A DNA stretch of 64,000 bases, from assembly GCF_025979705.1 (NCBI RefSeq), contig NZ_CP110136.1, positions 3,286,001 through 3,350,000 of the forward strand, given 5' to 3'. The notes under the pieces are model-generated. The model saw nothing but the letters and a program-made list of their open reading frames with translations, was not told the DNA's origin and searched no databases. Positions 1 through 64,000 of the stretch are shown here, in pieces (the stretch's first letter is position 1; every line of letters starts with the position of its first letter). The translations under genes were made by a program, and so were the position numbers. This stretch comes from Hymenobacter sp. YIM 151858-1. Lineage in GTDB: Bacteria; Bacteroidota; Bacteroidia; Cytophagales; Hymenobacteraceae.

Positions 1-2
1 TT

Positions 3-1178
3 ACGGGCCAGCCCTACGAAGCCTGGGTGCGCCGCCACATCCTTGAGCCTACCGGCGTCAGCGAAGCCCACCTGGGGCGCAACCTGCTGGCCGATAAGCT
101 GGAACGCGAAGCCGAGTACTTCAGCAAAGACACCCGCGAATCGTGCTACGGCACGGGCAAGCGCGTGCCCTACCCCTACGGCGGCTGGAACCTGGAAGCC
201 ATGAAAGCCCACGGCGGCTGGCTGTTTTCGGCGCGCGACTTGGTGCGGCTGGTGCTGGCCATTGATGGCTCGCCCACGCGCCCCGACCTGCTGCTGCCCG
301 CCACCCTCGATACCATGACGACCTCGCACGAGCCCAACCGGCGCTACGCCAAAGGCTGGCTCGTGAACAAAGACCGCACTACCTGGTGGCACACCGGCTC
401 GCTCGATGGCACGGCCAGTTGCGTGGTGCGCACGGCCTCGGGCTACACCTGGGCCATTCTGCTGAACAGCCGCTCCACCACCAACCGCTTCTGGAACGAC
501 CTGGAGGAGCTCGGCTGGGAGTGCATCAACGGCACCAACGCCTGGCCCAGCTACGATTTGTTTCCGCCGGAGCAGAACGCCAGCCAGCTGCGCGTGGCCA
601 GCCTGAGCGCCAACACGGCCCGCCTTACCTGGAGCAAGGGCAACGGCAGCGGCCGCCTGCTGGTGCTGCAAGAAAAAAGCCCCGTACGCGAGCTGCCGCA
701 GGATGGCACCAACTACGTAGCCGATGCCACGCTGGGCCGGGGCGCCATTCTGGGCCAGGGCTCGGTAGTGGCCGCCGGCCCCGATAGCGCCGTAACCGTA
801 CGGGGCCTGCAACCCGGCAAAACCTACTACGCGCGCCTGGTGGAGTACAACCAGAGCGAGGCCACCGGGCAGCACCCCGTGTACGCCCTGGAGGGCAACC
901 CCGTGCTGGAGTTTACCACGCCGGCCGCGCCGTTGGTGGCCAAGAGCAACAAGGCCTCCAAAGCGCCCCTGGCCCGGGCAGCCAAGGCCCGCACCAAGCG
1001 CACCACTCAGGCCGCACGCCCCATGCCCAACCTGATGCAGACGGCCGATGCGGAGCGCACCCAAACGGGGCAATCCATGCCAGACTCGCCGGCCATCGAG
1101 CCGCAGTCGGCCTCGTACTGGATTCGCCTGCGCGAGATGAGCCGCGGCCTGCTGAAGTGGTTTGGGGCTTCGAGCTAG
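3..1178 (+). CDS. Serine hydrolase (beta-lactamase/PBP-like), 5' end outside window
   Basis: The frame is open from base 3 and family-like sequence (TGQPYEAWVRRHILEPTGV) precedes the first possible start (GTG at 27), so the real start and the SxxK nucleophile lie upstream of the window. The visible part matches the C-terminal half of class C beta-lactamase/DD-peptidase-like hydrolases: a GGWLFSARDLVRLVLA segment and an HTGSLDGTA segment, where HTG stands at the usual KTG position. About visible residues 185-290 look like a fibronectin-III-type module (LQPGKTYYARLVEYN), followed by a basic Ala/Lys/Thr-rich tail. Probably exported; substrate unknown. A perfect hairpin follows the stop. Confidence 0.85.
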   Translation, partial: TGQPYEAWVRRHILEPTGVSEAHLGRNLLADKLEREAEYFSKDTRESCYGTGKRVPYPYGGWNLEAMKAHGGWLFSARDLVRLVLAIDGSPTRPDLLLPATLDTMTTSHEPNRRYAKGWLVNKDRTTWWHTGSLDGTASCVVRTASGYTWAILLNSRSTTNRFWNDLEELGWECINGTNAWPSYDLFPPEQNASQLRVASLSANTARLTWSKGNGSGRLLVLQEKSPVRELPQDGTNYVADATLGRGAILGQGSVVAAGPDSAVTVRGLQPGKTYYARLVEYNQSEATGQHPVYALEGNPVLEFTTPAAPLVAKSNKASKAPLARAAKARTKRTTQAARPMPNLMQTADAERTQTGQSMPDSPAIEPQSASYWIRLREMSRGLLKWFGASS

Positions 1179-1203
1179 GCACCCGGCGGAGTGCCCACCC
1201 AAT

Positions 1204-1248
1204 AATTTATTACGCAACTGGCGCCCCCGGATAGTTGCGTAATAAATT
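1204..1248. terminator. Perfect 16-bp inverted repeat between serine hydrolase and SUKH-3 gene
   Basis: Arms at 1204-1219 and 1233-1248 are exactly complementary (AATTTATTACGCAACT) around a 13-nt loop. It lies 25 bp after the upstream stop and about 50 bp before the next start. The stem is AT-rich, unlike the GC-rich terminators elsewhere in the window, and no T-tract follows. It could end upstream transcription or be an operator for the immunity gene; the sequence does not decide. Confidence 0.5.
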
Positions 1249-1299
1249 CTTCCGCTATATTAGCTATCTAGCTAAACCTCAAGGAGACGCAGAAACAGA

Positions 1300-1758
1300 A
1301 TGACTAGCTTTTCGGATGAAGTCCTGCATCTGCTGCAAGAGGCAGGTTGGTACAGGGGCAGAAGCGTGGATACGCACCGTTACGCGGCCGCCATTCGGGC
1401 AAACAAGTTTCCGTGGCAAGAGCCTGCGCAGCGCTTTCTGAGCGAGTTTGGCGGCTTGCTGCTGCGCTTTCTGCGCTCCGACGGCAGCGTTACCACCCTG
1501 CATTTCAACGTGGCGCAGGCTTTGGCCAGCCACGCCAGCTCGCAGGTACTGAACGATTGCATGACGCGCCTAGGTGCGGGCGGCTTCACGGTGATTGGGC
1601 AGGCCTACGCCGAAGATCTGTTGTTGCTCATGGATGCGCAGGGCCGCGTGTACGGCGGTGGCTGCGACGACTGCCTGTACCTGATTGCCAACAGCGGCGC
1701 AGAAGCCATCGAAACCATTTGCCTCGATCTGGCTTTCGAGGTGGTGGCAGCGGCTTAG
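1300..1758 (+). CDS. SUKH-3-type immunity protein (orphan)
   Basis: 152 aa. The N-terminal pattern LLQEAGWYRGRSVDTHRY, then FLSEFGGLLLRF, a central LGAGGFTVIGQAYAEDLLLLMD and GRVYGGGCDDCLYLIANSG match the SUKH-3 family (SMI1/KNR4-like), whose members usually neutralise toxins of contact-dependent or polymorphic toxin systems. No toxin gene is visible beside it, so it is either an orphan immunity gene or has a housekeeping role. The start has a purine-rich AAGGAG-like stretch (1280-1285). Its stop overlaps by 4 bp that of the convergent acetyltransferase gene. One CCTAGG lies in frame at 1569. Confidence 0.75.
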   Translation: MTSFSDEVLHLLQEAGWYRGRSVDTHRYAAAIRANKFPWQEPAQRFLSEFGGLLLRFLRSDGSVTTLHFNVAQALASHASSQVLNDCMTRLGAGGFTVIGQAYAEDLLLLMDAQGRVYGGGCDDCLYLIANSGAEAIETICLDLAFEVVAAA

Positions 1759-2273
1759 CCCGCTGTGGTACCTAGGCGCTTTTCGTAGCAGTAAAAGCGT
1801 AGGCCCGGCCGGAAAGCCAGCGTTATTTCGCCCGCAAACCGGTAGCCCAGCTTCGGGAACAGCCGCTGCGTGGCCTTGTTCTCCGAATTGGTATCGACGC
1901 GCAGGCTGCGCAGCCCCCACTCGGCGGCCAATTGCTCGGCCTGCAACAGCAAAGCAGCCGCAATGCCTTTGCCCTGCGCCTCCGGCGCCACGGCCAGGCG
2001 GTGCGTAACCACGGCCGGCTCGGCAGCATCCCAATCGGCCTGGGCGTACTCGGGGTCTTGGTCGGTGGTGAGAGCGGCCACGCCCGCTATTTGGCCGCTT
2101 AGCTCGGCCACCCACAGCTGTTCCCGCTCGATATCGGCCCGAAACACCGCCGCGTTGGGGTAATCGGCTTCCCACTGAAAATTACCCGCGGCCTGCATCA
2201 GCGGCACCACGCGGCGTACGATGTTCAGGATGGCCGGCAAATCGGCGGCGGTGGCGCGGCGTAGGTGCAGCAT
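1755..2273 (-). CDS. GNAT family N-acetyltransferase
   Basis: 172 aa from the ATG at 2273; an upstream in-frame start at 2306 would add a poorly fitting Pro-rich stub. The acetyl-CoA binding signature VAPEAQGKGIAAALL lies in the middle, after a VTHRLAV beta-strand, and the C-terminal part (NSENKATQRLFPKLGYRFAGE) is the typical beta5-alpha4 segment in which the product is released. The acceptor is unknown; cytosolic. It converges on the SUKH-3 gene with overlapping stops. A CCTAGG sits near its 3' end (1771). Confidence 0.85.
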   Translation of the reverse strand: MLHLRRATAADLPAILNIVRRVVPLMQAAGNFQWEADYPNAAVFRADIEREQLWVAELSGQIAGVAALTTDQDPEYAQADWDAAEPAVVTHRLAVAPEAQGKGIAAALLLQAEQLAAEWGLRSLRVDTNSENKATQRLFPKLGYRFAGEITLAFRPGLRFYCYEKRLGTTAG

Positions 2274-2331
2274 AACGCGGTTAGGTCGGGGTAAGCAGAG
2301 CGGCAAAGGTGGCGCAACGGTGCGGCCAAAC

Positions 2332-3579
2332 CTACTGCGCCGGTACCTGCTCGGCGGGCACCGGCTGGGGCAGGTGGTGGCGCAACGAACGCCGGGCCAG
2401 CAATACGCTGATAACCGTGAGCACGGCCCCGGTCAGGAACGGCGCCCCCGGAAAGTAAACGGGCGCTTGGGGCCCGGTGAAGTAAGCAAACAGGTTGGTC
2501 ATCAGGGGCGGGCCGATGATGGAGGTAACGCTTACCAGGCTGGTTAGGCCGCCCTGCAGCTCGCCTTGCTCGTTGGCGGGCACCTGCGACGAAATCAGCC
2601 CTTGCAGCGCCGGGCCGGCAATGCCACCCAGGCAATACGGCACCAGAAACACGAACATCATCCAGCCTTGGGTGGCAAACGCGAACAAGGCAAAGCCCAC
2701 CGCGTACAGCGCCATACCCAGGTAAATGGCGCGTGCGGCGCCCAGACGGGGGTTGAGGTAGCGGATGAGCACGCCCTGCACCAAGGCCACCATCAGCCCC
2801 ACGGCACCTAGGGAGTAGCCCACCCACGCCTTGTTCCAGCCGAACTTTTGCATGGTGTAGTACGACCACGTGCTTTGCGTGGCGTGGGCCGCGATGTAAA
2901 TGAAAACCAACGAGCCCACCAGCCCCAGCACCACGGGGTAGCGCTGCAGCTGCCGCAACGAGCCGACAGGGTTGGCCCGCCGCAGCTCGAAAGGCCGGCG
3001 GTTTTCGGGCTTCAGCGACTCGGGCAGCACCAGGTAGCCGTAGAGCCAGTTGACAAAGGTGAGCCCCGCCGCGGCCAGAAAGGGCACCTGGGGCCCCAGC
3101 TCGCCCAGCACGCCGCCAATTACCGGCCCGATAATGAAGCCCAGACCGAAGGCCGCGCCCACCATCCCGAAATTTTGGGCCCGCTCCTCGGGCGGGCTTA
3201 CATCGGCTATGTACGCGGTGGCGGTGGTCATGCTGGCGCCGGTAACGCCCGCAATCAGGCGCCCCACAAACAGCCACGTAATGCTCGGCGCAAACGCCAG
3301 CAGCAGGTAATCGAGCCCGAAACCGAAAAGCGAAATCAGCAGCACCGGCCGGCGCCCGTACTGGTCGGAGAGGTTGCCCAACACCGGCGAAAACAAGAAC
3401 TGCATCACGGCAAAGGCAAATACCAGCCAGCCCCCGTACTGGGCGGCTTCGCTGATGCTGCCGCCCGTGAGCTGCCGAATCAGGTCGGGCAGTACCGGAA
3501 TGATGATGCCGAAGCCGATAACATCGATGAGCAGGGTAACGAAAATGAAGCCCAGTGCGGCTTTGCGTTTATCGGCCAT
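2332..3579 (-). CDS. TCR/Tet-family MFS exporter
   Basis: 415 aa, about 12 predicted membrane helices. The first helix ([15 protein letters not shown]), the loop 2-3 motif A ([14 protein letters not shown]) and the segment [16 protein letters not shown] are characteristic of drug:proton antiporters of the DHA1/Tet type. The start chosen (MADKRK at 3579) begins just before helix 1; the frame continues to a TTG at 3600 with no better context. Substrate cannot be inferred from sequence; such genes in environmental Bacteroidota are usually uncharacterised efflux pumps and not proven resistance genes. It is 58 bp downstream of the acetyltransferase start on the same strand, so the two may be cotranscribed. 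Confidence 0.88.
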
Positions 3580-3777
3580 AGCGGAGGGGTGCGGCTGCAA
3601 CTACGTGGGGCGCTCCGCGGCCATGTGCGCGGCCCTAGGTGGCCGGCGTGGCCTTGCAGCCCAGCAGCAACGGAGCAAACCATAAAAGTAAGCGGCGGCC
3701 GTGCGCCAAGCATGGGCTCAGGCTATTACTTTGGGGCGGTAGCCTACGGTTGGCTGCTCAAGCGCATTACTTACTTT

Positions 3778-4140
3778 ATGATTCAGAGATTACGCACGGT
3801 GGTGTACCCCGTGGGCGACCTGGCCCGCGCCAAACAGTGGTACAGCCAGGTGCTGGGCCAGGAGCCTTATTTCGATGAGCCGTTTTACGTGGGCTACAAC
3901 GTGGGCGGCTACGAGCTGGGCCTCGACCCCGACGGCCCCGCGGGCGGCCAGGGCGGGCCCGTGGCGTACTGGGGCGTGGCCGATGCCCACCAGGCTTACC
4001 AACGCCTGCTCGACCTAGGGGCCAGCCCGCACGAAGCGGTGCGCGACGTAGGCAGTGGCATTCTGCTCGGTACCGTGCAAGACCCCTCCGGTAACTTGTT
4101 CGGTATCATCCAGAACCCGCATTTCCAGCTGCCGGCGTAG
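3778..4140 (+). CDS. VOC (glyoxalase/dioxygenase fold) protein
   Basis: 120 aa, the size of a single VOC unit with two beta-alpha-beta-beta-beta modules. It opens with RLRTVVYPVGDLARAKQWYS and closes with VQDPSGNLFGIIQNP, both typical of the glyoxalase/bleomycin-resistance fold. Metal-ligand positions are not clearly of the His/Glu glyoxalase I type, so the reaction is unknown. The frame is open far upstream but the ATG at 3778 is the only start that fits the fold. The upstream 200 bases hold a CCTAGG (3634) and no recognised gene. Confidence 0.82.
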   Translation: MIQRLRTVVYPVGDLARAKQWYSQVLGQEPYFDEPFYVGYNVGGYELGLDPDGPAGGQGGPVAYWGVADAHQAYQRLLDLGASPHEAVRDVGSGILLGTVQDPSGNLFGIIQNPHFQLPA

Positions 4141-4331
4141 CCTGCCCTGACGCCCCGGCAGCGTAGCACCGTCAGGTTGTACACTCGCCCTGACACCGTG
4201 GCACTATTTATCGTTTGGAAAGCACTTTGCCAGGAAACAAAACAGCCGCTCCGGTGGTACTCAAGCTGCCGAGCCCGTACCGCGCCGGAGTTTCATTGTT
4301 GTCATCCTTCCAACCCAAAACGCTAAGTACC

Positions 4332-5102
4332 ATGGCTATTCAACGTTATTCCGACTCGTTCGGCGACATGATGCCGCAGAGCTTCTCGTCGATGCTGGAC
4401 CGTTTCTTCAACGACTCGTTGAACACGCGCGGGCGCATGAACTCCTTTATGCCCCACGTGGATGCGTACGAAACCGAGCAGGGCTACGAAATCGAGGCAT
4501 CGTTGCCGGGCCTGAAGCGCGAAGACATCAAGGTGGAGTTTCAGCAGGGCCGGCTGTCGATTTCGGGCGAGCGGCGCATGCAAAACGAACGCAATGACCG
4601 CCGCTACCACATGATGGAAAGCCAGTACGGCTCGTTTCAGCGCACTTTTCAGCTGCCCGATGTAGCCAACGGCCAAGGCATTGAGGCTACGTTCGAAGAC
4701 GGGGTGCTGCACATTACCGTGCCCAAGGATCAGCAGAAAACCATGCGCCACCAGGTGGAGATACGCGGCCGCCAGCCGCAGCAAAACAACCTGCAAACCG
4801 GCCAGGTATCGGACCGCATGGGCCAGCAGGCCACCGACATTCCGGTAGAGGCCGGCAACGGCCATCAGCACGCCGGCCATGGCTTGCAGCAAGAGCAACC
4901 GGCCCGCTCGTACCAGGGCGCCACGGCCTCGGCCGGCACCGGGGCCAGCGGCGGCAGCGCCCAGCAGCCTACCATGGGTGGTCAGAGCAATGCCGGCGGC
5001 CCCGCTTCCTGGACGAACACCAGCGCCGCCTCGGATAGCTACGGCGACGGCCACCCCGACGACGGCGCCGGCTCGATGCGCGGCTCGGGCGTGGGCTCGT
5101 GA
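4332..5102 (+). CDS. Hsp20/alpha-crystallin small heat shock protein with long low-complexity tail
   Basis: 256 aa. Residues about 40-146 form the alpha-crystallin domain: PHVDAYETEQGYEIEASLPG, the VEFQQGRLSISGER strand pair and FEDGVLHITVPK. The domain ends at HQVEIRG, and the next 110 residues are rich in Gln, Gly, Ala, Ser and His, far longer than the short tail of most Hsp20 proteins (about 150 aa total). An ATP-independent holdase for unfolding proteins in the cytosol. ATG 4332 is preferred over the TTG at 4215 because the domain starts normally from it. A strong hairpin follows the stop. Confidence 0.88.
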   Translation: MAIQRYSDSFGDMMPQSFSSMLDRFFNDSLNTRGRMNSFMPHVDAYETEQGYEIEASLPGLKREDIKVEFQQGRLSISGERRMQNERNDRRYHMMESQYGSFQRTFQLPDVANGQGIEATFEDGVLHITVPKDQQKTMRHQVEIRGRQPQQNNLQTGQVSDRMGQQATDIPVEAGNGHQHAGHGLQQEQPARSYQGATASAGTGASGGSAQQPTMGGQSNAGGPASWTNTSAASDSYGDGHPDDGAGSMRGSGVGS

Positions 5103-5118
5103 TTTTGGATGTTTTTTA

Positions 5119-5163
5119 AATGCGAAGGGCGCTTTCTTCAGCGGAGAAAGCGCCCTTCGCATT
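5119..5163. terminator. Bidirectional hairpin between convergent hsp20 and hydrolase genes
   Basis: Arms at 5121-5137 and 5145-5161 pair perfectly (TGCGAAGGGCGCTTTCT and its complement) around a 7-nt loop. It lies between two convergent stops and probably ends transcription from both sides. T-run upstream on the + strand (GTTTTTTAAA). Confidence 0.75.
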
Positions 5164-5165
5164 GG

Positions 5166-5867
5166 CTAGGCAGTGGGGTTGGGCGTGGGGTCGTGCTCCA
5201 CGGGCTGCCCATCGGCCGTAGGGCCTAGGGCGGCCAGCGTAATGGGGCCGGGCGTAACGAGGCGCAAGGTGGCGGGCAGGCCCACGTCGAGCAGGTCCTG
5301 CACCAGGCCGTCGCCGGCGGCTTCGGGAGTGTAGGTATCCACGGTGGTGGCTACCACGGTTACGGGCCGCTCGGGCAGGCTCACGAGGGTAGCGCGGCGG
5401 TCGAAATCGGGCGGAAATACGCCGGCGTATAAAATCAGGCGCTCGTAGTTGAGGCGGTTGCCGCTAAGCCAGCGGCAGGCCGCGGCCGCGCCTTGGCCAT
5501 AGCCCAGCACGGTGCAGCTAACATCGGGCGGGCACTGCGCCAGGATGTGCTCGGCCAGGGCATCGAGGTAAGCCGTGAGGTCGGTAAGGTCGGGCAGCAG
5601 GTCGCCGGTGCCGGGGGCCAGCCACGCGGCGGCCATGTGCGGTACCTCGGCCAGGCTGTTGCCGGGCACCGTGTAGCGCGAGAGGCCCTCGGGCAGCACC
5701 AGCAGGCGCTCGGGCGTATCGATGGGAGCCAACTGCGCGGCTAAGTCGGCTACCGATTGGTCGGCATCGTGCAGGCAAAACCACACGCTCCGGATGTTTG
5801 GCCCCGGTTCGCCCAACAGCGCGTAGCGGGCGGTGCGGGTGGTGGCAAAATCATGAAGAGGCAACAT
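5166..5867 (-). CDS. Alpha/beta-hydrolase-like protein lacking the nucleophile serine
   Basis: 233 aa from the ATG at 5867. The layout follows phospholipase/carboxylesterase-type alpha/beta hydrolases: an N-terminal VWFCLHDADQS strand-loop, a nucleophile-elbow region and a C-terminal VTVVATTVDTYTP strand where the acid residue would sit. The elbow reads VLGYGQGAAAA, so the expected G-x-S-x-G is G-Y-G-Q-G; the codon is GGC. No obvious catalytic His follows near the C terminus. Classical serine esterase activity is therefore unlikely, and a binding or structural role is more plausible. It lies between two hsp20 genes. Confidence 0.7.
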   Translation of the reverse strand: MLPLHDFATTRTARYALLGEPGPNIRSVWFCLHDADQSVADLAAQLAPIDTPERLLVLPEGLSRYTVPGNSLAEVPHMAAAWLAPGTGDLLPDLTDLTAYLDALAEHILAQCPPDVSCTVLGYGQGAAAACRWLSGNRLNYERLILYAGVFPPDFDRRATLVSLPERPVTVVATTVDTYTPEAAGDGLVQDLLDVGLPATLRLVTPGPITLAALGPTADGQPVEHDPTPNPTA

Positions 5868-6060
5868 AACACGGGGTGCTTTGGTGGGCCTTTGCCTATA
5901 CGCACACCTAGGGTTTTGGCTGCCAAGCTGGCGCACTGCCGGCCCGCTCGGGCTGCCAAAAACGGCCAATGTGGCAACCAGCTTATTCGGCATGCACACA
6001 ATCAAGGTTGGTACACGGTTTGCCTATAACCCGCTGACAAACAGAAGGACGACTCATACC

Positions 6061-6444
6061 ATGAAGCTCATAAGCCAACAATTCCTGCACAACATTGCTC
6101 CTCAGCTCGATCTGCTCAACACGCTCGGCGGTGGGGTAGTGCAAGCCCAGGCCAAGGTGCACAAGCGCGAGCAGGGCGTGGTTATCCAGGTGTCGGCTCC
6201 GAGCGTCGACCCCGAGACTTTTCACGTGGTGCTCAACGACCATACGCTAAGCGTTTTTGCCGAGTACCGCCACGCCCCCGACGATAAGCTGGCCGCTCCG
6301 TTGTTCGTGCAAACGTTCGACCTGCCCGATACGCTCGACGTAACCCGCATCGACGCGGTGCACCAGGACGGCGAGTTGCGCGTGCGCATTCCGTACGAAG
6401 GCCCCAACGGCCGCCACCGCGAAATCAACATCAAGCGGCGCTAA
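6061..6444 (+). CDS. Second, short Hsp20-like (alpha-crystallin/CS fold) protein
   Basis: 127 aa. After a leader of about 30 residues the protein shows the alpha-crystallin strand pattern: VIQVSAPSVDPETFHVVLND, TLSVFAEY, a central FVQTFDLPDTLDVTRIDAV and DGELRVRIPYEGP. It has no long tail and diverges clearly from the first Hsp20 about 1 kb upstream, so the pair may form mixed oligomers or act on different clients. A clear intrinsic terminator follows at 6511. Confidence 0.78.
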   Translation: MKLISQQFLHNIAPQLDLLNTLGGGVVQAQAKVHKREQGVVIQVSAPSVDPETFHVVLNDHTLSVFAEYRHAPDDKLAAPLFVQTFDLPDTLDVTRIDAVHQDGELRVRIPYEGPNGRHREINIKRR

Positions 6445-6510
6445 GCCCTGCCTGCCGCGCTCTTCATTGCTCCATATAACGTCGGGACCGACCGACACCC
6501 ATGGTTTCAC

Positions 6511-6546
6511 AGCCACTGCGGCTAGGCAGTGGCTTTTTTGTTTTTG
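6511..6546 (+). terminator. Rho-independent terminator after hsp20-like gene
   Basis: AGCCACTG (6511-6518) pairs with CAGTGGCT (6527-6534), followed by TTTTTGTTTTTGG. This is a textbook stem plus T-tract on the + strand. Confidence 0.88.
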
Positions 6547-6590
6547 GGGGTTTGGCGGTAAGGAGTCTTGTCTACGCCCGGTTAACGCCT

Positions 6591-6855
6591 GTCATCCTGA
6601 GGCGCGAGTCGAAGGAGCCTCTCACGCCCGCACGATTTTTCCTAGGTCGTGTCATGCCGAGCGCAGCCGAGGCATCTCGCGTGCGGACGCAGGATGCTAA
6701 CCGCTCCCCTCTCCTTTTGGGGAGGGGTTGGAGGTGGGGACCTAGGCGCGTTGCCCAAGCGTGAGCAGGTCCTTCGCTTGCGCTCAGGATGACGGTGGCT
6801 ATCCAGTTTCTATCGAACGTCAGCACGCGAGATGTCTCAACAAGCTCGACATGAC
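6591..6855. repeat. REP-like cluster, two forward and two inverted units
   Basis: Four related units share the core GTCATsCTGAGC...GAAG..ATCTC: forward at 6591-6629 and 6651-6685, inverted at 6760-6793 and 6825-6855. The same family recurs at 32093, 35544, 45401 and 46269. The symmetric arrangement lets the cluster fold into one long cruciform. Similar intergenic units are common in Bacteroidota genomes; no transposase of the REP-associated type is in the window. Confidence 0.75.
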
Positions 6856-6896
6856 GTTCAGGCGAAGTCGACTACCAACGAACAAACACTGCCGTC

Positions 6897-7226
6897 CTAC
6901 CCGAACAGCGGCCAAAGCAGGAAAAACATGGTTACGAGCGAAAGCAGAAACCAGCGCATGATTTGGCCGCGGTGCTGGCGGGGCAGCATGTTGCTGAGCA
7001 CCAGCAGGGCTACAATCATCAGGGTGAGGTGCAGCAGCAAAAAGGCGGTGGTTTTTACCCAGTTGCGCACAATGGTGTTTTCGGGCTGAAACTGGTTGCT
7101 TTCGCCCAGCCCCGACACCACCCAGCTGATGAGGAAATACGCCAGCACCTCGAAGGCCACAAAGCCCGCTAAACCAACAAGAAAGGATTTGGAGCCAGCA
7201 GATTGCGGTTGTACGTCGGTAGCCAT
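6897..7226 (-). CDS. Small integral membrane protein, three helices
   Basis: 109 aa from ATG 7226 (MATDVQPQ). Three hydrophobic segments: GLAGFVAFEVLAYFLISWVV, the stretch FLLLHLTLMIVALLVLSNML and WFLLSLVTMFFLLWPLFG. A polar loop of about 20 residues lies between helices 1 and 2. I do not recognise the family. An upstream TATCTTGC (minus strand, just before the ATG) is one base from the Bacteroidota -7 box, suggesting a very short leader. Confidence 0.65.
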   Translation of the reverse strand: MATDVQPQSAGSKSFLVGLAGFVAFEVLAYFLISWVVSGLGESNQFQPENTIVRNWVKTTAFLLLHLTLMIVALLVLSNMLPRQHRGQIMRWFLLSLVTMFFLLWPLFG

Positions 7227-7337
7227 AGCAGCAAGATAGCAGCCGCAGGCCAATGCTTACCCAGGGCAGTTGCCGCGCCCGCAGGGCACGAGTTACGCCG
7301 TGGTTGGCGTTATCTTCGCTCTTAGCACCGTTTGCCC

Positions 7338-8210
7338 ATGCCCCGTACCCGACGCCCTGTGCCCGTTTCGCCCCGACGCCGCCCGGCGCCTAAGCGCCGC
7401 GCGTGGCTACCGGCCGTGCTGTGGGCGTTGGTAGTGTTGCTGCTGGGCACGGGCGCTTTTTACTGGCACTACCGCCGCCAGATACACCGCTACGCCCGCC
7501 GGGCCTGGGCCACTTTTACGGCCGAGCAGCTTACGGGCCGCGAAAAAACGCCGTTGCTTTCGGGCTACTCCGTGCACGGCATCGATGTGTCGTCGTACCA
7601 GGGGCGCATCGACTGGGACGAGGTTTCGCGCCACAACGTGCGGTTTGCCTTCATCAAAGCCACCGAAGGCGTCAGCCTGCGCGACCGGCGCTTCCAGCGA
7701 AACTGGAGCGGCGCGGGCAAGGCCAGCATTGTGCGCGGCGCCTACCACTACTTTCAGCCCAACTACGACGGCACCGACCAGGCCAACCTGTTTGTGGGCA
7801 CCGTGCCCCTGGGCCCCGGCGACCTGCCGCCCGTGCTCGATGTAGAGCACCCCGAGTTTCATGACGTGGCCGTGATGCGCCGCAACGTGGCCACTTGGCT
7901 GCGGTTGGTGGAGCGGCACTACGGCGTGCGGCCCATTCTTTACTCCAACTACAGTTTTTACAAGCGCTACCTGGCCGGGCATTTCGACAAGTACCCGCTG
8001 TGGCTGGCGCACTACGAGGTGGAGCGCCCCGCGCTGCCCCGCAACAAATGGATTATCTGGCAGCACTCCGACGAGGCCTACGTGCCCGGCATCCGCGGCG
8101 CCGTCGATTTCAACGTGTACCAAGGCAGCTACGAGCAACTGCTTTCGATGCGCATTCCGGAAGCCGGGGGCAGCCCAGCGGCCAGGCCAATTGGCCCACC
8201 CGCGCCCTAG
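7338..8210 (+). CDS. GH25 lysozyme (N-acetylmuramidase), membrane-anchored
   Basis: 290 aa. A basic N-terminal tail (Arg/Pro-rich, residues 1-25) is followed by one transmembrane segment (residues about 26-45) and then a GH25 barrel. Family motifs are complete: GIDVSSYQG, FAFIKATEG, the acid pair region PPVLDVEHPEF, ILYSNYSFYKRYL, and the C-terminal IRGAVDFNVYQG. It cleaves the MurNAc-GlcNAc bond of peptidoglycan; the anchor places the domain in the periplasm. The next gene, rlpA-like, also acts on peptidoglycan. The stop TAG is part of a CCTAGG that begins a hairpin (8202-8248). Confidence 0.9.
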   Translation: MPRTRRPVPVSPRRRPAPKRRAWLPAVLWALVVLLLGTGAFYWHYRRQIHRYARRAWATFTAEQLTGREKTPLLSGYSVHGIDVSSYQGRIDWDEVSRHNVRFAFIKATEGVSLRDRRFQRNWSGAGKASIVRGAYHYFQPNYDGTDQANLFVGTVPLGPGDLPPVLDVEHPEFHDVAVMRRNVATWLRLVERHYGVRPILYSNYSFYKRYLAGHFDKYPLWLAHYEVERPALPRNKWIIWQHSDEAYVPGIRGAVDFNVYQGSYEQLLSMRIPEAGGSPAARPIGPPAP

Positions 8211-8248
8211 GTGCCTGGCCGCCCGGGGGCATCGGGCTCCTAGGGCGC
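8202..8248. terminator. Hairpin with CCTAGG in both arms, overlapping lysozyme stop
   Basis: GCGCCCTAGG (8202-8211) pairs exactly with CCTAGGGCGC (8239-8248); the left arm contains the TAG stop of the GH25 gene. Likely a terminator, without a T-tract. Confidence 0.55.
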
Positions 8249-8330
8249 AGGTGGCTTTTGCCCACGCAGCGCACCACAATGCCACGAATAGGGCTAATTT
8301 AGGCTCTGGTTGAGCTTGTGTTTGTTGCTT

Positions 8331-8720
8331 ATGGTATCTGCTTTCTTCCGCTTACTCTTGTGCCTTGGCCTGGGGGCCAGCCTGCTGGCGGGCTGCGCCG
8401 GCAGCAAGGCCTACACCGAAACCGGCAAGGCCTCGTACTACGCCGATAAATTCAACGGCCGCAAAACGGCCAGCGGTGTGCCCTACCGCCCCGGCAAACG
8501 CACGGCTGCGCACAAAACCCTGCCCTTTGGCACGGTGGTGCGCGTTACCAACCAGCAAAACGGCCGCTCCGTGAAGGTAACCATCAACGACCGGGGCCCG
8601 CACGTAAAAGGCCGCGTGATTGATCTTTCGAAGAAAGCCGCCCGTAAAATCGGGGTCGATAAGGCCGGGGTGGCGCCCGTGCAGGTGCGCGTGGTGCGCC
8701 AGGCCAGCGCCGCCCGCTAG
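8331..8720 (+). CDS. rlpA: RlpA-like septal ring lipoprotein (DPBB domain)
   Basis: 129 aa. A signal peptide ends in the lipobox LLAGC, so it is a lipoprotein. The rest is a double-psi beta-barrel: GKASYYADKFNGRKTASG, AAHKTLPFGTVVRVTN, VTINDRGPHVKGRVIDLS and KAARKIG, all RlpA signatures. RlpA proteins bind or cleave denuded glycan strands at the division site; the C-terminal SPOR domain of E. coli RlpA is absent here, as in many short members. ATG 8331 is chosen since it gives a normal lipoprotein signal; a TTG at 8310 is in frame. Confidence 0.88.
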   Translation: MVSAFFRLLLCLGLGASLLAGCAGSKAYTETGKASYYADKFNGRKTASGVPYRPGKRTAAHKTLPFGTVVRVTNQQNGRSVKVTINDRGPHVKGRVIDLSKKAARKIGVDKAGVAPVQVRVVRQASAAR

Positions 8721-8744
8721 CTTTCTACTTTCTCTTTCAGCCCT

Positions 8745-8942
8745 ATGCGCATCCGTAAAAAAGTAAAATGGACCGTGCCGCCCGCCACCGCCGCGCGGTT
8801 TGTGGTGCTCAGCCAATTCATCAAAGCCGCCGAACAACAAGGCTGGACGGAGCAGGAAGTGCAATTTGTGATTGACGAGGTGGTGGAAGCCCGCGACGAC
8901 ACCGAGGCCCGCGAAATTCTGGCCGATTACACCTTTGCCTGA
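8745..8942 (+). CDS. Small hypothetical protein (65 aa)
   Basis: 65 aa, beginning [18 protein letters not shown] and ending in an acidic helix ([18 protein letters not shown]). No family recognised. It is 24 bp downstream of rlpA, on the same strand, and precedes a perfect 52-bp palindrome, which supports it as the last gene of a small operon. Codon pattern is like that of its neighbours. Confidence 0.55.
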
Positions 8943-8961
8943 GCCCGCGGCCCTCGGTGCC

Positions 8962-9013
8962 CCCGAACGCACAAGCGCCCGCAGCAGCTGCTGCGGGCGC
9001 TTGTGCGTTCGGG
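8962..9013. terminator. Perfect 52-bp loopless palindrome between convergent genes
   Basis: 26-bp arms 8962-8987 and 8988-9013 are exact complements with no spacer. It is between the stops of the 65-aa gene and the DUF6799 gene, consistent with a bidirectional terminator. Confidence 0.75.
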
Positions 9014-9030
9014 CGAGTAGCAAGTGCGGG

Positions 9031-9453
9031 TTAGCCCTTGCGCTTCGATTTTACTTTGGCTTTTCCGGATTGGCCCGACTTCACGGCCTGGATCAGGCTG
9101 TCCTGCTCGGCCTTCATGCGCGCGGTGGTGATGCGGCCGCTCAGCGACATGTAATCGCCTTCCTGCAGTTGCGAGGTGTTGCCATCGGCCATTACCACTA
9201 CCCCATCGGCCTGCACCTTGGTGCCGTTGGGGAAGCTCATGATGTTAGGCGCCGTCAGCTCGGAGGTATGGCCGTGCTGCGTTACCATCACTTTGCCTTG
9301 CTGCATCAGCACGCCGTCTTTCACGCCGGCGTTTTTCAGTACGGGTCGTTGCGGCGGAGTGGCCGGTTTGCGCGGTGCCGGGCGGGTTTGCGCCTCTGCC
9401 GACAGCGTTAGGGTTAGAGCACCTAGGGTCAGGAGCGAGAAGAGAACTTTCAT
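9031..9453 (-). CDS. Secreted DUF6799-like repeat protein
   Basis: 140 aa with a clear signal peptide (MKVLFSLLTLGALTLTLSAEA). The mature part holds short imperfect repeats of the type DGVLMQQGKVMVTQHGHTSE and NGTKVQADGVVVMADG, the pattern of DUF6799 proteins, small periplasmic proteins common in Hymenobacter relatives with unknown function. The C terminus is Lys-rich. CCTAGG at 9422 lies in the signal-peptide coding part. Confidence 0.65.
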   Translation of the reverse strand: MKVLFSLLTLGALTLTLSAEAQTRPAPRKPATPPQRPVLKNAGVKDGVLMQQGKVMVTQHGHTSELTAPNIMSFPNGTKVQADGVVVMADGNTSQLQEGDYMSLSGRITTARMKAEQDSLIQAVKSGQSGKAKVKSKRKG

Positions 9454-9699
9454 GTGTGGGGTAGGAATGCGGAGAGATGGTTGAAGTTAGCCATTGGCAC
9501 GTTACCATGCTACTGCTGCCTGCGCAATGCCTCGCCCGGAACGTGGTGGTAGCCAGCGGCAATAAATGGGCCAGCTTGGCGGCGCCCAACCCCACGAAAA
9601 AGCAACCCAAACGGCTTTGCCTCCGAATTATGAATTCTGACGGCTGCTAGCGTCTTTGGTAGTCGATAAGCACCTAGCCCACGCGCAGCCCCGCGGCCC

Positions 9700-10662
9700 A
9701 TGGAATACAAGGACTACTACCAGATTTTGGGCGTTGAGAAGAACGCGACCAAAGACCAGATCAAGAAGGCGTACCGCAAGCTGGCGCGCCAGTACCACCC
9801 CGACGTAAACCCCAACGACGCCGAGGCCGAACGCAAGTTTAAGGAGGTAAACGAGGCCAACGAAGTACTCAGCGACGACGAAAAACGCCGGAAATACGAC
9901 CAGTTGGGCGCCGACTGGCAGCGCTACCAGCAGGCGGGCGGCCGCGGGGGCTTTGGCGGGCAAGGCGGCTTCGATTGGTCGCAGTACACCAACCAAGGCG
10001 GTGGGTTTGGCGGCTTCGGAGGCGGCGGCAGTGCCCACGATTTTGCCGACGCCGGCGACTTTTCCGACTTCTTCAGCTCCTTTTTTGGAGGCATGGGCGG
10101 CCACGGCCACGCTCGCACCACACGCCCGGCGGCTGGCCACGATTTGCAGGCCGAAATGGAGATTACGCTCGAAGAGGCATACCACGGCGGCCCGCGCACA
10201 GTGGTGGTTGGCGAGCGTAAGCTGCGCATCAACATCAAGCCGGGCGTAGAGGATGGCCAAACCATTCGGCTGCGCGACCAAGGTGCGCCCGGCCGCAACG
10301 GCGGGCCCAATGGCTCCTTGCTTATCACCTTCCGCATTCAGCCCGATGCGCGCTACGTGCGCACCGGCCACGACCTGACCATGGACGTGCCCGTTAGCCT
10401 CTACAAAGCCCTGCTCGGCGGCGAGCAAGTGGTAGAAACCCTGGGTGGCCCCGTGAGGGTGAAGATCAAGCCCGAAACGGCCAACGGCACCCGCCTGCGC
10501 CTGCGGGGCAAGGGCTTTCCGGTGTACGGCCACGCCGGCCAGCACGGCGACTTGTACCTGCGCCTGCAAGTGCAGTTGCCCCAGCACCTCACGGCGCAGG
10601 AGCGCGAGCTGTTTCAGCAGCTAGCCCAGTTCCGCGGCGAAGAGGTAAGCCAACCCTCCTAA
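9700..10662 (+). CDS. cbpA: DnaJ-type co-chaperone CbpA
   Basis: 320 aa. J domain at residues 1-70 with the HPD motif in [10 protein letters not shown], then a Gly/Phe-rich linker (about 80-130) and the two-part C-terminal substrate-binding domain ([18 protein letters not shown] onward). The zinc-finger domain of DnaJ is missing, as in CbpA. It recruits DnaK to client proteins and in E. coli also binds curved DNA. The next gene, 15 bp downstream, encodes its modulator CbpM, which confirms the assignment. Confidence 0.9.
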
Positions 10663-10677
10663 CCCAGCCCCTCAGCC

Positions 10678-11007
10678 ATGAGCACGCACTATATCACCCT
10701 CTCCTTCCGCGACTGCGCCACTACTTATGGCCTGCCCGAAGCGGCACTGCAGGACCTGGCCGACCTAGGCTGGCTGCGCCTGCACCCACAACCTGCCGCC
10801 GAGCCACTGATCGAGGACGACGCCGAGCACCTGGCCCGTATTGCGCGCCTGCACCACGAGCTGCACCTGCCGCCCGAAGGCATCGACCTGATCCTGAATA
10901 TGCGCCAGCGCATGCTGCAGCTGCAGTACGAGTTGCGTCGCCAAACCGCCCGCGCGGCGCAGCTCGAGGCCTGGGTGCGCCGCCACCCCGCCACCGACGC
11001 CGATTAA
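10678..11007 (+). CDS. cbpM: Chaperone modulator CbpM
   Basis: 109 aa. MerR-like helical region with SFRDCATTYGLPEAALQDLADLGW matching no DNA-binding wing but CbpM, then EDDAEHLARIARLHHELHLP and IDLILNMRQRMLQLQYELRR, a C-terminal coiled coil. CbpM inhibits CbpA by binding its J domain. Cotranscribed with cbpA. Followed by a tract of GAGTT/AACTC repeats. Confidence 0.85.
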   Translation: MSTHYITLSFRDCATTYGLPEAALQDLADLGWLRLHPQPAAEPLIEDDAEHLARIARLHHELHLPPEGIDLILNMRQRMLQLQYELRRQTARAAQLEAWVRRHPATDAD

Positions 11008-11011
11008 TTTT

Positions 11012-11150
11012 GGGAGTTAAAGAGTTTCGAGTTGGCGAGTTAATGAGTTCTGACATAGTAGAGAAAACCTAGGAGCTACCAAAACTCCCCAAACTCTACC
11101 CTCATCAACTTATAAACTTCATACCTCATAAACTCCTACCCTCACTAACT
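11012..11150. repeat. GAGTT/AACTC-rich intergenic stem-loop between convergent genes
   Basis: The left part (11012-11049) repeats GAGTT with short spacers, and the right part (11081-11150) repeats AACTC and AACTT, so the tract can fold back on itself imperfectly. A CCTAGG sits near the centre (11068). It is one of five intergenic tracts of this architecture in the window. Confidence 0.55.
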
Positions 11151-11155
11151 AGCCC

Positions 11156-11890
11156 TCAGTGGCTGTTTACCAGCAACGCCAGCGCCGCACCTAGGAGCGT
11201 GGCCAGCAGCTTGCGCACGTTAATCTTGTGCTCGGGGCTTACCTCGAACAGAATGGTGGTGGATACGTGCAGGAAGTTGCCGCTTACCAAGCCCAGCAGT
11301 GCCGGGTACCAGCCGCCCGGCTGCACCGGGTTCAGGCCGCTGTAGTGGCTCCAGAGCACACCTAGGGGCGCGGCAGCCGCAAATAACATCAGCCAAGGTA
11401 AGGCCCGGCCAAAGCTGCCCAGGCGCGTTACCAACACTGCCATCAGGGCAAAAGCTGCCGGAATGTGGTGCAGCGCCACGCCGGCCAGCACGGCATAAAA
11501 GCCGCCGGGCACCTCGGTGTGCGGCTGCCGCACCAAAATGCTGCCCTCCAGAAAGGCGTGCAGCGTAAGCGAGCTGAGCAGCAGCCAGGGCACGCCGGCG
11601 TGGGCATGCTCGGCGTGCACGTGCTGGTGGCCGTGCTCCACGCCCTGCGAAAACAGCTCGAGCACCAACTGGCCAAAAAAGCCGGCCAGCAAAAAGTACC
11701 CCACGCGGTGCGCCGAACCATCGAGGGCAATGGCCTCGGGCAGCAGGTGCGTAAGCGTGAGCGTAACCAGGTAAGCACCGCTGAATGCCAGCAACGGACG
11801 AAGCCAGGTAGTGTGGCTGGTGGGCACAAAGCGCGTAAGCCAGCCGGCGCCAAGCACCGTTCCGAACAGCAGCACAAGAGCTACGAGCAT
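11156..11890 (-). CDS. ZIP family divalent metal transporter
   Basis: 244 aa with about eight membrane helices. ZIP signatures: LTLTHLLPEAIAL in helix 2, a His-rich loop (GHQHVHAEHAHAG) that probably binds metal, LHAFLEGSILVR and the paired HHIPAAFALMAVL in the metal-binding helices, and SGNFLHVSTTILFEV near the end. Probable import of zinc or a similar ion across the inner membrane. It is the downstream gene of the methyltransferase on the same strand (35 bp gap). Confidence 0.88.
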   Translation of the reverse strand: MLVALVLLFGTVLGAGWLTRFVPTSHTTWLRPLLAFSGAYLVTLTLTHLLPEAIALDGSAHRVGYFLLAGFFGQLVLELFSQGVEHGHQHVHAEHAHAGVPWLLLSSLTLHAFLEGSILVRQPHTEVPGGFYAVLAGVALHHIPAAFALMAVLVTRLGSFGRALPWLMLFAAAAPLGVLWSHYSGLNPVQPGGWYPALLGLVSGNFLHVSTTILFEVSPEHKINVRKLLATLLGAALALLVNSH

Positions 11891-11925
11891 GGCGGAGAAG
11901 CTGCAGTACCGCGCGCGGGGCGCGG

Positions 11926-12675
11926 TTACTTTTTAAGAATGAAGATCATGCGAGGACTCTCGGCCTCGATGTAAGGGTTCAGGTTGTAGTCGCCCAGCAC
12001 CTCGCCCAGCCGCAGGCCCGCGAGGTAGAAGTACTCCCTGAAACGGTCGATGGTAAGGGCCCGCACGCGCTCCTGAAAGTGCTGCTCCCGGCCCTCGGCA
12101 TCGGTAAACCGGATGTCCTTAACGATGAAGTCACGGTCGAGGTGACGATCGATACGGAACAGCGTGTTCTCTACCTGCTTCTGCTCGTGGGCCACCAGCT
12201 CGCGCACGGTGCGCTCGGTGTTCATGAAATCGATAACGAGCTTGCCGCCGAACTGCAGCGCATCGGCCGCGTTGCGCAGGGCCACCACGTTCTCGGCTTC
12301 CTCGTCGAAGTACCCAAAGCTGGTGAACAGGTTCAGGATAAAATCGAAGGGGCCTTCGGGCAAGGGCGCCCGCATATCGTGCACCAAGAAGTGGAGCCGC
12401 TCGTTCTCAAACTGCCGGGCGTGGTCGATGCTCTGCGGCGAAAGGTCGACGCCGGTAACGTCGTAGCCCTGCTGGTTTAAGTAAATAGCGTGGCGGCCCT
12501 TACCGCAGGCCAAATCGAGCAGGCGCTCCTTGGGCTTGGGGTGCAGGTGTATCAGCAGCTTATCCAGAAACTCACGGGCTTCGTCGTGGTTGCGGTGCTG
12601 GTACAGCAAATGGTAGTAGGGCGAATCAAACCAAGTGCTGAACCACTCGGCCGACTCGGCGTAGGATCGTGCCAT
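11926..12675 (-). CDS. Class I SAM-dependent methyltransferase
   Basis: 249 aa. Motif I LLDLACGKGRHAIYL, followed by GYDVTGVDLSPQSID (motif II acid) and FDFILNLFTSFGYFD, define a Rossmann-like class I methyltransferase. The N-terminal AEWFSTWFDSPYYHLLYQHRN segment is typical of a Bacteroidota family of cytosolic methyltransferases with unknown substrates. Followed by the ZIP gene in the same direction. Confidence 0.85.
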   Translation of the reverse strand: MARSYAESAEWFSTWFDSPYYHLLYQHRNHDEAREFLDKLLIHLHPKPKERLLDLACGKGRHAIYLNQQGYDVTGVDLSPQSIDHARQFENERLHFLVHDMRAPLPEGPFDFILNLFTSFGYFDEEAENVVALRNAADALQFGGKLVIDFMNTERTVRELVAHEQKQVENTLFRIDRHLDRDFIVKDIRFTDAEGREQHFQERVRALTIDRFREYFYLAGLRLGEVLGDYNLNPYIEAESPRMIFILKK

Positions 12676-12742
12676 AAAAAGGCAGAAAGCAATAAGCGGA
12701 GTAAGCGGGTGGGCCGCTTCGGTGGCTAGCTAGCATGCACCG

Positions 12743-12791
12743 GCGCCCCGGCGCAGCCACTGGCGGGCATGCCAGTGCTGCGCCGGGGCGC
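12743..12791. terminator. GC-rich hairpin upstream of methyltransferase / downstream of lipoprotein start region
   Basis: Arms 12743-12764 and 12771-12791 pair with one bulge (GCGCCCCGGCGCAG...). It lies between two minus-strand genes, just after the stop of the 13.2-kb lipoprotein gene, whose transcription it probably ends. Confidence 0.7.
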
Positions 12792-12823
12792 TCTAGCAAA
12801 CAAATGGGGGCGTGGGCCGAAGC

Positions 12824-13219
12824 TTAGTTCTGCTTCTGTACGCCTTCCTTGTTGTTCAGGTCGTGCTGGGTGGCGCTGGGGCCTTTGGTAGCCGCGGGGC
12901 CTTCTTTGCTGCCTTCGGCCTGGGTGGCGTCGGGCGTCATGGCCTGGTCGGCGGTGGGCTTGTCGGGCAGGCCACGGGCCGGGTCCAGGGTTTGTTCTAC
13001 TTCCATTTGCGAGCTAACCGGCTTCTCGATAGCGCCGCCTTTGTGCTGGCTCGGCGCGTCGGTAGCCAGGTCGAAGTCGTACGACTCGCGGGCTCCGGGA
13101 GGCACCATGTCAACCGATACTTTTTTGTCGGCGCGCCAGTCCGAAGGTTCGCTGCTGCACGAAGCCAGACCCAGCAGAGCTACAACGGCCAGGCCCAAAA
13201 TGCTTTTGTTGGAGGTCAT
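12824..13219 (-). CDS. Hypothetical lipoprotein, low-complexity
   Basis: 131 aa. Signal peptide with lipobox LLGLASC, then a mature part rich in Ala, Pro, Lys, Asp and Gln without hydrophobic core, likely disordered. No family recognised. Envelope-anchored at the inner or outer membrane. A terminator hairpin follows. Confidence 0.7.
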   Translation of the reverse strand: MTSNKSILGLAVVALLGLASCSSEPSDWRADKKVSVDMVPPGARESYDFDLATDAPSQHKGGAIEKPVSSQMEVEQTLDPARGLPDKPTADQAMTPDATQAEGSKEGPAATKGPSATQHDLNNKEGVQKQN

Positions 13220-13269
13220 AAGGAGAGAATGCGGAAGAAATCAAATGCGAAATACGGAGAAATCGGCCA

Positions 13270-13914
13270 TTAGGCCGCCTTCGGGGCGTTGGTAGTTGCG
13301 CCGGCGTCGGCGGGCAGCAGGTTTTTGCGGCGCAGCAGGTTCTCAAACATCTGCTGATCCTTGCCCGAGTTGAAGATGCGCGTGGGGATGTGCAGAAATA
13401 CCGGCACCCACATCAGCTTGGCCAGCCACAGCCGCCAGCCCGAAATCTGGTCGGCTACATCGGGCTGCTTCAGGTACAGCACGTAGGCGTCCTTGTCGCG
13501 GCGCACCGATTCGATGGTTTCCCAGTTCATGCCGCGCGGCGGATCTTTCTCGTTGCTGCGCATGGCAATGTAGCGCGGGTCGAACTCGTAGCTTACGCGG
13601 TCGAACAACACCTTGCTCTGCTCCATCTGGGTTACGCCGGTTACCTGCGCCGAGCGTACCAGCACGTAAAGCACCGCTACCAGCACGGCCGCCGCTACCC
13701 ACCACCACGAAAAGCTGAACGCGGCCGGCAGCAGCAGTACTACCAGCGGAATAACAGCCTGCCACCAGTCGCGCTTCCACACCTGGGTAAGCGCCATGCG
13801 GGTGAAGGTGTTCTTATCGAGTTGATGTTTTTTGGTGCGGACGGCGAGCGGCGAAGGCTGCTGTTGCTGCTGAACGAATTGCCGGCCGCCGCCACGCGGA
13901 ATGGGAGGTTGCAT
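13270..13914 (-). CDS. YcxB-like two-helix membrane protein
   Basis: 214 aa. A Gln/Pro-rich N-terminal region of about 40 residues, two adjacent membrane helices (WWQAVIPLVVLLLPAAFSF and WWWVAAAVLVAVLYVLV), then a cytosolic domain with YEFDPRYIAMRSNEKD, WETIESVRRDKDAYVLYLK and VFLHIPTRIF...MFENLLRRK. This helix pair plus beta-rich tail resembles YcxB-like proteins, a family of unknown function. The Gln-rich start and the ATG at 13914 directly follow the repeat tract of nadC. Confidence 0.6.
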   Translation of the reverse strand: MQPPIPRGGGRQFVQQQQQPSPLAVRTKKHQLDKNTFTRMALTQVWKRDWWQAVIPLVVLLLPAAFSFSWWWVAAAVLVAVLYVLVRSAQVTGVTQMEQSKVLFDRVSYEFDPRYIAMRSNEKDPPRGMNWETIESVRRDKDAYVLYLKQPDVADQISGWRLWLAKLMWVPVFLHIPTRIFNSGKDQQMFENLLRRKNLLPADAGATTNAPKAA

Positions 13915-13920
13915 TATGTA

Positions 13921-14010
13921 AGTTGTCGGTTATCAGTTGTCAGTTGTCAGGTCGTTGTTAGGAAAAGCGGTGTTGAACCACTGACAACTAACAACTCGCA
14001 ACTGACAACC
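13921..14010. repeat. TTGTCAG-iterated stem-loop between nadC and the YcxB-like gene
   Basis: Left arm 13921-13950 contains repeated AGTTGTC/CAGTTGTC, and right arm 13981-14010 contains the complement repeated (ACTGACAAC), separated by 30 bp. The arms are internally repetitive and can pair in several registers. Confidence 0.7.
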
Positions 14011-14013
14011 CAA

Positions 14014-14874
14014 TCAAATTGCTTTCAGGCTGAGGTCCAGGCTTTTTACGGAATGCGTAAGCGCCCCGACTGAAATAAAATCGACGCCGGTTTCGGCCAC
14101 GGCCCGGATGGTGTGCTCCGTGATGCCGCCCGAGGCTTCGGTAGGGAAACGCCCGCCCACCAGCGCCACGGCTTCGCGCAGCGTATCGGGCTTCATGTTG
14201 TCGAGCATGATGCGCTCGATGCCGCCTACTTCGAGCACCTGCTGCACTTCCTCCAGGGTGCGGGTCTCTACCACAATGGGCAGCTCCCGACCTAGGGTTT
14301 TCAGGTAGGCGTGGGTGGCCTCAATAGCCTGCCGGATGCCGCCGGCGTAGTCAACGTGGTTGTCCTTCAGGATAATCATGTCGAACAAGCCGTAGCGGTG
14401 GTTTACGCCGCCACCAATCAGCACGGCCCATTTCTCGCAGATGCGGAAGTTGGGCGTGGTTTTGCGCGTGTCGAGCAGGCGGGCTTTGGTGCCGGCCAGC
14501 AGGCTGTTGAGGTAGGCCGTGTGGGTGGCAATGCCGCTCATGCGCTGCATGCAGTTGAGCACCAGGCGCTCGGCCGTGAGGATGCTGCGCGCCGGGCCTT
14601 CCACCGTCAGGGCCACGTCGCCGTGCTTCACGCGGCTGCCGTCGGGCAGTTGCACCTGCACGGTAAGCGCGGGGTTTACCTCCCGAAAGATAATCTGAGC
14701 CAGCTCAACCCCGGCCAGCACCCCCTCGTCCTTCACCAGCAGGCGGGCCTGCTTGCGGGCCCCGGCGGGCACTCCGGCCAGCGACGAATGGTCGCCGTCG
14801 CCGACATCTTCGGCCAGGGCCGCCTGAATAAAAGAGCGTAAGGCTTCGGGCGTGAGGTAAGGAGCGTTTTGCAC
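14014..14874 (-). CDS. nadC: Nicotinate-nucleotide pyrophosphorylase (carboxylating)
   Basis: 286 aa, full length. Quinolinate phosphoribosyltransferase converts quinolinate and PRPP to nicotinate mononucleotide in de novo NAD synthesis. Motifs: LLVKDEGVLAGVELA, NCMQRMSGIATHT, DTRKTTPNFRICEKWAVLIG, GVNHRYGLFDMIILKDNH, and the C-terminal EASGGITEHTIRAVAETGV. The start codon is GTG at 14874, preceded by TATTTTTG only 4 nt upstream, which implies a nearly leaderless mRNA. nadA and nadB are not in the window. Confidence 0.95.
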   Translation of the reverse strand: MQNAPYLTPEALRSFIQAALAEDVGDGDHSSLAGVPAGARKQARLLVKDEGVLAGVELAQIIFREVNPALTVQVQLPDGSRVKHGDVALTVEGPARSILTAERLVLNCMQRMSGIATHTAYLNSLLAGTKARLLDTRKTTPNFRICEKWAVLIGGGVNHRYGLFDMIILKDNHVDYAGGIRQAIEATHAYLKTLGRELPIVVETRTLEEVQQVLEVGGIERIMLDNMKPDTLREAVALVGGRFPTEASGGITEHTIRAVAETGVDFISVGALTHSVKSLDLSLKAI

Positions 14875-14878
14875 GGCG

Positions 14879-14886
14879 CAAAAATA
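14879..14886 (-). promoter_or_regulatory. -7 box TATTTTTG of nadC
   Basis: On the minus strand TATTTTTG matches the Bacteroidota -7 consensus TAnnTTTG and ends 4 nt before the GTG start. No clear -33 TTTG at the expected distance. Confidence 0.5.
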
Positions 14887-14968
14887 GCAAAAGGCCCCGA
14901 CTTAAAGCCGGGACCTGCTATTGTACTCAGACCGCAAAAGAGGAGGGAAAAGTAGCGGTCTAGGCCAT

Positions 14969-15367
14969 CTATTCGTGGGTAAAATCGATGGTGTCGATCT
15001 GCTGGCTACCCTGCGCCGGTTTCATCTTGATGAAAACGCGGTAGCTGCCACTCTTGCCGGCGTATTTGCCGATTGCATATTGAATGCCTTCGTTTGAGGC
15101 GCCCTGGTGCACTAGCTCAAACGTGGCGGGCGAGTTTTTGGCGAAGAAATCCTTCAGCACAAACTCGGCTTGCGTAGCACTGTAGCTCTGCTTGTCGCCG
15201 TCGAAGCCCAACTCCACCGTACCCCCAAAGTACTGGGATATGGCGCGGGAAGAGCCGTTGCGAATGGCCGAGCGTACCGCCCCGAACGTATCGCCCTGGG
15301 CGTTGACGGCCGGCGTGGCCAAAGCCAGGCACAACAGCGTCAGAACTCGGAAAAACAATCGTTTCAT
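14969..15367 (-). CDS. DUF4783 secreted protein
   Basis: 132 aa from ATG 15367, with a signal peptide (RLFFRVLTLLCLALATPAVNAQ). The mature part (FGAVRSAIRNGSSRAISQYF, VLKDFFAKNSP, GASNEGIQYAIGKYAGKSGSYRVFIKMK) matches DUF4783, an NTF2-like fold of unknown function found in Bacteroidota. The nadC-side gap holds an imperfect hairpin (14883-14922). Divergent from gpmI. An upstream extension to 15439 is open but would lose the signal peptide. Confidence 0.8.
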   Translation of the reverse strand: MKRLFFRVLTLLCLALATPAVNAQGDTFGAVRSAIRNGSSRAISQYFGGTVELGFDGDKQSYSATQAEFVLKDFFAKNSPATFELVHQGASNEGIQYAIGKYAGKSGSYRVFIKMKPAQGSQQIDTIDFTHE

Positions 15368-15477
15368 GTAGTAAGCTGGGTTGCAGCGGCGATTGTGCCA
15401 AAACTGTGCCAAGGTAGGCAGGTATACAAGAAGCGACAAATAGGCGGCAACTGCCCCAAAATAGTGAACCGGTGCCG

Positions 15478-15505
15478 TTTGCCACTTGCCTTCCCGCTAT
15501 CTTTG
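15478..15505 (+). promoter_or_regulatory. Promoter of gpmI (TTTG ... TATCTTTG)
   Basis: TATCTTTG at 15498-15505 fits TAnnTTTG exactly, with TTTG at 15478-15481 (16-bp spacer, slightly short). The -7 box ends 4 nt before the ATG at 15510, so the transcript is probably almost leaderless. Confidence 0.6.
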
Positions 15506-15509
15506 CCCC

Positions 15510-17054
15510 ATGAATAAACCGGTACTGTTGGTAATCCTTGATGGGTGGGGTTTAGGCACCAATCCGGCCGTGTCGGCTATTGCCGCGGCCAACACACCCT
15601 TCGTGGATTCGCTTTTTCAGCGCTTCCCGCACAGCCGCCTGCAAGCTTCGGGCGAGGCGGTAGGCTTGCCCGAAGGACAGATGGGCAACTCCGAAGTGGG
15701 CCACATGAACCTAGGCGCGGGCCGCGTGGTGTACCAGGATCTGGTGCGCATCAACAAGGCCATCCGCGAGCGGAAACTGGGCTCGATGCCGGCCTTGCAG
15801 CAGGCCTTTGAGTACCTGCGCCAGCACCCCGATAAAAACCTGCACCTGATGGGCCTGCTCTCCGATGGCGGCGTGCACTCGCACATCGAGCACCTGAAGG
15901 CCCTGTGCACCCTCGCCCACGACGAGGACGTGCACCGCGTGTTTATTCATGCCTTTACCGACGGGCGCGACACCGACCCCAAGAGCGGCGTACGCTACGT
16001 AAACGACCTGGAGGAGCACCTGCAGCACGGCGCCAGCGGCAAAATCGCCTCGATTGTGGGCCGCTACTACGCCATGGACCGCGACAACCGCTGGGAGCGG
16101 GTGCAGGTAGCCTACGATTTGCTCGTAAACGGCAAAGGCCAGCGTTGCACCAACCTCATCGGGGCCATGCTCGACTCGTACCGGGCCGGCGTTACCGACG
16201 AGTTTCTGAAGCCCTTGGTGAAGATCGGGGCCGACGAGCAGCCGCTGGCTACCATGCAGCAGGGCGACGTGGTGATCTGCTTTAACTTCCGGACCGACCG
16301 CGGCCGCGAAATCACGCAGGCCCTCACGCAGCAGGATTTCCACGCCTTCAACATGCACCGGCTGAACCTGCACTACCTCACGATGACGAACTACGACGCC
16401 ACGTTCGTAGGGGTGCAGCCCATCTTCGATAAGGACAACCTGAATCACACCCTAGGTGAGGTGCTGGCCGCCAACGGCCGCAGCCAGATCCGGATTGCCG
16501 AAACCGAGAAATACCCGCACGTTACGTTCTTCTTCTCGGGGGGCCGCGAGGCCGAGTTTGCCGGCGAAAAGCGCATTCTGCGCGCTTCGCCCAAAGTAGC
16601 CACCTACGACCTGCAGCCCGAGATGAGCGCCTATGAGCTACGCGACGCGCTGGTGCCGGAGCTGCGCGCCCGCACCGCCGACTTTGTGGTGCTGAACTTT
16701 GCCAACCCCGACATGGTGGGCCACACCGGCGTGTTTGAGGCGGCCGTACGCGCCTGCGAAACCGTGGACCAATGCACCCACGACGTGGTAACGGCCGCCC
16801 TGGAAAGCGGCTACGCCAGCATCATCATTGCCGACCACGGCAACGCCGACATGATGATTAACCCCGACGGCACCCCCAACACGGCGCACACCACCAACCT
16901 GGTGCCGTGCATTTTGGCCGACCCCGACTACCTAGGCACCCTGGCCGATGGCAAGCTGGGCGACATTGCGCCTACCGTGCTGCAGATACTGGGCTTGCCG
17001 CAGCCCGCCGAAATGACCGGCGAATCCCTGCTGCGCCCTCAGGCACATGCGTAA
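15510..17054 (+). CDS. gpmI: 2,3-bisphosphoglycerate-independent phosphoglycerate mutase
   Basis: 514 aa, normal length. It interconverts 3- and 2-phosphoglycerate in glycolysis using two Mn ions and a phosphoserine. Visible motifs: VILDGWG (metal-binding Asp11), GQMGNSEVGHMNLGAGR with catalytic Ser61, AFTDGRDTDPKSG, the FNFRTDRGREIT segment, FANPDMVGHTG and IADHGNADMM. The ATG is supported by the -7 box directly before it. The downstream lipoprotein gene starts inside it (8-bp overlap), so the two are likely translationally coupled. Three in-frame CCTAGG sites (15710, 16451, 16931), each encoding Leu-Gly. Confidence 0.96.
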   Translation: MNKPVLLVILDGWGLGTNPAVSAIAAANTPFVDSLFQRFPHSRLQASGEAVGLPEGQMGNSEVGHMNLGAGRVVYQDLVRINKAIRERKLGSMPALQQAFEYLRQHPDKNLHLMGLLSDGGVHSHIEHLKALCTLAHDEDVHRVFIHAFTDGRDTDPKSGVRYVNDLEEHLQHGASGKIASIVGRYYAMDRDNRWERVQVAYDLLVNGKGQRCTNLIGAMLDSYRAGVTDEFLKPLVKIGADEQPLATMQQGDVVICFNFRTDRGREITQALTQQDFHAFNMHRLNLHYLTMTNYDATFVGVQPIFDKDNLNHTLGEVLAANGRSQIRIAETEKYPHVTFFFSGGREAEFAGEKRILRASPKVATYDLQPEMSAYELRDALVPELRARTADFVVLNFANPDMVGHTGVFEAAVRACETVDQCTHDVVTAALESGYASIIIADHGNADMMINPDGTPNTAHTTNLVPCILADPDYLGTLADGKLGDIAPTVLQILGLPQPAEMTGESLLRPQAHA

Positions 17055-17631
17055 CCACCTAGGGCTGCTACAAAAAGCGGCGCTGCTCCTGCTCGGATGC
17101 AGCGCCGCCTGCTCTTCCGACCCCTCGGAGCGGCCGGCCCGGCAACCCGCCGGCTACTTCGACGTGGTGGGCCTGCTCGATGCCCAGGTAAAGCAGCTAC
17201 AAGCGAAAAGCCCCGCTTTGCAAAAGCGCGTGGTACTGCGCAACGGTAAGCCCGAAACAACCCGCCTGGCTTCGCCCAACTGGGCCAACGAGCTGCAGCT
17301 GTTCTACCAGGCCGACATCAACAAACCCGCCCTGCGCGGCGCCTACCAGGAGTCTAGCACCGATTCGGCCGGGCTGACGCGCCGCACCTACCGCCGCCGC
17401 CCCGACGTGGACCACCCCGTAACGGAGCTAACCGTGCTGCAAGCCGGCCCGGTGTTGCGCGAGCTTACGGCCACCGTCAGCCAGGATAACCCGCTGTTTT
17501 TCTCGGGCAAGCAGTTTCGGATGCGCTTCGGGGCCGATGGCGGCCTGAGCAGCTACGAGGTGCGCGGGCAGCAAAAGCTGGTAGCTTTCGATACGACGCG
17601 CTACCAGGCCAGTGGGCAGGTGGTGCGGTAA
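17047..17631 (+). CDS. Hypothetical lipoprotein overlapping gpmI
   Basis: 194 aa. The signal peptide has Cys in LLLGCSAACSSD, the second a likely lipidation site. The mature protein begins with a helix (YFDVVGLLDAQVKQLQAKSPALQKRV) and continues as a beta-rich domain (VTELTVLQAGPVLRELTATV, MRFGADGGLSSYEVRGQQKL). This resembles lipoproteins of unknown function found after gpmI in Hymenobacter relatives. It overlaps gpmI by 8 bp, suggesting coupled expression, though no functional link is evident. Confidence 0.75.
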   Translation: MRNHLGLLQKAALLLLGCSAACSSDPSERPARQPAGYFDVVGLLDAQVKQLQAKSPALQKRVVLRNGKPETTRLASPNWANELQLFYQADINKPALRGAYQESSTDSAGLTRRTYRRRPDVDHPVTELTVLQAGPVLRELTATVSQDNPLFFSGKQFRMRFGADGGLSSYEVRGQQKLVAFDTTRYQASGQVVR

Positions 17632-17660
17632 GCTAAACTAGGCGACAGCACCGTCGTGGG

Positions 17661-18224
17661 CTAATCCAGATACGGCTCGATGCGCACTTTGCGCACTTGC
17701 CCGCTGCTCATGGAGGCCACCACGCGGTTCATCTGCATGTCGTCGGAGATGAGCAGACTGTCGCAGCCGCCGCCCTGGCGCCGGTAGCTGGCGCCCACGC
17801 GGCTGCGCACGGCTTGCCCGTAAGGCGTGGTAAACGACACCAAGGTGGCACTGCTCAGCAAATCCTTTTCGGGGGTGCGGTAAAACACCCAACGGTTGCC
17901 ACCCTGCTGCACCGTAACGAGCGTATCGGTTTGCGCGGGCACGTGGGCGTTTTTCACGGCTTTGCGGCTGGTGATGCGCCCGCCGCTGCGCACGATGTCG
18001 GCGGCGGTAAGCTCGGTGCCGAAGGGGTCGTTGGCGGCCGCGGCATCGGTGATGGAGCACACGCGCTTGGTGCGGACCACGGCAGGCTTAGCCGCAACGG
18101 CCTGGGCGCGCGGCTTCGGCACCGGGCGGCGGGGCGGCTCGGTGGTAGCAGTCTGCGGATCATCGCGGCAGGCAACCAGGATCATCAGACCTGTCAGGAG
18201 CGTACCGGGCACCAGGATATTCAT
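17661..18224 (-). CDS. Hypothetical lipoprotein
   Basis: 187 aa from ATG 18224. Signal peptide with lipobox LMILVACR, then a Pro/Arg-rich linker and a domain with four cysteines at most (VCSITDAAAANDPFG, GGGCDSLLI). The region RWVFYRTPEKDLLSSATLVSFTT has no clear family match. Converges on the lipoprotein gene after gpmI. Function unknown. Confidence 0.65.
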   Translation of the reverse strand: MNILVPGTLLTGLMILVACRDDPQTATTEPPRRPVPKPRAQAVAAKPAVVRTKRVCSITDAAAANDPFGTELTAADIVRSGGRITSRKAVKNAHVPAQTDTLVTVQQGGNRWVFYRTPEKDLLSSATLVSFTTPYGQAVRSRVGASYRRQGGGCDSLLISDDMQMNRVVASMSSGQVRKVRIEPYLD

Positions 18225-18274
18225 GCGCAAAGGCTATTTGCAGCCCTATACGCAACTCGGCGCAAAACAACTAC

Positions 18275-18700
18275 CTAGGCCACGCCCAACAGCGTAAGAA
18301 CCAGCCAGCGGCGGCCGCCGTCGTTGCGATGCTCGCCCAGGTACACGCCCTGCCAGGTACCCAGGGCCAGCTCGCCGTTGGTTACCGGAATGCTCACGCT
18401 GCTGCCCAGCAGGGCGGCTTTCAGGTGGGCGGGCATGTCGTCGGGGCCCTCGAGGGTGTGCCGGAAGTACGGAGCGTTTTCGGGGGCCGCGCGGTTGAAA
18501 AACTGCTCGAAATCGTGGCGCACCGTGGGGTCGGCGTTTTCGTTGATGCAGAGGCTAGCCGAGGTATGCTGAATAAACACCTGCAGCGTGCCGATGCGCA
18601 CCTGCTCCAGCTCGGGCAGCTCGGCCGTAATCAGATCGGTGATAAGGTGAAACCCGCGCCGCACGGCCGGCAGGCGCATTCGCTTCTGAACGCTGATCAT
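18275..18700 (-). CDS. yjbQ: YjbQ/UPF0047 family (secondary thiamine-phosphate synthase-type) protein
   Basis: 141 aa, full length. The signature HTSASLCINENADPTVRHDF is the UPF0047 core, preceded by RRGFHLITDLI and followed by HTLEGPDDMPAHLKAALLGSS and LGTWQGVYLGEHR. The family forms trimers; E. coli YjbQ has weak thiamine-phosphate synthase activity, but the native role is unknown. ATG at 18700. The gap to the next gene upstream carries a perfect 18-bp inverted repeat. Confidence 0.9.
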   Translation of the reverse strand: MISVQKRMRLPAVRRGFHLITDLITAELPELEQVRIGTLQVFIQHTSASLCINENADPTVRHDFEQFFNRAAPENAPYFRHTLEGPDDMPAHLKAALLGSSVSIPVTNGELALGTWQGVYLGEHRNDGGRRWLVLTLLGVA

Positions 18701-18712
18701 GGGTTGGGATTA

Positions 18713-18807
18713 GGTACTGGGTATTGAGTAGTTCGTATTGAGACATCGTTCGAACATTCCTGCACGTGGTCTTACAGCTGACATCTGTGTACTCAATACC
18801 CAGTACC
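18713..18807. repeat. Intergenic inverted repeat GGTACTGGGTATTGAGTA
   Basis: Perfect 18-bp arms at 18713-18730 and 18790-18807, 59-bp spacer. Lies between two minus-strand genes (yjbQ start side, beta-helix gene stop side). Same architecture as the other internally repetitive intergenic stem-loops. Confidence 0.75.
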
Positions 18808-18820
18808 AACTGCTAAAGAA

Positions 18821-20341
18821 TCACGGGTTGGCGCGCTCGTAGGCGCCGGGGTCGGGGGTGGTGGCGCTGCGCCCTAGGTTGCGCAGATCGGTGGCAAGCT
18901 GGGGCAGCGGCACGGCGCGGTTGCTGGCCGGCGAGAGGGTATCGAGGCGGTAGTCGAAACGCTCGGCGAAGGTTTCGGGCGTGCGCCGGAACTTGGGATT
19001 CACGTTCAGCAAGTTGCCGTTGCGGGCCAGGCCGGGCCGGCCGTTGGCATCGGTGGCGGCCGCGTAGGTTTTGGTGCGCAGCACGCTGTTGCTTATGGCC
19101 AGCTGCCCTAGGTACTTCTGGCTGTTCACGAACAGGAGCTCATCCTCAACCGAGCCCCACACGATGCTGTTTTGCAAGTTCAGCACGGGCAGCACGCTCA
19201 GCGTGGGTTCGCGCACGGGCAGCACGTCGGCCAGGGTAATGGAGGCCGTTTCGCGGCGGAACTGCGGCGTGAAGTTGGCAATGGTGCAGTACTGCACGTT
19301 GTAGGTGCCGCCCTGAAAACCACCTAGGGCGAACTCGCCGCAGTTGGTAAGCAGGGTGTTGCGCACGTCGAAGTCGCCGGAAAAGCTCAGGATGCCGCCG
19401 CCGTTGAAGCGCTGCCCGCCGCTGGCAAACGTGAGCCCCGCGCCCGAAATGTTGCGAATTACGCTGTGCTCGACGGTAACCTTGGGGAAGGGCTGCCGGG
19501 CCTCGGGGTTGAACACGAGCAGGCCAAACGAGGCGTTCTTGATTTCGCAGAAGCGCACCACGCTGTTGCGGCTGCTGCCGGCCTCGAACTGAATGCCCGC
19601 CCACTGGCCCGGGATGTCGTTGTAGAACGCTTCGAGCCGGTCGCCCTGAAAGCGCACGATGCGGCGGTCGTCGGGGCGCACCTCACCCGAGGGCTGCAGC
19701 GTGGGGTTCACGAGCAGCGTGCCGCGCACGATGATGCCCGTGCGGGCGTGGCAATACACGCGGGTGCCCTCCTCGAGGCGCAGGCTGCAGCCGGCCGGCA
19801 CCACCACCCCGCCGTAGATAACGTGCGGTTTGTCGTTGCGCCACACGGTGTTGCAGGCCAGCGTTTCGTTGAAGTGGAAGTAGGCATTTTGCCCGTAGGC
19901 CACCAGCTGCACTTGCTGTTGGTTGCCGTTGGTACGGAACTCGATGCGGTCTTCCTGCAGAAAGGGCTTGTTCTGGGCCTGGTTGGTGGCCCCGAGCGTG
20001 GCCTTCACCAAAATCAGGAGGCTATCCTGGCCCCGGATGGTGAGGTTTTGAGCCACCGCGCCCGAGTCGCCGTTGATGACGAGCTTGTAGGGGTTGCCGT
20101 AGGGGCCGGCCAGCCGGATTTCATCCACCCGCACCGCCCGTTTGTTGCGGTTGTACACCCACAGGCGCTTGGCCACGGTGCGCGTTTGCACAAACACCGT
20201 ATCGAAGGCCACGGTATCGGCCGAAAAGGTTAGCCGGGCGCTGCCGTCGGTAGTAATCAGCTCCTCTTTGGGTTCGCAGCCGGGCAACACGGCGGCAGCC
20301 AGCATGGCCAACAGAAGCAGAACGGGCAAAAGAAAGCGCAC
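18821..20341 (-). CDS. Outer-surface lipoprotein with parallel beta-helix
   Basis: 506 aa. Signal peptide with lipobox AAVLPGCEP. Residues 30-150 form an Ig-like beta region (VDEIRLAGPYGNPYKLVIN), and residues about 160-430 are a right-handed parallel beta-helix with repeated coils (IIVRGTLLVNP, VVRFCEIKNASFGLLVF, VEHSVIRNISGAGLTF, VRNTLLTNCGEFALGG, LNLQNSIVWGSV). The C terminus (DPGAYER) matches choice-of-anchor Q-type proteins. Probable surface protein; binding target unknown. The start is GTG (20341), preceded by CCTTTTGCC. Two CCTAGG sites (19107, 19323). Confidence 0.8.
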   Translation of the reverse strand: MRFLLPVLLLLAMLAAAVLPGCEPKEELITTDGSARLTFSADTVAFDTVFVQTRTVAKRLWVYNRNKRAVRVDEIRLAGPYGNPYKLVINGDSGAVAQNLTIRGQDSLLILVKATLGATNQAQNKPFLQEDRIEFRTNGNQQQVQLVAYGQNAYFHFNETLACNTVWRNDKPHVIYGGVVVPAGCSLRLEEGTRVYCHARTGIIVRGTLLVNPTLQPSGEVRPDDRRIVRFQGDRLEAFYNDIPGQWAGIQFEAGSSRNSVVRFCEIKNASFGLLVFNPEARQPFPKVTVEHSVIRNISGAGLTFASGGQRFNGGGILSFSGDFDVRNTLLTNCGEFALGGFQGGTYNVQYCTIANFTPQFRRETASITLADVLPVREPTLSVLPVLNLQNSIVWGSVEDELLFVNSQKYLGQLAISNSVLRTKTYAAATDANGRPGLARNGNLLNVNPKFRRTPETFAERFDYRLDTLSPASNRAVPLPQLATDLRNLGRSATTPDPGAYERANP

Positions 20342-20488
20342 GGCAAAAGGCTAAGATGAGAAACGGCTGTTGGGCCGGCGCGGGCTTGGGCGTTGGGCAC
20401 CAGGGCTTCCGCGCGGCTTTCAACCAGCCGAAACACAAACCTACGAGTCAGCAGCTTAACAACGAAGCCGCCGCAAAGTGCCACGGGG

Positions 20489-20926
20489 TTAGTCGCGCGG
20501 GGGCAACTGCATCGACACCAGCGGCTTGCGCACCCAGCGCCGGGCTTCCTCTACCGTGTCGAAGTACATTACGTGGGGCTGCAGCACCAAGCCGTGGCTG
20601 CGCGCCATGCCCACCGCGGCCTGCAGGTGCTCGTACCGCACCGGGTCGGTGGGTTTTACTACGGCCACTTTGTGCAGCGGCAGCTCCTGGTAGCGCGCAA
20701 AGTACTGCTGCAGCCACGCATGCTCGCTTGCGGGTATCAGGGGCAGGCGGCGCAAATCGTTTAGCCACGACAGCACCTGGTAGCGCTCCATCATCAGCAC
20801 CCCTTGCCACAGGCCTTCGCGCAGCTCCGCCGTCCCTAGGTCTTCGGTTAGCCACTCGCTCTCCAGCAGCCGCAGGTGCTGGTCGTAGTGCATGCGCAAG
20901 AAGGGCTGATCGTAGAGTTTGATCAT
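20489..20926 (-). CDS. Hypothetical cytosolic protein of a two-member family (STAS-like)
   Basis: 145 aa, no signal or membrane segment. It has the layout of a SpoIIAA/STAS-like fold: an N-terminal strand pair, a helix with ERYQVLSWLNDLRRLPLIPASEHAWLQQ, then a hydrophobic strand HKVAVVKP and a C-terminal helix (TVEEARRWV). The gene at 53411 encodes a related protein (same WL-x-DLR core, same length), so this is a small paralogous family of unknown function. ATG 20926 preferred; GTG at 20932 possible. Confidence 0.6.
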   Translation of the reverse strand: MIKLYDQPFLRMHYDQHLRLLESEWLTEDLGTAELREGLWQGVLMMERYQVLSWLNDLRRLPLIPASEHAWLQQYFARYQELPLHKVAVVKPTDPVRYEHLQAAVGMARSHGLVLQPHVMYFDTVEEARRWVRKPLVSMQLPPRD

Positions 20927-21008
20927 GAGCACGAGCGATGTAGAGTGGTAAGCATGGGGCCTATTGCAACCGTAAAGTACAACTTTAGTTTAATCGGCTA
21001 TAAACAAG

Positions 21009-21038
21009 AACGCCGCAACCCGGCGGGGTTGCGGCGTT
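21009..21038. terminator. Hairpin downstream of fumC
   Basis: 13-bp arms AACGCCGCAACCC (21009-21021) and its complement (21026-21038), about 40 bp past the fumC stop. Confidence 0.7.
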
Positions 21039-21075
21039 ACAACATGCAGCAGGCCAGATTATTGGCCCAAGGCAA

Positions 21076-22479
21076 TTAGCGGGGCAGCTCGCCCACCATG
21101 TCCTCGGGCTTCAGCCATTCGTTAAATTGCTCTTCGGTGAGGTAGCCGAGTTGCAGGGCGGTTTCCTTCAGCGTCGAGCCGTTTTTGTGGGCCGTTTGGG
21201 CAATTTCGGCAGCTTTGTAGTAGCCGATGTGCGGGTTCAGGGCCGTTACCAGCATCAGCGACGACTCCACGTGCTTGCGGATGTTGTCTTCCAAGGGGCG
21301 GATGCCCACGGCGCACTTGTCGTTGAACGCCACGCACACGTCGCCGATGAGGCGGGCCGAGTGCAGGAAGTTGTAAATCATCACCGGCTTGAACACGTTC
21401 AGCTCGAAGTGGCCGTTCATGCCGCCGATGTTGATGGCCACGTCGTTGCCCATTACCTGCGCGGCCACCATGGTCATGGCCTCGCTCTGGGTGGGGTTTA
21501 CCTTGCCGGGCATGATGCTGGAGCCGGGCTCGTTGTCGGGGATGAACAGCTCGCCGATGCCGGCGCGCGGGCCCGAGGCCAGCAGGCGCACGTCGTTGGC
21601 AATCTTCATCAGCGAAGCAGCCACGGTTTTCAGGGCGCCGTGAGCTTCCACGATGGCGTCGTGGGCGGCCAGGGCCTCAAACTTGTTTTCGGCCGTGATG
21701 AAGGGCAGGCCCGTGAGCTGGGCAATGTGCTTGGCTACGTTCTCGGAGTAGCCGGGCGGCGTGTTGATGCCGGTACCCACGGCCGTGCCACCTAGGGCCA
21801 GCTCGGAGAGGTGGGCCAGCGTGTTGCGGATGGCGCGCAGGCCGTGGTCGAGCTGCGAGGCGTAGCCCGAAAACTCCTGGCCCACGGTCAGCGGCGTGGC
21901 GTCCATCAGGTGGGTGCGGCCGATCTTGACGATGTGCATGAACTCGCGCGATTTGGCCGCCAGCGTGTCGCGCAGCTTCTCGATGCCCGGAATCGTCACC
22001 TCCATCAGGATTTTGTAGGCCGCAATGTGCATGGCCGTCGGGAAGGTGTCGTTCGACGACTGCGACTTGTTCACGTCGTCGTTCGGGGCCAGGGCCTTCT
22101 TCTCGTCGGTAAGCTGGCCGCCCTGCAGCACGTGGCCGCGGTAGGCAATTACCTCGTTCACGTTCATGTTCGACTGCGTGCCCGAGCCGGTTTGCCACAC
22201 CACCAGCGGAAACTGGTCGTCGAGCTTGCCTTCCAGGATTTCGTCGCACACGCGGCCGATCAGCTCGGCCTTTTCGGCGGGCAGAATGCCGGCGTCGCGG
22301 TTGGTGAGGGCCGCGGCTTTCTTGAGGTAGGCGAAGGCGCGGATAATCTCCTTGGGCATGCGGTTGATGTCCTGCGCAATCGGGAAGTTCTCGATGGAGC
22401 GTTGGGTTTGGGCGCCCCAATAGGCGTCGACGGGTACCTGCACGGTGCCCATGGTGTCTTTTTCGGTGCGGAATTGCAT
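21076..22479 (-). CDS. fumC: Class II fumarate hydratase
   Basis: 467 aa, normal for FumC. It hydrates fumarate to malate in the citric acid cycle, without an iron-sulphur cluster. Motifs: [14 protein letters not shown] at the start, [33 protein letters not shown], the signature [13 protein letters not shown] with the catalytic Ser-containing loop, and [18 protein letters not shown]. The ATG at 22479 gives the canonical start [12 protein letters not shown] -7-like box TACCTTTG lies about 40 bp upstream (22521-22528). Confidence 0.95.
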
Positions 22480-22520
22480 CAGCAGCAGACGACTCGGTGA
22501 AACGATGGGAATAAGCGCGG

Positions 22521-22528
22521 CAAAGGTA
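22521..22528 (-). promoter_or_regulatory. -7 box TACCTTTG of fumC
   Basis: Exact TAnnTTTG match on the minus strand, 41 nt before the fumC ATG. No convincing -33 element. Confidence 0.45.
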
Positions 22529-22573
22529 GGCAATGAGGCCACTCGGCCTACTGCCGAGCTTGGGCTTTGCGTG

Positions 22574-22619
22574 GCCACCTAGGGCCGTGGGCCATACGCC
22601 GCTGCGGGCCCTAGGTGGC
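22574..22619. repeat. 13-bp inverted repeat with CCTAGG in both arms
   Basis: GCCACCTAGGGCC (22574-22586) and its exact complement (22607-22619), 20-bp loop. Confidence 0.65.
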
Positions 22620-22862
22620 AGCGGCCAAAGGCAGTGCCGGGCACCTGGGGCAGGGGCCGCCGGCACCCTCCCAAAAGCCGCTGGGAGGCCCCTAAAACGA
22701 CCAAAAATTAAACGATTTTAATACGCTATAACATTTTTGGTTCGTCTCATCCTAGCCAACGTTCATCGAGTAATAGTCGAGCTTCATCGAATTCGGCCAA
22801 CTAGTAAGCAGGTCTACCGTTTAGGTTGCGCTGTTGAATCAATACCAACCCGACGTCCACCT

Positions 22863-23369
22863 ATGCAAAAAAAGTACTATCAAGCCAGCCGTTTTATTGC
22901 TTTGCTGCTGCTTGGCGCTTCGCTAACGGCCACCACTGCCTCGTGCGGCGAGCAGGAAAAAGCCCCCGAGCCTACCCTCTACGACCGCGTGGGTAAGGTA
23001 GACGGAATCAGTAAACTCGTCGACAAATTCATGGCCAACGTGGTGGCCGAGTGCGCCTCGCCCAACTCGGTGCTGCTGCGCAGCCACACGGCGTTTCTGG
23101 CCGATGTAAGCGCCGGCAACGACGCCCGCCGCCTGGCATTCCGCAACAACCTCATCGATCAGCTGGGCCAGATTTCGGGTGGCCCGCTGGTGTACCGCGG
23201 TAAAAACATGGTGGCGGCCCACATCGGCATGAAGATTACCAACGCCGAGTTCGACGCCGTGGCGGCCGAGCTGACCAAGGCCATGAACACGCAGCAGATC
23301 AAGCCCGCCGACCAGGAGCAGCTGCTGGGCCTGCTGGGCGCCATGCGCGGCGATATAGTCGGAAAATAA
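22863..23369 (+). CDS. Group I truncated haemoglobin-like lipoprotein
   Basis: 168 aa. Signal peptide ending TTASCGE (lipobox), then a globin-like domain: LYDRVGKVDGISKLVDKFM (helix B/C), FRNNLIDQLGQISGGPLVY, GKNMVAAHIGMKITNAEFDAVAAEL, with the proximal His in AAHIGM, all typical of group I trHb (YjbI-like). The lipid anchor places the haem protein in the periplasm or outer membrane, unusual for this family. It starts a same-strand run of exported genes to 26429. ATG 22863; upstream in-frame codons lack a signal peptide. Confidence 0.82.
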   Translation: MQKKYYQASRFIALLLLGASLTATTASCGEQEKAPEPTLYDRVGKVDGISKLVDKFMANVVAECASPNSVLLRSHTAFLADVSAGNDARRLAFRNNLIDQLGQISGGPLVYRGKNMVAAHIGMKITNAEFDAVAAELTKAMNTQQIKPADQEQLLGLLGAMRGDIVGK

Positions 23370-23406
23370 GCCCTTGCTGAATCCGACTACTGCCGAGCTT
23401 CCGTAC

Positions 23407-23838
23407 ATGCGCCGTTCCGCTTTTAAACGCCTGGTGGTTTGGGCACTAGCGCTGGCCCCGGTGCTGGCGCTGCTGACCTGGGCCAACTGGCAAACCCCCA
23501 ACCTCCACGACTACGTGCCGCCCGTAACCGTAACGCGCCTGCAATACCAGCCCGGCCCGGCCGAGCCGGCCGCCGTGCTGGAGCAGGTACCCGGCGTTAC
23601 GAGCTGCACCGCCAACCCCGCCGCCGGCATTGCGGTGGTAATGCACCGGCCCGAGCACGTGTCGCCGCAACAGCTGGCGGCGGCATTGCAGCAGGCCGGG
23701 GTGCAGGCTACCGCGCTGCCGCGCCCGCCCGCGATGGTGCTTACCGGGCCGCAATGCCCGGTGCCGCCCTCGTACCTGCTGGCGCTGGAGCGGTTGCGCT
23801 TTGCGCTCAACTTCCGCCGCTTTTTCGTGGAAGTATAG
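23407..23838 (+). CDS. Membrane-anchored protein with HMA-like fold
   Basis: 143 aa, basic N terminus and one membrane helix (VVWALALAPVLALLTW), then a soluble domain with VLEQVPGVTSCTANPAAGIAVVMHRP and SPQQLAAALQQAGVQATALP. This strand-helix-strand-strand-helix order resembles the HMA/ferredoxin-like fold of heavy-metal-binding domains, but the CxxC is reduced to one cysteine (TSCTA). Function unknown; context with the globin and cytochrome suggests an envelope redox or metal role. Confidence 0.6.
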   Translation: MRRSAFKRLVVWALALAPVLALLTWANWQTPNLHDYVPPVTVTRLQYQPGPAEPAAVLEQVPGVTSCTANPAAGIAVVMHRPEHVSPQQLAAALQQAGVQATALPRPPAMVLTGPQCPVPPSYLLALERLRFALNFRRFFVEV

Positions 23839-24020
23839 CACCTCCTTGGGGCAGGCTGCCCAGGCGCCACCTAGGGCGGCCTGCCCCCAGTACCGCTTGC
23901 GCCCCGGGTAGCTACGTGCCTGCCCGGGGCCAGCCGGCACCGCCCCTACGCTACTAGTACCCCGCTTCACCGCTTCGTTTTTTACACGCCTCCGCCGCTC
24001 CGCGGTTTTCCCTGTTGCAT

Positions 24021-24380
24021 ATGCGCCGATACGCTTTACTCTTTATGATGGCCCTAACGGGCTGTGCCTACGACAACGTGGAGGAGCTGGCCAGCCCCAA
24101 AGTGCCCTGCACCACGCCCGAGCAGGTTTCGTACTCGCTCAACGTGTCGCCGCTGCTCGACCGCAACTGCCGCTCGTGCCACGCCTCGGCGCTGCGCTCC
24201 GGCAACTTCAACATGGATGACATGAACGAGCTGCAAACCCGCGCCCGCAGCGGCTTACTCATGCACGTCGTCAACCACGACCCCGGCTACCCGCAAATGC
24301 CCCAGGGCGGGGCCAAGCTCTCCGACTGCGACATTGCCCTGCTGCAGAAATGGGTTACCGCTGGCGCACCCAATAACTAG
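24021..24380 (+). CDS. Lipoprotein cytochrome c-like protein (CxxCH)
   Basis: 119 aa. Signal peptide with lipobox LTGCA. One haem-binding motif NCRSCHA (about residue 52), and a later YPQMPQGGAKLSDCDI that could provide the Met ligand. The fold is short, like monohaem planctomycete-type or DUF-type c cytochromes. Its stop is immediately followed by the ATG of the yceI-like gene, so the two are co-translated. Confidence 0.75.
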   Translation: MRRYALLFMMALTGCAYDNVEELASPKVPCTTPEQVSYSLNVSPLLDRNCRSCHASALRSGNFNMDDMNELQTRARSGLLMHVVNHDPGYPQMPQGGAKLSDCDIALLQKWVTAGAPNN

Positions 24381-24986
24381 ATGGCCGCGCTCCCGACAAC
24401 CGCATTCTGGCGGCGATATGGTGGCTGGCTGCTGATAACCCTGCTCTGGGGCGTGCCCGAAGCACACGCCCAAGGCAAATACCAAACCCGCACGGGTACG
24501 GTGTCTTTCTTCTCCACGAGTATTCTGGAAGACATCGAAGCCCGCTCGGAGCAAACCTCGGCGCTCATCGACTTGCAAGGTGGGCAGGTGGCCTTTGTTA
24601 TCCCGATCAAGTCGTTCCAGTTCAAGCGCACCCTCATGCAGGAGCACTTCAACGAGAACTACATGGAGTCGGACAAGTACCCAAAAGCCACCTTCAAGGG
24701 CCAGATTCAGCACCTCGACCGCGAGGCCCTGGCCAAGGGCGTTTCGCAGCAAGTGCAGGTAGAGGGCGACCTGAGCATCCACGGCGTAACCAAGCGCGTG
24801 CAGGTGCAGGGCGCGCTCGAGATGCAGAAAGGCAACCTGCTGGTGCACGCCTTCTTTAGCGTAGCCCCGGCCGACTACGGCATCGAGATACCCCTGCTGG
24901 TGCGCGAAAACATCGCCCGCATCGTCAGCATCAAGCTGGTGGCCTCGTGCGAATCGGTGTCGCAGATATCGGCCGCCAAACCCTAA
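24381..24986 (+). CDS. YceI-family lipocalin-like periplasmic protein
   Basis: 201 aa. Signal peptide ends after VPEAHAQ. YceI features: KYQTRTGTVSFFSTSILEDIEARS, a strand with VAFVIPIKSFQFKRTLMQEHF, NENYMESDKYPKATFKGQI and GDLSIHGVTKRVQVQ, with a C-terminal IPLLVRENIARIVSIKL. YceI proteins bind polyisoprenoids (quinone precursors) in a beta-barrel. Its ATG abuts the cytochrome stop, supporting a shared redox role. Followed by DUF5777. Confidence 0.88.
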   Translation: MAALPTTAFWRRYGGWLLITLLWGVPEAHAQGKYQTRTGTVSFFSTSILEDIEARSEQTSALIDLQGGQVAFVIPIKSFQFKRTLMQEHFNENYMESDKYPKATFKGQIQHLDREALAKGVSQQVQVEGDLSIHGVTKRVQVQGALEMQKGNLLVHAFFSVAPADYGIEIPLLVRENIARIVSIKLVASCESVSQISAAKP

Positions 24987-25015
24987 CCCTCTCCCACGTC
25001 AACGCACACACTCCT

Positions 25016-25939
25016 ATGCATTTATCTATTACCCGCCTAGGTCGTCGGGTGGCCGCGACGCTGCTGGTGGGGGCTGCCGCCTCCACCGCCGCGCTGGCCC
25101 AGGACGACGACTTGCTGAACCAGCTGGAGCAAACGCCCCAGCCCGCCGCGCCCGAAGTGGTGGAGGCAACTTTTAAAGGCCTGCGCCTCATCAACGGCCA
25201 CACCGTGCAAACCCCGGGGCAGGGCACCATGGCGTTCCTGATCAGCCACCGCTTTGGGGCGCTCAACAGCGGCGCCTACAACTTTTTCGGCCTCGACCAG
25301 GCCACCCTGCGCCTGGGCTTTGAGTACGGCCTGACCGACCGCCTGACGGTGGGCATCGGCCGCAGCTCCATGGAAAAGGCTTTCGATGGCTTTCTGAAGT
25401 ACAAGGCGCTGCGCCAGACTACCGGCCCGCGTGCCATGCCCGTAACGGTTACGCTGCTGGCCACCTCGGCCGTGAACACGCTGCGCTTCACCGACAACGT
25501 GGAGCGCACCTTCGGGCGCCGCCTCACCTACACCTACCAGGCCATGGTGGCGCGCAAGTTCAGCTCCGATTTGTCTATCCAGGTGATGCCCACGGTGGTG
25601 CACCGCAACCTGGTGTCGCGCGCTACCGAGCCCAACGACGTGTACGCCCTAGGTGTGGGCGGCCGCCAGAAGCTTACGAAGCGCACCTCGCTGAACCTGG
25701 AGTATTACTACCTGCTGCCCGGCACCAAGCCCTACGACCTGCGCAACTCCTTGGCCGTGGGCTTCGACATCGAAACGGGCGGGCACGTGTTTCAGCTGCA
25801 CGTTACCAACTCGCAGGGCATGATTGAGAAGCAGTTCATCACCGAAACGCGGGGCAATTTCTTTAAAGGCGACCTGTTTTTCGGCTTCAACATGGCCCGC
25901 AACTTCACGGTGCGCGCCAAAGAGGGCTTCCGCAAGTAA
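25016..25939 (+). CDS. DUF5777 outer membrane beta-barrel protein
   Basis: 307 aa with signal peptide (VAATLLVGAAASTAALAQ). The mature part has alternating amphipathic strands (MAFLISHRFGALNSG, LRLGFEYGLTDRLTVGIGRS, LTYTYQAMVARKFSSDLSIQ, SLNLEYYYLLPG) and ends in a strand with a terminal Phe-Arg-Lys. DUF5777 proteins are usually found with YceI and c-type cytochromes in Bacteroidota, as here. Likely an outer-membrane porin-like barrel of unknown function. Confidence 0.82.
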   Translation: MHLSITRLGRRVAATLLVGAAASTAALAQDDDLLNQLEQTPQPAAPEVVEATFKGLRLINGHTVQTPGQGTMAFLISHRFGALNSGAYNFFGLDQATLRLGFEYGLTDRLTVGIGRSSMEKAFDGFLKYKALRQTTGPRAMPVTVTLLATSAVNTLRFTDNVERTFGRRLTYTYQAMVARKFSSDLSIQVMPTVVHRNLVSRATEPNDVYALGVGGRQKLTKRTSLNLEYYYLLPGTKPYDLRNSLAVGFDIETGGHVFQLHVTNSQGMIEKQFITETRGNFFKGDLFFGFNMARNFTVRAKEGFRK

Positions 25940-25994
25940 GCTGCTCTACTCCAACCTGTTCCTTCTTTTTCCTCTCTTCTTCACCTCTGTTCTT

Positions 25995-26429
25995 ATGAAG
26001 CGTTTTTCTACGATGCTTATGCTGGCCGGCCTGATGGCTACCGCTGCCTGCAACAACAACGACGACGACAAAACCCCCACCGTGATGCAGGCCTCGGCTA
26101 CGCTGAACGGCAGCCAGGAAGTACCGGCCAACAACTCGGCGGCCACCGGCACCATGACGGGCACCTACGACAAGGGCACCCGCACGCTCACCTACACCGT
26201 TACGTACCAGGGCTTTACGCCTTCGGCTGGCCACATTCACCAGGCAGCACCGGGCCAGAACGGAGGCGTAATCATTCCTTTCTCGAGCGTGGCCAGCTCG
26301 CCCATCAAAGGCTCGGCTACCCTTACGGAGGCCGATGCCGCCAGCCTGGTGGCCGGCAATACCTACGTAAACCTGCACTCGACCACTTACCCCGGTGGCG
26401 AAATCCGCGGCAACATCACGCTGAAGTAA
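25995..26429 (+). CDS. CHRD-domain lipoprotein
   Basis: 144 aa. Signal peptide with lipobox LMATAACN. The rest is a CHRD domain: ASATLNGSQEVPANNSAATG, YTVTYQGFTPSAGHIHQAAPGQNG, and TYVNLHSTTYPGGEIRGNI. CHRD domains form beta-sandwiches; a role in secreted or bound copper/protein has been suggested but not proven. Last gene of the exported run; followed by a strong terminator (26472). Confidence 0.85.
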   Translation: MKRFSTMLMLAGLMATAACNNNDDDKTPTVMQASATLNGSQEVPANNSAATGTMTGTYDKGTRTLTYTVTYQGFTPSAGHIHQAAPGQNGGVIIPFSSVASSPIKGSATLTEADAASLVAGNTYVNLHSTTYPGGEIRGNITLK

Positions 26430-26852
26430 GCCAGAGCAGCCGTACCTAGCAGCCTAGGTTGGTTGTACCGTAACCCCGCCCGTTGCCTGCTGCCTTCCTG
26501 GCAGCGGCAACGGGCGGGGTTTGCGTTTTGCTGGGGCCGGCAGGCGTATCAGCGGTATCGGAAAGAGCCTGATTATAGGATCGGATATTCAATATATAGA
26601 GAACAGATAACCGGGTTAAATACATAAATATCAACTACTTACTGATGGTAAACACGTTTACAGCACAACGAACAATTAGCCTGCCACTATATAATTGTAA
26701 CCTAGTTTACTACCCGGCATTTGCCGTTGTTTCCGGTGGCCGAAGCGCTTGAGGTAACAGCTTTTTGGCTGGTGGCTGCGTAGTACCACTGCCTTGCCTG
26801 TGGTCGGCCGACCGGGCGGGGCTTGCCGTTCACTACAAACCCCTCATCGGCT
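26430..26852. other. 423-bp intergenic region before dodecin gene
   Basis: Holds a terminator (26472-26521) and then an AT-rich tract (about 26570-26720) with no recognised gene; probably the dodecin promoter region. Confidence 0.65.
26472..26521 (+). terminator. Terminator of the globin-to-CHRD run
   Basis: 23-nt arm 26472-26494 pairs with 26500-26521 with one bulge (AACCCCGCCCGTTGCC and complement), followed by TGCGTTTTG. A long, stable hairpin directly after the CHRD gene. Confidence 0.78.
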
Positions 26853-27227
26853 ATGAGCACCATCAAAAAAGTTATCGAAGTGCTGGCGTCTTCCGACAAA
26901 AGCTTCGAGGATGCCCTGCAGCGCGCCCTCACCGAAGCCAGCACCACCGTTAAGGGCATCAAATCGATTTACATCAAAGACCAGAGCTGCAAAGTACAGG
27001 ACAACAAGATTGTGGAGTACCGCATCACGGCCAAAATCACGTTTGAGGTGATGCACCGCTGGCAGCCCGGCCAGCACGGATCGGCCAGCGCCGCCGAAAC
27101 CATCGACGGGGGCGGCGTGCCCGATTATTCCGGCGTCAACATCAACGCCGAGCCGCAGCTGCCGCGCCCCGTGGTACCCGGCGGCAGCGCCACCGCCCCC
27201 GAAAGCGGCGGCGGCTACAGCGGCTAG
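26853..27227 (+). CDS. Dodecin with C-terminal extension
   Basis: 124 aa. The first 70 residues fit dodecin (KKVIEVLASSDKSFEDALQRAL, ASTTVKGIKSIYIKDQS, KIVEYRITAKITFEV). Dodecins are small dodecameric flavin/coenzyme A storage proteins of about 67 aa. Here a proline, glycine and serine-rich tail of about 50 residues follows, probably disordered. Cytosolic. Followed by two adjacent hairpins and then convergent tonB-like gene. Confidence 0.82.
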   Translation: MSTIKKVIEVLASSDKSFEDALQRALTEASTTVKGIKSIYIKDQSCKVQDNKIVEYRITAKITFEVMHRWQPGQHGSASAAETIDGGGVPDYSGVNINAEPQLPRPVVPGGSATAPESGGGYSG

Positions 27228-27306
27228 GCCTGGCCGCTGGCCCAAATGAAACCCCGCGGGGCCCTAGGTGAAATGTTGCACCCTGGGCCCCGCTGGCTGT
27301 TTGTGT

Positions 27307-27355
27307 GTAGCGCGGAAATCCGTTCCGCGCTACAAGTTCCGCTAATCGCGGAACG
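27307..27355. repeat. Two adjacent hairpins TGTAGCGCGGAA / GTTCCGC
   Basis: First stem: 12-bp arms 27307-27318 and 27324-27335, 5-nt loop. Second: GTTCCGC (27337-27343) with its complement (27349-27355). The second overlaps the 3' end of the convergent tonB-like gene, so the pair is likely a bidirectional terminator of REP-like type. Confidence 0.7.
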
Positions 27356-28457
27356 GTACCTCCAGCAGCACCGGCATGCTGGTGCGGCGGCCGTTCACGA
27401 TGCCGGGGTGCCAGCTTGGGCCTTCGCACACCAGCCGAATGGCCTCGGCATCGGCTTCGGGGCTTAGGCCTTTCACCACCTGGATGTTTTGCAACGAGCC
27501 GTCGGCCTCCACCATGAACTTCAGCTTAACGCTGCCGCGCACCCGCGGCGCTTCGGGCGGCAGTTGCTGCTCCTGGCGCAGGTAGCGCGTAAGGGCCGGG
27601 TAGCCACCGGCGGGCAGCGGGGCCATGGGCGGCACGGCCGGCATGGCCGCTTTGCGGCGGGCGGCGCCCTCGTAGGCCACGGCCGCTTTGGGCTGCTCGG
27701 CCAGGCTCAGCGTTTTGGTATCGGGCGCGGCGGCCAGGCGGGTGCGCAGGGCCAGGGCGGCCGTGCCCGAATCGGGCACCGAGGCCGGCGGCGCGGCGGC
27801 TACGACGGGCGCATCGGCCAGGGGCTCGGCACTGGCGGCTGCGGCGGAGGCGGCAACCGGGGCTGCCACCTCGGGCGCGGGTCGGGGGGCACCTAGGCGC
27901 GGGGCCCGGCGGCGCGGTTTGGCCGGCGCGGCAGCGTAGGCGGGCCGGGTGGGCTTGGCGGCGGCAGGCTCGGCGGCATCAGCGGCCTGCTCCGGAGGTG
28001 CTTGCCCGGCGGCCGCGGCATCGGCTTGCGGCACAGGCGCCGGGGCAGGTGGCGCGGCGGCTACGCTTTCCGGGGCGGCTTGCTGTGGCTGCGTGCTGGC
28101 TACCTGGGGCTGCCGCAGGTTGGGCCATTGCCACACACCTAGGGCCACGAGCAGCACCAACACGGCCGCGGCTACGCGCATCCACCAGCCACCAAAACGC
28201 TGCGGCTCGGCGGCTTCGGCTACGCGGGCGTGCAGGCGCTGCTGCAAATCGGCCAGGGCGGCCGGGGCTATGGCCTGGGGCGCGGCCCCTAGGTAGCCCT
28301 CGAGGGCATCGGCGCAGAGGGGGCAAGCAAGGGTATGGCGCTCTACCTGCCGGCGCTCGGCGGCCGCCAGGGTGCCGGCCGCGTACTGGCGCAGCACCGC
28401 AGCCGGCACGTGCGCGGCGGCGGGGGCGTGGGGGGGCGGCTGGTTAGCGGGCGACAT
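27342..28457 (-). CDS. Zinc-finger anti-sigma/TonB C-terminal domain fusion
   Basis: 371 aa. The N-terminal cytosolic part (residues 1-60) has HTLACPLCADALEGYLG, i.e. the H-x3-C-x2-C zinc-binding anti-sigma motif. One membrane helix at about 95-110 (VAAAVLVLLVALGVWQW) leads to a long Ala/Pro-rich periplasmic stretch and a TonB C-terminal domain (LPPEAPRVRGSVKLKFMVEADGSLQNIQV, AIRLVCEGPSWHPGIVNGRR, MPVLLEVPF). The gene overlaps the ECF sigma gene by 14 bp, which supports a sigma/anti-sigma pair. A TonB domain on the anti-sigma factor could couple sigma control to the outer membrane. Confidence 0.8.
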   Translation of the reverse strand: MSPANQPPPHAPAAAHVPAAVLRQYAAGTLAAAERRQVERHTLACPLCADALEGYLGAAPQAIAPAALADLQQRLHARVAEAAEPQRFGGWWMRVAAAVLVLLVALGVWQWPNLRQPQVASTQPQQAAPESVAAAPPAPAPVPQADAAAAGQAPPEQAADAAEPAAAKPTRPAYAAAPAKPRRRAPRLGAPRPAPEVAAPVAASAAAASAEPLADAPVVAAAPPASVPDSGTAALALRTRLAAAPDTKTLSLAEQPKAAVAYEGAARRKAAMPAVPPMAPLPAGGYPALTRYLRQEQQLPPEAPRVRGSVKLKFMVEADGSLQNIQVVKGLSPEADAEAIRLVCEGPSWHPGIVNGRRTSMPVLLEVPFRD

Positions 28458-29037
28458 GGCGGGCGAGGTAGAGTTTGAGGTTGCGCTTGCCGTTTTGCAG
28501 GTGGCTTTTTACTTGCTTGAGGTCGTAGCCGGTGAGGTCGGCTATTTCCTGATACGACTGCTGCTGGCGGTAAAACAAATCGAGGCAGCGGTGCTGCTCG
28601 GGGGGCAGCCGCGCCAGGGCTACCTCGAGCTGCTGCAGGTGCTCTTCGGTCGGGAAATCATCGTCGGCATCAAGCAGATGCGCCGCGCCGTCGGATTCCA
28701 CACCGGGCAACGAAATTTCGACGGCCTCGGGCGAGGCTTTGCGCCGGCGCAGCTCCATGAGGCAGTGGTTGCGGGCGGTGGTGTGCAGCCAGCTGCCGAG
28801 GTTTTGCACCTCGTGGCGGCGCAAATCCGTCACCAGCTTCTCAAAAATCTGCATCACGGCGTCCTTGCTATCGGCCTCGTCGCGCAGGTAGCGCAGGCAC
28901 ACGCCGTACACCAGGTGAAAGTATGGCTCGTAGAGGCGCCCTAGGTCTTGCACATCGCCGTGGGCGCGGTAGCGCGCCAGCAGCTCGGCCTCGGTGGGCG
29001 GCTGCTCCTGGGGCTTGGGGCGGCGAAACAAAAACAT
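28444..29037 (-). CDS. ECF RNA polymerase sigma factor
   Basis: 197 aa. sigma-70 region 2 (LYEPYFHLVYGVCLRYLRDEADSKDAVMQIFE) and region 4 (LARLPPEQHRCLDLFYRQQQSYQEIADLTGYDLKQVKSHLQNGKRNLK) are both present, giving a two-domain ECF factor. It probably directs transcription of envelope genes and is held by the anti-sigma/TonB protein encoded by the overlapping downstream gene. A TAGCCTTG (29042-29049, one mismatch to the -7 box) ends 4 nt before its ATG. Confidence 0.92.
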   Translation of the reverse strand: MFLFRRPKPQEQPPTEAELLARYRAHGDVQDLGRLYEPYFHLVYGVCLRYLRDEADSKDAVMQIFEKLVTDLRRHEVQNLGSWLHTTARNHCLMELRRRKASPEAVEISLPGVESDGAAHLLDADDDFPTEEHLQQLEVALARLPPEQHRCLDLFYRQQQSYQEIADLTGYDLKQVKSHLQNGKRNLKLYLARHVAR

Positions 29038-29041
29038 GCGG

Positions 29042-29049
29042 CAAGGCTA
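29042..29049 (-). promoter_or_regulatory. -7-like box TAGCCTTG before the sigma gene
   Basis: One mismatch to TAnnTTTG; ends 4 nt before the ATG. Near-leaderless arrangement as in nadC and gpmI. Confidence 0.4.
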
Positions 29050-29172
29050 AGCGAACGGCGGTGGCTAAAGGTAGCGGCTTTGGGCGGCGGCAAAAAAAGT
29101 TGTGGCGGCCGTGTGGAATTTCTGGCGGGGCCACATCAACTCAGCAAACGCCACCGCTAACCACTCACCGCC

Positions 29173-31140
29173 ATGCGCACCGTTCTATTCTGCGGCCTCC
29201 TAGGTGCCGCCTTGTACCTAGGAGCTGCCAACCCGGCCACGGCCCAGGTAAAACCCAAAGCCGAGCCCATAAGCCCCGCTTCCGATTCGCTTGCCATTAG
29301 GGGCCTCGTAACCGACGTTAGCACCGGCGTGGGCATACCAGGAGCTACCGTGCTCCTGAAGGGCACAACGACCGGCGTCAGCACCGATGCCAAGGGCGGC
29401 TTTCGGCTTGTACTGCCCTCAGCCAAAGGCAAGCACATCCTGCAGATCAGCAGCGTAGGCTATGTTACCAGAGAAATGCCCGTGCGGCCGGGGCAAACGG
29501 TAGCTGTGGGGTTGGCAGCCGACACCAAAACACTGAACGAAGTGGTGGTAACTGGCGCAGCGCCAGTTCAGCAACGTCGTGAGGTAACCGGAGCCGTTGC
29601 TACGCAGAGCAAGGCCCGTGTGATGATACGGGGCAACAATAGCATGCCATCTGTATCAACTCCTTACTACCCCTACGACCAAGCCCGGCGCCCGCGCGAA
29701 AACCGCGAATCGTACGAGCACGTGGCCGAAAACGGGTTTCAGCTGGTTGGCAAAGCGCCGCTGAGCACCTTCAGCATCGATGTGGACGCGGCCTCGTACA
29801 GCAACGTGCGCCGCTTTTTGCTGCAGGATGGCCAGCTGCCCCCGCCCGATGCCGTGCGCACCGAGGAGCTGGTAAACTATTTCCGCTACAACTACCCGCC
29901 GCCCACCGATGCCAGCGCGCCCTGCACCCTTACGTTGGAGCAAGCCCCCTGCCCGTGGGCGCCGCAGCACCAGCTGGTACTTGTGGGCCTGCAGGCCCGC
30001 ACCGTGCCCACCGATAAGCTGCCGCCCGCCAACTTGGTGTTTCTGATTGATGTGTCGGGCTCGATGGCCTCGGCCGATAAGCTGCCGCTCGTGAAGGCCT
30101 CGCTGAAGCAGCTGGTGCGCGAGCTGCGGCCCCAGGACAAGGTATCGATGGTGGTGTATGCCGGCGCGGCGGGTTTGGTGCTGCCGCCCACGCCCGGCTC
30201 GCAGCGGGCCGATATTCTGGCGGCGCTGGATAACCTGGAAGCGGGTGGCTCCACGGCCGGCGGCGCGGGGCTGCGCCTGGCTTATGCTACGGCCCGGCAG
30301 AACTTTCTGAAAGAAGGCAACAACCGCGTGATTCTGGCCACCGACGGCGACTTCAACGTGGGCGAATCGTCGGACGACGCGATGGAACACCTGATTAAGC
30401 AGGAGCGCGAATCGGGCGTGTTTTTGTCGGTGCTGGCCGTTGGCACCGGCAACCTGCAGGACAGCAAAATGGAGCGGCTAGCCGACAAAGGCAACGGCAA
30501 CTACGCCTACATTGATAACCTGGCCGAGGGCCGGCGCGTGCTGGTGCAGCAGTTCGGTGGCACCTTGTTTACCCTGGCCAAAGACGTGAAGCTGCAGGTC
30601 GAGTTCAACCCCGCCCGCGTGCAGGCCTACCGCCTCATCGGCTACGAAAACCGCCTGCTGGCCGACGAAGACTTCAACAACGACAAAAAAGACGCCGGCG
30701 AGCTGGGCGCCGGGCAGCAGGTAACGGCCCTCTACGAAGTGGTGCCCGTGGGTGCGCCGCCCGTGGTTGATGGCCTGAAGTACCAGTCCGTGGCGCCGGC
30801 ACCCGCCGGCGCGGCCGCCGCCGAGCTGCTCACCGTGAAGCTGCGCTACAAAGAACCCCAGGGCCAGCAGAGCCGCCTGGTAAGCCAGGCCCTAGGTGCC
30901 GCCGATGCCAAGAACATAACGGAGGGCTCCGAAAACCTGCGCTGGGCGGCGGCCGTGGCCCAAATGAGCCTGCTGCTGCGCCAGAGCGAGCGGCGCGGCC
31001 TGGCCACCTGGGATAACACCCTGCAGCTGGCCCGCGCCGCCCGCGGCCGCGACGACGACGGCTACCGTGCCGAGTGCATCCGGATGATGGAAACCGCCGC
31101 TGGCCTCGCGCCCACCAAAGAAGTGTACGGCAGCCGCTAA
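29173..31140 (+). CDS. VWA-domain protein with CarboxypepD_reg N-terminal module
   Basis: 655 aa. Signal peptide (FCGLLGAALYLGAANPATAQ), CarboxypepD_reg-like domain (residues about 42-125, GLVTDVSTGVGIPGATVLLK, ILQISSVGYVTRE) and then a YfbK-type core: FSIDVDAASYSNVRRFLL, followed by a VWA domain with the MIDAS motif LVFLIDVSGSMASADKL, VILATDGDFNVGESSDD and a C-terminal DUF3520-like region. VWA domains bind ligands through a metal. Envelope location. It starts the divergent side of the sigma gene, which suggests control by it. CCTAGG at 29199, 29217 and 30891 in frame. Confidence 0.88.
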   Translation: MRTVLFCGLLGAALYLGAANPATAQVKPKAEPISPASDSLAIRGLVTDVSTGVGIPGATVLLKGTTTGVSTDAKGGFRLVLPSAKGKHILQISSVGYVTREMPVRPGQTVAVGLAADTKTLNEVVVTGAAPVQQRREVTGAVATQSKARVMIRGNNSMPSVSTPYYPYDQARRPRENRESYEHVAENGFQLVGKAPLSTFSIDVDAASYSNVRRFLLQDGQLPPPDAVRTEELVNYFRYNYPPPTDASAPCTLTLEQAPCPWAPQHQLVLVGLQARTVPTDKLPPANLVFLIDVSGSMASADKLPLVKASLKQLVRELRPQDKVSMVVYAGAAGLVLPPTPGSQRADILAALDNLEAGGSTAGGAGLRLAYATARQNFLKEGNNRVILATDGDFNVGESSDDAMEHLIKQERESGVFLSVLAVGTGNLQDSKMERLADKGNGNYAYIDNLAEGRRVLVQQFGGTLFTLAKDVKLQVEFNPARVQAYRLIGYENRLLADEDFNNDKKDAGELGAGQQVTALYEVVPVGAPPVVDGLKYQSVAPAPAGAAAAELLTVKLRYKEPQGQQSRLVSQALGAADAKNITEGSENLRWAAAVAQMSLLLRQSERRGLATWDNTLQLARAARGRDDDGYRAECIRMMETAAGLAPTKEVYGSR

Positions 31141-31161
31141 CCCCTTAACGCCCTAGCTCTT

Positions 31162-31923
31162 ATGCCACGTGCCGCCATACAAGTAGAAGTGCCGCGCCCG
31201 TGCGCCGAGGCGTGGGAGGCCATGACGCCCACCGCGCACGGGCGCCATTGCGCCGCCTGCCAACACACCGTTACCGATTTCACCCACAAAACCGACGCCG
31301 AGGTGCTGGCCCTGCTGCGCCAGGCTGCCGGGCGGCGCGTGTGCGGCCGCTTTCGGGCCGATCAGCTGCAGCGGCCCTTGCAAGTACCTAGGGCCGCCGC
31401 GCGCTGGCACACGTGGCTGCTGGCCGCCGGTGCCTTGCTGGGCCTGCGCGCCCTAGGTGCCCCCGCGGCGCAGGCCCAAACCGCCCCGGCGCAGCACCCG
31501 CGCCCCAGCCAGCTACCGGCCCCCGTGCCGGTTCCGCAGGTAATTGCCCTAGGTATGGTAAGCCCCAGCGCCGTGGGCAGCACGCCGGTTACCGGCCAGG
31601 TGCTCGATGCCGCCACCCGTGAACCTATCCCCGGCGCAACCGTGTTGGTGAAGGGCACGCTGGTTGGCGTTTCGACGGATGCGGAGGGGAGGTTTCGGCT
31701 AAATGTGCCCACGGGTGCCCAGGTGCTGCAGATTTCATCGGTTGGGTATGTGCGCCGCGAGGTAACCGCGACCGATGCCCTTGGAGCTGCGCCCATCGAG
31801 CTTGAAATGAGCACCAAAACGCTTGGCGAATTGGTATACGTGCGCCAGCCCTGGTACGCACCGCGCACCTGGTGGCACGTGCTGCGCTCGGTGCCGCGCC
31901 GCGTGGCCAACGTGTGGCGCTAG
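31162..31923 (+). CDS. CarboxypepD_reg protein with CxxC-type N-terminal domain
   Basis: 253 aa. N-terminal segment CAEAWEAMTPTAHGRHCAAC, QHTVTDFTHKTDAEVLALL and VCGRFRADQLQRPL is a small Cys-rich domain seen in many Bacteroidota proteins ahead of CarboxypepD_reg domains. One membrane helix (residues about 85-103) follows and then a CarboxypepD_reg domain (VTGQVLDAATREPIPGATVL, VLQISSVGYVRREV) closely similar to that of the neighbour at 29173. Same operon (21 bp gap). Unknown function. A terminator follows at 32025. Three CCTAGG sites lie in the gene. Confidence 0.75.
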   Translation: MPRAAIQVEVPRPCAEAWEAMTPTAHGRHCAACQHTVTDFTHKTDAEVLALLRQAAGRRVCGRFRADQLQRPLQVPRAAARWHTWLLAAGALLGLRALGAPAAQAQTAPAQHPRPSQLPAPVPVPQVIALGMVSPSAVGSTPVTGQVLDAATREPIPGATVLVKGTLVGVSTDAEGRFRLNVPTGAQVLQISSVGYVRREVTATDALGAAPIELEMSTKTLGELVYVRQPWYAPRTWWHVLRSVPRRVANVWR

Positions 31924-32024
31924 CAAGCTTTGCCCCGTTGCACCGAATAACCAAAGGAATCCGCAACTTCGCGCCGCGAAAGCCTTCTTCGACACACCTT
32001 CAACCATTCACTCACCTATGCAAA

Positions 32025-32055
32025 CGGCCCGCCTCTGGCGGGCCGCTTCTTTTTG
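32025..32055 (+). terminator. Rho-independent terminator of the VWA operon
   Basis: CGGCCCGCC (32025-32033), TCT loop, GGCGGGCCG (32037-32045), then CTTCTTTTTG. Confidence 0.85.
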
Positions 32056-32092
32056 CGCCGGTTAGTTAGCTGTTTTTGGAAAGGACGAAACG

Positions 32093-32144
32093 GTCATGCT
32101 GAGCGAAGTCGAACCGAAGGAAGGCGCAAGCCAAGCATCTCGAC
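32093..32144. repeat. REP-like unit
   Basis: Begins GTCATGCTGAGCGAAGTCGAA and ends AAGCATCTCGAC, the same family as the cluster at 6591 and the cassette ends at 45401/46269. It has an interrupted centre. Confidence 0.65.
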
Positions 32145-32190
32145 TGATAAACGTAAAACGACTTTTCGGACGAAACCTAGCTGGGGCTGG

Positions 32191-32733
32191 TTACAGCTTT
32201 TTATCGAAGCGGCCGTGCGTGACCTTGACGGTATCACAGCCGGGTTTGACCAGCGTAAAATCGAACGTGCCGGACACGATGCCGGCCTGCAAGTCCAAAC
32301 GGGTGATGGTAAACGAGCCGCGGCTATACGTCCCGGCATCTCGTGAGAAATACTCACATCGGGTCGGGCGGTCAATGAAATTTCCCCGATGACGACTGCG
32401 GTAGGTAATCGGGTAGCGGCCGGGTGCGCGCACGCTGTCCGAGTAAAACCCGAGCGTCTGGTGGGCCGTGCCCTTGTTGTAGATGCGGTAAGTGGCGACG
32501 TTGAGCAGACCGTAGTTATAGCCTGGGTCACAAACGATGCTGTAGTTGCCCGTGCCGTCGTTTCCTTGCGGCGTCCAGGGTTGGCCGTTGACGAGGCAGC
32601 CGAAGGTATTGGCGCCGGTTTGGGTGGCCGGCGGCAATTGGTCTTCGGGGCGCTTGGGCTGCGGGTCGTTTTTGCACTTGCTGCACTGCGTGAGCAGCAG
32701 CAAGGCAGCATACGACAGCAACCGACGCGGCAT
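32191..32733 (-). CDS. Hypothetical lipoprotein (DUF6252-like)
   Basis: 180 aa from MPRRLLSYAA; another ATG lies at 32751. Signal peptide with lipobox LLTQCSKC. The mature part begins with CLVNGQPWTPQGND, a feature of DUF6252-like small lipoproteins, and continues as a beta-rich domain (GLLNVATYRIYNKG, RYPITYRSRHRGNF, GSFTITRLDLQAGIVSGTFDFTLV). Function unknown. A REP-like unit lies 40 bp past its stop. Confidence 0.65.
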   Translation of the reverse strand: MPRRLLSYAALLLLTQCSKCKNDPQPKRPEDQLPPATQTGANTFGCLVNGQPWTPQGNDGTGNYSIVCDPGYNYGLLNVATYRIYNKGTAHQTLGFYSDSVRAPGRYPITYRSRHRGNFIDRPTRCEYFSRDAGTYSRGSFTITRLDLQAGIVSGTFDFTLVKPGCDTVKVTHGRFDKKL

Positions 32734-32759
32734 TAGTAGGCTTAGTAGCATAGCGAATA

Positions 32760-33965
32760 TCAGCGGCGGGGCTTGCTTTCGGCCAACCCGCGCCGGATGG
32801 TATCAAACAACGGATTATCGGCCTGGGCCACCTGGCGCAAGTGCGTATCGGCTTGCTGAAAGTGCGGGTACGCGGCGGCCGGGCGGCCCAGCTGCATGTT
32901 CAGGATAGCCACGTAGAAGTGCAGCATGCCCTGCGCCGTGGGGGTTTGGGGCGCCGTGGGCAGCTGCTCCCGAAAGAACACCTCCAGGGCCGGAAACTGG
33001 TTGTGGGCCTGGTAAATATCCATCAGGTCGGCGTACATGGCGTCGTTGTCGGGGTCGAGCCGGAACAGCTTTAGCGTAAGCTCCCGAACGTTGGGGGCTT
33101 TGCCCGCCACAGCGGCAGCTACTTGCTCGCGCAGGGCCGCGTAGGTATCGGCCGCGGCGCTGGCCTGCTCGCGGGTACCCGGCAGGTTGGGGGCCGGGCC
33201 GCCCTGCAATTGCTGCTCCAGGGCGGCGGCCATGCCTTCGGCATCGGCTTTGTACTCGGCTACTTGGTAGAGGGCGGCAGCCTGGCGGGCGTGCGGCAGC
33301 GCCTCGGCGGGCCGGCCGAGGGCGGCGTAGGCGTAGGCCAGGTTGTAGTGGGCGTTGGGGTACTGGGCATTGAGGGCTACCGAGCGCTCCAGCTCGGGCA
33401 CGGCGGCGGCCAGCTGCTTCTCGCGCAGCAGCATAAAGCCCGTAGCAAACCGCGACTCGTAATCTTCCTGCTGGTGGGCGTGGGCCGCGGCGTAGTACTG
33501 TTGGGCTTTTTGGAGCAGCTCGTCGTCGGCGAAGCGCTGCCGACCGCAGCCGCACTGCTGCAGGGTGTAGTAGTAATGGCCCAGCCCTAGGTCGAGGCGG
33601 TAATCGGTGGGATGGCGGCGCTTCAGGGCGCCCAGCACCTGGGCCACGGGCAGCTGGTAGCTGCCGTACTTGCCCGGCTTGCCGCGCAGCTGCGCTACCT
33701 GCTCGCCGGGCCCTAGGTCGCGCAGGCCAAACACCTCCAGGTTCAGGCTCAGCAGGTAGTAGTTCAGGGCAATGGCTTCCTTTTTCAGCACCACCGCCAC
33801 GTGGGCGTTTTTGGGGTCGAACTGCTCGAGGGCGCGGTACGCCGATTCGTACTTTTTCTGGCCGATAAGCGCCTCGGCCCGGGCCAGCACGGCGGCCTCG
33901 GTTTGGGCCCGCAGCGGGCCGGCACCCAGCAAAACCAGGACGGCACCCAATAAAAACACGCGCAT
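32760..33965 (-). CDS. Secreted tetratricopeptide-repeat protein
   Basis: 401 aa from ATG 33965. Signal peptide (VFLLGAVLVLLGAGPLRAQ) and several TPR-like helical hairpins: ALIGQKKYESAYRALEQFDP, QYPNAHYNLAYAYAALGRPAEALPHARQAAAL, AILNMQLGRPAAAYPHFQQAD. Four cysteine-free linkers separate the repeats apart from one QCGCGRQ patch. Likely a periplasmic scaffold. It is a divergent neighbour of the acyltransferase gene. Two CCTAGG sites. Confidence 0.8.
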   Translation of the reverse strand: MRVFLLGAVLVLLGAGPLRAQTEAAVLARAEALIGQKKYESAYRALEQFDPKNAHVAVVLKKEAIALNYYLLSLNLEVFGLRDLGPGEQVAQLRGKPGKYGSYQLPVAQVLGALKRRHPTDYRLDLGLGHYYYTLQQCGCGRQRFADDELLQKAQQYYAAAHAHQQEDYESRFATGFMLLREKQLAAAVPELERSVALNAQYPNAHYNLAYAYAALGRPAEALPHARQAAALYQVAEYKADAEGMAAALEQQLQGGPAPNLPGTREQASAAADTYAALREQVAAAVAGKAPNVRELTLKLFRLDPDNDAMYADLMDIYQAHNQFPALEVFFREQLPTAPQTPTAQGMLHFYVAILNMQLGRPAAAYPHFQQADTHLRQVAQADNPLFDTIRRGLAESKPRR

Positions 33966-34083
33966 AAACAACGATTGCAGGCCGCCCGACTGCCGGAAGC
34001 CAAATGGATTCGTTAAATATGATTGATTTTGGCCATTGTGGGCAATTGCATCTGCTCCGGCCTGCTGCCGCTTTTCTTCGAGT

Positions 34084-35514
34084 ATGCTCTTTTACGCCCT
34101 GCTGAAGCCCCCCGTGCAGCTCGCGCTGCGCGTGTTTTTCCGCCGCCTCCAGATCCGCAACGCCGAGCGCCTGCAGGAGCCGGGGCCGCTGCTCATCGCC
34201 GCCAACCACCCCAACACCCTGATGGACCCCTTGGTGGTGGCCGCCAACCGCCGGCAGCAGATTCATTTTCTGGCCAAGAGCACGTTTTTTCAGAACCCGG
34301 TGTCGCGGTGGTTTTTTGAGCGCTCCAACTGCATCCCCGTGTACCGCCGGCAAGACGTGGAATCCGGCGACGCCAACATCACGCCCGAGCAGCTGCAGGC
34401 CCTCAACGAAAAAGCCTTCGGCCGCAGCTACGACCACCTCGGGCGCGGCGGCACGCTCATGATTTTCCCGGAGGGCACCAGCATTGCCGAGCGCCGGCTG
34501 CGCCCGCTCAAAACCGGCGCCGCGCGCATTGCCCTGGGTGCCGAGGCGCGCCACCAGTTTAAGCTGGGGCTGCGCATCCTGCCCATCGGCATCAACTACT
34601 CCGCCTCCACCCGCTTCCGCTCCGATGTGCTCCTCAACCCGGCCGCGCCCATTGTGGTAGCCGATTACGCCGCCCAGTACCGCCTCGACCCCGAAGCCGC
34701 CGCCGAGGCCCTTACCGAGGAGCTGCGCCGCCGCCTGGAGCAGCACCTGGTGGTAACGCGCGACGACGCCGAAGACGCCCTGGTGCGCCAGATCGAGGCC
34801 ACCTTTGGCCAGTACCTGGTGCCCGAGCACAACGAAGGCAGCCCCTACGAGGAGTTTCAGCTGACGCGCACCTTGCTGCAAGCCGTGGCCTGGTTTGAGC
34901 GCCACTCGCCCGACCACCTGCAGGAGCTGCGCCGCCGCGTAACCGACTACACCCAGGAGCTGCACCGCCTCCGCATCAGCGACGAAGCCCTGCAGCGCAG
35001 CGGCGCCCGGCGCGGCCGCCTGAAGCGGGGCCTGCTTACGGCCCTGAAGGTGGTACTGGGCTTTCCGGTGTATGCCTACGGCGCGCTCAACAACTACGTG
35101 CCCTACATCATCCCCTCCGTAATTGCCAAGCGCGCCACCCAGGATGTGGAGTTTATTGCGCCCATAATGCTGGTTACGGGCATGCTCACCTTCGGGCTGA
35201 TGTACCCGCTGCAAACCTGGCTCGTGCACCGCCTCACCGACAACAACTGGCTGACGGCGCTCTACGCGCTCAGCCTGCCCGTTACCGGTTTCTACGCCCT
35301 GCACTACTGGAACCGCCTCACCCAGCGCCTCCAACGCCTGCGCCTGCTGCGCCTGTTTCGGGAGCAGCGGCCGGTGGCCGAAGGCGTGCTGCGCCAGCGC
35401 ACCACCATTCTGCGCTTGCTGGCCGATGCCCGCGACGCCTACGTGGCCGCTCGGCGTGAGGCTTCGCCCCGCGGCTTATCCGAGGAAAAAGACGGGGCCG
35501 CGGCGGCGTTGTAG
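34084..35514 (+). CDS. 1-acyl-glycerol-3-phosphate acyltransferase-like (PlsC-type) membrane protein
   Basis: 476 aa. PlsC motifs: AANHPNTLMDPLVVAAN (NHxxxxD catalytic), IFPEGTSIAERRLRPLKTGAARIAL (motif III with PEGT), and PIGINYSAS. After the catalytic half (residues 1-230), a helical region and three to four C-terminal membrane helices (ALKVVLGFPVYAYGALNNYVP, LVTGMLTFGLMYPLQTWLV, LTALYALSLPVTGFYAL) follow, typical of the large Bacteroidota lysophospholipid acyltransferases. It builds phosphatidic acid or remodels phospholipid. ATG 34084 supported by the catalytic domain start. Confidence 0.88.
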   Translation: MLFYALLKPPVQLALRVFFRRLQIRNAERLQEPGPLLIAANHPNTLMDPLVVAANRRQQIHFLAKSTFFQNPVSRWFFERSNCIPVYRRQDVESGDANITPEQLQALNEKAFGRSYDHLGRGGTLMIFPEGTSIAERRLRPLKTGAARIALGAEARHQFKLGLRILPIGINYSASTRFRSDVLLNPAAPIVVADYAAQYRLDPEAAAEALTEELRRRLEQHLVVTRDDAEDALVRQIEATFGQYLVPEHNEGSPYEEFQLTRTLLQAVAWFERHSPDHLQELRRRVTDYTQELHRLRISDEALQRSGARRGRLKRGLLTALKVVLGFPVYAYGALNNYVPYIIPSVIAKRATQDVEFIAPIMLVTGMLTFGLMYPLQTWLVHRLTDNNWLTALYALSLPVTGFYALHYWNRLTQRLQRLRLLRLFREQRPVAEGVLRQRTTILRLLADARDAYVAARREASPRGLSEEKDGAAAAL

Positions 35515-35543
35515 GGCCCGGCTGTCGTGGTGAGCGGAGCTAG

Positions 35544-35574
35544 CTGTCATGTCGAGCGCAGCGAGACATGACAG
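35544..35574. repeat. REP-like palindrome CTGTCATGTCGAGC...
   Basis: CTGTCATGTC (35544-35553) pairs with GACATGACAG (35565-35574) around an 11-nt loop. Same family as the REP-like units at 6591. It lies between convergent genes and may act as a terminator. Confidence 0.65.
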
Positions 35575-35591
35575 ACGTGAGCAACGTGCTC

Positions 35592-36254
35592 CTACAAATC
35601 CACCTTCACCCCGAAACCCAGGGTGAGGATGTCGTGCAGGGGCAGGCCGCCCAGGTTGGTCATGGCGCTGGTGAGGTACAGGTCGTTGGTGCCCAGCTCG
35701 TAGTAAGCGGCTACGGTGCGCGGCTGCCCAAAGCGGTTGGTGCCGACTACGCGCGCCACGCGGCCGCCCACAAAGCCGCCGATGCGCGTGCGCGCCGACC
35801 ACCAGTAGTAGCCGTTGTAGTATTTCTCGTCGCGCGACTCGACCATGCCGTTGCTGGCCGTGTGGCTCACGAACATGCCCACCGACAGCGGCCGCAGCTG
35901 CCACTTGGTTTCGCCTAGGTCGAGCGTGAAGGGCGAGTACGTGGCCTTGCCCGTGAACACGCCCATGGGCGTGATGCTGTACTTTTTGGGCACGTAGCCC
36001 GCCAGCACGTCCACATCGAGCTTGCCGCGCAGGGTGGTGTAGCCCACGCCGGCCGCTACCATGCCCTGCCCGCCGGCGGCTTGCGCAATGGCGTGGTGGG
36101 GGCGGTACCAGGGTTGGGCAATCAGGCCGAGGGGCGCTGCGGGCTCATCGGGGGCAGCGGCAGTGGTATCGGGCGCGGCGGCGCCTAGGTGCGCGGCGCG
36201 GGCGGGGGCAGGCAGCAGCGCGGCCAGCAGCGGAAGCAGAAACAGGCGGCGCAT
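35592..36254 (-). CDS. Outer membrane beta-barrel-like protein
   Basis: 220 aa from ATG 36254. Signal peptide (RLFLLPLLAALLPAPARA) then a long Ala/Pro region, and beta strands with aromatic belts (YTTLRGKLDVDVLAGYVP, YSPFTLDLGETKWQLRPLSVGMFVS, YYWWSARTRIGGFVGGRV, LPLHDILTLGFGVKVDL), ending in DL. The start codon overlaps the stop of the upstream metallophosphoesterase gene by one base (TGATG). Unknown function; likely the second gene of a pair. Confidence 0.75.
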   Translation of the reverse strand: MRRLFLLPLLAALLPAPARAAHLGAAAPDTTAAAPDEPAAPLGLIAQPWYRPHHAIAQAAGGQGMVAAGVGYTTLRGKLDVDVLAGYVPKKYSITPMGVFTGKATYSPFTLDLGETKWQLRPLSVGMFVSHTASNGMVESRDEKYYNGYYWWSARTRIGGFVGGRVARVVGTNRFGQPRTVAAYYELGTNDLYLTSAMTNLGGLPLHDILTLGFGVKVDL

Positions 36255-37105
36255 CAGAACTGGACTTTTTCGAGCTTGAACTCCTTTTCGCCCCACACCG
36301 TGAGCACCACGTACTGGCGCTTCTCGAAGCTGTACGAGTTGATGAACGTCACGTCGTTCTCGTAGGGCTTGCCGATGCTGAAATCGTGGTTGTGGCCGTT
36401 CAGCTCGAAGGCCAGGCGCGGCGCATCGCCTAGGGTTTGCACGTAGGGCTCCACCAGTTTCGGGTCGAAGTCGGAGCTCATGGGGGCCACGTGGCTCATC
36501 ACAATCTGGCGCTTTACCTCGGGGGCGGGCTCGCGCAGCTCGCGCTGCACCCAGCTTACATCGGGCACGCGGCCGTTGAAGCCGTACTCGCGGCCGTTGG
36601 TATCCACCATCACGAACTTGGTGCCGGCGTAGGTAAAGGTGTAGTTGAGCGGGCCGTACACTTGCTGGTACGCTCCGCTGCCGTTGGCCACCAAATCGTG
36701 GTTGCCCACCACCGTGAGGTAGGGCATGCGCAGGTGGCGCAGCTTATCGTGCACCCAGCGCAGCTCGCGCACCAGCCCGAAGTCCGATACGTCGCCGGCC
36801 AGCACCACAAAAGCAATGTCGCGTTGCTGGTTTACGCTCGTTACAAAGTCTTCGGCCTCGGAGTAGAAGCGCTGCGAATCGCCGGTGAACACGAAGCGCA
36901 CCGTGTCGCCGCCCGTGGGATTGGGCTGAGCCTGCAGGCGCTCCAGGTTTTTCTGGGTGAGGTTGCGGAACGCTTCGGGGGTGCGGGTTTCGTTGGGGCT
37001 GAACTCGATTAAATCGCAGCCGGCCAAGAGGCACAGTACGGCACCGGCCAACAGGCTGCGGTGGAGTAGTAAGCAGGTATGAAGAAAGGAGAAAAGCTGT
37101 TTCAT
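36254..37105 (-). CDS. Lipoprotein metallophosphoesterase
   Basis: 283 aa. Signal peptide with lipobox LLAGCDL. Calcineurin-like metal ligands: VFTGDSQRF, VLAGDVSDFG, VVGNHDLVAN, VMSHVAPM and ELNGHNHDFSIG, so both metals can bind. The first motif is FTGDSQ, where D-x-H is usual. Likely an envelope phosphatase of unknown substrate. Its stop overlaps the ATG of the beta-barrel gene. Confidence 0.88.
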   Translation of the reverse strand: MKQLFSFLHTCLLLHRSLLAGAVLCLLAGCDLIEFSPNETRTPEAFRNLTQKNLERLQAQPNPTGGDTVRFVFTGDSQRFYSEAEDFVTSVNQQRDIAFVVLAGDVSDFGLVRELRWVHDKLRHLRMPYLTVVGNHDLVANGSGAYQQVYGPLNYTFTYAGTKFVMVDTNGREYGFNGRVPDVSWVQRELREPAPEVKRQIVMSHVAPMSSDFDPKLVEPYVQTLGDAPRLAFELNGHNHDFSIGKPYENDVTFINSYSFEKRQYVVLTVWGEKEFKLEKVQF

Positions 37106-37294
37106 GTGGTCTGCACCCGCCCCGCATGTGCGGCATGGGGCTTGGTGTGCAGTCGTTCTATACCACCGAGGCCTAAGTTTTGTTAATATATTTTTTCATT
37201 TAAGCAATATTTTACACTGCATTCTTTTATTACTACTTGTAACAGCCTCATCAACAGCAACTAAATTTATTCAGATAGCCCTATACTGTTGAGC

Positions 37295-38956
37295 TTATTC
37301 GTCGAGGTATTGGTGCACAAACTTGATGGCCATGGCCCCCTCGCCCACGGCCGAGGCCACGCGGGCCATGGCGCCGGCGCGGCTGTCGCCGGCCGCGAAA
37401 ATGCCCGGCACCGAGGTTTCGAGGGCGTAGGGTTCGCGGCGCTTTTTCCAGATGGGGGCAAACCGGGCATCGGCCAGCAAATCGCGGCCGGTAATTACAA
37501 AGCCTTTGCCGTCGCAGAGCACGGCATTGCACAGCCACTCGGTGCTGGGCTTGGCCCCGATGAACACAAACACGGCCCGGGCGGAGCACTCCTGCTCGGC
37601 GCCGCTTTGGTTGTGGTGCAGCACCACGGTTTCGAGGCTATCCTGGCCGCGCACCTCTTTTATTTCGGTGTAAGGCAGCAGCTCGATGTTGGGCGTGCGG
37701 CCGATCTGCTCGATGAGGTAGGCCGACATGGACGCCGCCAACGACGCCCCGCGAATCACGATGTACACCTTGCGTGCAAACACGGCCAGGTACATAGCCG
37801 CCTGGCCCGCCGAGTTGCCACCGCCCACCACGTACACATCCTGCTGGCTGCAGGAGCGCGCCTCGGTGCGGGCCGCGCCGTAGTACACGCCCGCGCCGGT
37901 AAGCCGCTCCATGCCGGGTACGGCCAGCTGCCGGTAGCTTACGCCGGTGGTCAGCACCACGGCGCGGGTGCGCACCTCGCTGCCATCGGCCAGGGTAAGC
38001 ACCTTGTACTCATCCTGCACGCACAGCTGCGTTACCTCCTGCGGCGACAAAAACTCGGCCCCCAGGCGCACGGCTTGCGCCCACGCCCGGTGCGCCAGCT
38101 CGGCCCCGCTCAGGCCCGTCGGGAAGCCTAGGTAGTTTTCGATGCGCGACGAGGTGCCAGCTTGCCCGCCGGGGGTTTGCCGCTCAATCAGCAGGGTTTT
38201 CAGGCCCTCGGAGGCCCCGTACACCGCGGCACCTAGGCCCGAGGGGCCGGCGCCCACCACCACCACATCGTAGAGTGGCTGCGAAGCTTTTAGGGCCAAG
38301 CCCAGCTTTTCGGCAATGGCCGTGCGGCTGGGCTGCGCCAAGGCGGTGCCGTCGTCGAACACGGTTATGGGCAAGTCGCTCGGCGTCAGACCTAGGGAGC
38401 TAAGCAGTACGGCCGCTTCGGGGTTGGTTTCGAAATCGAGCCACTGAAACGCCACCATGTACGCCGCCAGAAAGTCCTTGAGCTCGTGCGACTGCGGCGA
38501 CCATTGAAAGCCCAGCAGCCGCACGCCCTGAAAGCGCGGCTGGTACTGCGCCTGCCAGGTGGCCAGCAAATCGTGCAGCGTGGGGTAGAGCAGGTGCTGG
38601 GGCGGGTCCCAGGGCTTCATGAGGTAATAATCGAGGTGCGCTTCGTTGATGGCCCGGATAGCGGCCTCGGTATCGGCGTAGGCCGTGAGCAGCACGCGCT
38701 TGGCCTCCGGAAAGAGCGTGCGCGCCTGCTCGAGCAGCTGCACGCCCTCCATATCGGGCATGCGCTGATCGGAGAGTACCAGGGCCAGTGGCTCGGCGCG
38801 GGCTTTTAGCTGACGAATGGCCTCGAGCCCCTCGGCCCCCGAACCAGCGCGCAGAATGCGGTAGTCCTGGCGAAACTCCTGGCGCAAGTCGCGGTCGATG
38901 GCGGCGAGTACCTGCGGGTCGTCGTCGACCACGAGCAAAGCTGGCTTCTTGGGCAT
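37295..38956 (-). CDS. Receiver - glutaredoxin-like - thioredoxin-reductase-like flavoprotein fusion
   Basis: 553 aa. Residues 1-120 are a response-regulator receiver (DDD at 11-13, phosphoacceptor Asp63 in LVLSDQRMPD, Lys115 in YYLMKPW). Residues about 145-220 look like a glutaredoxin-type domain whose active site has become WSPQSHEL, without cysteine. From 230 on, a thioredoxin-reductase-like flavoprotein has the FAD motif VVVGAGPSGLGAAVYG and the NAD(P)H motif VYVVGGGNSAGQAA, but no CxxC, so disulphide reduction is unlikely. Paired with the kinase at 39104 on the same strand. The output is probably a phosphorylation-controlled redox enzyme. Confidence 0.85.
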   Translation of the reverse strand: MPKKPALLVVDDDPQVLAAIDRDLRQEFRQDYRILRAGSGAEGLEAIRQLKARAEPLALVLSDQRMPDMEGVQLLEQARTLFPEAKRVLLTAYADTEAAIRAINEAHLDYYLMKPWDPPQHLLYPTLHDLLATWQAQYQPRFQGVRLLGFQWSPQSHELKDFLAAYMVAFQWLDFETNPEAAVLLSSLGLTPSDLPITVFDDGTALAQPSRTAIAEKLGLALKASQPLYDVVVVGAGPSGLGAAVYGASEGLKTLLIERQTPGGQAGTSSRIENYLGFPTGLSGAELAHRAWAQAVRLGAEFLSPQEVTQLCVQDEYKVLTLADGSEVRTRAVVLTTGVSYRQLAVPGMERLTGAGVYYGAARTEARSCSQQDVYVVGGGNSAGQAAMYLAVFARKVYIVIRGASLAASMSAYLIEQIGRTPNIELLPYTEIKEVRGQDSLETVVLHHNQSGAEQECSARAVFVFIGAKPSTEWLCNAVLCDGKGFVITGRDLLADARFAPIWKKRREPYALETSVPGIFAAGDSRAGAMARVASAVGEGAMAIKFVHQYLDE

Positions 38957-38975
38957 GGCGAGGGTACTAATTAAT

Positions 38976-39103
38976 AAGTGACAGGTAACACGAAACAGGT
39001 GACAGGAAGGACGCGCGAGCCAGATGGCACGTGGTGGGCAACAGGCAATACGTAAGCAAGTGGCTTTTCCAGCCTGTGACGTGTCACTTGTTACCTGTTA
39101 CTT
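38976..39103. repeat. Intergenic inverted repeat GTGACAGGTAACA... between kinase and flavoprotein genes
   Basis: Imperfect 31-bp arms 38976-39006 and 39073-39103 with repeated ACAGGT/ACCTGT, spacer 66 bp. The right arm touches the kinase stop. May attenuate or process the two-gene mRNA. Confidence 0.65.
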
Positions 39104-40507
39104 TTAATCGGCCAGCGGCAGCCACACGCAAAACTCGGTGCGGCCGGGCTCGGAGTTGGCTTGCAGGCGCCCGCCGTGGCTGAGCACGATGCGCCGGGCA
39201 ATGTCGAGCCCCAGGCCGGTGCCCTCGCCTACGGGTTTGGTGGTGTAGAAGGGCTCGAAGATGTGCGGCAGCACCTCTGGCGCAATGCCCGAGCCGCTGT
39301 CGATAATGCACACACAAATAAAATTGCCCTCGCGGCGGGTGCGCAGCGTAAGGGTGCCGTCTTGGGGCAAAGCGTCGATGGCGTTGTCAATCAGGTTGGT
39401 CCATACCTGGTTGAGCGCCCCCGGCGAGCCATCAACAAGCACCAAACCCTGGGCGTACTCGCGCACTACCTGAACGTGGCGCTGCCGCAGCGGGTAGCTG
39501 AGCAAAGCCAGGGTGCTATCGAGGCCGCCGTGCACATCGGTGGGCACCATGCCGGCACCGCGGTCCATGTGGGAGTACTCCTTTACGTTGCGCACCAGCT
39601 CCGAAATGCGCCGGGCCGCCTCTTGCACATCGCGCACCAACTGGCGGCTGGCCAGCTGGCCTTCGAGCCACCGCAGGGCTGGTTGGCGTGCGTGCCTAGG
39701 TAGCGCGGCCAACACGGGCGCCAGGGCATCTTCGTCGAGGCCGCCGCTGAGCAGGCCGGCGGCCAGGGTGTGGGCGTCGGCAATGCCTTGCTTGCGCAGC
39801 CAGGCCTCCAGCTCCTCCTCGCAATCGGCCTGCTCCAGCACCGAGAGCGAGGTGCTGGCCAGCGCCGAGCGGCTGGCCAGGGCCAACAACGGGGGCAGCT
39901 GCTCGGCCGGTACGCCCGCGGCCAGCAACTCTTGCAGCAGCATGGGCTCGGCACCGGTGCGGGCCGAGAGGTCGGCGGCGGCCCGGCTGATGGCGGCAGC
40001 GGGGTTGTTCAGCTCGTGGGCCAGGCCGGCAGCCAGCTTACCTAGGGCGCGCAGCTTGTCGTCGCGCTCCAGCCCGCGGGCTTCTTCGCGCACCCGGTCG
40101 CTCATCAGCCCCACCAACCGCTGCACCAGCTCGGGGCTTTGGTGCTCCAGCTCCGGAAACTGGCTGCGGTGCAGCATCAGCAGGGTTGCATCGGCCGTAA
40201 CCACGCCGGTGGCCGTGGTTTGACGCAGCCGCGAGTACGGCAACACCCCCGACACGGCCGGCGCCTCGAAGCGCAGAAAAGGCTCGCGCTGCCCGCCTTG
40301 CTCGCGCCACAGCTGCAACGCACCGCGCAACAATACAAACATATGGTCGGTAGGGTCGCCGGGCCTGAACAGCTCGGTACCAGCGGGCAAAAAGCGCGCT
40401 TCGCTGTGCTCCAGCAGCCACATCAGTACTTCGTCGGGCAAGCCGGCCAGTACTGGTATGGTGGCCAAGTCGTCGGCCGTTACGAGCGGGGTAGTTGAGG
40501 TAGCCAT
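39104..40507 (-). CDS. Cyclic-nucleotide-binding soluble histidine kinase
   Basis: 467 aa, no membrane helix. Residues 12-130 form a CRP-type cNMP-binding domain ([25 protein letters not shown]). Then HisKA with H-box [13 protein letters not shown] (His164), a long insert and an HATPase domain: N-box [17 protein letters not shown]1 DSGSGIAP, F-box FEPFYTTK, G2 GTGLGLDIA. The likely partner is the receiver-flavoprotein encoded 147 bp downstream. Ligand of the sensor domain is unknown. Confidence 0.88.
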
Positions 40508-40786
40508 GCCCGAGTTAAATGGTTGAACGATAAGCTACACGAACGCCGGCACAAAGCCACCGCATGCCGGCTAACCTAATTGCAACCCGCCTGCGTACCC
40601 GAGGTTTGACCCGGCTGCTATCCGTGCAGACGCAGCCCCGCGCCATATGCTTTATGCCGTACGCCAGAAAATTGAACAGCCGCCGGCCACGGCGCAAAAA
40701 GTAGCGTTCCTAGGTCGGAAATAGCGTTTCTTGCCAAACTTTTCTGCCCAGCTGCGCATTAACCCAGAATACCCTCAGAGCATTAC

Positions 40787-42172
40787 ATGGCCAAAATCAA
40801 GACCCTTTATTTCTGCCAAACGTGCGGTGCGCAGTCGGCTAAGTGGATCGGGCGTTGCCCCTCGTGCGGCGAGTGGAACACCTACGTGGAGGAAGTTATC
40901 CAGAAGGAGGAAATTACCCCGGCTACCGCCTGGAAAGCGTCTACCTCGGTGGGCGGCACCAGCAAGGCGGCCAAGCCCAAGGCCCTAGGTGAAATCCTGT
41001 ACGAAGAGGAGTCGCGCCTCGACACCCACGACGGCGAGCTGAACCGTGTGCTGGGCGGCGGCTTGGTGCCGGGCTCGTTGGTACTTATCGGCGGCGAGCC
41101 GGGCATCGGCAAAAGCACCCTGATGCTGCAGATTGCCATGCAGCTGCGCGATTTGCGCATCCTGTACGTATCGGGCGAGGAAAGCGAGCAGCAGATAAAG
41201 ATGCGTGCCGAGCGCCTGGGCCGGCAGCACCAGGGCCTGTACATCCTCACCGAAACCAACACCCAGAACATCTTCAAGCAGATTGACGCGCTGCAGCCCA
41301 ACGTGGTGGTGGTCGACTCGATCCAGACCCTGCACTCGCAGCTCGTCGAGTCGGGCGCGGGCTCGGTAAGCCAGGTGCGCGAGTGCACCACCGAGCTGCT
41401 GAAGTACGCCAAAGACACGGGCGTGCCGGTGCTGCTTATCGGCCACATCACGAAGGACGGCTCCATTGCCGGCCCCAAAATTCTGGAGCACATGGTGGAT
41501 ACGGTGCTGCAGTTTGAGGGCGACCGGCACCTGACGTACCGCATCCTGCGCACCATCAAAAACCGCTTCGGCTCCACGGCCGAGCTGGGTATTTACGAAA
41601 TGCAGGGCTCGGGCCTGCGGCAGGTCTCGAACCCCTCGGAAATTCTGCTGTCGCAGCGGGCCGAAACCCTGAGTGGCATTGCCATTGGGGCCACGCTCGA
41701 GGGCAACCGCCCCCTGCTGGTGGAGGTGCAGGCCCTGGTAACGCCCGCCACCTACGGCACGCCGCAGCGCAGCAGCACCGGTTTCGACAGCAAGCGCCTG
41801 CAAATGCTGCTGGCCGTGCTGGAGAAACGCTCGGGCCTGCGCCTGGGCCAGCACGACGTGTTCCTGAACATTGCCGGCGGCCTGCGCCTCGAAGACCCCG
41901 CCCTCGACGCGGCCGTGTGCGCGGCGGTGGTATCGTCGCTGAACGACATTCCGGTGCCCGGCGACGTGTGCCTGGCGGCCGAAGTGGGCCTGAGCGGCGA
42001 GATACGCGCCGTGTCGCGGCTGGATCAGCGCTTGTCGGAAGCCGAGAAGCTGGGTTTCCGCGAGATGTACATCTCGCAGTTCAACGGCCGCGGCCTCGAC
42101 CTAGGGCGGTTTGGACTAAAAGTTCACCCGGTTGCACGTCTCGATGAAGTTCTCAGCGGACTGTTCGGCTAA
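40787..42172 (+). CDS. radA: DNA repair protein RadA
   Basis: 461 aa, full length. C4 zinc finger (CQTCGAQSAKWIGRCPSCGEW), Walker A GGEPGIGKSTLML, the RadA-specific KNRFG motif (TIKNRFGSTAE) and the C-terminal Lon-like domain (GLRLEDPALDAAVCAAVVSS, GEVGLSGEIRAVSRLDQR-type). RadA is a RecA-like branch-migration helicase in recombination repair. No promoter box was identified. Two in-frame CCTAGG sites (40984, 42100). Confidence 0.96.
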   Translation: MAKIKTLYFCQTCGAQSAKWIGRCPSCGEWNTYVEEVIQKEEITPATAWKASTSVGGTSKAAKPKALGEILYEEESRLDTHDGELNRVLGGGLVPGSLVLIGGEPGIGKSTLMLQIAMQLRDLRILYVSGEESEQQIKMRAERLGRQHQGLYILTETNTQNIFKQIDALQPNVVVVDSIQTLHSQLVESGAGSVSQVRECTTELLKYAKDTGVPVLLIGHITKDGSIAGPKILEHMVDTVLQFEGDRHLTYRILRTIKNRFGSTAELGIYEMQGSGLRQVSNPSEILLSQRAETLSGIAIGATLEGNRPLLVEVQALVTPATYGTPQRSSTGFDSKRLQMLLAVLEKRSGLRLGQHDVFLNIAGGLRLEDPALDAAVCAAVVSSLNDIPVPGDVCLAAEVGLSGEIRAVSRLDQRLSEAEKLGFREMYISQFNGRGLDLGRFGLKVHPVARLDEVLSGLFG

Positions 42173-42377
42173 TCACATAAAAAGGGGATAATCGCCTAAA
42201 AATGTGGTGCGCGATATAGGATTTTATATACCTGTTCGCCGTAACTTAGACCCAACAATTGTCTTTTCCCGTGAATGACTTGCGGCTGAACTATTATAAG
42301 CTCAAGCACAACGGGGCGGCCCCGGCCGCGTATGCGGATTATTGTTCTTGTGCCACACCCCGATACCTAGCCGCCTG

Positions 42378-43844
42378 ATGTCTTTCGTCACACGTCTTTC
42401 TGCTCTGTCCCTGTTCGCACTGGGATTGTTAGCCGCCCCCGCGGCCGCACAGGCGCAGAGCACCGTGGTGCTCACCGGCAAAATCAACGGCAAAACCGAC
42501 GATACCGTAGCCGTATCGTTGCGCGAACACCCCCTCGACCCCAAGGAGCAGCTTACCTACGCCCGCGTCGACGGCAAAGGCGAGTTTAAGCTGGCCGTGA
42601 AGGTGGACGGCCCGACCAAGGCCGACCTGGTATACGGCGACGACGTGACCGGCCTGTGGCTGGAGCCCGGCACCAACCTGGAGGTGCGCTTTAAGGGCGA
42701 AGACCTGGCTACCACGGTGAAGTTTAAGGGCAAAGGCGCCGAGGCCAACACCTACCTCGCCGATTTCGACGAGCGGTTTGTGGAGAACGACGGCTTTCAG
42801 GTACTGCCCGACAACATCAGTCTCTACGAGGGGCCGTTTTTGTCGTTTCTGGACTACCGCCGCAAGGAGGAAATGAAGTTTTTGAAGGATGTGGAGGAAG
42901 ACGCCAACGTGTCGGCCGCATTCCGCAACTACACCAAAGCCGAAATCGACTACAGCTACGCCAACGACCGCCTGACCTATCAGGACCTGCGCGAGCAGGT
43001 GGTGGCCACCGAGGGCCGCCTGAAGATATCGGGCACGTACTACGACTTCCTGAACGACGCGGCGCTGCTCAACAACCCGGCCGCATACCAGAACGAGAGC
43101 TACCAGGAGTTCCTGCTGAACTACGTGCACTACGCCGCCACGGTGGCCGGCCGCAAAAAAGGCGACCCGGAGTTCTACCAGATGTGCTACAACCTGGCCA
43201 AGGAAAAGCTGCAAGGCCCCATGAAGCCCGTTATCATGGGCCGCGTGCTGCAGGAGTCGTTCCGCTTCGGCCACGTAAAGATGTCGGCGGCTATGCTGGA
43301 GGATTTCCGCCATTCCGTCGACCAGAAAAACCACTTCTACCCTTTCCTGAAGGCCGATTTCGATAAGCACAAAGACTTCGCTATCGGCTCGCCGGCTCCC
43401 GGCTTCAAGCTTGTTTCGGCCAAAGGCGACTCGGTATCCTTGCAGGATTTGCGCGGCAAGCTGGTGTACGTAAATTTCTGGCGCACCACCAGCGGCCTGG
43501 CCCTGCGCGATTTGCCCTACGCCCAGGAGCTGGCCAAGAAATTCAGCGGCCAGAACATCGTGTTCGTCAACATCGCCCTCGATGAGAACGAGCCGGCCTG
43601 GCGGCAGCTGGTAGCCAGCAAACGACTCTCGGGCATGCACCTGCGGGCCCCAGGCGGCCAGCGCGGCCCCCTGGCCCGCGCCTACATGCTGCAGGAAGTA
43701 CCGGCTTATTTCCTGATTGCGGAAGACGGCACCTTCCTGAACACCAAGCCCAAGCGCCTGAGCAGCCGCGCCGCCGTCGACGAAATCAAGGAATCGTTCG
43801 GCAAGGCCTCTACCTACAGCAGCGCCCTGCCCTCGGGCAAGTAA
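42378..43844 (+). CDS. TlpA-like thioredoxin-fold protein lacking catalytic cysteines
   Basis: 488 aa. Signal peptide (LSLFALGLLAAPAAAQAQ), an N-terminal beta domain resembling DUF4369 (VVLTGKINGKTDDTVAVSL, YTYARVDGKGEFKL-type), a helical middle, and a C-terminal AhpC/TSA/TlpA fold from about residue 335 (IGSPAPGFKLVSAKGDSVSLQDLRGKLVYVNFW...). The site where the CxxC should stand reads VNFWRTTSGLALRD, with no cysteine, and the fold contains none. The family usually reduces disulphides in the periplasm; this member probably binds instead. Function unknown. ATG 42378 fits the signal. Confidence 0.8.
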   Translation: MSFVTRLSALSLFALGLLAAPAAAQAQSTVVLTGKINGKTDDTVAVSLREHPLDPKEQLTYARVDGKGEFKLAVKVDGPTKADLVYGDDVTGLWLEPGTNLEVRFKGEDLATTVKFKGKGAEANTYLADFDERFVENDGFQVLPDNISLYEGPFLSFLDYRRKEEMKFLKDVEEDANVSAAFRNYTKAEIDYSYANDRLTYQDLREQVVATEGRLKISGTYYDFLNDAALLNNPAAYQNESYQEFLLNYVHYAATVAGRKKGDPEFYQMCYNLAKEKLQGPMKPVIMGRVLQESFRFGHVKMSAAMLEDFRHSVDQKNHFYPFLKADFDKHKDFAIGSPAPGFKLVSAKGDSVSLQDLRGKLVYVNFWRTTSGLALRDLPYAQELAKKFSGQNIVFVNIALDENEPAWRQLVASKRLSGMHLRAPGGQRGPLARAYMLQEVPAYFLIAEDGTFLNTKPKRLSSRAAVDEIKESFGKASTYSSALPSGK

Positions 43845-43867
43845 TTGCCCCTAGGTCGGGCATAGTG

Positions 43868-43904
43868 CAACGGCCCCGCCCACCCAGGGCGGGGCCGTTG
43901 TTTG
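43868..43904 (+). terminator. Terminator of the TlpA-like gene
   Basis: CAACGGCCCCGCC (43868-43880) pairs with GGCGGGGCCGTTG (43888-43900), followed by TTTGTG. Confidence 0.75.
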
Positions 43905-43998
43905 TGCAGCGCTGAGCGGTGCTTGGCGCTGGCGCCGCAGGCGCCAAGGCGGAACCGCGCCGTTTGGGTTGTGGCAGCGCAGTAGCACTGGGAAAACT

Positions 43999-44225
43999 GG
44001 CGCGAGTCTTAGCGCGTTAGCGCGCGACTCGTGCCGCAGCATTGCGGGGAGTCTCCGACTCCCGGGCGTTGCACGGAGCGGCCTAGGTGCCGCTGGTTGC
44101 TGAAGCATGAGGCACCTCACGCCGCCCAGTCGTTTCCTAGGTGCTGTTCAAAGTACAGGAGTCTGGAGACTCCCCGCCATGCTGCGGCGCGAGTCTTAGC
44201 GCGCTAACGCGCTAAGACTCGCGCC
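43999..44225. repeat. 65-bp inverted repeat pair GGCGCGAGTCTTAGCGCG...
   Basis: Copies at 43999-44063 and 44158-44225, in opposite orientation, share GGCGCGAGTCTTAGCGCG-TTAGCGCG and then CGCAGCAT.GCGGGGAGTCTCC. The second contains a perfect inner palindrome (44188-44225). REP/BIME-like. Confidence 0.7.
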
Positions 44226-44333
44226 AGGATTTACCGTTTGGCTCATACTGCGCAACTCCGTATGGTTGGCTTCGCCAACCGCGCCGAGTGCCACTCAGCG
44301 CTACACAGCAACGGCGGTTTACCAGCCATTCGC

Positions 44334-44341
44334 GACCTTTG
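44334..44341 (+). promoter_or_regulatory. -7-like box GACCTTTG of the radical SAM gene
   Basis: One mismatch to TAnnTTTG; 5 nt before the ATG at 44347. Suggests a nearly leaderless message. Confidence 0.4.
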
Positions 44342-44346
44342 CAACC

Positions 44347-45369
44347 ATGCGCTCCACCCTCCGCGACGGGCTGAACTTCTTTTCCAAGCTTACGCCCCTG
44401 CGGGCCCTGAACGCCGTGCAGGTAACGGGCTCCTACGTGCTGAGCCGCCTCACCAACCGCTCGCGGGCGTGGGGGCTGCCCATGGCCGTGTCGCTGGAGC
44501 CTACTACCTCGTGCAACCTGCGCTGCCCCGAGTGCCCCAGCGGCTTGCGCTCCTTTACGCGACCTACGGGCATGCTCGAAGGCGAGGTGTTTTACCGCAC
44601 CATCGATGAGCTGGCGCCGCGCCTGTGGTACCTCACCTTCTACTTTCAGGGCGAGCCGTACCTGCACCCACAGTTCCTCGACATGGTGCAGTACGCCGCG
44701 CGCAAGAAGATTTACACCGCCACCAGCACCAACGCCCACTACCTCACCGAGGCCAACGCCAAGAAGACCGTGGAAAGCGGCCTCGACCGGCTTATCGTGT
44801 CGCTCGATGGCACCACGCAGGAGGTGTACCAGCAGTACCGCGTGGGCGGCCGTTTGGATAAAGTGCTGGAAGGCGTGAAGCGCGTGGTAAAGTACAAGCA
44901 GGAGCTGGGCAGCGCCACGCCGCGCATCATTTTCCAGTTTTTGGTGGTGCGCCCCAACGAGCACCAGATCGACGAAGCCCGGCAGCTGGCCCGCGACCTG
45001 GGCGTGGACGACGTGTGGTTTAAAACCGCCCAGATCTACGACTACCAGCAAGGCTCGCCGCTCATCCCCACCATCGACTACTACTCGCGCTACCAGAACA
45101 ATCAAGACGGTACCTGGAGCATCAAAAACCGCCTGCTCAACCACTGCTGGAAGATGTGGCACTCCTGCGTGATTACCTGGGACGGGCTGGTAGTGCCCTG
45201 CTGCTTCGACAAGGACGCCGAGTACCGCCTAGGTGATTTGAAGGGCCAGACCTTTCGGCAGCTGTGGCACGGGCCCAAGTACCAAGACTTCCGCAAAGCC
45301 CTGCTCAAAGGCCGCGACCAGGTAGAAATGTGCCGCAACTGCACCGAGGGCACGCGGGTGTGGGGGTAG
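44347..45369 (+). CDS. Radical SAM protein with SPASM domain
   Basis: 340 aa. Radical SAM motif TSCNLRCPEC (CxxxCxxC) at about residue 57, then barrel segments (TFYFQGEPYLHPQFLDMV, LIVSLDGTTQEVYQQYRVGG). The C-terminal SPASM-type region has VPCCFDKDAEYRLGDL and VEMCRNCTEG for extra clusters. Such enzymes act on peptides or carry out other radical chemistry; no precursor peptide gene is beside it, and the substrate is unknown. ATG 44347 is the first after the long repeat region; an upstream TTG at 44266 lies inside a hairpin. Confidence 0.88.
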   Translation: MRSTLRDGLNFFSKLTPLRALNAVQVTGSYVLSRLTNRSRAWGLPMAVSLEPTTSCNLRCPECPSGLRSFTRPTGMLEGEVFYRTIDELAPRLWYLTFYFQGEPYLHPQFLDMVQYAARKKIYTATSTNAHYLTEANAKKTVESGLDRLIVSLDGTTQEVYQQYRVGGRLDKVLEGVKRVVKYKQELGSATPRIIFQFLVVRPNEHQIDEARQLARDLGVDDVWFKTAQIYDYQQGSPLIPTIDYYSRYQNNQDGTWSIKNRLLNHCWKMWHSCVITWDGLVVPCCFDKDAEYRLGDLKGQTFRQLWHGPKYQDFRKALLKGRDQVEMCRNCTEGTRVWG

Positions 45370-45400
45370 GCTGGTTCGATTCAGGGAAGGATTAAAAGCA

Positions 45401-46303
45401 CGTCATGCTGAGCTTGCCGAAGCATCTCTACCGCTTCGTCTGAGTTTCAGACAGCCCACTTGCAACATGGCTGAGATAGAGGACCTAGACCCCGCAATTA
45501 GACGGATAGTCAATTCTGAACTTGTTCTTCAGCACTTCGGCTATTGGCCGAGTTTTCATGACGCCGGTATTGGCAAGGTGACCTTTGAAGTTCATCCTTC
45601 ATCCGGGGCAGCAGTGACGTTTGTGATAGAGGCTTGTGAAACGACCGATGAAGTCACAGAACAAGGCCACTATAAACAGATAAAGCACTGCGACATCGAG
45701 CTTCAATTTCTTGGTATACAAGAAACGGTTTTGGGGTTCGACCATCAGCCGATCATTTTCGGGCTTGACTTTGAAGAGCGCGGCAACCTCATAGAATGTG
45801 GGTTTGCTTCCTCTGCTGATACCCGGATAATAGTTGCTGAGAAGGTGTCGGTCTTAAGTTTGACGCCTACCGCTCCTCCTACGGATGAGCCAGAAGAAGT
45901 TGAGCAGGTAAACCCGGACGAGCCGATGGATGCAAAAAACATCTTCATTTCAAGTCAGCATAGGCTAGCCGATTTCGATTGGTCAGACTTGATTTATGTT
46001 GGCCTTGATTATGAACAGGCGAATGAGTACAAGACAGAAAAAGTGGCAGAGTACGCCTATACACTTTTTGATGAAGACGATGTATACGTCGTTCTTGGAC
46101 GCCATGACTCTTACCGGTCAACCTTAAAAGATGCTCTAAGTAGGATAAGTACGTTTTTGAAAACGACGAATGTAGACCTCTGCAACCTCTCGTTTACAAA
46201 GGCTATGAGGTTTAACAAGATTGGTGTCATGTCCTACGGGCACAAGCGCAATCTGGCTTCCGCAACAAAGCGGTAGAGATACTTCGACAAGCTCAGCATG
46301 ACG
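45401..46303. mobile_element. Putative single-gene cassette framed by 35-bp inverted repeats
   Basis: Left repeat 45401-45435 and right repeat 46269-46303 are inverted copies matching at 33 of 35 positions (core CGTCATGCTGAGCTTG). Between them lies one gene that is visibly richer in A/T than its surroundings. The right repeat overlaps the last codons of that gene. The repeats belong to the REP-like family seen elsewhere. No transposase and no clear target-site duplication; whether the unit is mobile is an inference. Confidence 0.5.
45467..46276 (+). CDS. Imm50-like (FGYWPSFHDA) protein within repeat-framed cassette
   Basis: 269 aa. The N-terminal 130 residues have LQHFGYWPSFHDAGIGKVTF, YKQIKHCDIELQFLGIQE and NLIECGFAS, resembling the Imm50 immunity family. 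Residues 150-269 (QHRLADFDWSDLIYVGLDYE, EYAYTLFDEDDVYVVLGRHDS) form a second domain I do not recognise. The codons are far more A/T-rich than those of neighbours, pointing to recent transfer. No toxin gene is next to it. It sits between near-perfect inverted repeats. Confidence 0.6.
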   Translation: MAEIEDLDPAIRRIVNSELVLQHFGYWPSFHDAGIGKVTFEVHPSSGAAVTFVIEACETTDEVTEQGHYKQIKHCDIELQFLGIQETVLGFDHQPIIFGLDFEERGNLIECGFASSADTRIIVAEKVSVLSLTPTAPPTDEPEEVEQVNPDEPMDAKNIFISSQHRLADFDWSDLIYVGLDYEQANEYKTEKVAEYAYTLFDEDDVYVVLGRHDSYRSTLKDALSRISTFLKTTNVDLCNLSFTKAMRFNKIGVMSYGHKRNLASATKR

Positions 46304-46326
46304 CGTTGTAAACGCTACAGAAAACA

Positions 46327-46363
46327 AAAACGGGGCGTTGCCGCAGTGGCAACGCCCCGTTTT
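46327..46363. terminator. Bidirectional terminator between cassette and M16 gene
   Basis: 16-bp arms AAAACGGGGCGTTGCC (46327-46342) and its complement (46348-46363), with T's on both ends. Convergent stops on either side. Confidence 0.85.
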
Positions 46364-46390
46364 GCTGCGGGGGCAGGTGAGACTTAGGGC

Positions 46391-49300
46391 TTAGTCGGCC
46401 TTTTCGGTTTTCACTTTCTCCTTGCCGCCGTCTTCGTCCGACTTCTGCTTGCGCTTGGCTTTGTTGCCGTCGGCGTCTTTCACTTTGGTCTTGCTCTTCT
46501 TGTCGGAAGTAGCGGGGGCGGCGGGGGCAGCGGCCGGGGCCGGAGCAGCTTCGGCGGCTACGGCCGGGGCCACGGGGTTGCCGTCGGCATCGAGCTCAAT
46601 TACCTCGTAACCAAGCTGGCGCAGCTCGGGCAGGTACTTCTTGTCGCCCACGGTTACGATATACATGTTCTCGGCGGGCAGGTACTTCTGCGCCATGGCC
46701 GCTACATCTTCCTTGGTCAGCTTCTGCAGAATTTCGGTCTGCTTGGCTACGTAGTCGGTGGGCAGGTCGTACTCTACCAGGCGCGCCAGGAAGCTGGCCT
46801 TCTGCTGGCCGGTTTCGTACTTCAGGGCGTCGCTCTGGCCGATGGAAGCCTTCAGGAACTCCAGCTCCTCGTCGGTGATGCCGGTTTTGCGGAACGTCTC
46901 GATTTCCTTCATGAACTCGCGAACCGAAGCCGCTGAGGCATCGGCGCGCACACCGGCCTGCGCCACGTAGGGCCCGGCGTAGCGCGTGCCCTGGAAGCCC
47001 GAGCGGGCGCCGTAGGTGTAGCCTTTATCCTCGCGCAGGTTCAGGTTGATGCGCGAGTTGAAGGCGCCGCCCAGGATGTAGTTCATCAGGTAGGCGCGGT
47101 AGTACTCGCCGGTGGCGTCGTAGGGCAGGCCCAGGTAGCCAATGCGGATTTCCGACTGCGGAGCACCGTCCTTGTTCACGAAGTACAGCTTCGTTTTATC
47201 GGCCTTGGCAGCCATGTTGCCGGCGGGCAGCGTCACGGCTTTCTGCTGCCACTGGCTCAGGAAGCCCAGCTTCGGCTCGATGGATTTCTGCGCGGCGTCG
47301 CTCACCACCACCAGGTGGCTGATGTTGGGTGCGTAGTTTTCCTGGTAAAACTTCTTCACGTCGTCGAGCGTGAGGGCCGACACGGTAGCGGCCGTACCCG
47401 AGGTGGGCACGCTCATGATGTCGCCGGCACCGTAGAGCAGGCGCGCGAAGGTTTTATCGGCCACCATCACCGGCTGCGTGTTCTGGTTGGCAATGCCTTC
47501 CAGCGTCTGCTTTTTCAGGCGGTCGAAATCGGCCTGGTCGAAGCGCGGGTGCAGCAGGCGCTGCTCCAGCAGGGCCAGCGTCTTGTCGAGGTTTTTGGTC
47601 AGCGACTGCACGTACACCGTGGTGTTGTCGGTGCCGGGGCTTACCGAAATCTGGCTGCCCAGCTTCTCGAGCTCGGCCGAAAACTGCTCGGCGGTGTACT
47701 TCTCGGTGCCTTCGTTCAGCAACGAAGCCGTGAGCGAGGCGATACCAGCCTTGTTGCGGTCGTTCTGCTCGAGGCGGTGGCCACCGCGGATGGTGAGCAG
47801 CATGGTCGTCGTCGGCATTTCGGCGTTTTGCGTGCCGATTACCTTCAGCTTGTTGGGCAGCTCGCTCTTCCACACGGCGGGCACGGCCACCATGGGGCTG
47901 GCGCCGGCCTTGGGCTGCTTGGTGCGGTCGAAGTTGTCGGTGGCCTTCACGTACTTCAGGCCGGCGTACTCGTCTTTGGGGGCCTTGAAGCCGTCCTTCG
48001 ATACGGTGTAGTTGTCGGCTTTGGCAACGAGGTCGGGCGAGGTTTTGGGCACCACGCTCAGCACCACGGCGTGCTTGCCCTGGATGTACTGCTTGAACAC
48101 GCGCTGCACATCGGCCTTGGTGAGCGACTGAATGCGCTTCAGCTCCACGGGCAGCAGGTTGGGGTTGCCGGTGAGGTACTGGTAGGCGGCCAGGGTGCTC
48201 ACTTTGCCGCTCACGCTGTTGAGGCGGTTGATGAGGCTGGCTTCGGCCGAGGCTTTGTAGCGGGCCACGTCTTCGTCGCTGATGCCGCGCTTGGCCAGCT
48301 CGTCGATGGAAGCGCGCATGGTGGCTTCGAGGTCGGCGAGGGGCTTGCCGGGGTAGCTTAGGCCCACCAGCGTAAACTCACCGCTCAGCTCGGAGGTGGG
48401 GTGGTACGACTGGGCTTGCACGGCCTTTTGGGCCTTCACCAGGTTTTGGTACAGCGGCGAGGTTTTCGAGCCGCCCAGGATTTCGGCCAGGGCGTCGAGG
48501 GGTACTTCGTCGGGGTGGTTTTGGGGCACCGTCGGGAACACCATCTGCAGCATCGGGAAACGAACGTTGTCCTGGTAGCTGGTGTAGCGGTCCTGCGTCA
48601 GCTGCGGGGTGGGCAGCTTCATGTTCTGCACCTCGGGCCCGCGCGGAATCGAGCCGAAGTATTTCTCTACGAGCTTCACCACGTCGGCCGCTTTCACGTC
48701 GCCGCCCACGGTTACGGTGGCGTTGTTGGGGCCGTACCAGCGCAGGAAGAAGTTTTTGAGGTCCTGCAGGTCGGAGCGGTTCAGGTCTTCGAGGTAGCCG
48801 ATGGTCAGCCACGAGTAGGGGTGGCCGTAGGGGTACAGCGTTTTGGCCACGTACTCCGAGGCCAGGCCGTAGGGGCGGTTGTCGTAGTTCTGGCCGCGCT
48901 CGTTTTTCACGGTGGCGCGCTGCACCTCAAACTTCTTCTCCGTTACGGCGTCGAGCAAAAAGCCCATGCGGTCGGCCTCCAGCCACAGCGCGGTTTCGAG
49001 CTGGTTCGAGGGTACGGTTTCGAAATAGTTCGTCCGGTCGCGGTTGGTGGTGCCGTTGAGGGTACCGCCGGCGGCCGTTACCGTCTTGAAGTGCTGCTCG
49101 TCGGCTACGTTATCCGAGCCCTGGAACATCATGTGCTCGAAGAAGTGCGCAAAACCCGATTTGCCGATGGTTTCGCGGGCCGAACCCACGTGGTAGGTTA
49201 CGTCGACGTGGGCAATGGGGTCGGAGTGGTCCTCGGCCACAATCAGCGTCAGGCCGTTGGGCAACACGTACTTCTCGTACGGAATAGCCACTTCGCCGGC

Positions 49301-49453
49301 CTTGCGGGTTACTTTTTCGACCAGGCGCGTGCTGCCGGTGGCGGCTTTGGCAGCGGTTTTGGCGGCGGGTTTTGCTTGTGCCTGGGCTAGCTGCGGCGTG
49401 CCTGCCGACAGAAAAGCACCTAGGCCCAGCAGCAACAGTTGGTTGCGGGTCAT
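46391..49453 (-). CDS. M16-family zinc metallopeptidase (two-module)
   Basis: 1020 aa from ATG 49453. Signal peptide (LLLLGLGAFLSAGTPQLAQAQ). First module carries HxxEH in FAHFFEHMMFQG and the downstream Glu in ATVKNERGQNYDN, giving the catalytic zinc site. The second module, from about residue 560, lacks this motif, as in pitrilysin-like and mitochondrial-processing-like enzymes. A Lys/Asp-rich tail ends the protein. Periplasmic peptidase; substrate unknown. An upstream open stretch to 49558 is excluded since it precedes the signal peptide. One CCTAGG (49419). Confidence 0.9.
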   Translation of the reverse strand: MTRNQLLLLGLGAFLSAGTPQLAQAQAKPAAKTAAKAATGSTRLVEKVTRKAGEVAIPYEKYVLPNGLTLIVAEDHSDPIAHVDVTYHVGSARETIGKSGFAHFFEHMMFQGSDNVADEQHFKTVTAAGGTLNGTTNRDRTNYFETVPSNQLETALWLEADRMGFLLDAVTEKKFEVQRATVKNERGQNYDNRPYGLASEYVAKTLYPYGHPYSWLTIGYLEDLNRSDLQDLKNFFLRWYGPNNATVTVGGDVKAADVVKLVEKYFGSIPRGPEVQNMKLPTPQLTQDRYTSYQDNVRFPMLQMVFPTVPQNHPDEVPLDALAEILGGSKTSPLYQNLVKAQKAVQAQSYHPTSELSGEFTLVGLSYPGKPLADLEATMRASIDELAKRGISDEDVARYKASAEASLINRLNSVSGKVSTLAAYQYLTGNPNLLPVELKRIQSLTKADVQRVFKQYIQGKHAVVLSVVPKTSPDLVAKADNYTVSKDGFKAPKDEYAGLKYVKATDNFDRTKQPKAGASPMVAVPAVWKSELPNKLKVIGTQNAEMPTTTMLLTIRGGHRLEQNDRNKAGIASLTASLLNEGTEKYTAEQFSAELEKLGSQISVSPGTDNTTVYVQSLTKNLDKTLALLEQRLLHPRFDQADFDRLKKQTLEGIANQNTQPVMVADKTFARLLYGAGDIMSVPTSGTAATVSALTLDDVKKFYQENYAPNISHLVVVSDAAQKSIEPKLGFLSQWQQKAVTLPAGNMAAKADKTKLYFVNKDGAPQSEIRIGYLGLPYDATGEYYRAYLMNYILGGAFNSRINLNLREDKGYTYGARSGFQGTRYAGPYVAQAGVRADASAASVREFMKEIETFRKTGITDEELEFLKASIGQSDALKYETGQQKASFLARLVEYDLPTDYVAKQTEILQKLTKEDVAAMAQKYLPAENMYIVTVGDKKYLPELRQLGYEVIELDADGNPVAPAVAAEAAPAPAAAPAAPATSDKKSKTKVKDADGNKAKRKQKSDEDGGKEKVKTEKAD

Positions 49454-49698
49454 ACGGTGAGAATAGAGGAGTTTAAGTGAAGCCAAGTTAGGAACTGTCG
49501 GGTAAAACGCGCTGTGCGCTGTAACCTGTTCGCGCGAATGACGTAGGCCGCGCCGCAAGGCTGCGTGCGGAGCTGCCCTGCGGCCGGGTTTTTTAGCGGC
49601 CCGCCGCGGGCACCCGCCGCGCCCTAGGTGCCATTGCTCGGAAAAGCGTTGACAACCCCTTAGGTGCCGCCGGGGCGGCCGGGCGCTGCCGGCAAGCT

Positions 49699-50133
49699 TC
49701 AGAAGGACCGGTAGCGGAAATATTTGGGCTTGAGGCGGCGCCGCACGTAAGCGGGCAGCGGCTCGCCCTGGGCGTAGGCTGCGGCTACCTGCTCGTACCG
49801 CTCCGGGCCAAACCGCTGGGTACGGAACAGGCCGTACCCCATCATCAAACCACCGGCAAGCACGTTCTGGCGCGCTTCTATGCGGCAGTCGGCCAGCACT
49901 GTATCGCGCGGCTGCAGCAGCCCGCTGGTGCCCTGGCCAACCAACGCACTGCCGCCATCGAGGTAACCGGCGCCGCCCTTGCCGCGCTGCTGAAACAAGT
50001 GCCGCACCGCCCGCAAAGTATCGGCGGGGCTGTAGCGGGCGGCACTCAGCGGGCCGGACGGCGGCACGGCGGCGGTTTGGGCAAGGGCCGGAGCGGCCGA
50101 CAGGAGCAGCGGCAAGGCTAACAAGTAGCGCAT
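49699..50133 (-). CDS. Small secreted hypothetical protein
   Basis: 144 aa from ATG 50133. Signal peptide (RYLLALPLLLSAAPALAQ). The mature part has YSPADTLRAVRHLFQQRGKGG, VLADCRIEARQNVLAGGLMMGYGLF and ends with LKPKYFRYRSF, basic. No family recognised. A TAnnTTTG match (TACTTTTG) lies 54 nt upstream (50187-50194). Confidence 0.65.
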   Translation of the reverse strand: MRYLLALPLLLSAAPALAQTAAVPPSGPLSAARYSPADTLRAVRHLFQQRGKGGAGYLDGGSALVGQGTSGLLQPRDTVLADCRIEARQNVLAGGLMMGYGLFRTQRFGPERYEQVAAAYAQGEPLPAYVRRRLKPKYFRYRSF

Positions 50134-50186
50134 GGAGTAATTTCGGCCGAAAAGCAACCCGCCCCGGCCAGCGTGGCCGGGGCAGC

Positions 50187-50194
50187 CAAAAGTA
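50187..50194 (-). promoter_or_regulatory. -7 box TACTTTTG upstream of 50133 gene
   Basis: Exact TAnnTTTG match on minus strand, 54 nt before the ATG. No clear -33 box. Confidence 0.4.
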
Positions 50195-50250
50195 GCAACC
50201 GCCCGCGTGCGGCCAAAGCCCCCTCGGCGGACGAGGCGGCCCTAGGTGCG

Positions 50251-52086
50251 TTAGCGCGCCAACAGCACCTTTTGCTGCCAGGTGCCCGCGGCGGTGGTTA
50301 GCCGGATGATGTACACGCCCGTCGGCAACGCCCCGGCCCGCAGCGTTACGGTGTGCCGGCCGGCGGCGTGGCGGCCCTCGGCCAGCTGGGCTACCAGGCG
50401 CCCAGTTAGGTCGTAGGCGCGTACGCTGGCCTGGCCGGCCGTCGGCAACCGGAAGCTTAGCTGCGTGCTTTCGCCGAAGGGGTTGGGGAAGGCCGGCTCC
50501 AGGGCAGCAGTAGCCGCGGCGGCGCGGTTGGCCAGCACCGTGGTAAACTGCCCTACGGGCGCGCTTTCGTTGTGCAGCCGATCGAGGGCCGTAACGGTGT
50601 ACAGGTACTGCGGCGTGCCCGTTTGGGCCGGTACCCGGTAGCTCGTGCTATCCTGCACCGACAGCAGGTGCGCCGCATTGGCTACATCGGCGGCGGTGGC
50701 GGGGCCAGGGTGGTACGGTGCGCGGTACACCGCGTACCAGCGGGCCAGCTCACCATCGGGGGCGGCGGGGCCGGGCTGCCAGCTGAGCCGTACCGAGCCG
50801 GTGGCTTCGGTTTGCATGCTGGCCTGCACCGGCGTGGTGGGCGGTACGGCGTCTTTCCAGGGCATGGTGGGCGGCAGGGCCCGGTGCCGGTAGAAGTTGG
50901 TGCGCAGCGAGTCGGCTACCCCCAGGGGGTTGGCCAGCAGCTCGGTGCTTTTGTAAAACATGCTGCCCTGCACATTGGCTTGCTGCCGCGCCAGGCGCAG
51001 CTGCGTGGGTATTTGCGTGGGCTGATTAAAGGCATCGGTGGCCGAGGCGCTTACCTTGTAGGCGGCATGGCCGATGTACACGTGGCGCGGCATGGTGCCG
51101 AGCACCTGCTGGCTCCACCAGGGCACGATCAGGTCGTAGCGGGCGGCGGCGGTGCTGGTGGTCCAGTACACTTGCGGCGCGAGGTAATCAACCCAGCCTT
51201 GCTGCAGCCACAGGCGCGAGTCGGCAAAAATATCGGCGTAGCTCTGGAAGGCCGTGGTGGCGGTGCCGCCCACGCTGGTGCCGTTGCGCCACACGCCGGG
51301 CGGCGAAATACCAAACTTTACACGCGGTTTGGCTGCCCGAATACTATCGGAAACGGTGCGCACAAACAGGTTGACGTTGTCGCGGCGCCAGTCGTTTTTG
51401 TTGCTGATGCCGCGCGGATCGGCCGCAAAGGCCGCGTCGTCGTCGAAGGCCAGGCCGCTTTGCGGGGCGGGGTAAAAGTAGTCGTCGAAGTGAATGGCAT
51501 CCACGTCGTAGCGGCGCACCACGTGCATCACCACCTGGGTAAGGTAGGCGCGCACGGCGGGCAGGCCGGGGTTCAGCACGCGCAGGGTGCCGTAGGGCAC
51601 TACCCAATCGGGATGCAGCTTGCTCACGTGGTGATCGGCCACGCTGGCGGTGTTGGCGTTGGTTACGGCGCGGTACGGGTTCAGCCAGGCATGAAACTCG
51701 AGCCCGCGCTTGTGCGCCTCGGCAATCATAAACGCCAAGGGGTCGTAGAGCGGCTGCGGCGCGCGGCCCTGCTGGCCCGTCAGCCACTCGCTCCAAGGCT
51801 CCAGGGGGCTGGGGTAAATGGCATCGGCCGACGCCCGAATCTGCACCACCACCGCGTTGATGCCGTTGGCCTTGTGGCGGTCGAGCAGGCTGATGAAATC
51901 GGCGCGCTGCTGCGCGGGCGTCAGGGTTTTGCTGCGGGGCCAATCGAGGTTGAACACGTGCGCCACCCACACGGCGCGCATTTCGCGCTTGGGCTGGGCG
52001 GGCGTTTGGGCCTGGGCACCTAGGGTCAGGCCCGCGAGCAGCAGGGCGCAGCCCGCGCGGGCTGCATAAGTGTAAGCTTGTTTCAT
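50251..52086 (-). CDS. GHL10 family hydrolase with FnIII and T9SS sorting domain
   Basis: 611 aa. Signal peptide, then a GHL10 (DUF187-like) TIM barrel: MRAVWVAHVFNLDWPRS, ADAIYPSPLEPWSEWLTGQQ, LEFHAWLNPYRA, DAIHFDDYFYP, FGISPPGVW and YLAPQVYW. This family acts on glycans, often outside the cell. A fibronectin-III module (SVRLSWQPGPAAPDGELARWY) follows, and the last 80 residues are a T9SS type A sorting domain (AFPNPFGESTQLSF, VRAYDLTGRLVAQL, PTGVYIIRLTTA). It is thus secreted through the type IX system. One CCTAGG (52019). Confidence 0.9.
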   Translation of the reverse strand: MKQAYTYAARAGCALLLAGLTLGAQAQTPAQPKREMRAVWVAHVFNLDWPRSKTLTPAQQRADFISLLDRHKANGINAVVVQIRASADAIYPSPLEPWSEWLTGQQGRAPQPLYDPLAFMIAEAHKRGLEFHAWLNPYRAVTNANTASVADHHVSKLHPDWVVPYGTLRVLNPGLPAVRAYLTQVVMHVVRRYDVDAIHFDDYFYPAPQSGLAFDDDAAFAADPRGISNKNDWRRDNVNLFVRTVSDSIRAAKPRVKFGISPPGVWRNGTSVGGTATTAFQSYADIFADSRLWLQQGWVDYLAPQVYWTTSTAAARYDLIVPWWSQQVLGTMPRHVYIGHAAYKVSASATDAFNQPTQIPTQLRLARQQANVQGSMFYKSTELLANPLGVADSLRTNFYRHRALPPTMPWKDAVPPTTPVQASMQTEATGSVRLSWQPGPAAPDGELARWYAVYRAPYHPGPATAADVANAAHLLSVQDSTSYRVPAQTGTPQYLYTVTALDRLHNESAPVGQFTTVLANRAAAATAALEPAFPNPFGESTQLSFRLPTAGQASVRAYDLTGRLVAQLAEGRHAAGRHTVTLRAGALPTGVYIIRLTTAAGTWQQKVLLAR

Positions 52087-52158
52087 GAAGGATAGAGCGG
52101 GTAGGAATGGAACGGGCTGTAAGTATAGCACTTCGGCCCCTCCTACCCCACTGCCGGC

Positions 52159-53268
52159 CTACACCTCGGCCCACACGTAGCGGCGCTCCTTCCAGCGGAT
52201 GTGACCGGGCATAAGGGTGTAGCCGATTACCAGCAGCGACATGCCCGCCAGGTAGAACTCGTAGCACAACAGCACCCACAGCTTTTCGCGGCGACCTACC
52301 TGCCGCAGGCTGCCCCACAAAAATGCCACCTGCAGCAGCACCTTCAGGCCAAACACGAGCGGCGTGAAGGGCCACGAGACAAACGGCGGGCAAAACAGCA
52401 CCGTGTAGAACAGCCCGTACATGCCAAACAGCCCCGACAAATACCACGGCAGCCGCGTGGTGCCGCGCATCCAGCGCTTGCGCTGCTCCAGCAGGCACTT
52501 TACGGTGGGCTGCGGTACCGATACGCCCAGCACGTGCCGGTGCCACAGGTTGCGGTAGCCCCAACCGGCCTGCACAATGCAGGCAAACAGCTGCAGGTCT
52601 TCGGTTATCTGAAAGGCCAGGGTTTCGTAGCCGCCGATGCTGTTGTAGGCCGCGCGCGTTACGAGCATGTTGTTGCCCACGGCCGTTACAGGCAAGCCCG
52701 CATCCGACAGAATCCGGATGACGCTCAGGCCGAACAGCCAGTCGAGGCCCTGCAATTTGCCGAACACGCCGCCCTCGGCGGTGGTGGCACCGGTTACCAC
52801 GCCCACTTTGCCGCCGTTATCGATGTCGGCGGCGCCCAGCATGTACTGCACCCAATCGGGGGCCATGGCCATGTCGGCATCGGTAAGCAGGAAGTAATCG
52901 GCCGTGGCCTGGCGGCTGAGCTGGGCAATGGCGTTGCTTTTGCCCTTGGCCTTGCCCACCGGCGCCCCAATGCGCACCAGCCGAAACTGCGGCTTGCCCT
53001 GGATAAAGCGCTCCACCACGGCGGCCGTGTCGTCGGTGGAGTGGTCGTCGCCGATGAGGATTTCGAGCTTGTCGGCGGGGTAGTTGAGGGCGGCCAGGGC
53101 GCGCAGGCAGCGTTCGATCTTGTCGGCCTCGTTGCGGGCCGGCACCAGTATGCTCACCCGGGGCCGGGCCTGCGCGGGCACGGGCACTTGCCGAACCCAC
53201 GCCAGCCGCGCCAACAGGTACAGGCACACGCCAAAAAACACTACGAAAAAGGCGTAAACAAATAGCAT
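52159..53268 (-). CDS. Membrane-bound family 2 glycosyltransferase
   Basis: 369 aa. N-terminal membrane helix (FVYAFFVVFFGVCLYLLARLAW), GT-A catalytic domain (VSILVPARNEADKIERCL, IGDDHSTDDT, FLLTDADMAMAPDW, AFQITEDLQLFA, EQRKRWMRG), then two to three C-terminal helices. This layout (TED, Q/RxxRW) is that of processive or inner-membrane GT2 enzymes making polysaccharide or modified lipids. Acceptor unknown. Upstream on the same strand of the GHL10 gene. Confidence 0.88.
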   Translation of the reverse strand: MLFVYAFFVVFFGVCLYLLARLAWVRQVPVPAQARPRVSILVPARNEADKIERCLRALAALNYPADKLEILIGDDHSTDDTAAVVERFIQGKPQFRLVRIGAPVGKAKGKSNAIAQLSRQATADYFLLTDADMAMAPDWVQYMLGAADIDNGGKVGVVTGATTAEGGVFGKLQGLDWLFGLSVIRILSDAGLPVTAVGNNMLVTRAAYNSIGGYETLAFQITEDLQLFACIVQAGWGYRNLWHRHVLGVSVPQPTVKCLLEQRKRWMRGTTRLPWYLSGLFGMYGLFYTVLFCPPFVSWPFTPLVFGLKVLLQVAFLWGSLRQVGRREKLWVLLCYEFYLAGMSLLVIGYTLMPGHIRWKERRYVWAEV

Positions 53269-53410
53269 AACGGCTGGCTTTCAGAAATCGGGTCGCGCGG
53301 CTTCTGCCTTACGTTAAATCACCTAGGGATAGTTACCGACGAGATACCGCCGAGCTACCGGTTTTAGGGCTTTTGGCTGCTACCTTCGGGCCCTTGTGCA
53401 CTCCGCCGCT

Positions 53411-53830
53411 ATGCACCTCATCAACCACCACGATTACCTGCGCCTTTCGTACCGCCCCGATCTGCAGCTGCTGTTTATGCGCTGGGTACGCCCCGTGTCG
53501 TCGGAGGAGCACCGCTCGGGCTACGCCGCCGCCCTGGCGCTGGGCCAGGAGCACCAAAGCGGCCGCTGGCTGATTGACTTGCGCGCCCGCGGCTTGGCCT
53601 CCGTCGAGGATTTTGCCTGGGTGCTGCACACGTTTCGGGAGCGGATGGCGGCTGCCGTACCCCCGCCCCGCCGCATTGCCTACCTGGTTACGCCCTACCA
53701 GGCCGAAATTATGAACGAACGCATCCGGCAGCTCGACCCCGAGGTGCCCGAGGCCACGCGCCTAGGTGCCGCCGTGCACACTTTTACCGAGGAGCTGCCC
53801 GCCCAGCACTGGCTGCGCCTGGGCCTGTGA
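53411..53830 (+). CDS. Hypothetical STAS-like protein, paralogue of 20489 gene
   Basis: 139 aa, cytosolic. Pattern LRLSYRPDLQLLFMRWV, GRWLIDLRARGLASVEDFAWVLHTFRERM, RRIAYLVTPYQAEIMN, THTFTEELPAQHWL-type C terminus, shared with the protein at 20489 (same length and W-L-x-DLR core). Family unknown; a SpoIIAA-like fold is my inference. The start at 53411 is supported by an ATG preceded by a TACCTTCG box 25 bp upstream. Palindrome follows. Confidence 0.6.
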   Translation: MHLINHHDYLRLSYRPDLQLLFMRWVRPVSSEEHRSGYAAALALGQEHQSGRWLIDLRARGLASVEDFAWVLHTFRERMAAAVPPPRRIAYLVTPYQAEIMNERIRQLDPEVPEATRLGAAVHTFTEELPAQHWLRLGL

Positions 53831-53847
53831 GCCCCTAGGTGCCTTTA

Positions 53848-53897
53848 AACGCCGAACGCCCCGGCAGCCAGTACTGGCTGCCGGGGCGTTCGGCGTT
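53848..53897. terminator. Perfect 50-bp loopless palindrome between convergent genes
   Basis: 25-bp arms 53848-53872 and 53873-53897 are exact complements. Between the STAS-like stop and the MFS stop; bidirectional terminator. Confidence 0.75.
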
Positions 53898-53914
53898 GGG
53901 GAGTTGCGTACGGG

Positions 53915-55321
53915 CTACACCCGCGGATCGGCCTGCACCGGGGCCTCGTAGGCGGGGCCGGTTACGGGCTCCACATCGGGCAGGTGCACATCGTCGGCAT
54001 CGTTAACGCGCAGCGTCAGCAGGCCCGAAATAATCATCGAGCAGCCGCCCAGCACCAGCGTGTAAATGCTTTCGCCGCCGAACACGTTTTTGGTGAAGAA
54101 GCCCAGAATCAGGCCCGCCACCACCTGCGGAATCACGATGAAGAAGTTGAACACGCCCATGTAGTAGCCCATTTTGTTGGCGGGCAGGGCCCCGGCCAGC
54201 ATGGCGTACGGCACCGACAAGATGGACGCCCACGCGATGCCCACGCCCACCATCGAGAGCAGCAGCATCTTGGGGTCCTGAATGAAGTAGAACGAAATCA
54301 GACCCAGGCCGCCCGCTGCCAGGCAAATCATGTGCGTGAAACGGCGGCTGGTAGCTTTGGCAATGGCGGGCAGCAGCAGGGCAAACACCGCCGATACGCC
54401 GTTGTACACGGCAAAGCAAACACCTACCCAGTCGGCGCCTTCGTTGTAGAGCTTGGAGGTGGCATCGGAAGTGTGGTAGATGTGGCTGGTAACGGCCGGG
54501 GTGGTGTAAATCCACATCGAAAACAACGCCAGCCACGAAAAGAACTGCACCACGGCCAGCTGCCGCATGGTAGCGGGCATGTGCAGCACGCCCGCAAACG
54601 ATTCGCGCACGCCGTTCATAAAACCGGCGTTGCGGCGCTTTTCCTCCTCAAAAGCGGCCAGGTCGGCCGGCGGGTATTCGCGCGTGCGCAGCACCGTCCA
54701 GAGCACGGCCAAAAAGAAGGCCGCGCCGCCCAGGTAAAACGCGTAGCGCACCGAGGGCGGAATTTGGCCGGCCGGGGCGGTATTGGGCACATCAAACCAG
54801 TTGGTGAACATCCAGGGCAGGGCCGAAGCCACCACGGCCCCTACCCCGATGAAAAAGGTTTGGGCCGCGAAACCGGTGGTGCGCTGCTCCGAGGGCAGCA
54901 GGTCGCCCACGAGTGCCCGGAAAGGCTCCATGGAAATGTTGATGCTCGAGTCCATGATCCAGAGCATGCCCACCGCCATCCAGAGCGCCGTAACGTTGGG
55001 CATTACCAACAGCGCAATCGAGGCCAGAATAGCGCCCACCAAAAAGTAGGGCCGGCGGCGCCCCCACTTAGGCGACCATGTGCGGTCGGACATGTACCCA
55101 ATGATGGGCTGCACCAGCAGGCCCGTCAGCGGCGCGGCCAGCCAGTACAAGGCTATTTCGGTGCCGCCCATGGTTTCGAAAATGCGGCTTACGTTGGCGT
55201 TTTGCAGGGCAAAGCCAAACTGAATGCCGAGGAAGCCGAAGCTCATGTTCCAGATTTGCCAGAACGAGAGCCGCGGTTTGTGCTGCGTGCCGGCCGGCAC
55301 AGTGGCGGAAGCGGTGGCCAT
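53915..55321 (-). CDS. SLC45/GPH-type sugar MFS transporter
   Basis: 468 aa, about 12 helices. Similar to maltose/sucrose importers of the GPH-like/SLC45 group: SFWQIWNMSFGFLGIQFGFALQ, LLVQPIIGYMSDRTWSPKWG, NISMEPFRALVGDLLP, ILSVPYAMLAGALPANKMGYYMGVFNF. Next to two GH13 enzymes on the same strand, so it probably imports maltodextrins or maltose. First in-frame ATG 55321. The C-terminal 30 residues are charged and cytosolic. Confidence 0.85.
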   Translation of the reverse strand: MATASATVPAGTQHKPRLSFWQIWNMSFGFLGIQFGFALQNANVSRIFETMGGTEIALYWLAAPLTGLLVQPIIGYMSDRTWSPKWGRRRPYFLVGAILASIALLVMPNVTALWMAVGMLWIMDSSINISMEPFRALVGDLLPSEQRTTGFAAQTFFIGVGAVVASALPWMFTNWFDVPNTAPAGQIPPSVRYAFYLGGAAFFLAVLWTVLRTREYPPADLAAFEEEKRRNAGFMNGVRESFAGVLHMPATMRQLAVVQFFSWLALFSMWIYTTPAVTSHIYHTSDATSKLYNEGADWVGVCFAVYNGVSAVFALLLPAIAKATSRRFTHMICLAAGGLGLISFYFIQDPKMLLLSMVGVGIAWASILSVPYAMLAGALPANKMGYYMGVFNFFIVIPQVVAGLILGFFTKNVFGGESIYTLVLGGCSMIISGLLTLRVNDADDVHLPDVEPVTGPAYEAPVQADPRV

Positions 55322-55499
55322 GAATGAGAGGGGATCTTAGGGACTGAGGGGCTTGGGAGCCTGGGGTAGTTGGGGGCTGGGACCTAGGTGCTTAGCAATG
55401 TAACAGGCCCGGGGCACCTAGGTGCTGCCGGGGGCTTTGGGGCTTGGGGCCAGGCGGGCCTGCACAGCCAAGCTCCTGAGCAGCCAAGCCCCAACACCC

Positions 55500-57359
55500 C
55501 TATTGCAGCGGATTTATTTCGAGTACCACGGCCGAGAGGGGCGGCAGCGTAACGCGCGAGGTGTTGCTCACGGTGCGGCCGTTGAGCACGTCGGTGTAAG
55601 TAAACTGGTTGCGCAGCGGGTCGAGGCCCATCAGCTGCCAGGCCGTGGGCGGCACCTTGAGGGTGGGCACGTAGGTTTGGGTGGCGCTGAAGTTGACGAC
55701 CACCAGCACGCGCTTGTTTTCGGTGTAGCGCAGGTAGGCGTACAGGTTTTTATCGTTGTACTCCTTGGCCAGGTTGTTGGCATCCTGCAGCTCGTAGAAG
55801 CGGCCGCGGCGCAGGGCCTCGTGCGAGCTGCACAGGTTCAGCAGGCGGCTGTAGAAGTCGCGCAGCTGCTTTTGCTGCAAGCTGAGCTTGCCGCCGTCGA
55901 ACTTGCCGCCGTTCAGCCATTTCTGGTGCTCGGGCACGCCCCAGTAGTCGAAAATGGTGGTGCGGCCGTCTTCGCCCGAGAAGCCCTCGGCCCCGCGGCC
56001 CGGCTCGCCTACCTCCTGCCCAAAGTAAATCATGACGGGGCCCGAGCCCAGGGTGGCCGATACCGTCATGGCCGGGATGGCGCGCATCGGGTCGCCGGCA
56101 AAATCCTTGGAGGCGATGCGCTGCTCGTCGTGGTTTTCCAGGAAGCGCAGCATGTTGGAAGAGAAGCCGCGGCTTTCTTCGCTCCACACCTTGGTAATGT
56201 CCTCGGTTTTGCCCTCGTCGCGCATCAGGCGGCGCAGGCCGTCGTAGAGGCCCACCTTGTCGTAGAGGAAATCGAACTTGCCCTGCTCCAGGTACTTGCG
56301 GTACTCCTTGGGGTTGTAGGCTTCGGCCAGAAAGATGATGTCGGGCTTCACCTTTTTCACCTCCGGAATAACCCAGGCCCAAAACTCCACGGGCACCATC
56401 TCGGCCACGTCGCAGCGGAAACCGTCGACGTCCTTCTTGGCCCAGTACACCAGAATGTCGCGCATTTTCAGCCACGTGTCGGGCACGGGCTCGAAGTACG
56501 TTTTGCGGCCGGCCTGGTAATCCACGCCGTAGTTCAGCTTGATGGTCTCAAACCAGTCATCGATGGAGGGCGTTTCCGAAAATACGTCGTTGCCGGTGGC
56601 CTTGGCCGGGGTTTCGGCAAACTTGCCGTCTTCCTTGGGCCCTTTGATGGCGGCACCCAGGGGGTTGTTGCCTTTGGGCACCACCAGGCTTTTGCCGGGC
56701 AGGTAGTAGAAGTTGTTGCCGGGGGCAAAGGCCTTGGTTTTGTCGTCCTTCTGGCCCAGGTCAATCACGCCGGCGGGCTTGGCATCCGACTTATAGCTGC
56801 GGGCTACGTGGTTCGGAATAAAGTCGATGAGCAGCTTGAGGCCGTTTTTGTGGGTGCGCTGCACCAGGGCTTCAAACTCCTGCATGCGCTTTTTGGGGTC
56901 CACGGCCAGGTCGGGGTCCACGTCGTAGTAGTCCTTCACGGCGTAGGGCGAGCCGGCGCGGCCTTTTACCACGTCGGCGTCGTCGAGGGCAATGCCCAGC
57001 TTGCTGTAGTCGGCCATGGTGGCGTGCTCCAGCACGCCGGTGTACCACACGTGCGAGGCCCCCAGCTTTTTGAGCTCTTGCAGGGCCTTGTCGTTGATGT
57101 CGTTGAACTTGCCAACGCCGTTTTCGGCCGCCGAGCCGAAGGGCTTGTTGGTGGTTTTCTGGTTACCGAACAGGCGCACCATCATCTGGTAGATGACGAG
57201 CTTGTTGTCCTTCGGTACCTCGTCGGTGGTGTTGGGGTCGGCGGCTAGGTCGGCGGCGTGGTCCACGGGCAAAGGGGCCGGGGGCGTATGGGGGTACAAG
57301 GTAAAAGAGGCAAGCCCAAGGCTTAGCGCGGTGGCTGACAGGAGGAGGGAGCGTCGCAT
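55500..57359 (-). CDS. GH13 alpha-amylase (exported)
   Basis: 619 aa. Signal peptide, then the GH13 barrel with all four regions: LLIDFIPNHVA (I), DGFRCDVAEMVP (II, Asp nucleophile), IIFLAEAYNP (III, Glu acid), RFLENHDEQR (IV, Asp). Hydrolyses alpha-1,4 linkages in starch-like glucans. C-terminal beta domain ends in SAVVLEINPLQ. Lies between sugar importer and SDR genes on the same strand; likely operon with the MFS gene (178 bp gap holding two CCTAGG). Confidence 0.9.
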   Translation of the reverse strand: MRRSLLLSATALSLGLASFTLYPHTPPAPLPVDHAADLAADPNTTDEVPKDNKLVIYQMMVRLFGNQKTTNKPFGSAAENGVGKFNDINDKALQELKKLGASHVWYTGVLEHATMADYSKLGIALDDADVVKGRAGSPYAVKDYYDVDPDLAVDPKKRMQEFEALVQRTHKNGLKLLIDFIPNHVARSYKSDAKPAGVIDLGQKDDKTKAFAPGNNFYYLPGKSLVVPKGNNPLGAAIKGPKEDGKFAETPAKATGNDVFSETPSIDDWFETIKLNYGVDYQAGRKTYFEPVPDTWLKMRDILVYWAKKDVDGFRCDVAEMVPVEFWAWVIPEVKKVKPDIIFLAEAYNPKEYRKYLEQGKFDFLYDKVGLYDGLRRLMRDEGKTEDITKVWSEESRGFSSNMLRFLENHDEQRIASKDFAGDPMRAIPAMTVSATLGSGPVMIYFGQEVGEPGRGAEGFSGEDGRTTIFDYWGVPEHQKWLNGGKFDGGKLSLQQKQLRDFYSRLLNLCSSHEALRRGRFYELQDANNLAKEYNDKNLYAYLRYTENKRVLVVVNFSATQTYVPTLKVPPTAWQLMGLDPLRNQFTYTDVLNGRTVSNTSRVTLPPLSAVVLEINPLQ

Positions 57360-57468
57360 ACGGCTCGTAAGTTAGGAAAAGTGCGAGGTGGTTGGGCCGG
57401 TGCGCCCAAAGGCTTGCGGCTACCTAGGGCCGCGCACTACCGGCAGGCACGGCCGGGCTGCGGTTCGG

Positions 57469-58176
57469 CTACCACTCCTGCGTAAGGGGGTGCAGCATCA
57501 GCTCGTCGATTACTACGTGGGCCGGAGCCTCCAATACGTAGCGCACGGCCTGGGCTACATCCAGGGGTTGCAGGTGGGTAAGCTGCTTTTCGGGCGAGCC
57601 GGGCCGCGAGGCGTTGAAGTGGGTATCGACGAGCCCGGGGTAAATCACGCTCACTTTGATGCCGTGCGGGCGCACCTCCTTGCGCAGGGCATCGAGCACG
57701 GCGTGCTGGGCGTATTTGCTGGCGCCGTAGGCGGTGCCGTGGGCAAAGGTGCGCTTGCTCACGTCGGAGGCAATGCCCACGATGTGGCCGCGGCGCTGCT
57801 CCTTGAGGTGCGGCAAAGCGGCTTTGCAAAGCAGGAAGGTGCCCTTCACGTTCACGTCGAACATCCGGTCCCACTCGGCCTCCTCAAAGTTTTCGAGCAG
57901 GTTGAAGGAGCCCACGCCCGCGTTGCACACCACCATATCGAGGCGGCCGTAGCGGTTCAGGGCCTCGGCCACCACCAGCTGCGCGTCGGCTTCTTGGCTG
58001 ACATCGGCCACCACGGGCAGGCCGTTGGTTTTGTGGGCTACCTCCAGCAGGTCGTCTTCGGAGCGGGCTACCAGCACTACCTGGGCGCCCTGCAGGGCCA
58101 GCAGCGTGGCAATGGCCCGGCCAATGCCGCGGCTGGCCCCGGTTACAATGGCTACTTGGTTGGTTAGGTCGGTCAT
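57469..58176 (-). CDS. Short-chain dehydrogenase/reductase
   Basis: 235 aa. NAD(P)-binding TGASRGIGRAIA, NAGVG, the catalytic YGASKYAQHAV (Y-x3-K) and the IASDVSKRTFAHGTAY loop with Ser. Classical SDR, 3-oxoacyl-reductase-like; substrate unknown. ATG 58176; an open stretch to 58518 upstream runs through the inverted-repeat cassette and is not coding. No evident role in glucan use. Confidence 0.9.
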   Translation of the reverse strand: MTDLTNQVAIVTGASRGIGRAIATLLALQGAQVVLVARSEDDLLEVAHKTNGLPVVADVSQEADAQLVVAEALNRYGRLDMVVCNAGVGSFNLLENFEEAEWDRMFDVNVKGTFLLCKAALPHLKEQRRGHIVGIASDVSKRTFAHGTAYGASKYAQHAVLDALRKEVRPHGIKVSVIYPGLVDTHFNASRPGSPEKQLTHLQPLDVAQAVRYVLEAPAHVVIDELMLHPLTQEW

Positions 58177-58187
58177 GGTTCGGATGA

Positions 58188-58664
58188 TTTTTAGCCCGCA
58201 GAGGGCGCAGAGGTTTTCGCAGAAGGCGCTGAGCCCTAGGTACCCAAGCCGTTGACTTTGCGAAAGATGCCGTTTTTGATCAGGGGCACGTTGAAGTTGA
58301 TCAGCAGCCCGAGCTTCAGGCCCGAAAGTTTTAAGTACGTGATGAGCTGCATGTGGTGCACTTCTAAAAGCGTTTCCACCGACTTCAGCTCCACTACTAC
58401 TTTGTTTTCCACCAGCACGTCCAACCGAAAGCCGTTTTCCAGCTTCAGGCCGTCGTACAGCACAGGCAGCGCCACCTGGGTTTGCACCCGCAGCCCAGCC
58501 TTGCGCAGCTCGTGGCACAGCAACGTCTCGTACACCGACTCCAACAACCCCGGCCCAAGAGCCGTGTGAATGTTGTACGCCGCTTTTCGAATCGAAAAGG
58601 ATATTTCGTTCTCGTGCATCAGCGCCTTCTGCGACAAGCCTCTGCGCCCTCTGCGGGCTAAAAA
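58188..58664. mobile_element. GxxExxY gene cassette framed by 45-46 bp inverted repeats
   Basis: Left arm 58188-58232 and right arm 58619-58664 are inverted copies differing only by one indel and one or two mismatches in the middle (core TTTTTAGCCCGCAGAGGGC). The only gene inside (58236-58619) fits exactly between them, its start sharing one base with the right arm. Related 'CGCAGAGGGCGCAGAGG' repeats around such genes occur in other Bacteroidota, as far as I recall. No transposase present; mobility is inferred. Confidence 0.6.
58236..58619 (-). CDS. GxxExxY family protein
   Basis: 127 aa. N-terminal IRKAAYNIHTALGPGLLESVYETLLCHEL contains the GxxExxY motif; then LRVQTQVALPVLYDG, LDVLVENKVVVELKSVETL and QLITYLKLSGLKLGLLINF. 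The E-x-K and L-x-D pattern recalls nucleases of the PD-(D/E)xK superfamily, but function is unknown. The start chosen is ATG 58619 (MHENEIS). More A/T-rich than neighbours. Framed by inverted repeats. Confidence 0.82.
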   Translation of the reverse strand: MHENEISFSIRKAAYNIHTALGPGLLESVYETLLCHELRKAGLRVQTQVALPVLYDGLKLENGFRLDVLVENKVVVELKSVETLLEVHHMQLITYLKLSGLKLGLLINFNVPLIKNGIFRKVNGLGT

Positions 58665-58678
58665 CCCTAGGTCGAAAG

Positions 58679-60580
58679 CTACTTCTTCAGCTCCAGCACC
58701 CAGGCCGTGTAGGCGGGCACTTTCAGCGTGGCGAGGTTGTCGAGCGAGGTGCCGGTAATTACCTCCTGCGCCGATTTGTAGCCTTGCATGCGCTCGGCAA
58801 AGCGGGCGGTATCCACGGTTTTGGCTTCCTTGCTGGCGTTCATCACCACCATCACGGTTTCGCCCTGCTCGTTGTAGCGGAAGTAAGTATACACGCCGTT
58901 ATCGGGGATGAAGTGCATGTACTTGCCGGTGTGCAGCACGGGGTGCGTTTTGCGGTAGTTGGCCAGGCGGCTTACGTACTCGAACGCGGCCTGCTGCTGC
59001 TCGGTGCGGCCGGTTTTGGTAAAGGCGTTGTTTTTGTCGCCGGGCCAGCCGCCGGGGAAATCCTCGCGCACTTTGCCGTCGGGGTTCGAGTAGTTTTTCA
59101 TCAGCACCTCGGTGCCGTAGTACAGCTGCGGGGTGCCGCGCGTGGTCAGCAGCCAGGCAATGCCCATCTTGTACTTCTGAAAGTCTTCGCCCACCACCGA
59201 GAAGAAGCGGCTCACGTCGTGGTTGTCGAGGAACACCACGTTGCGCTGCGGGTCTTCGTACATCCAGTCGGCCTGCATGGTGTAGTACAGCCGGCTGATG
59301 CCTTCCGTCCAGCCCGCATCTTTGGTCAGGGCCTCGTTGAGGGCGTACTGCAGCTGAAAATCGAGCACGCCGGGCATGTTGCTCTTAAAGCCCTGCACCT
59401 CCGGGAAGATGTTGCGCGCGAAGTAGGCCTGCTGCGCCGTGCCCTGCACCCAGGTTTCGGCAAACATCCCCAAGTTGGGGTACTCATCCAGAATGGCTTT
59501 GCCCCAGTCCATCAGAAACTTGCGGTCCGAATAGGTGTAGGTATCCACGCGGTAGCCGTCGAGGCCGGTGTACTCTACCCACCACAGGAAGTTCTGGATA
59601 AGGTAGCGGGCCACCTGCGGGTTGCTCTGGTTTAGGTCGGCCATGTGCTTGTCAAACCACCCCTCGCCAAACTGCTTGCGGTCGGCAGCCGATACGTATG
59701 GGTCGTTGAAGGCGGCGTCGCGGAAGTTGGAGCGCGTGAACGTGGGCCACTGATGAAACCAGTCCTTCGCGGGCGCGTCCTTCACGAGGTAGCCCGAGGT
59801 GCCCATGTGGTTCAGCACCACGTCGTGTACCACTTTCAGGCCCTGCTGGTGGGCGCGCTGCACAAAGCGCACGTAGTCGTCGTTGGTGCCGTAGCGGGGG
59901 TCAACGCGGTACCAATCGGTGGCCGCGTAGCCGTGGTAGCTGGCTTTGGGCTCGTCGTTCTCCACGATGGGCGTGGGCCAGATGGCCGTTACGCCCAGCT
60001 CCTTGAGGTAGCCGAAGTGGTCTTCGATGCCCTTCAGGTCGCCGCCGTGGCGCGAGAACATGGAGTCGCGGGCAATGCCCGGCGCCTGCATGCCCTTCAC
60101 GATGTCGTTTTTGGGGTTGCCGTTGGCAAACCGGTCGGGCATCAGCAGGTAAATAAAATCGGCGGTGCCGATGCCCTGCACCTTCGATTTGTCGCCCGGC
60201 GTGGTGCGGGCGCGCAGCTCGTACTGAAACTTCTGCTTTTTGGCGCCGCCCGTAAACGTGAGCGGCAACTTGCCCGGCTTGGCCGTGGGCTCGATGCGCA
60301 GGTTGACGAGCAGGTAGTTCGGGTTCTCGAGTTTTTCCTGGCTGGTAAGCGTTACGCCGGGGTAGCTGCCATCGATTGCGGCCGTGCCGGAACCGATTCC
60401 GGGGCCGTACACGAGCAATTGCAGCTCGGGGTTTTTCATGCCCACCCACCAAAAAGTGGGGTCGATGCGGGTAATGCCGCTTTTGGCAACGGCTACTGGG
60501 GCAGGCTCGGCCGCTTGGCTGGCCACAGGCGCGCCGAGCAGCATCAGCAGCAGCGGCGCCCAGGAAAACTTACGGGACAT
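58679..60580 (-). CDS. Cyclomaltodextrinase/neopullulanase-type GH13 enzyme (SusA-like)
   Basis: 633 aa. Signal peptide (LLLMLLGAPVASQAAEP), N-terminal cyclomaltodextrinase N domain (TFWWVGMKNPELQLLVYG), then GH13 regions VVHDVVLNHMG (I), DGYRVDTYTY (II), FAETWVQG (III), FLDNHDVSRF (IV). Exported, probably periplasmic, and cleaves maltooligosaccharides or pullulan. Upstream of the SDR and the other GH13 on the same strand, divergent from glucan phosphorylase. Confidence 0.92.
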   Translation of the reverse strand: MSRKFSWAPLLLMLLGAPVASQAAEPAPVAVAKSGITRIDPTFWWVGMKNPELQLLVYGPGIGSGTAAIDGSYPGVTLTSQEKLENPNYLLVNLRIEPTAKPGKLPLTFTGGAKKQKFQYELRARTTPGDKSKVQGIGTADFIYLLMPDRFANGNPKNDIVKGMQAPGIARDSMFSRHGGDLKGIEDHFGYLKELGVTAIWPTPIVENDEPKASYHGYAATDWYRVDPRYGTNDDYVRFVQRAHQQGLKVVHDVVLNHMGTSGYLVKDAPAKDWFHQWPTFTRSNFRDAAFNDPYVSAADRKQFGEGWFDKHMADLNQSNPQVARYLIQNFLWWVEYTGLDGYRVDTYTYSDRKFLMDWGKAILDEYPNLGMFAETWVQGTAQQAYFARNIFPEVQGFKSNMPGVLDFQLQYALNEALTKDAGWTEGISRLYYTMQADWMYEDPQRNVVFLDNHDVSRFFSVVGEDFQKYKMGIAWLLTTRGTPQLYYGTEVLMKNYSNPDGKVREDFPGGWPGDKNNAFTKTGRTEQQQAAFEYVSRLANYRKTHPVLHTGKYMHFIPDNGVYTYFRYNEQGETVMVVMNASKEAKTVDTARFAERMQGYKSAQEVITGTSLDNLATLKVPAYTAWVLELKK

Positions 60581-60923
60581 AGGAATGGGGAAAATAAGCG
60601 GAAAAGCAACCTAGCGGAAACGCTCCAAAGTAGCATGCTCCGGAGCGCGCACTCAAACCTACCTCGGCAATTGCAGATAATTTGCGTTATTTATTTACTT
60701 TTTCTTGCGCTTAGCCCCTAATTCGCATGCACTTTGGCCTGCCGCGGCCGTAGCAGCCCGCCGGCACCTAGGGCTGCCGGGGGCGCCTGGGCAGCCGGCC
60801 TAGGTGCTTGCCGCTTAAGCGGTTGCGCTTGCCACGTCATCATCACCCGGCTGCGCCCGCGGGGCGCGCCTTTTTCTTGTTTAGCAGCTTTACCAGCTTC
60901 ATTTCCAACAGTTTTTAAACGAA
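60581..60923. other. 343-bp divergent region GH13 / glucan phosphorylase
   Basis: Holds AT-rich promoter-like stretch (about 60665-60715), CCTAGG at 60767 and 60799 within an imperfect hairpin (GCACCTAGG and CCTAGGTGC arms), and GCGCCC/GGGCGC with T-tract at 60853-60875, terminator-like, upstream of glgP. No gene seen. Confidence 0.65.
60853..60878 (+). terminator. Terminator-like hairpin ahead of glgP (possible attenuator)
   Basis: GCGCCC (60853-60858), GCG loop, GGGCGC (60862-60867), then GCCTTTTTC. It lies about 45 bp before the ATG. Attenuation is a guess. Confidence 0.35.
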
Positions 60924-62591
60924 ATGGCCTTTTCATTTACCTCGTACCAGCCAGCACCCGAGTTCAGCAAACCGGCGGCTTACTTCTCCATGGAGTTTGC
61001 CATCGATCAGGCCCTCAAAACCTACAGCGGTGGCCTGGGCTTTTTGGCGGGCTCGCACATGCGCTCGGCCTACGAGCTGAAGCAAAACCTGATCGGCATC
61101 GGCATTCTCTGGACCTACGGCTACTACGACCAGGCCCGCCAGGAAGACGAAACCCTGCGCGTCGACTACATCCATAAGCACTACAGCTTTTTGCAGGATA
61201 CGGGCGTGATGTTCGAAATCACCATTCACAACGCCCCCGTGAAGGTGCGCGCCTACTACCTCGCCCCCGAGGTGTTCGGCACGTGCCCCATGTTCTTCCT
61301 GACCACCGACGTGCCCGAGAACGACTACCTCTCGCGCACCATCTCGCACCACCTCTACGACGCCGACCTGGCCGCGCGCGTGGCCCAGAGCATTCTGCTG
61401 GGCGTGGGCGGCGGCAAGCTGCTCGATGTAATCGGCAAAACGCCCGAGGTGTACCACCTCAACGAGGGCCACGGCCTGCCCCTGGGCTTCTACCTCTACA
61501 ACAAGCACGGCCACAAGCTGGAGGAGGTGCAAAAGCGCCTGGTGTTCACCACGCACACGCCCGAGCTGGCCGGCAACGAGGAGCACGGCTTCAAGCTGCT
61601 CGACGACATGACGTTCTTCGCCGGGGTATCGGGCGAGGAGGTGCGCCGCCTGGGCTTTGTGGAGCACGAGCGCGTCAACTACACCCTCACGGCGTTGCGC
61701 ATGTCGCACATTGCCAACGGGGTATCGGCGGTACACGGCCGCGTGTCGAACCAAATGTGGGCCGGCAACGCGGGCATTTGCCCCATCATCCACATCACCA
61801 ACTCGCAAAACGGCACCTACTGGCGCGACAAGCAGCTGCACGAAGCCCTGGCCGCCAAGGACACCGACGCCCTGAAAGCCCGCAAGCGCCAGCTCAAGCA
61901 GGAGCTGTTTAAGGAAGTAGCCAACCAAACCGGCAACCTCTTCGACCCGGATGCCCTCACGGTGGTGTGGGCCCGCCGCTTTGCCGGCTACAAGCGCGCC
62001 AACCTTATTCTGCACGACTTTGCCCGCTTCGAGGCCCTGGTGCGCAGCTCGGAGCGCCCGGTGCAGGTAATCTGGGCTGGCAAGCCTTATCCCAAGGATT
62101 ACGCCGCCATCGGCTTGTTCAACGACCTGATTAAGCGCACCCGCCACCTGAAGCAGTGCGCCGTACTTACGGGCTACGAGCTGCAGCTTTCGGCCTTGCT
62201 GAAGAAGGGCTGCGACATTTGGCTGAACACGCCGCGCTTCCCGCGCGAAGCCTCGGGCACCTCGGGCATGACGGCCGCCATGAACGGCGCGCTCAACCTG
62301 AGCATCCCCGACGGCTGGATTCCTGAGTTCGTGCGCCACGGCGAAAACGGCTTCCTGATTCCGCTGGCCGAGCTGCACGAGTCGGACGACACGAAGGACG
62401 CCATCGAATCGAGCGGCACGCTCGATGTGTTGGAGCAGGAGATTCTGCCGCTGTACTACGGCAACCCCGAGGCCTACTGGCAGGCCGTGCAAACCGCCAT
62501 GCGCGAGGTGGAGCCGCAGTTCGAGTCGGGCCGCATGGCCACCGAGTACTACGAGCTGATGTACAACGCCAACGTATTGGCGGCTAAGTAA
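60924..62591 (+). CDS. glgP: Alpha-glucan (glycogen) phosphorylase-like, GT35
   Basis: 555 aa, short-type phosphorylase. Visible: YFSMEFAIDQALKTYSGGLG, YHLNEGHGLPLGFYL, FTTHTPELAGNEEHGF, RRFAGYKRANLIL and PREASGTSGMTAAMNGALNL near the end. It normally releases glucose-1-phosphate from alpha-1,4-glucan ends using pyridoxal phosphate. At the usual PLP-lysine (GxxMK) the residue is Thr (ATG ACG), see findings. Cytosolic, no signal. Divergent from the GH13 genes, which supply the imported glucans. Confidence 0.88.
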   Translation: MAFSFTSYQPAPEFSKPAAYFSMEFAIDQALKTYSGGLGFLAGSHMRSAYELKQNLIGIGILWTYGYYDQARQEDETLRVDYIHKHYSFLQDTGVMFEITIHNAPVKVRAYYLAPEVFGTCPMFFLTTDVPENDYLSRTISHHLYDADLAARVAQSILLGVGGGKLLDVIGKTPEVYHLNEGHGLPLGFYLYNKHGHKLEEVQKRLVFTTHTPELAGNEEHGFKLLDDMTFFAGVSGEEVRRLGFVEHERVNYTLTALRMSHIANGVSAVHGRVSNQMWAGNAGICPIIHITNSQNGTYWRDKQLHEALAAKDTDALKARKRQLKQELFKEVANQTGNLFDPDALTVVWARRFAGYKRANLILHDFARFEALVRSSERPVQVIWAGKPYPKDYAAIGLFNDLIKRTRHLKQCAVLTGYELQLSALLKKGCDIWLNTPRFPREASGTSGMTAAMNGALNLSIPDGWIPEFVRHGENGFLIPLAELHESDDTKDAIESSGTLDVLEQEILPLYYGNPEAYWQAVQTAMREVEPQFESGRMATEYYELMYNANVLAAK

Positions 62592-62604
62592 GCTGTCAGC
62601 GTTT

Positions 62605-62739
62605 AGCTGTTAGCTATCAGCTGTTGGCTTTTAGCGGCCGGGAGTGGTTGCACCCCGACAACCGAAAACCCGCGACCACCTCCGGCCGCAAGCAACTGGC
62701 AGGCGAAAACTAACAGCTAATAGCTGATAGCTAACAGCT
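62605..62739. repeat. Intergenic stem-loop AGCTGTTAGCTATCAGCT
   Basis: 25-bp arms 62605-62629 and 62715-62739 match inverted at 23 positions, 85-bp spacer. Arms repeat TAGCT internally. Lies after glgP. Confidence 0.75.
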
Positions 62740-62740
62740 G

Positions 62741-62803
62741 CCCCGGCGAACGAAAAAGAGGCGGGCACCCCCTAGGTGCCCGCCTCTTTTTCGTTCGCCG
62801 GGG
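62741..62803. terminator. 28-bp-stem hairpin, CCTAGG at loop, overlapping the esterase stop
   Basis: Perfect arms 62741-62768 and 62776-62803; loop contains CCTAGG and the esterase TAG stop (62772-62774). Bidirectional terminator between convergent glgP and esterase genes. The right arm codes the last residues of the esterase. Confidence 0.82.
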
Positions 62804-63482
62804 CCTGGCGTAGCACCGGCTCCAGTACCTGCCACACGTTTTCGGCCACAATGCGGTAGCCGGCGGCGTTGGGGTGGGCACGGTCGGGCAGGTTCAGCTC
62901 GGGCCGACCTAGCACGCCCTGCAGCAAAAAGGGCACAAAGGGCAGGCGGTTTTTATCGGCCACCTGCCGGAACAAAGCCTTGAACTCCTGGGCGTAGCGC
63001 GCAAACTGGTGGTTGCCCAGCGGCCCTAGGTCGAAGGGAAACTCCATGCCCACCAGCACCACCTGGGCATCGGGGTACTTGCGGTGCACCTCCTCGATGA
63101 TGCGCTGCAGGTTCTGGGTGGTTTCGCGCACGGGTATGCCGCGCAGGCCATCGTTGGCGCCCAGCTCCAGCACAAACACATCGGGCCGGCGCTTGCTCAG
63201 CACCGCGGGCAGGCGGTGCAGGCCGCCGGCCGTGGTTTCGCCGCTTACGCCGGCGTTGATGCATTGCCAGGCCAGCCCCGACGAATCAATTTTTTGCTGA
63301 ATAAGCGCCGGAAACGCCTGGTGGGGCGGCAGGCCGTAACCCGCCGTGAGCGAGTTGCCGAAGAAAACAATGTTGCGCATACGTACCACGGGCGGCACCG
63401 CTTCCGTGCGGGCCCGTTCGTCGGGCGAGCAGGCCAGCAGAAGCGCCAACAAAGGCACCAGCCAAAGGAAGAAGCGTTGCAT
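62772..63482 (-). CDS. SGNH-fold esterase/lipase-like lipoprotein (TesA-type)
   Basis: 236 aa. Signal with lipobox LLLACSP. Blocks: FFGNSLTAGYGL (GNSL, usually GDSL), NAGVSGETT, ELGANDGLRG and DRAHPNAAGY with catalytic Asp-His. All four SGNH blocks are present, so it is probably an active arylesterase or thioesterase. Anchored in the envelope. ATG 63482. Two CCTAGG sites. Confidence 0.88.
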   Translation of the reverse strand: MQRFFLWLVPLLALLLACSPDERARTEAVPPVVRMRNIVFFGNSLTAGYGLPPHQAFPALIQQKIDSSGLAWQCINAGVSGETTAGGLHRLPAVLSKRRPDVFVLELGANDGLRGIPVRETTQNLQRIIEEVHRKYPDAQVVLVGMEFPFDLGPLGNHQFARYAQEFKALFRQVADKNRLPFVPFLLQGVLGRPELNLPDRAHPNAAGYRIVAENVWQVLEPVLRQAPANEKEAGT

Positions 63483-63706
63483 GTGGTTGCTGTACGGCGA
63501 AGCTCCCCTGCAGGATAACCGCACCGGCCGCGTAGCCCTGCCGCCCGCCCGCCCAAGCCGCCCGACGCGGGCCTTGCGCAGCCTCCGGCAAAGGGCGTTT
63601 TGCCGGCCTCAAGCCACCCGGTTTAAACCATTGGGGCGCGGGCGCGTTGGGGAAAAGGCAGTGGCCTGTGCCTTGCGGGCTAAACTATTTTCTGCCCGAA
63701 ACGCTT

Positions 63707-63714
63707 TAGGTTTG
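63707..63714 (+). promoter_or_regulatory. -7 box TAGGTTTG of the thioredoxin-like gene
   Basis: Exact TAnnTTTG, 62 nt before the ATG; no clear -33 TTTG. The operator-like palindrome follows at 63723. Confidence 0.45.
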
Positions 63715-63722
63715 CAGCCAGA

Positions 63723-63737
63723 TAAGAATGATTCTTA
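63723..63737. promoter_or_regulatory. 15-bp palindrome TAAGAATGATTCTTA near thioredoxin promoter
   Basis: TAAGAAT-G-ATTCTTA, perfect 7+1+7, right downstream of the probable transcription start. Its A/T composition in a GC-rich region suggests an operator. Regulator unknown. Confidence 0.4.
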
Positions 63738-63776
63738 GCTGCTCTTACTTCCTCCCTTTACACACACATACGATTC

Positions 63777-64000
63777 ATGGCCGTAATCAAAGCCACCGAT
63801 GCTGATTTTCAGCAGCTTCTGCAGGAAAACGAGAAAGTAGTTGTGAAGTACTACGCCGATTGGTGCGGCAACTGCCGCTTGTTTTCGCCCAAGTTCAAGC
63901 GCCTCTCCGACCAGGCCGGCAACGAGCAGGTGGTGTTTCTGGATGTAAACGCCGAGAACAGCCCCGAAGCGCGCAAAGCGGCCAACGTTACCAACCTGCC
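63777..64000 (+). CDS. Thioredoxin family protein (3' end outside window)
   Basis: The first 74 codons are visible; the frame is open to the window end. MAVIKATDADFQQLLQENEK is followed by a strand VVVKYYADWCGNCRLFSPKF with the active-site WCGNC in place of the usual WCGPC, and VVFLDVNAENSPEARKAANV. A thioredoxin fold, no signal peptide, so likely cytosolic. The Asn in CxxC would shift the redox potential; the exact role is unknown. Confidence 0.8.
   Translation, partial: MAVIKATDADFQQLLQENEKVVVKYYADWCGNCRLFSPKFKRLSDQAGNEQVVFLDVNAENSPEARKAANVTNL

What the first reader, a model, noticed from the sequence alone, without database searches (positions are those of the whole stretch)
37295..40507. 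Two-component pair with a flavoprotein as output and a cNMP-type sensor
A soluble kinase with an N-terminal CRP-like domain is followed by a receiver fused to a cysteine-less glutaredoxin-like domain and a thioredoxin-reductase-like flavoprotein without CxxC. Signalling would act directly on a redox enzyme and not on DNA. What the flavoprotein oxidises or reduces is unknown.
Basis: partly seen in the sequence, partly recalled or inferred. Interest (0 to 1): 0.62.

Follow-up and report, generated by a model that had tools for sequence, protein, structure and literature searches.

The report
Kinase paired with switchable redox flavoprotein
Two neighbouring genes encode a soluble sensor kinase and a receiver-controlled, thioredoxin-reductase-like flavoprotein that has lost both of its usual cysteine pairs; the two are inherited together in many bacterial groups, so a phosphate signal probably switches a redox enzyme directly, although what it reduces is unknown.

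Summary
On the minus strand, 40507-39104 encodes a soluble histidine kinase with an N-terminal CRP-like (CNB) domain, and 38956-37295 encodes REC + glutaredoxin-like + thioredoxin-reductase-like (TrxR) domains, with no CxxC at either redox site. The pair is not a local oddity. In 296 Bacteroidota genomes the REC-type flavoprotein occurs in 41 and the kinase in the same 41 plus one partial match. The two genes are usually adjacent, in changing order, also in cyanobacteria, Deinococcus, Burkholderiaceae and actinobacteria. Homologous flavoproteins without REC, which either carry a fused CNB domain or have no N-terminal module, never had this kinase beside them. That interchange strongly supports kinase -> receiver -> flavoprotein. 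Both CxxC sites are missing in 44/44 diverse relatives, while the FAD and NAD(P)H motifs are kept. Any activity therefore cannot be dithiol relay and must be direct flavin chemistry, or the protein is a redox-reading scaffold. The 'cNMP sensor' label is weak: the canonical cAMP-contacting Glu and Arg are absent. The kinase also carries an unnoticed ~90-residue insert in its dimerisation hairpin. The REC-TrxR architecture is already listed in a published census, but I found no functional study. Verdict: a new variant of a known kind, directly testable; substrate and signal unknown.

The parts
39104..40507 (-). soluble sensor histidine kinase (P0002, 467 aa)
40085..40468 (-). CRP-like (CNB) domain, residues 14-141, with non-canonical phosphate-binding cassette G87-V-L-P-Y-S-R93
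   Evidence: Pfam PF00027; PDB hits 2pqq, 4ev0, MlotiK1; cassette survey
39956..40057 (-). first DHp helix with H-box [15 protein letters not shown], phospho-acceptor His164 (residues 151-184)
   Evidence: invariant in all complete rows; ZraS alignment
39650..39952 (-). helical insertion within the DHp hairpin (residues 186-286), about 90 residues longer than in ZraS
   Evidence: no Pfam match
39110..39424 (-). HATPase_c domain (residues 362-466) with intact N, G1, F and G2 boxes
38957..39103 (.). 147-bp intergenic spacer with an imperfect inverted repeat
37295..38956 (-). REC-glutaredoxin-like-thioredoxin-reductase-like flavoprotein (P0001, 553 aa)
38600..38935 (-). receiver domain (residues 8-119): acidic D11-D13, phospho-acceptor D63, T91, K114 all invariant
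38300..38527 (-). cysteine-less glutaredoxin-like domain (residues 144-219)
37337..38272 (-). thioredoxin-reductase-like FAD/NAD(P)H domain (residues 229-540)
37862..37876 (-). position of the TrxR CxxC-D: here A361-A-R-T364-E365

Best explanation
A two-component system whose output is a redox flavoprotein and not a DNA-binding protein. A soluble kinase reads an intracellular signal through its CRP-like domain (and perhaps its DHp insert), autophosphorylates His164 and passes the phosphate to Asp63 of the neighbouring receiver. The receiver gates the attached flavoprotein, which binds FAD and NAD(P)H. Having no CxxC, the flavoprotein passes electrons straight from the flavin to an external partner, with the cysteine-less glutaredoxin-like domain serving as a docking or interface module. 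Shown by sequence: domains, intact phosphotransfer residues, intact FAD/NAD(P)H motifs, loss of both CxxC sites, co-inheritance of the two genes. Inferred: phosphotransfer, gating, flavin-to-partner electron transfer, link to stress or protein quality control. Unknown: ligand and electron acceptor.
For: Same 296 Bacteroidota genomes: REC-type flavoprotein in 41, kinase in those 41 plus one partial hit; 26/26 genera carrying the flavoprotein also carry the kinase. In two genomes the genes are about 29 kb apart or on different contigs, yet both are present. A kinase match lies beside the flavoprotein in 78 of 80 fetched genome loci (two of those matches are truncated by contig ends), and beside REC-type flavoproteins of cyanobacteria, Deinococcus, Burkholderiaceae and actinobacteria, often with overlapping genes and in the opposite order. 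Relatives without REC, in which the flavoprotein carries a CNB domain or no N-terminal module, have no such kinase nearby (plasmid loci; 5 Bacteroidota loci). D11-13, D63, T91 and K114 of REC and H164 and the ATP-binding boxes of the kinase are conserved. FAD/NAD(P)H Rossmann motifs are kept while CxxC is lost at both sites in 44/44, so the site is conserved, not decaying. The genome has a separate CxxC TrxR, a TrxR-like FNR and a YpdA-like enzyme.
Against: No biochemical data. Phosphotransfer within the pair is untested, and the genome has many other histidine kinases. Two of the three HRRxxxR residues that bind the NADPH 2'-phosphate are missing (only R402 is kept), so the coenzyme is uncertain. 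The AlphaFold model is moderate (pLDDT 81, pTM 0.66) and weak at segments 261-271 and 525-534, which line the FAD site in TrxR. A pseudoenzyme reading is not excluded.
Confidence: 0.55

Rival explanations
1. Redox-reading scaffold: the flavoprotein is not a turnover enzyme but senses NAD(P)H/FAD state (or O2) and signals by conformation, either to partners docked on the glutaredoxin-like domain or back through REC to the kinase.
For: Both catalytic CxxC sites are gone in 44/44 relatives; signalling domains (REC or CNB) are exchanged at its N-terminus; always coupled to the kinase in the REC form in Bacteroidota.
Against: Both nucleotide-binding motifs and a distinctive flavin-side motif (GGQAGxSSRIENYLGFP) are almost invariant, more than a scaffold needs; stand-alone forms without any signalling domain exist next to DsbA-family or ClpB genes.
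Confidence: 0.25
2. NAD(P)H oxidase or diaphorase: the reduced flavin reacts with O2 or quinones and makes a peroxide or redox signal on demand.
For: TrxR-fold flavin with no dithiol relay and a conserved acid (E365: 41 E and 2 D of 44) where TrxR has its CxxC-D aspartate.
Against: Does not explain the retained glutaredoxin-like domain or the neighbouring thioredoxin, zf-UBP and chaperone genes in several relatives.
Confidence: 0.12
3. The two genes are neighbours but not partners: the kinase serves another regulator and REC is controlled by another kinase or is constitutively on.
For: 147-bp spacer in the window; two Bacteroidota genomes with the genes apart.
Against: 41/41 co-occurrence in genomes and 26/26 in genera, adjacency kept through order changes across phyla.
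Confidence: 0.05

Closest known systems
[quoted passage not shown]
   Same: Same REC + TrxR-like architecture; listed as response regulators with enzymatic outputs
   Different: The census passages read give no kinase partner, glutaredoxin-like domain, cysteine loss or function
Proteins annotated 'cyclic nucleotide-binding domain-containing thioredoxin-disulfide reductase' (e.g. L122, L129)
   Same: Homologous Grx-like + CxxC-less TrxR-like core at about 47% identity
   Different: CNB domain fused in place of REC and no kinase neighbour; the name 'thioredoxin-disulfide reductase' is not supported because CxxC is absent
Low-Mr thioredoxin reductase (TrxB)
   Same: FAD/NAD(P)H fold, GxGxxG, GGGNSA-type motif, closest solved structures
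   Different: No CxxC; extra REC and Grx-like domains; scores 229 bits against an NCBIfam cut-off of 343
AhpF
   Same: Thioredoxin-fold N-terminal part in front of a TrxR-like module; full-length Foldseek match
   Different: AhpF relays electrons through two CxxC sites; here both are missing and REC is added
TrxR-like enzymes without CxxC (TrxR-like FNR, YpdA)
   Same: TrxR-like flavoprotein fold acting without the TrxR dithiol
   Different: Only distant similarity; the window genome has separate members of both (L003, L007)
ZraS/NtrB-type histidine kinases
   Same: H-box and HATPase domain (ZraS 9jfj is the best PDB match)
   Different: Soluble, CRP-like input, about 90-residue insertion in the DHp hairpin

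Membership tests
Two-component system | Kinase with phospho-acceptor His and ATP-binding boxes | tested here: met
   His164 and the N/G boxes invariant
Two-component system | Receiver with acidic pocket, phospho-Asp, Thr and Lys | tested here: met
   D11-13, D63, T91, K114 invariant
Two-component system | Specific phosphotransfer between the two proteins | not testable with these tools
   Indirect support only: 41/41 co-occurrence
Thioredoxin reductase | FAD and NAD(P)H Rossmann motifs | tested here: met
   GAGPSG and GGGNSAG kept
Thioredoxin reductase | Redox-active CxxC in the NADPH domain | tested here: not met
   AART in place of CxxC; absent in 44/44
Glutaredoxin | Glutaredoxin fold | tested here: met
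   Profile hit to Rv3198A E 3e-8; Pfam in 5/10 orthologues
Glutaredoxin | Catalytic Cys (CxxC or CxxS) | tested here: not met
   S153-P-Q-S156 in the window; no CxxC in 44/44
cAMP/cGMP-binding CNB domain | CNB fold | tested here: met
   PF00027 E 1.8e-9; PDB matches
cAMP/cGMP-binding CNB domain | Phosphate-binding cassette Glu and Arg | tested here: not met
   Glu position mostly V/L/A/I and never Glu; Arg position variable and never Arg
REC-TrxR response regulator class | REC fused to a TrxR-like module | tested here: met
   class named in PMC5847659

The most novel reading that the evidence does not exclude
A widespread, functionally unstudied redox-control module in which a CxxC-less NAD(P)H flavoprotein is switched either by phosphate (REC plus CNB-kinase) or directly by a CNB ligand, and acts in protein quality control together with ClpB/DnaK, a thioredoxin and zf-UBP proteins through a dead glutaredoxin domain used as a docking site.
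Probability: 0.15. Interest if true: 0.8.

Novelty: new variant of a known kind. Interest (0 to 1): 0.5.

Why it matters
Response regulators with metabolic-enzyme outputs are known as domain architectures, but I found no demonstration of direct phospho-control of a redox flavoenzyme. This family is common across at least five phyla, some members are annotated misleadingly as thioredoxin-disulfide reductase, and it comes in two exchangeable wirings (kinase plus receiver, or fused CNB) around one conserved core. That gives clean predictions for signal-gated electron transfer that a few in vitro assays could settle.

Tried and rejected
Housekeeping thioredoxin reductase: rejected, CxxC missing and a CxxC enzyme is encoded elsewhere. 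Decayed or pseudogene copy: rejected, active-site and nucleotide motifs are nearly invariant and the ORF is intact in dozens of genomes. Cys369 as an alternative catalytic thiol: considered, but replaced in 9/44 relatives, so not essential family-wide. Canonical cAMP sensing: cassette residues absent. zf-UBP as an obligatory third part: beside several relatives but absent from the window genome. Literature: 10 full-text searches of open PMC papers found only the architecture census. Pfam on the kinase insert gave nothing significant. Promoter and terminator scans were uninformative.

Full report
What is there. On the minus strand of the window, 40507-39104 encodes a 467-residue soluble histidine kinase and 38956-37295 a 553-residue three-domain flavoprotein. 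The window belongs to a Hymenobacteraceae genome: the flavoprotein is 99% identical to that of Solirubrum puertoriconensis. The kinase has a CRP-like (CNB) domain, a DHp helix with the H-box [15 protein letters not shown] and a standard HATPase domain. The flavoprotein has a receiver (REC), a glutaredoxin-like domain and a thioredoxin-reductase-like FAD/NAD(P)H domain.

Not chance. A genome scan returned 523 relatives; the best 80 were kept. Across 81 flavoproteins D11-D13, D63, T91 and K114 do not vary, and His164 does not vary in the complete kinases. In 150 genomes of the same family 74 carry the flavoprotein.

The two genes form one unit. Searching the same 296 Bacteroidota genomes, the REC-type flavoprotein is in 41 and the kinase (E <= 1e-45) is in exactly those 41 plus one genome with a partial match; counted by genus it is 26 of 26 plus one. 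The Fisher values (1e-49 by genome, 2e-27 by genus) ignore relatedness and only illustrate the pattern. Of 80 fetched genome loci 78 have a kinase match beside the flavoprotein, two of these cut by contig ends; in L073 the upstream kinase is broken into fragments and in L079 none was found. In Bacteroidota the kinase usually comes first; in Nostoc, Gloeothece, Deinococcus, Streptomyces, Nocardia and Tsukamurella the flavoprotein comes first, often with overlapping ORFs; in Caballeronia and a Paraburkholderia kinases flank it on both sides. Adjacency that survives changes of order is good evidence of partnership. Exceptions outside Bacteroidota: one divergent Streptomyces REC-type gene (L131) has no kinase beside it, and in Nostoc edaphicum (L140) an annotated ATP-binding protein, not tested here, lies behind an inserted transposase gene.

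The N-terminal module is exchangeable. A homologous core occurs with a fused CNB domain instead of REC (L122, L123, L125, L129, L134, L135, L137-L139, and Bacteroidota L149 and L150; for L149 and L150 read from the sequence), or with no N-terminal module (L128, L130, L136, L147, L148, L151). None of these has a CNB-kinase beside it, and the four Bacteroidota genomes holding only such forms lack the kinase. A tree of the core needs four module changes over three states, against a shuffled mean of 12. So control by a CNB domain appears in two wirings: in cis by fusion, or in trans through kinase and receiver. This is the strongest argument that the kinase's input controls the flavoprotein.

The redox core. 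In 44 diverse relatives none has CxxC at the TrxR position or at the glutaredoxin position. In contrast the FAD and NAD(P)H motifs, a GGQAGxSSRIENYLGFP segment and R402 are nearly or fully invariant, and an acid stands at E365 (41 E, 2 D). The window genome has its own CxxC TrxR, a TrxR-like FNR and a YpdA-like protein (the last two identified by similarity and by eye). This enzyme therefore cannot work by dithiol relay like TrxR or AhpF. Either the flavin passes electrons directly to an outside partner, or the protein reads the redox state. Two of three HRRxxxR residues for the NADPH phosphate are gone, so NADH remains possible (alignment).

The sensor. The CNB fold is clear, but the two residues that hold cAMP in canonical cassettes are missing; the Bacteroidota kinases have instead an invariant G-x-L-P-[YF]-S-R, which the Deinococcus kinase also shows and the Nostoc and Streptomyces kinases do not. 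Calling it a cNMP sensor goes beyond the evidence. It matches no Pfam family.

Context. A zf-UBP protein sits next to several relatives, but the window genome has none. In Rhodococcus and Streptomyces plasmids the CNB-fused form lies with clpB, trxA and zf-UBP genes, with dnaK-grpE-dnaJ visible in two of the three loci; in one Bacteroidota genome a stand-alone form directly follows an ORF that reads as ClpB (L147, identified by eye). This hints at stress or protein quality control but is not shown for the window pair.

What is known. [quoted passage not shown]), so the architecture is known. Ten full-text searches of open papers found no functional work; subscription papers were not searched.

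Verdict. Observation confirmed; the two-component reading is strongly supported by comparative genomics; phosphate gating of a working flavoenzyme is the best explanation but untested; the cNMP label is not supported beyond the fold.

Noticed in passing
window 39650-39952 (minus strand): The kinase has an ~90-residue, Pfam-unmatched helical insertion in its DHp hairpin that all its relatives share; possibly a second sensing or dimerisation element.
   Followed up: partly
window 38957-39103: The spacer holds a long imperfect inverted repeat built from GTAACAGGTAACAAGTGAC-like words that folds better than shuffles (z -3.5); only one short further match elsewhere in the genome.
   Followed up: partly
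L122 4834-7242, L129 4822-7302, L134 2834-5254: CNB-fused relatives of the flavoprotein lie with clpB, trxA and zf-UBP genes (dnaK-grpE-dnaJ visible in two of the three loci) in Rhodococcus and Streptomyces plasmids.
   Followed up: partly
L147 2352-6236: A stand-alone Grx-TrxR-like flavoprotein starts 3 bases after an ORF that reads as ClpB in a Bacteroidota genome.
   Followed up: no
L130 4754-7290: A stand-alone form in Gloeocapsa follows a thioredoxin-domain protein and a DsbA-family oxidoreductase, a hint at partner proteins.
   Followed up: no
L073 3584-4918: In Hymenobacter fodinae the kinase gene upstream of an intact flavoprotein is broken into fragments, with a zf-UBP gene before it: a natural kinase-less case.
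   Followed up: no
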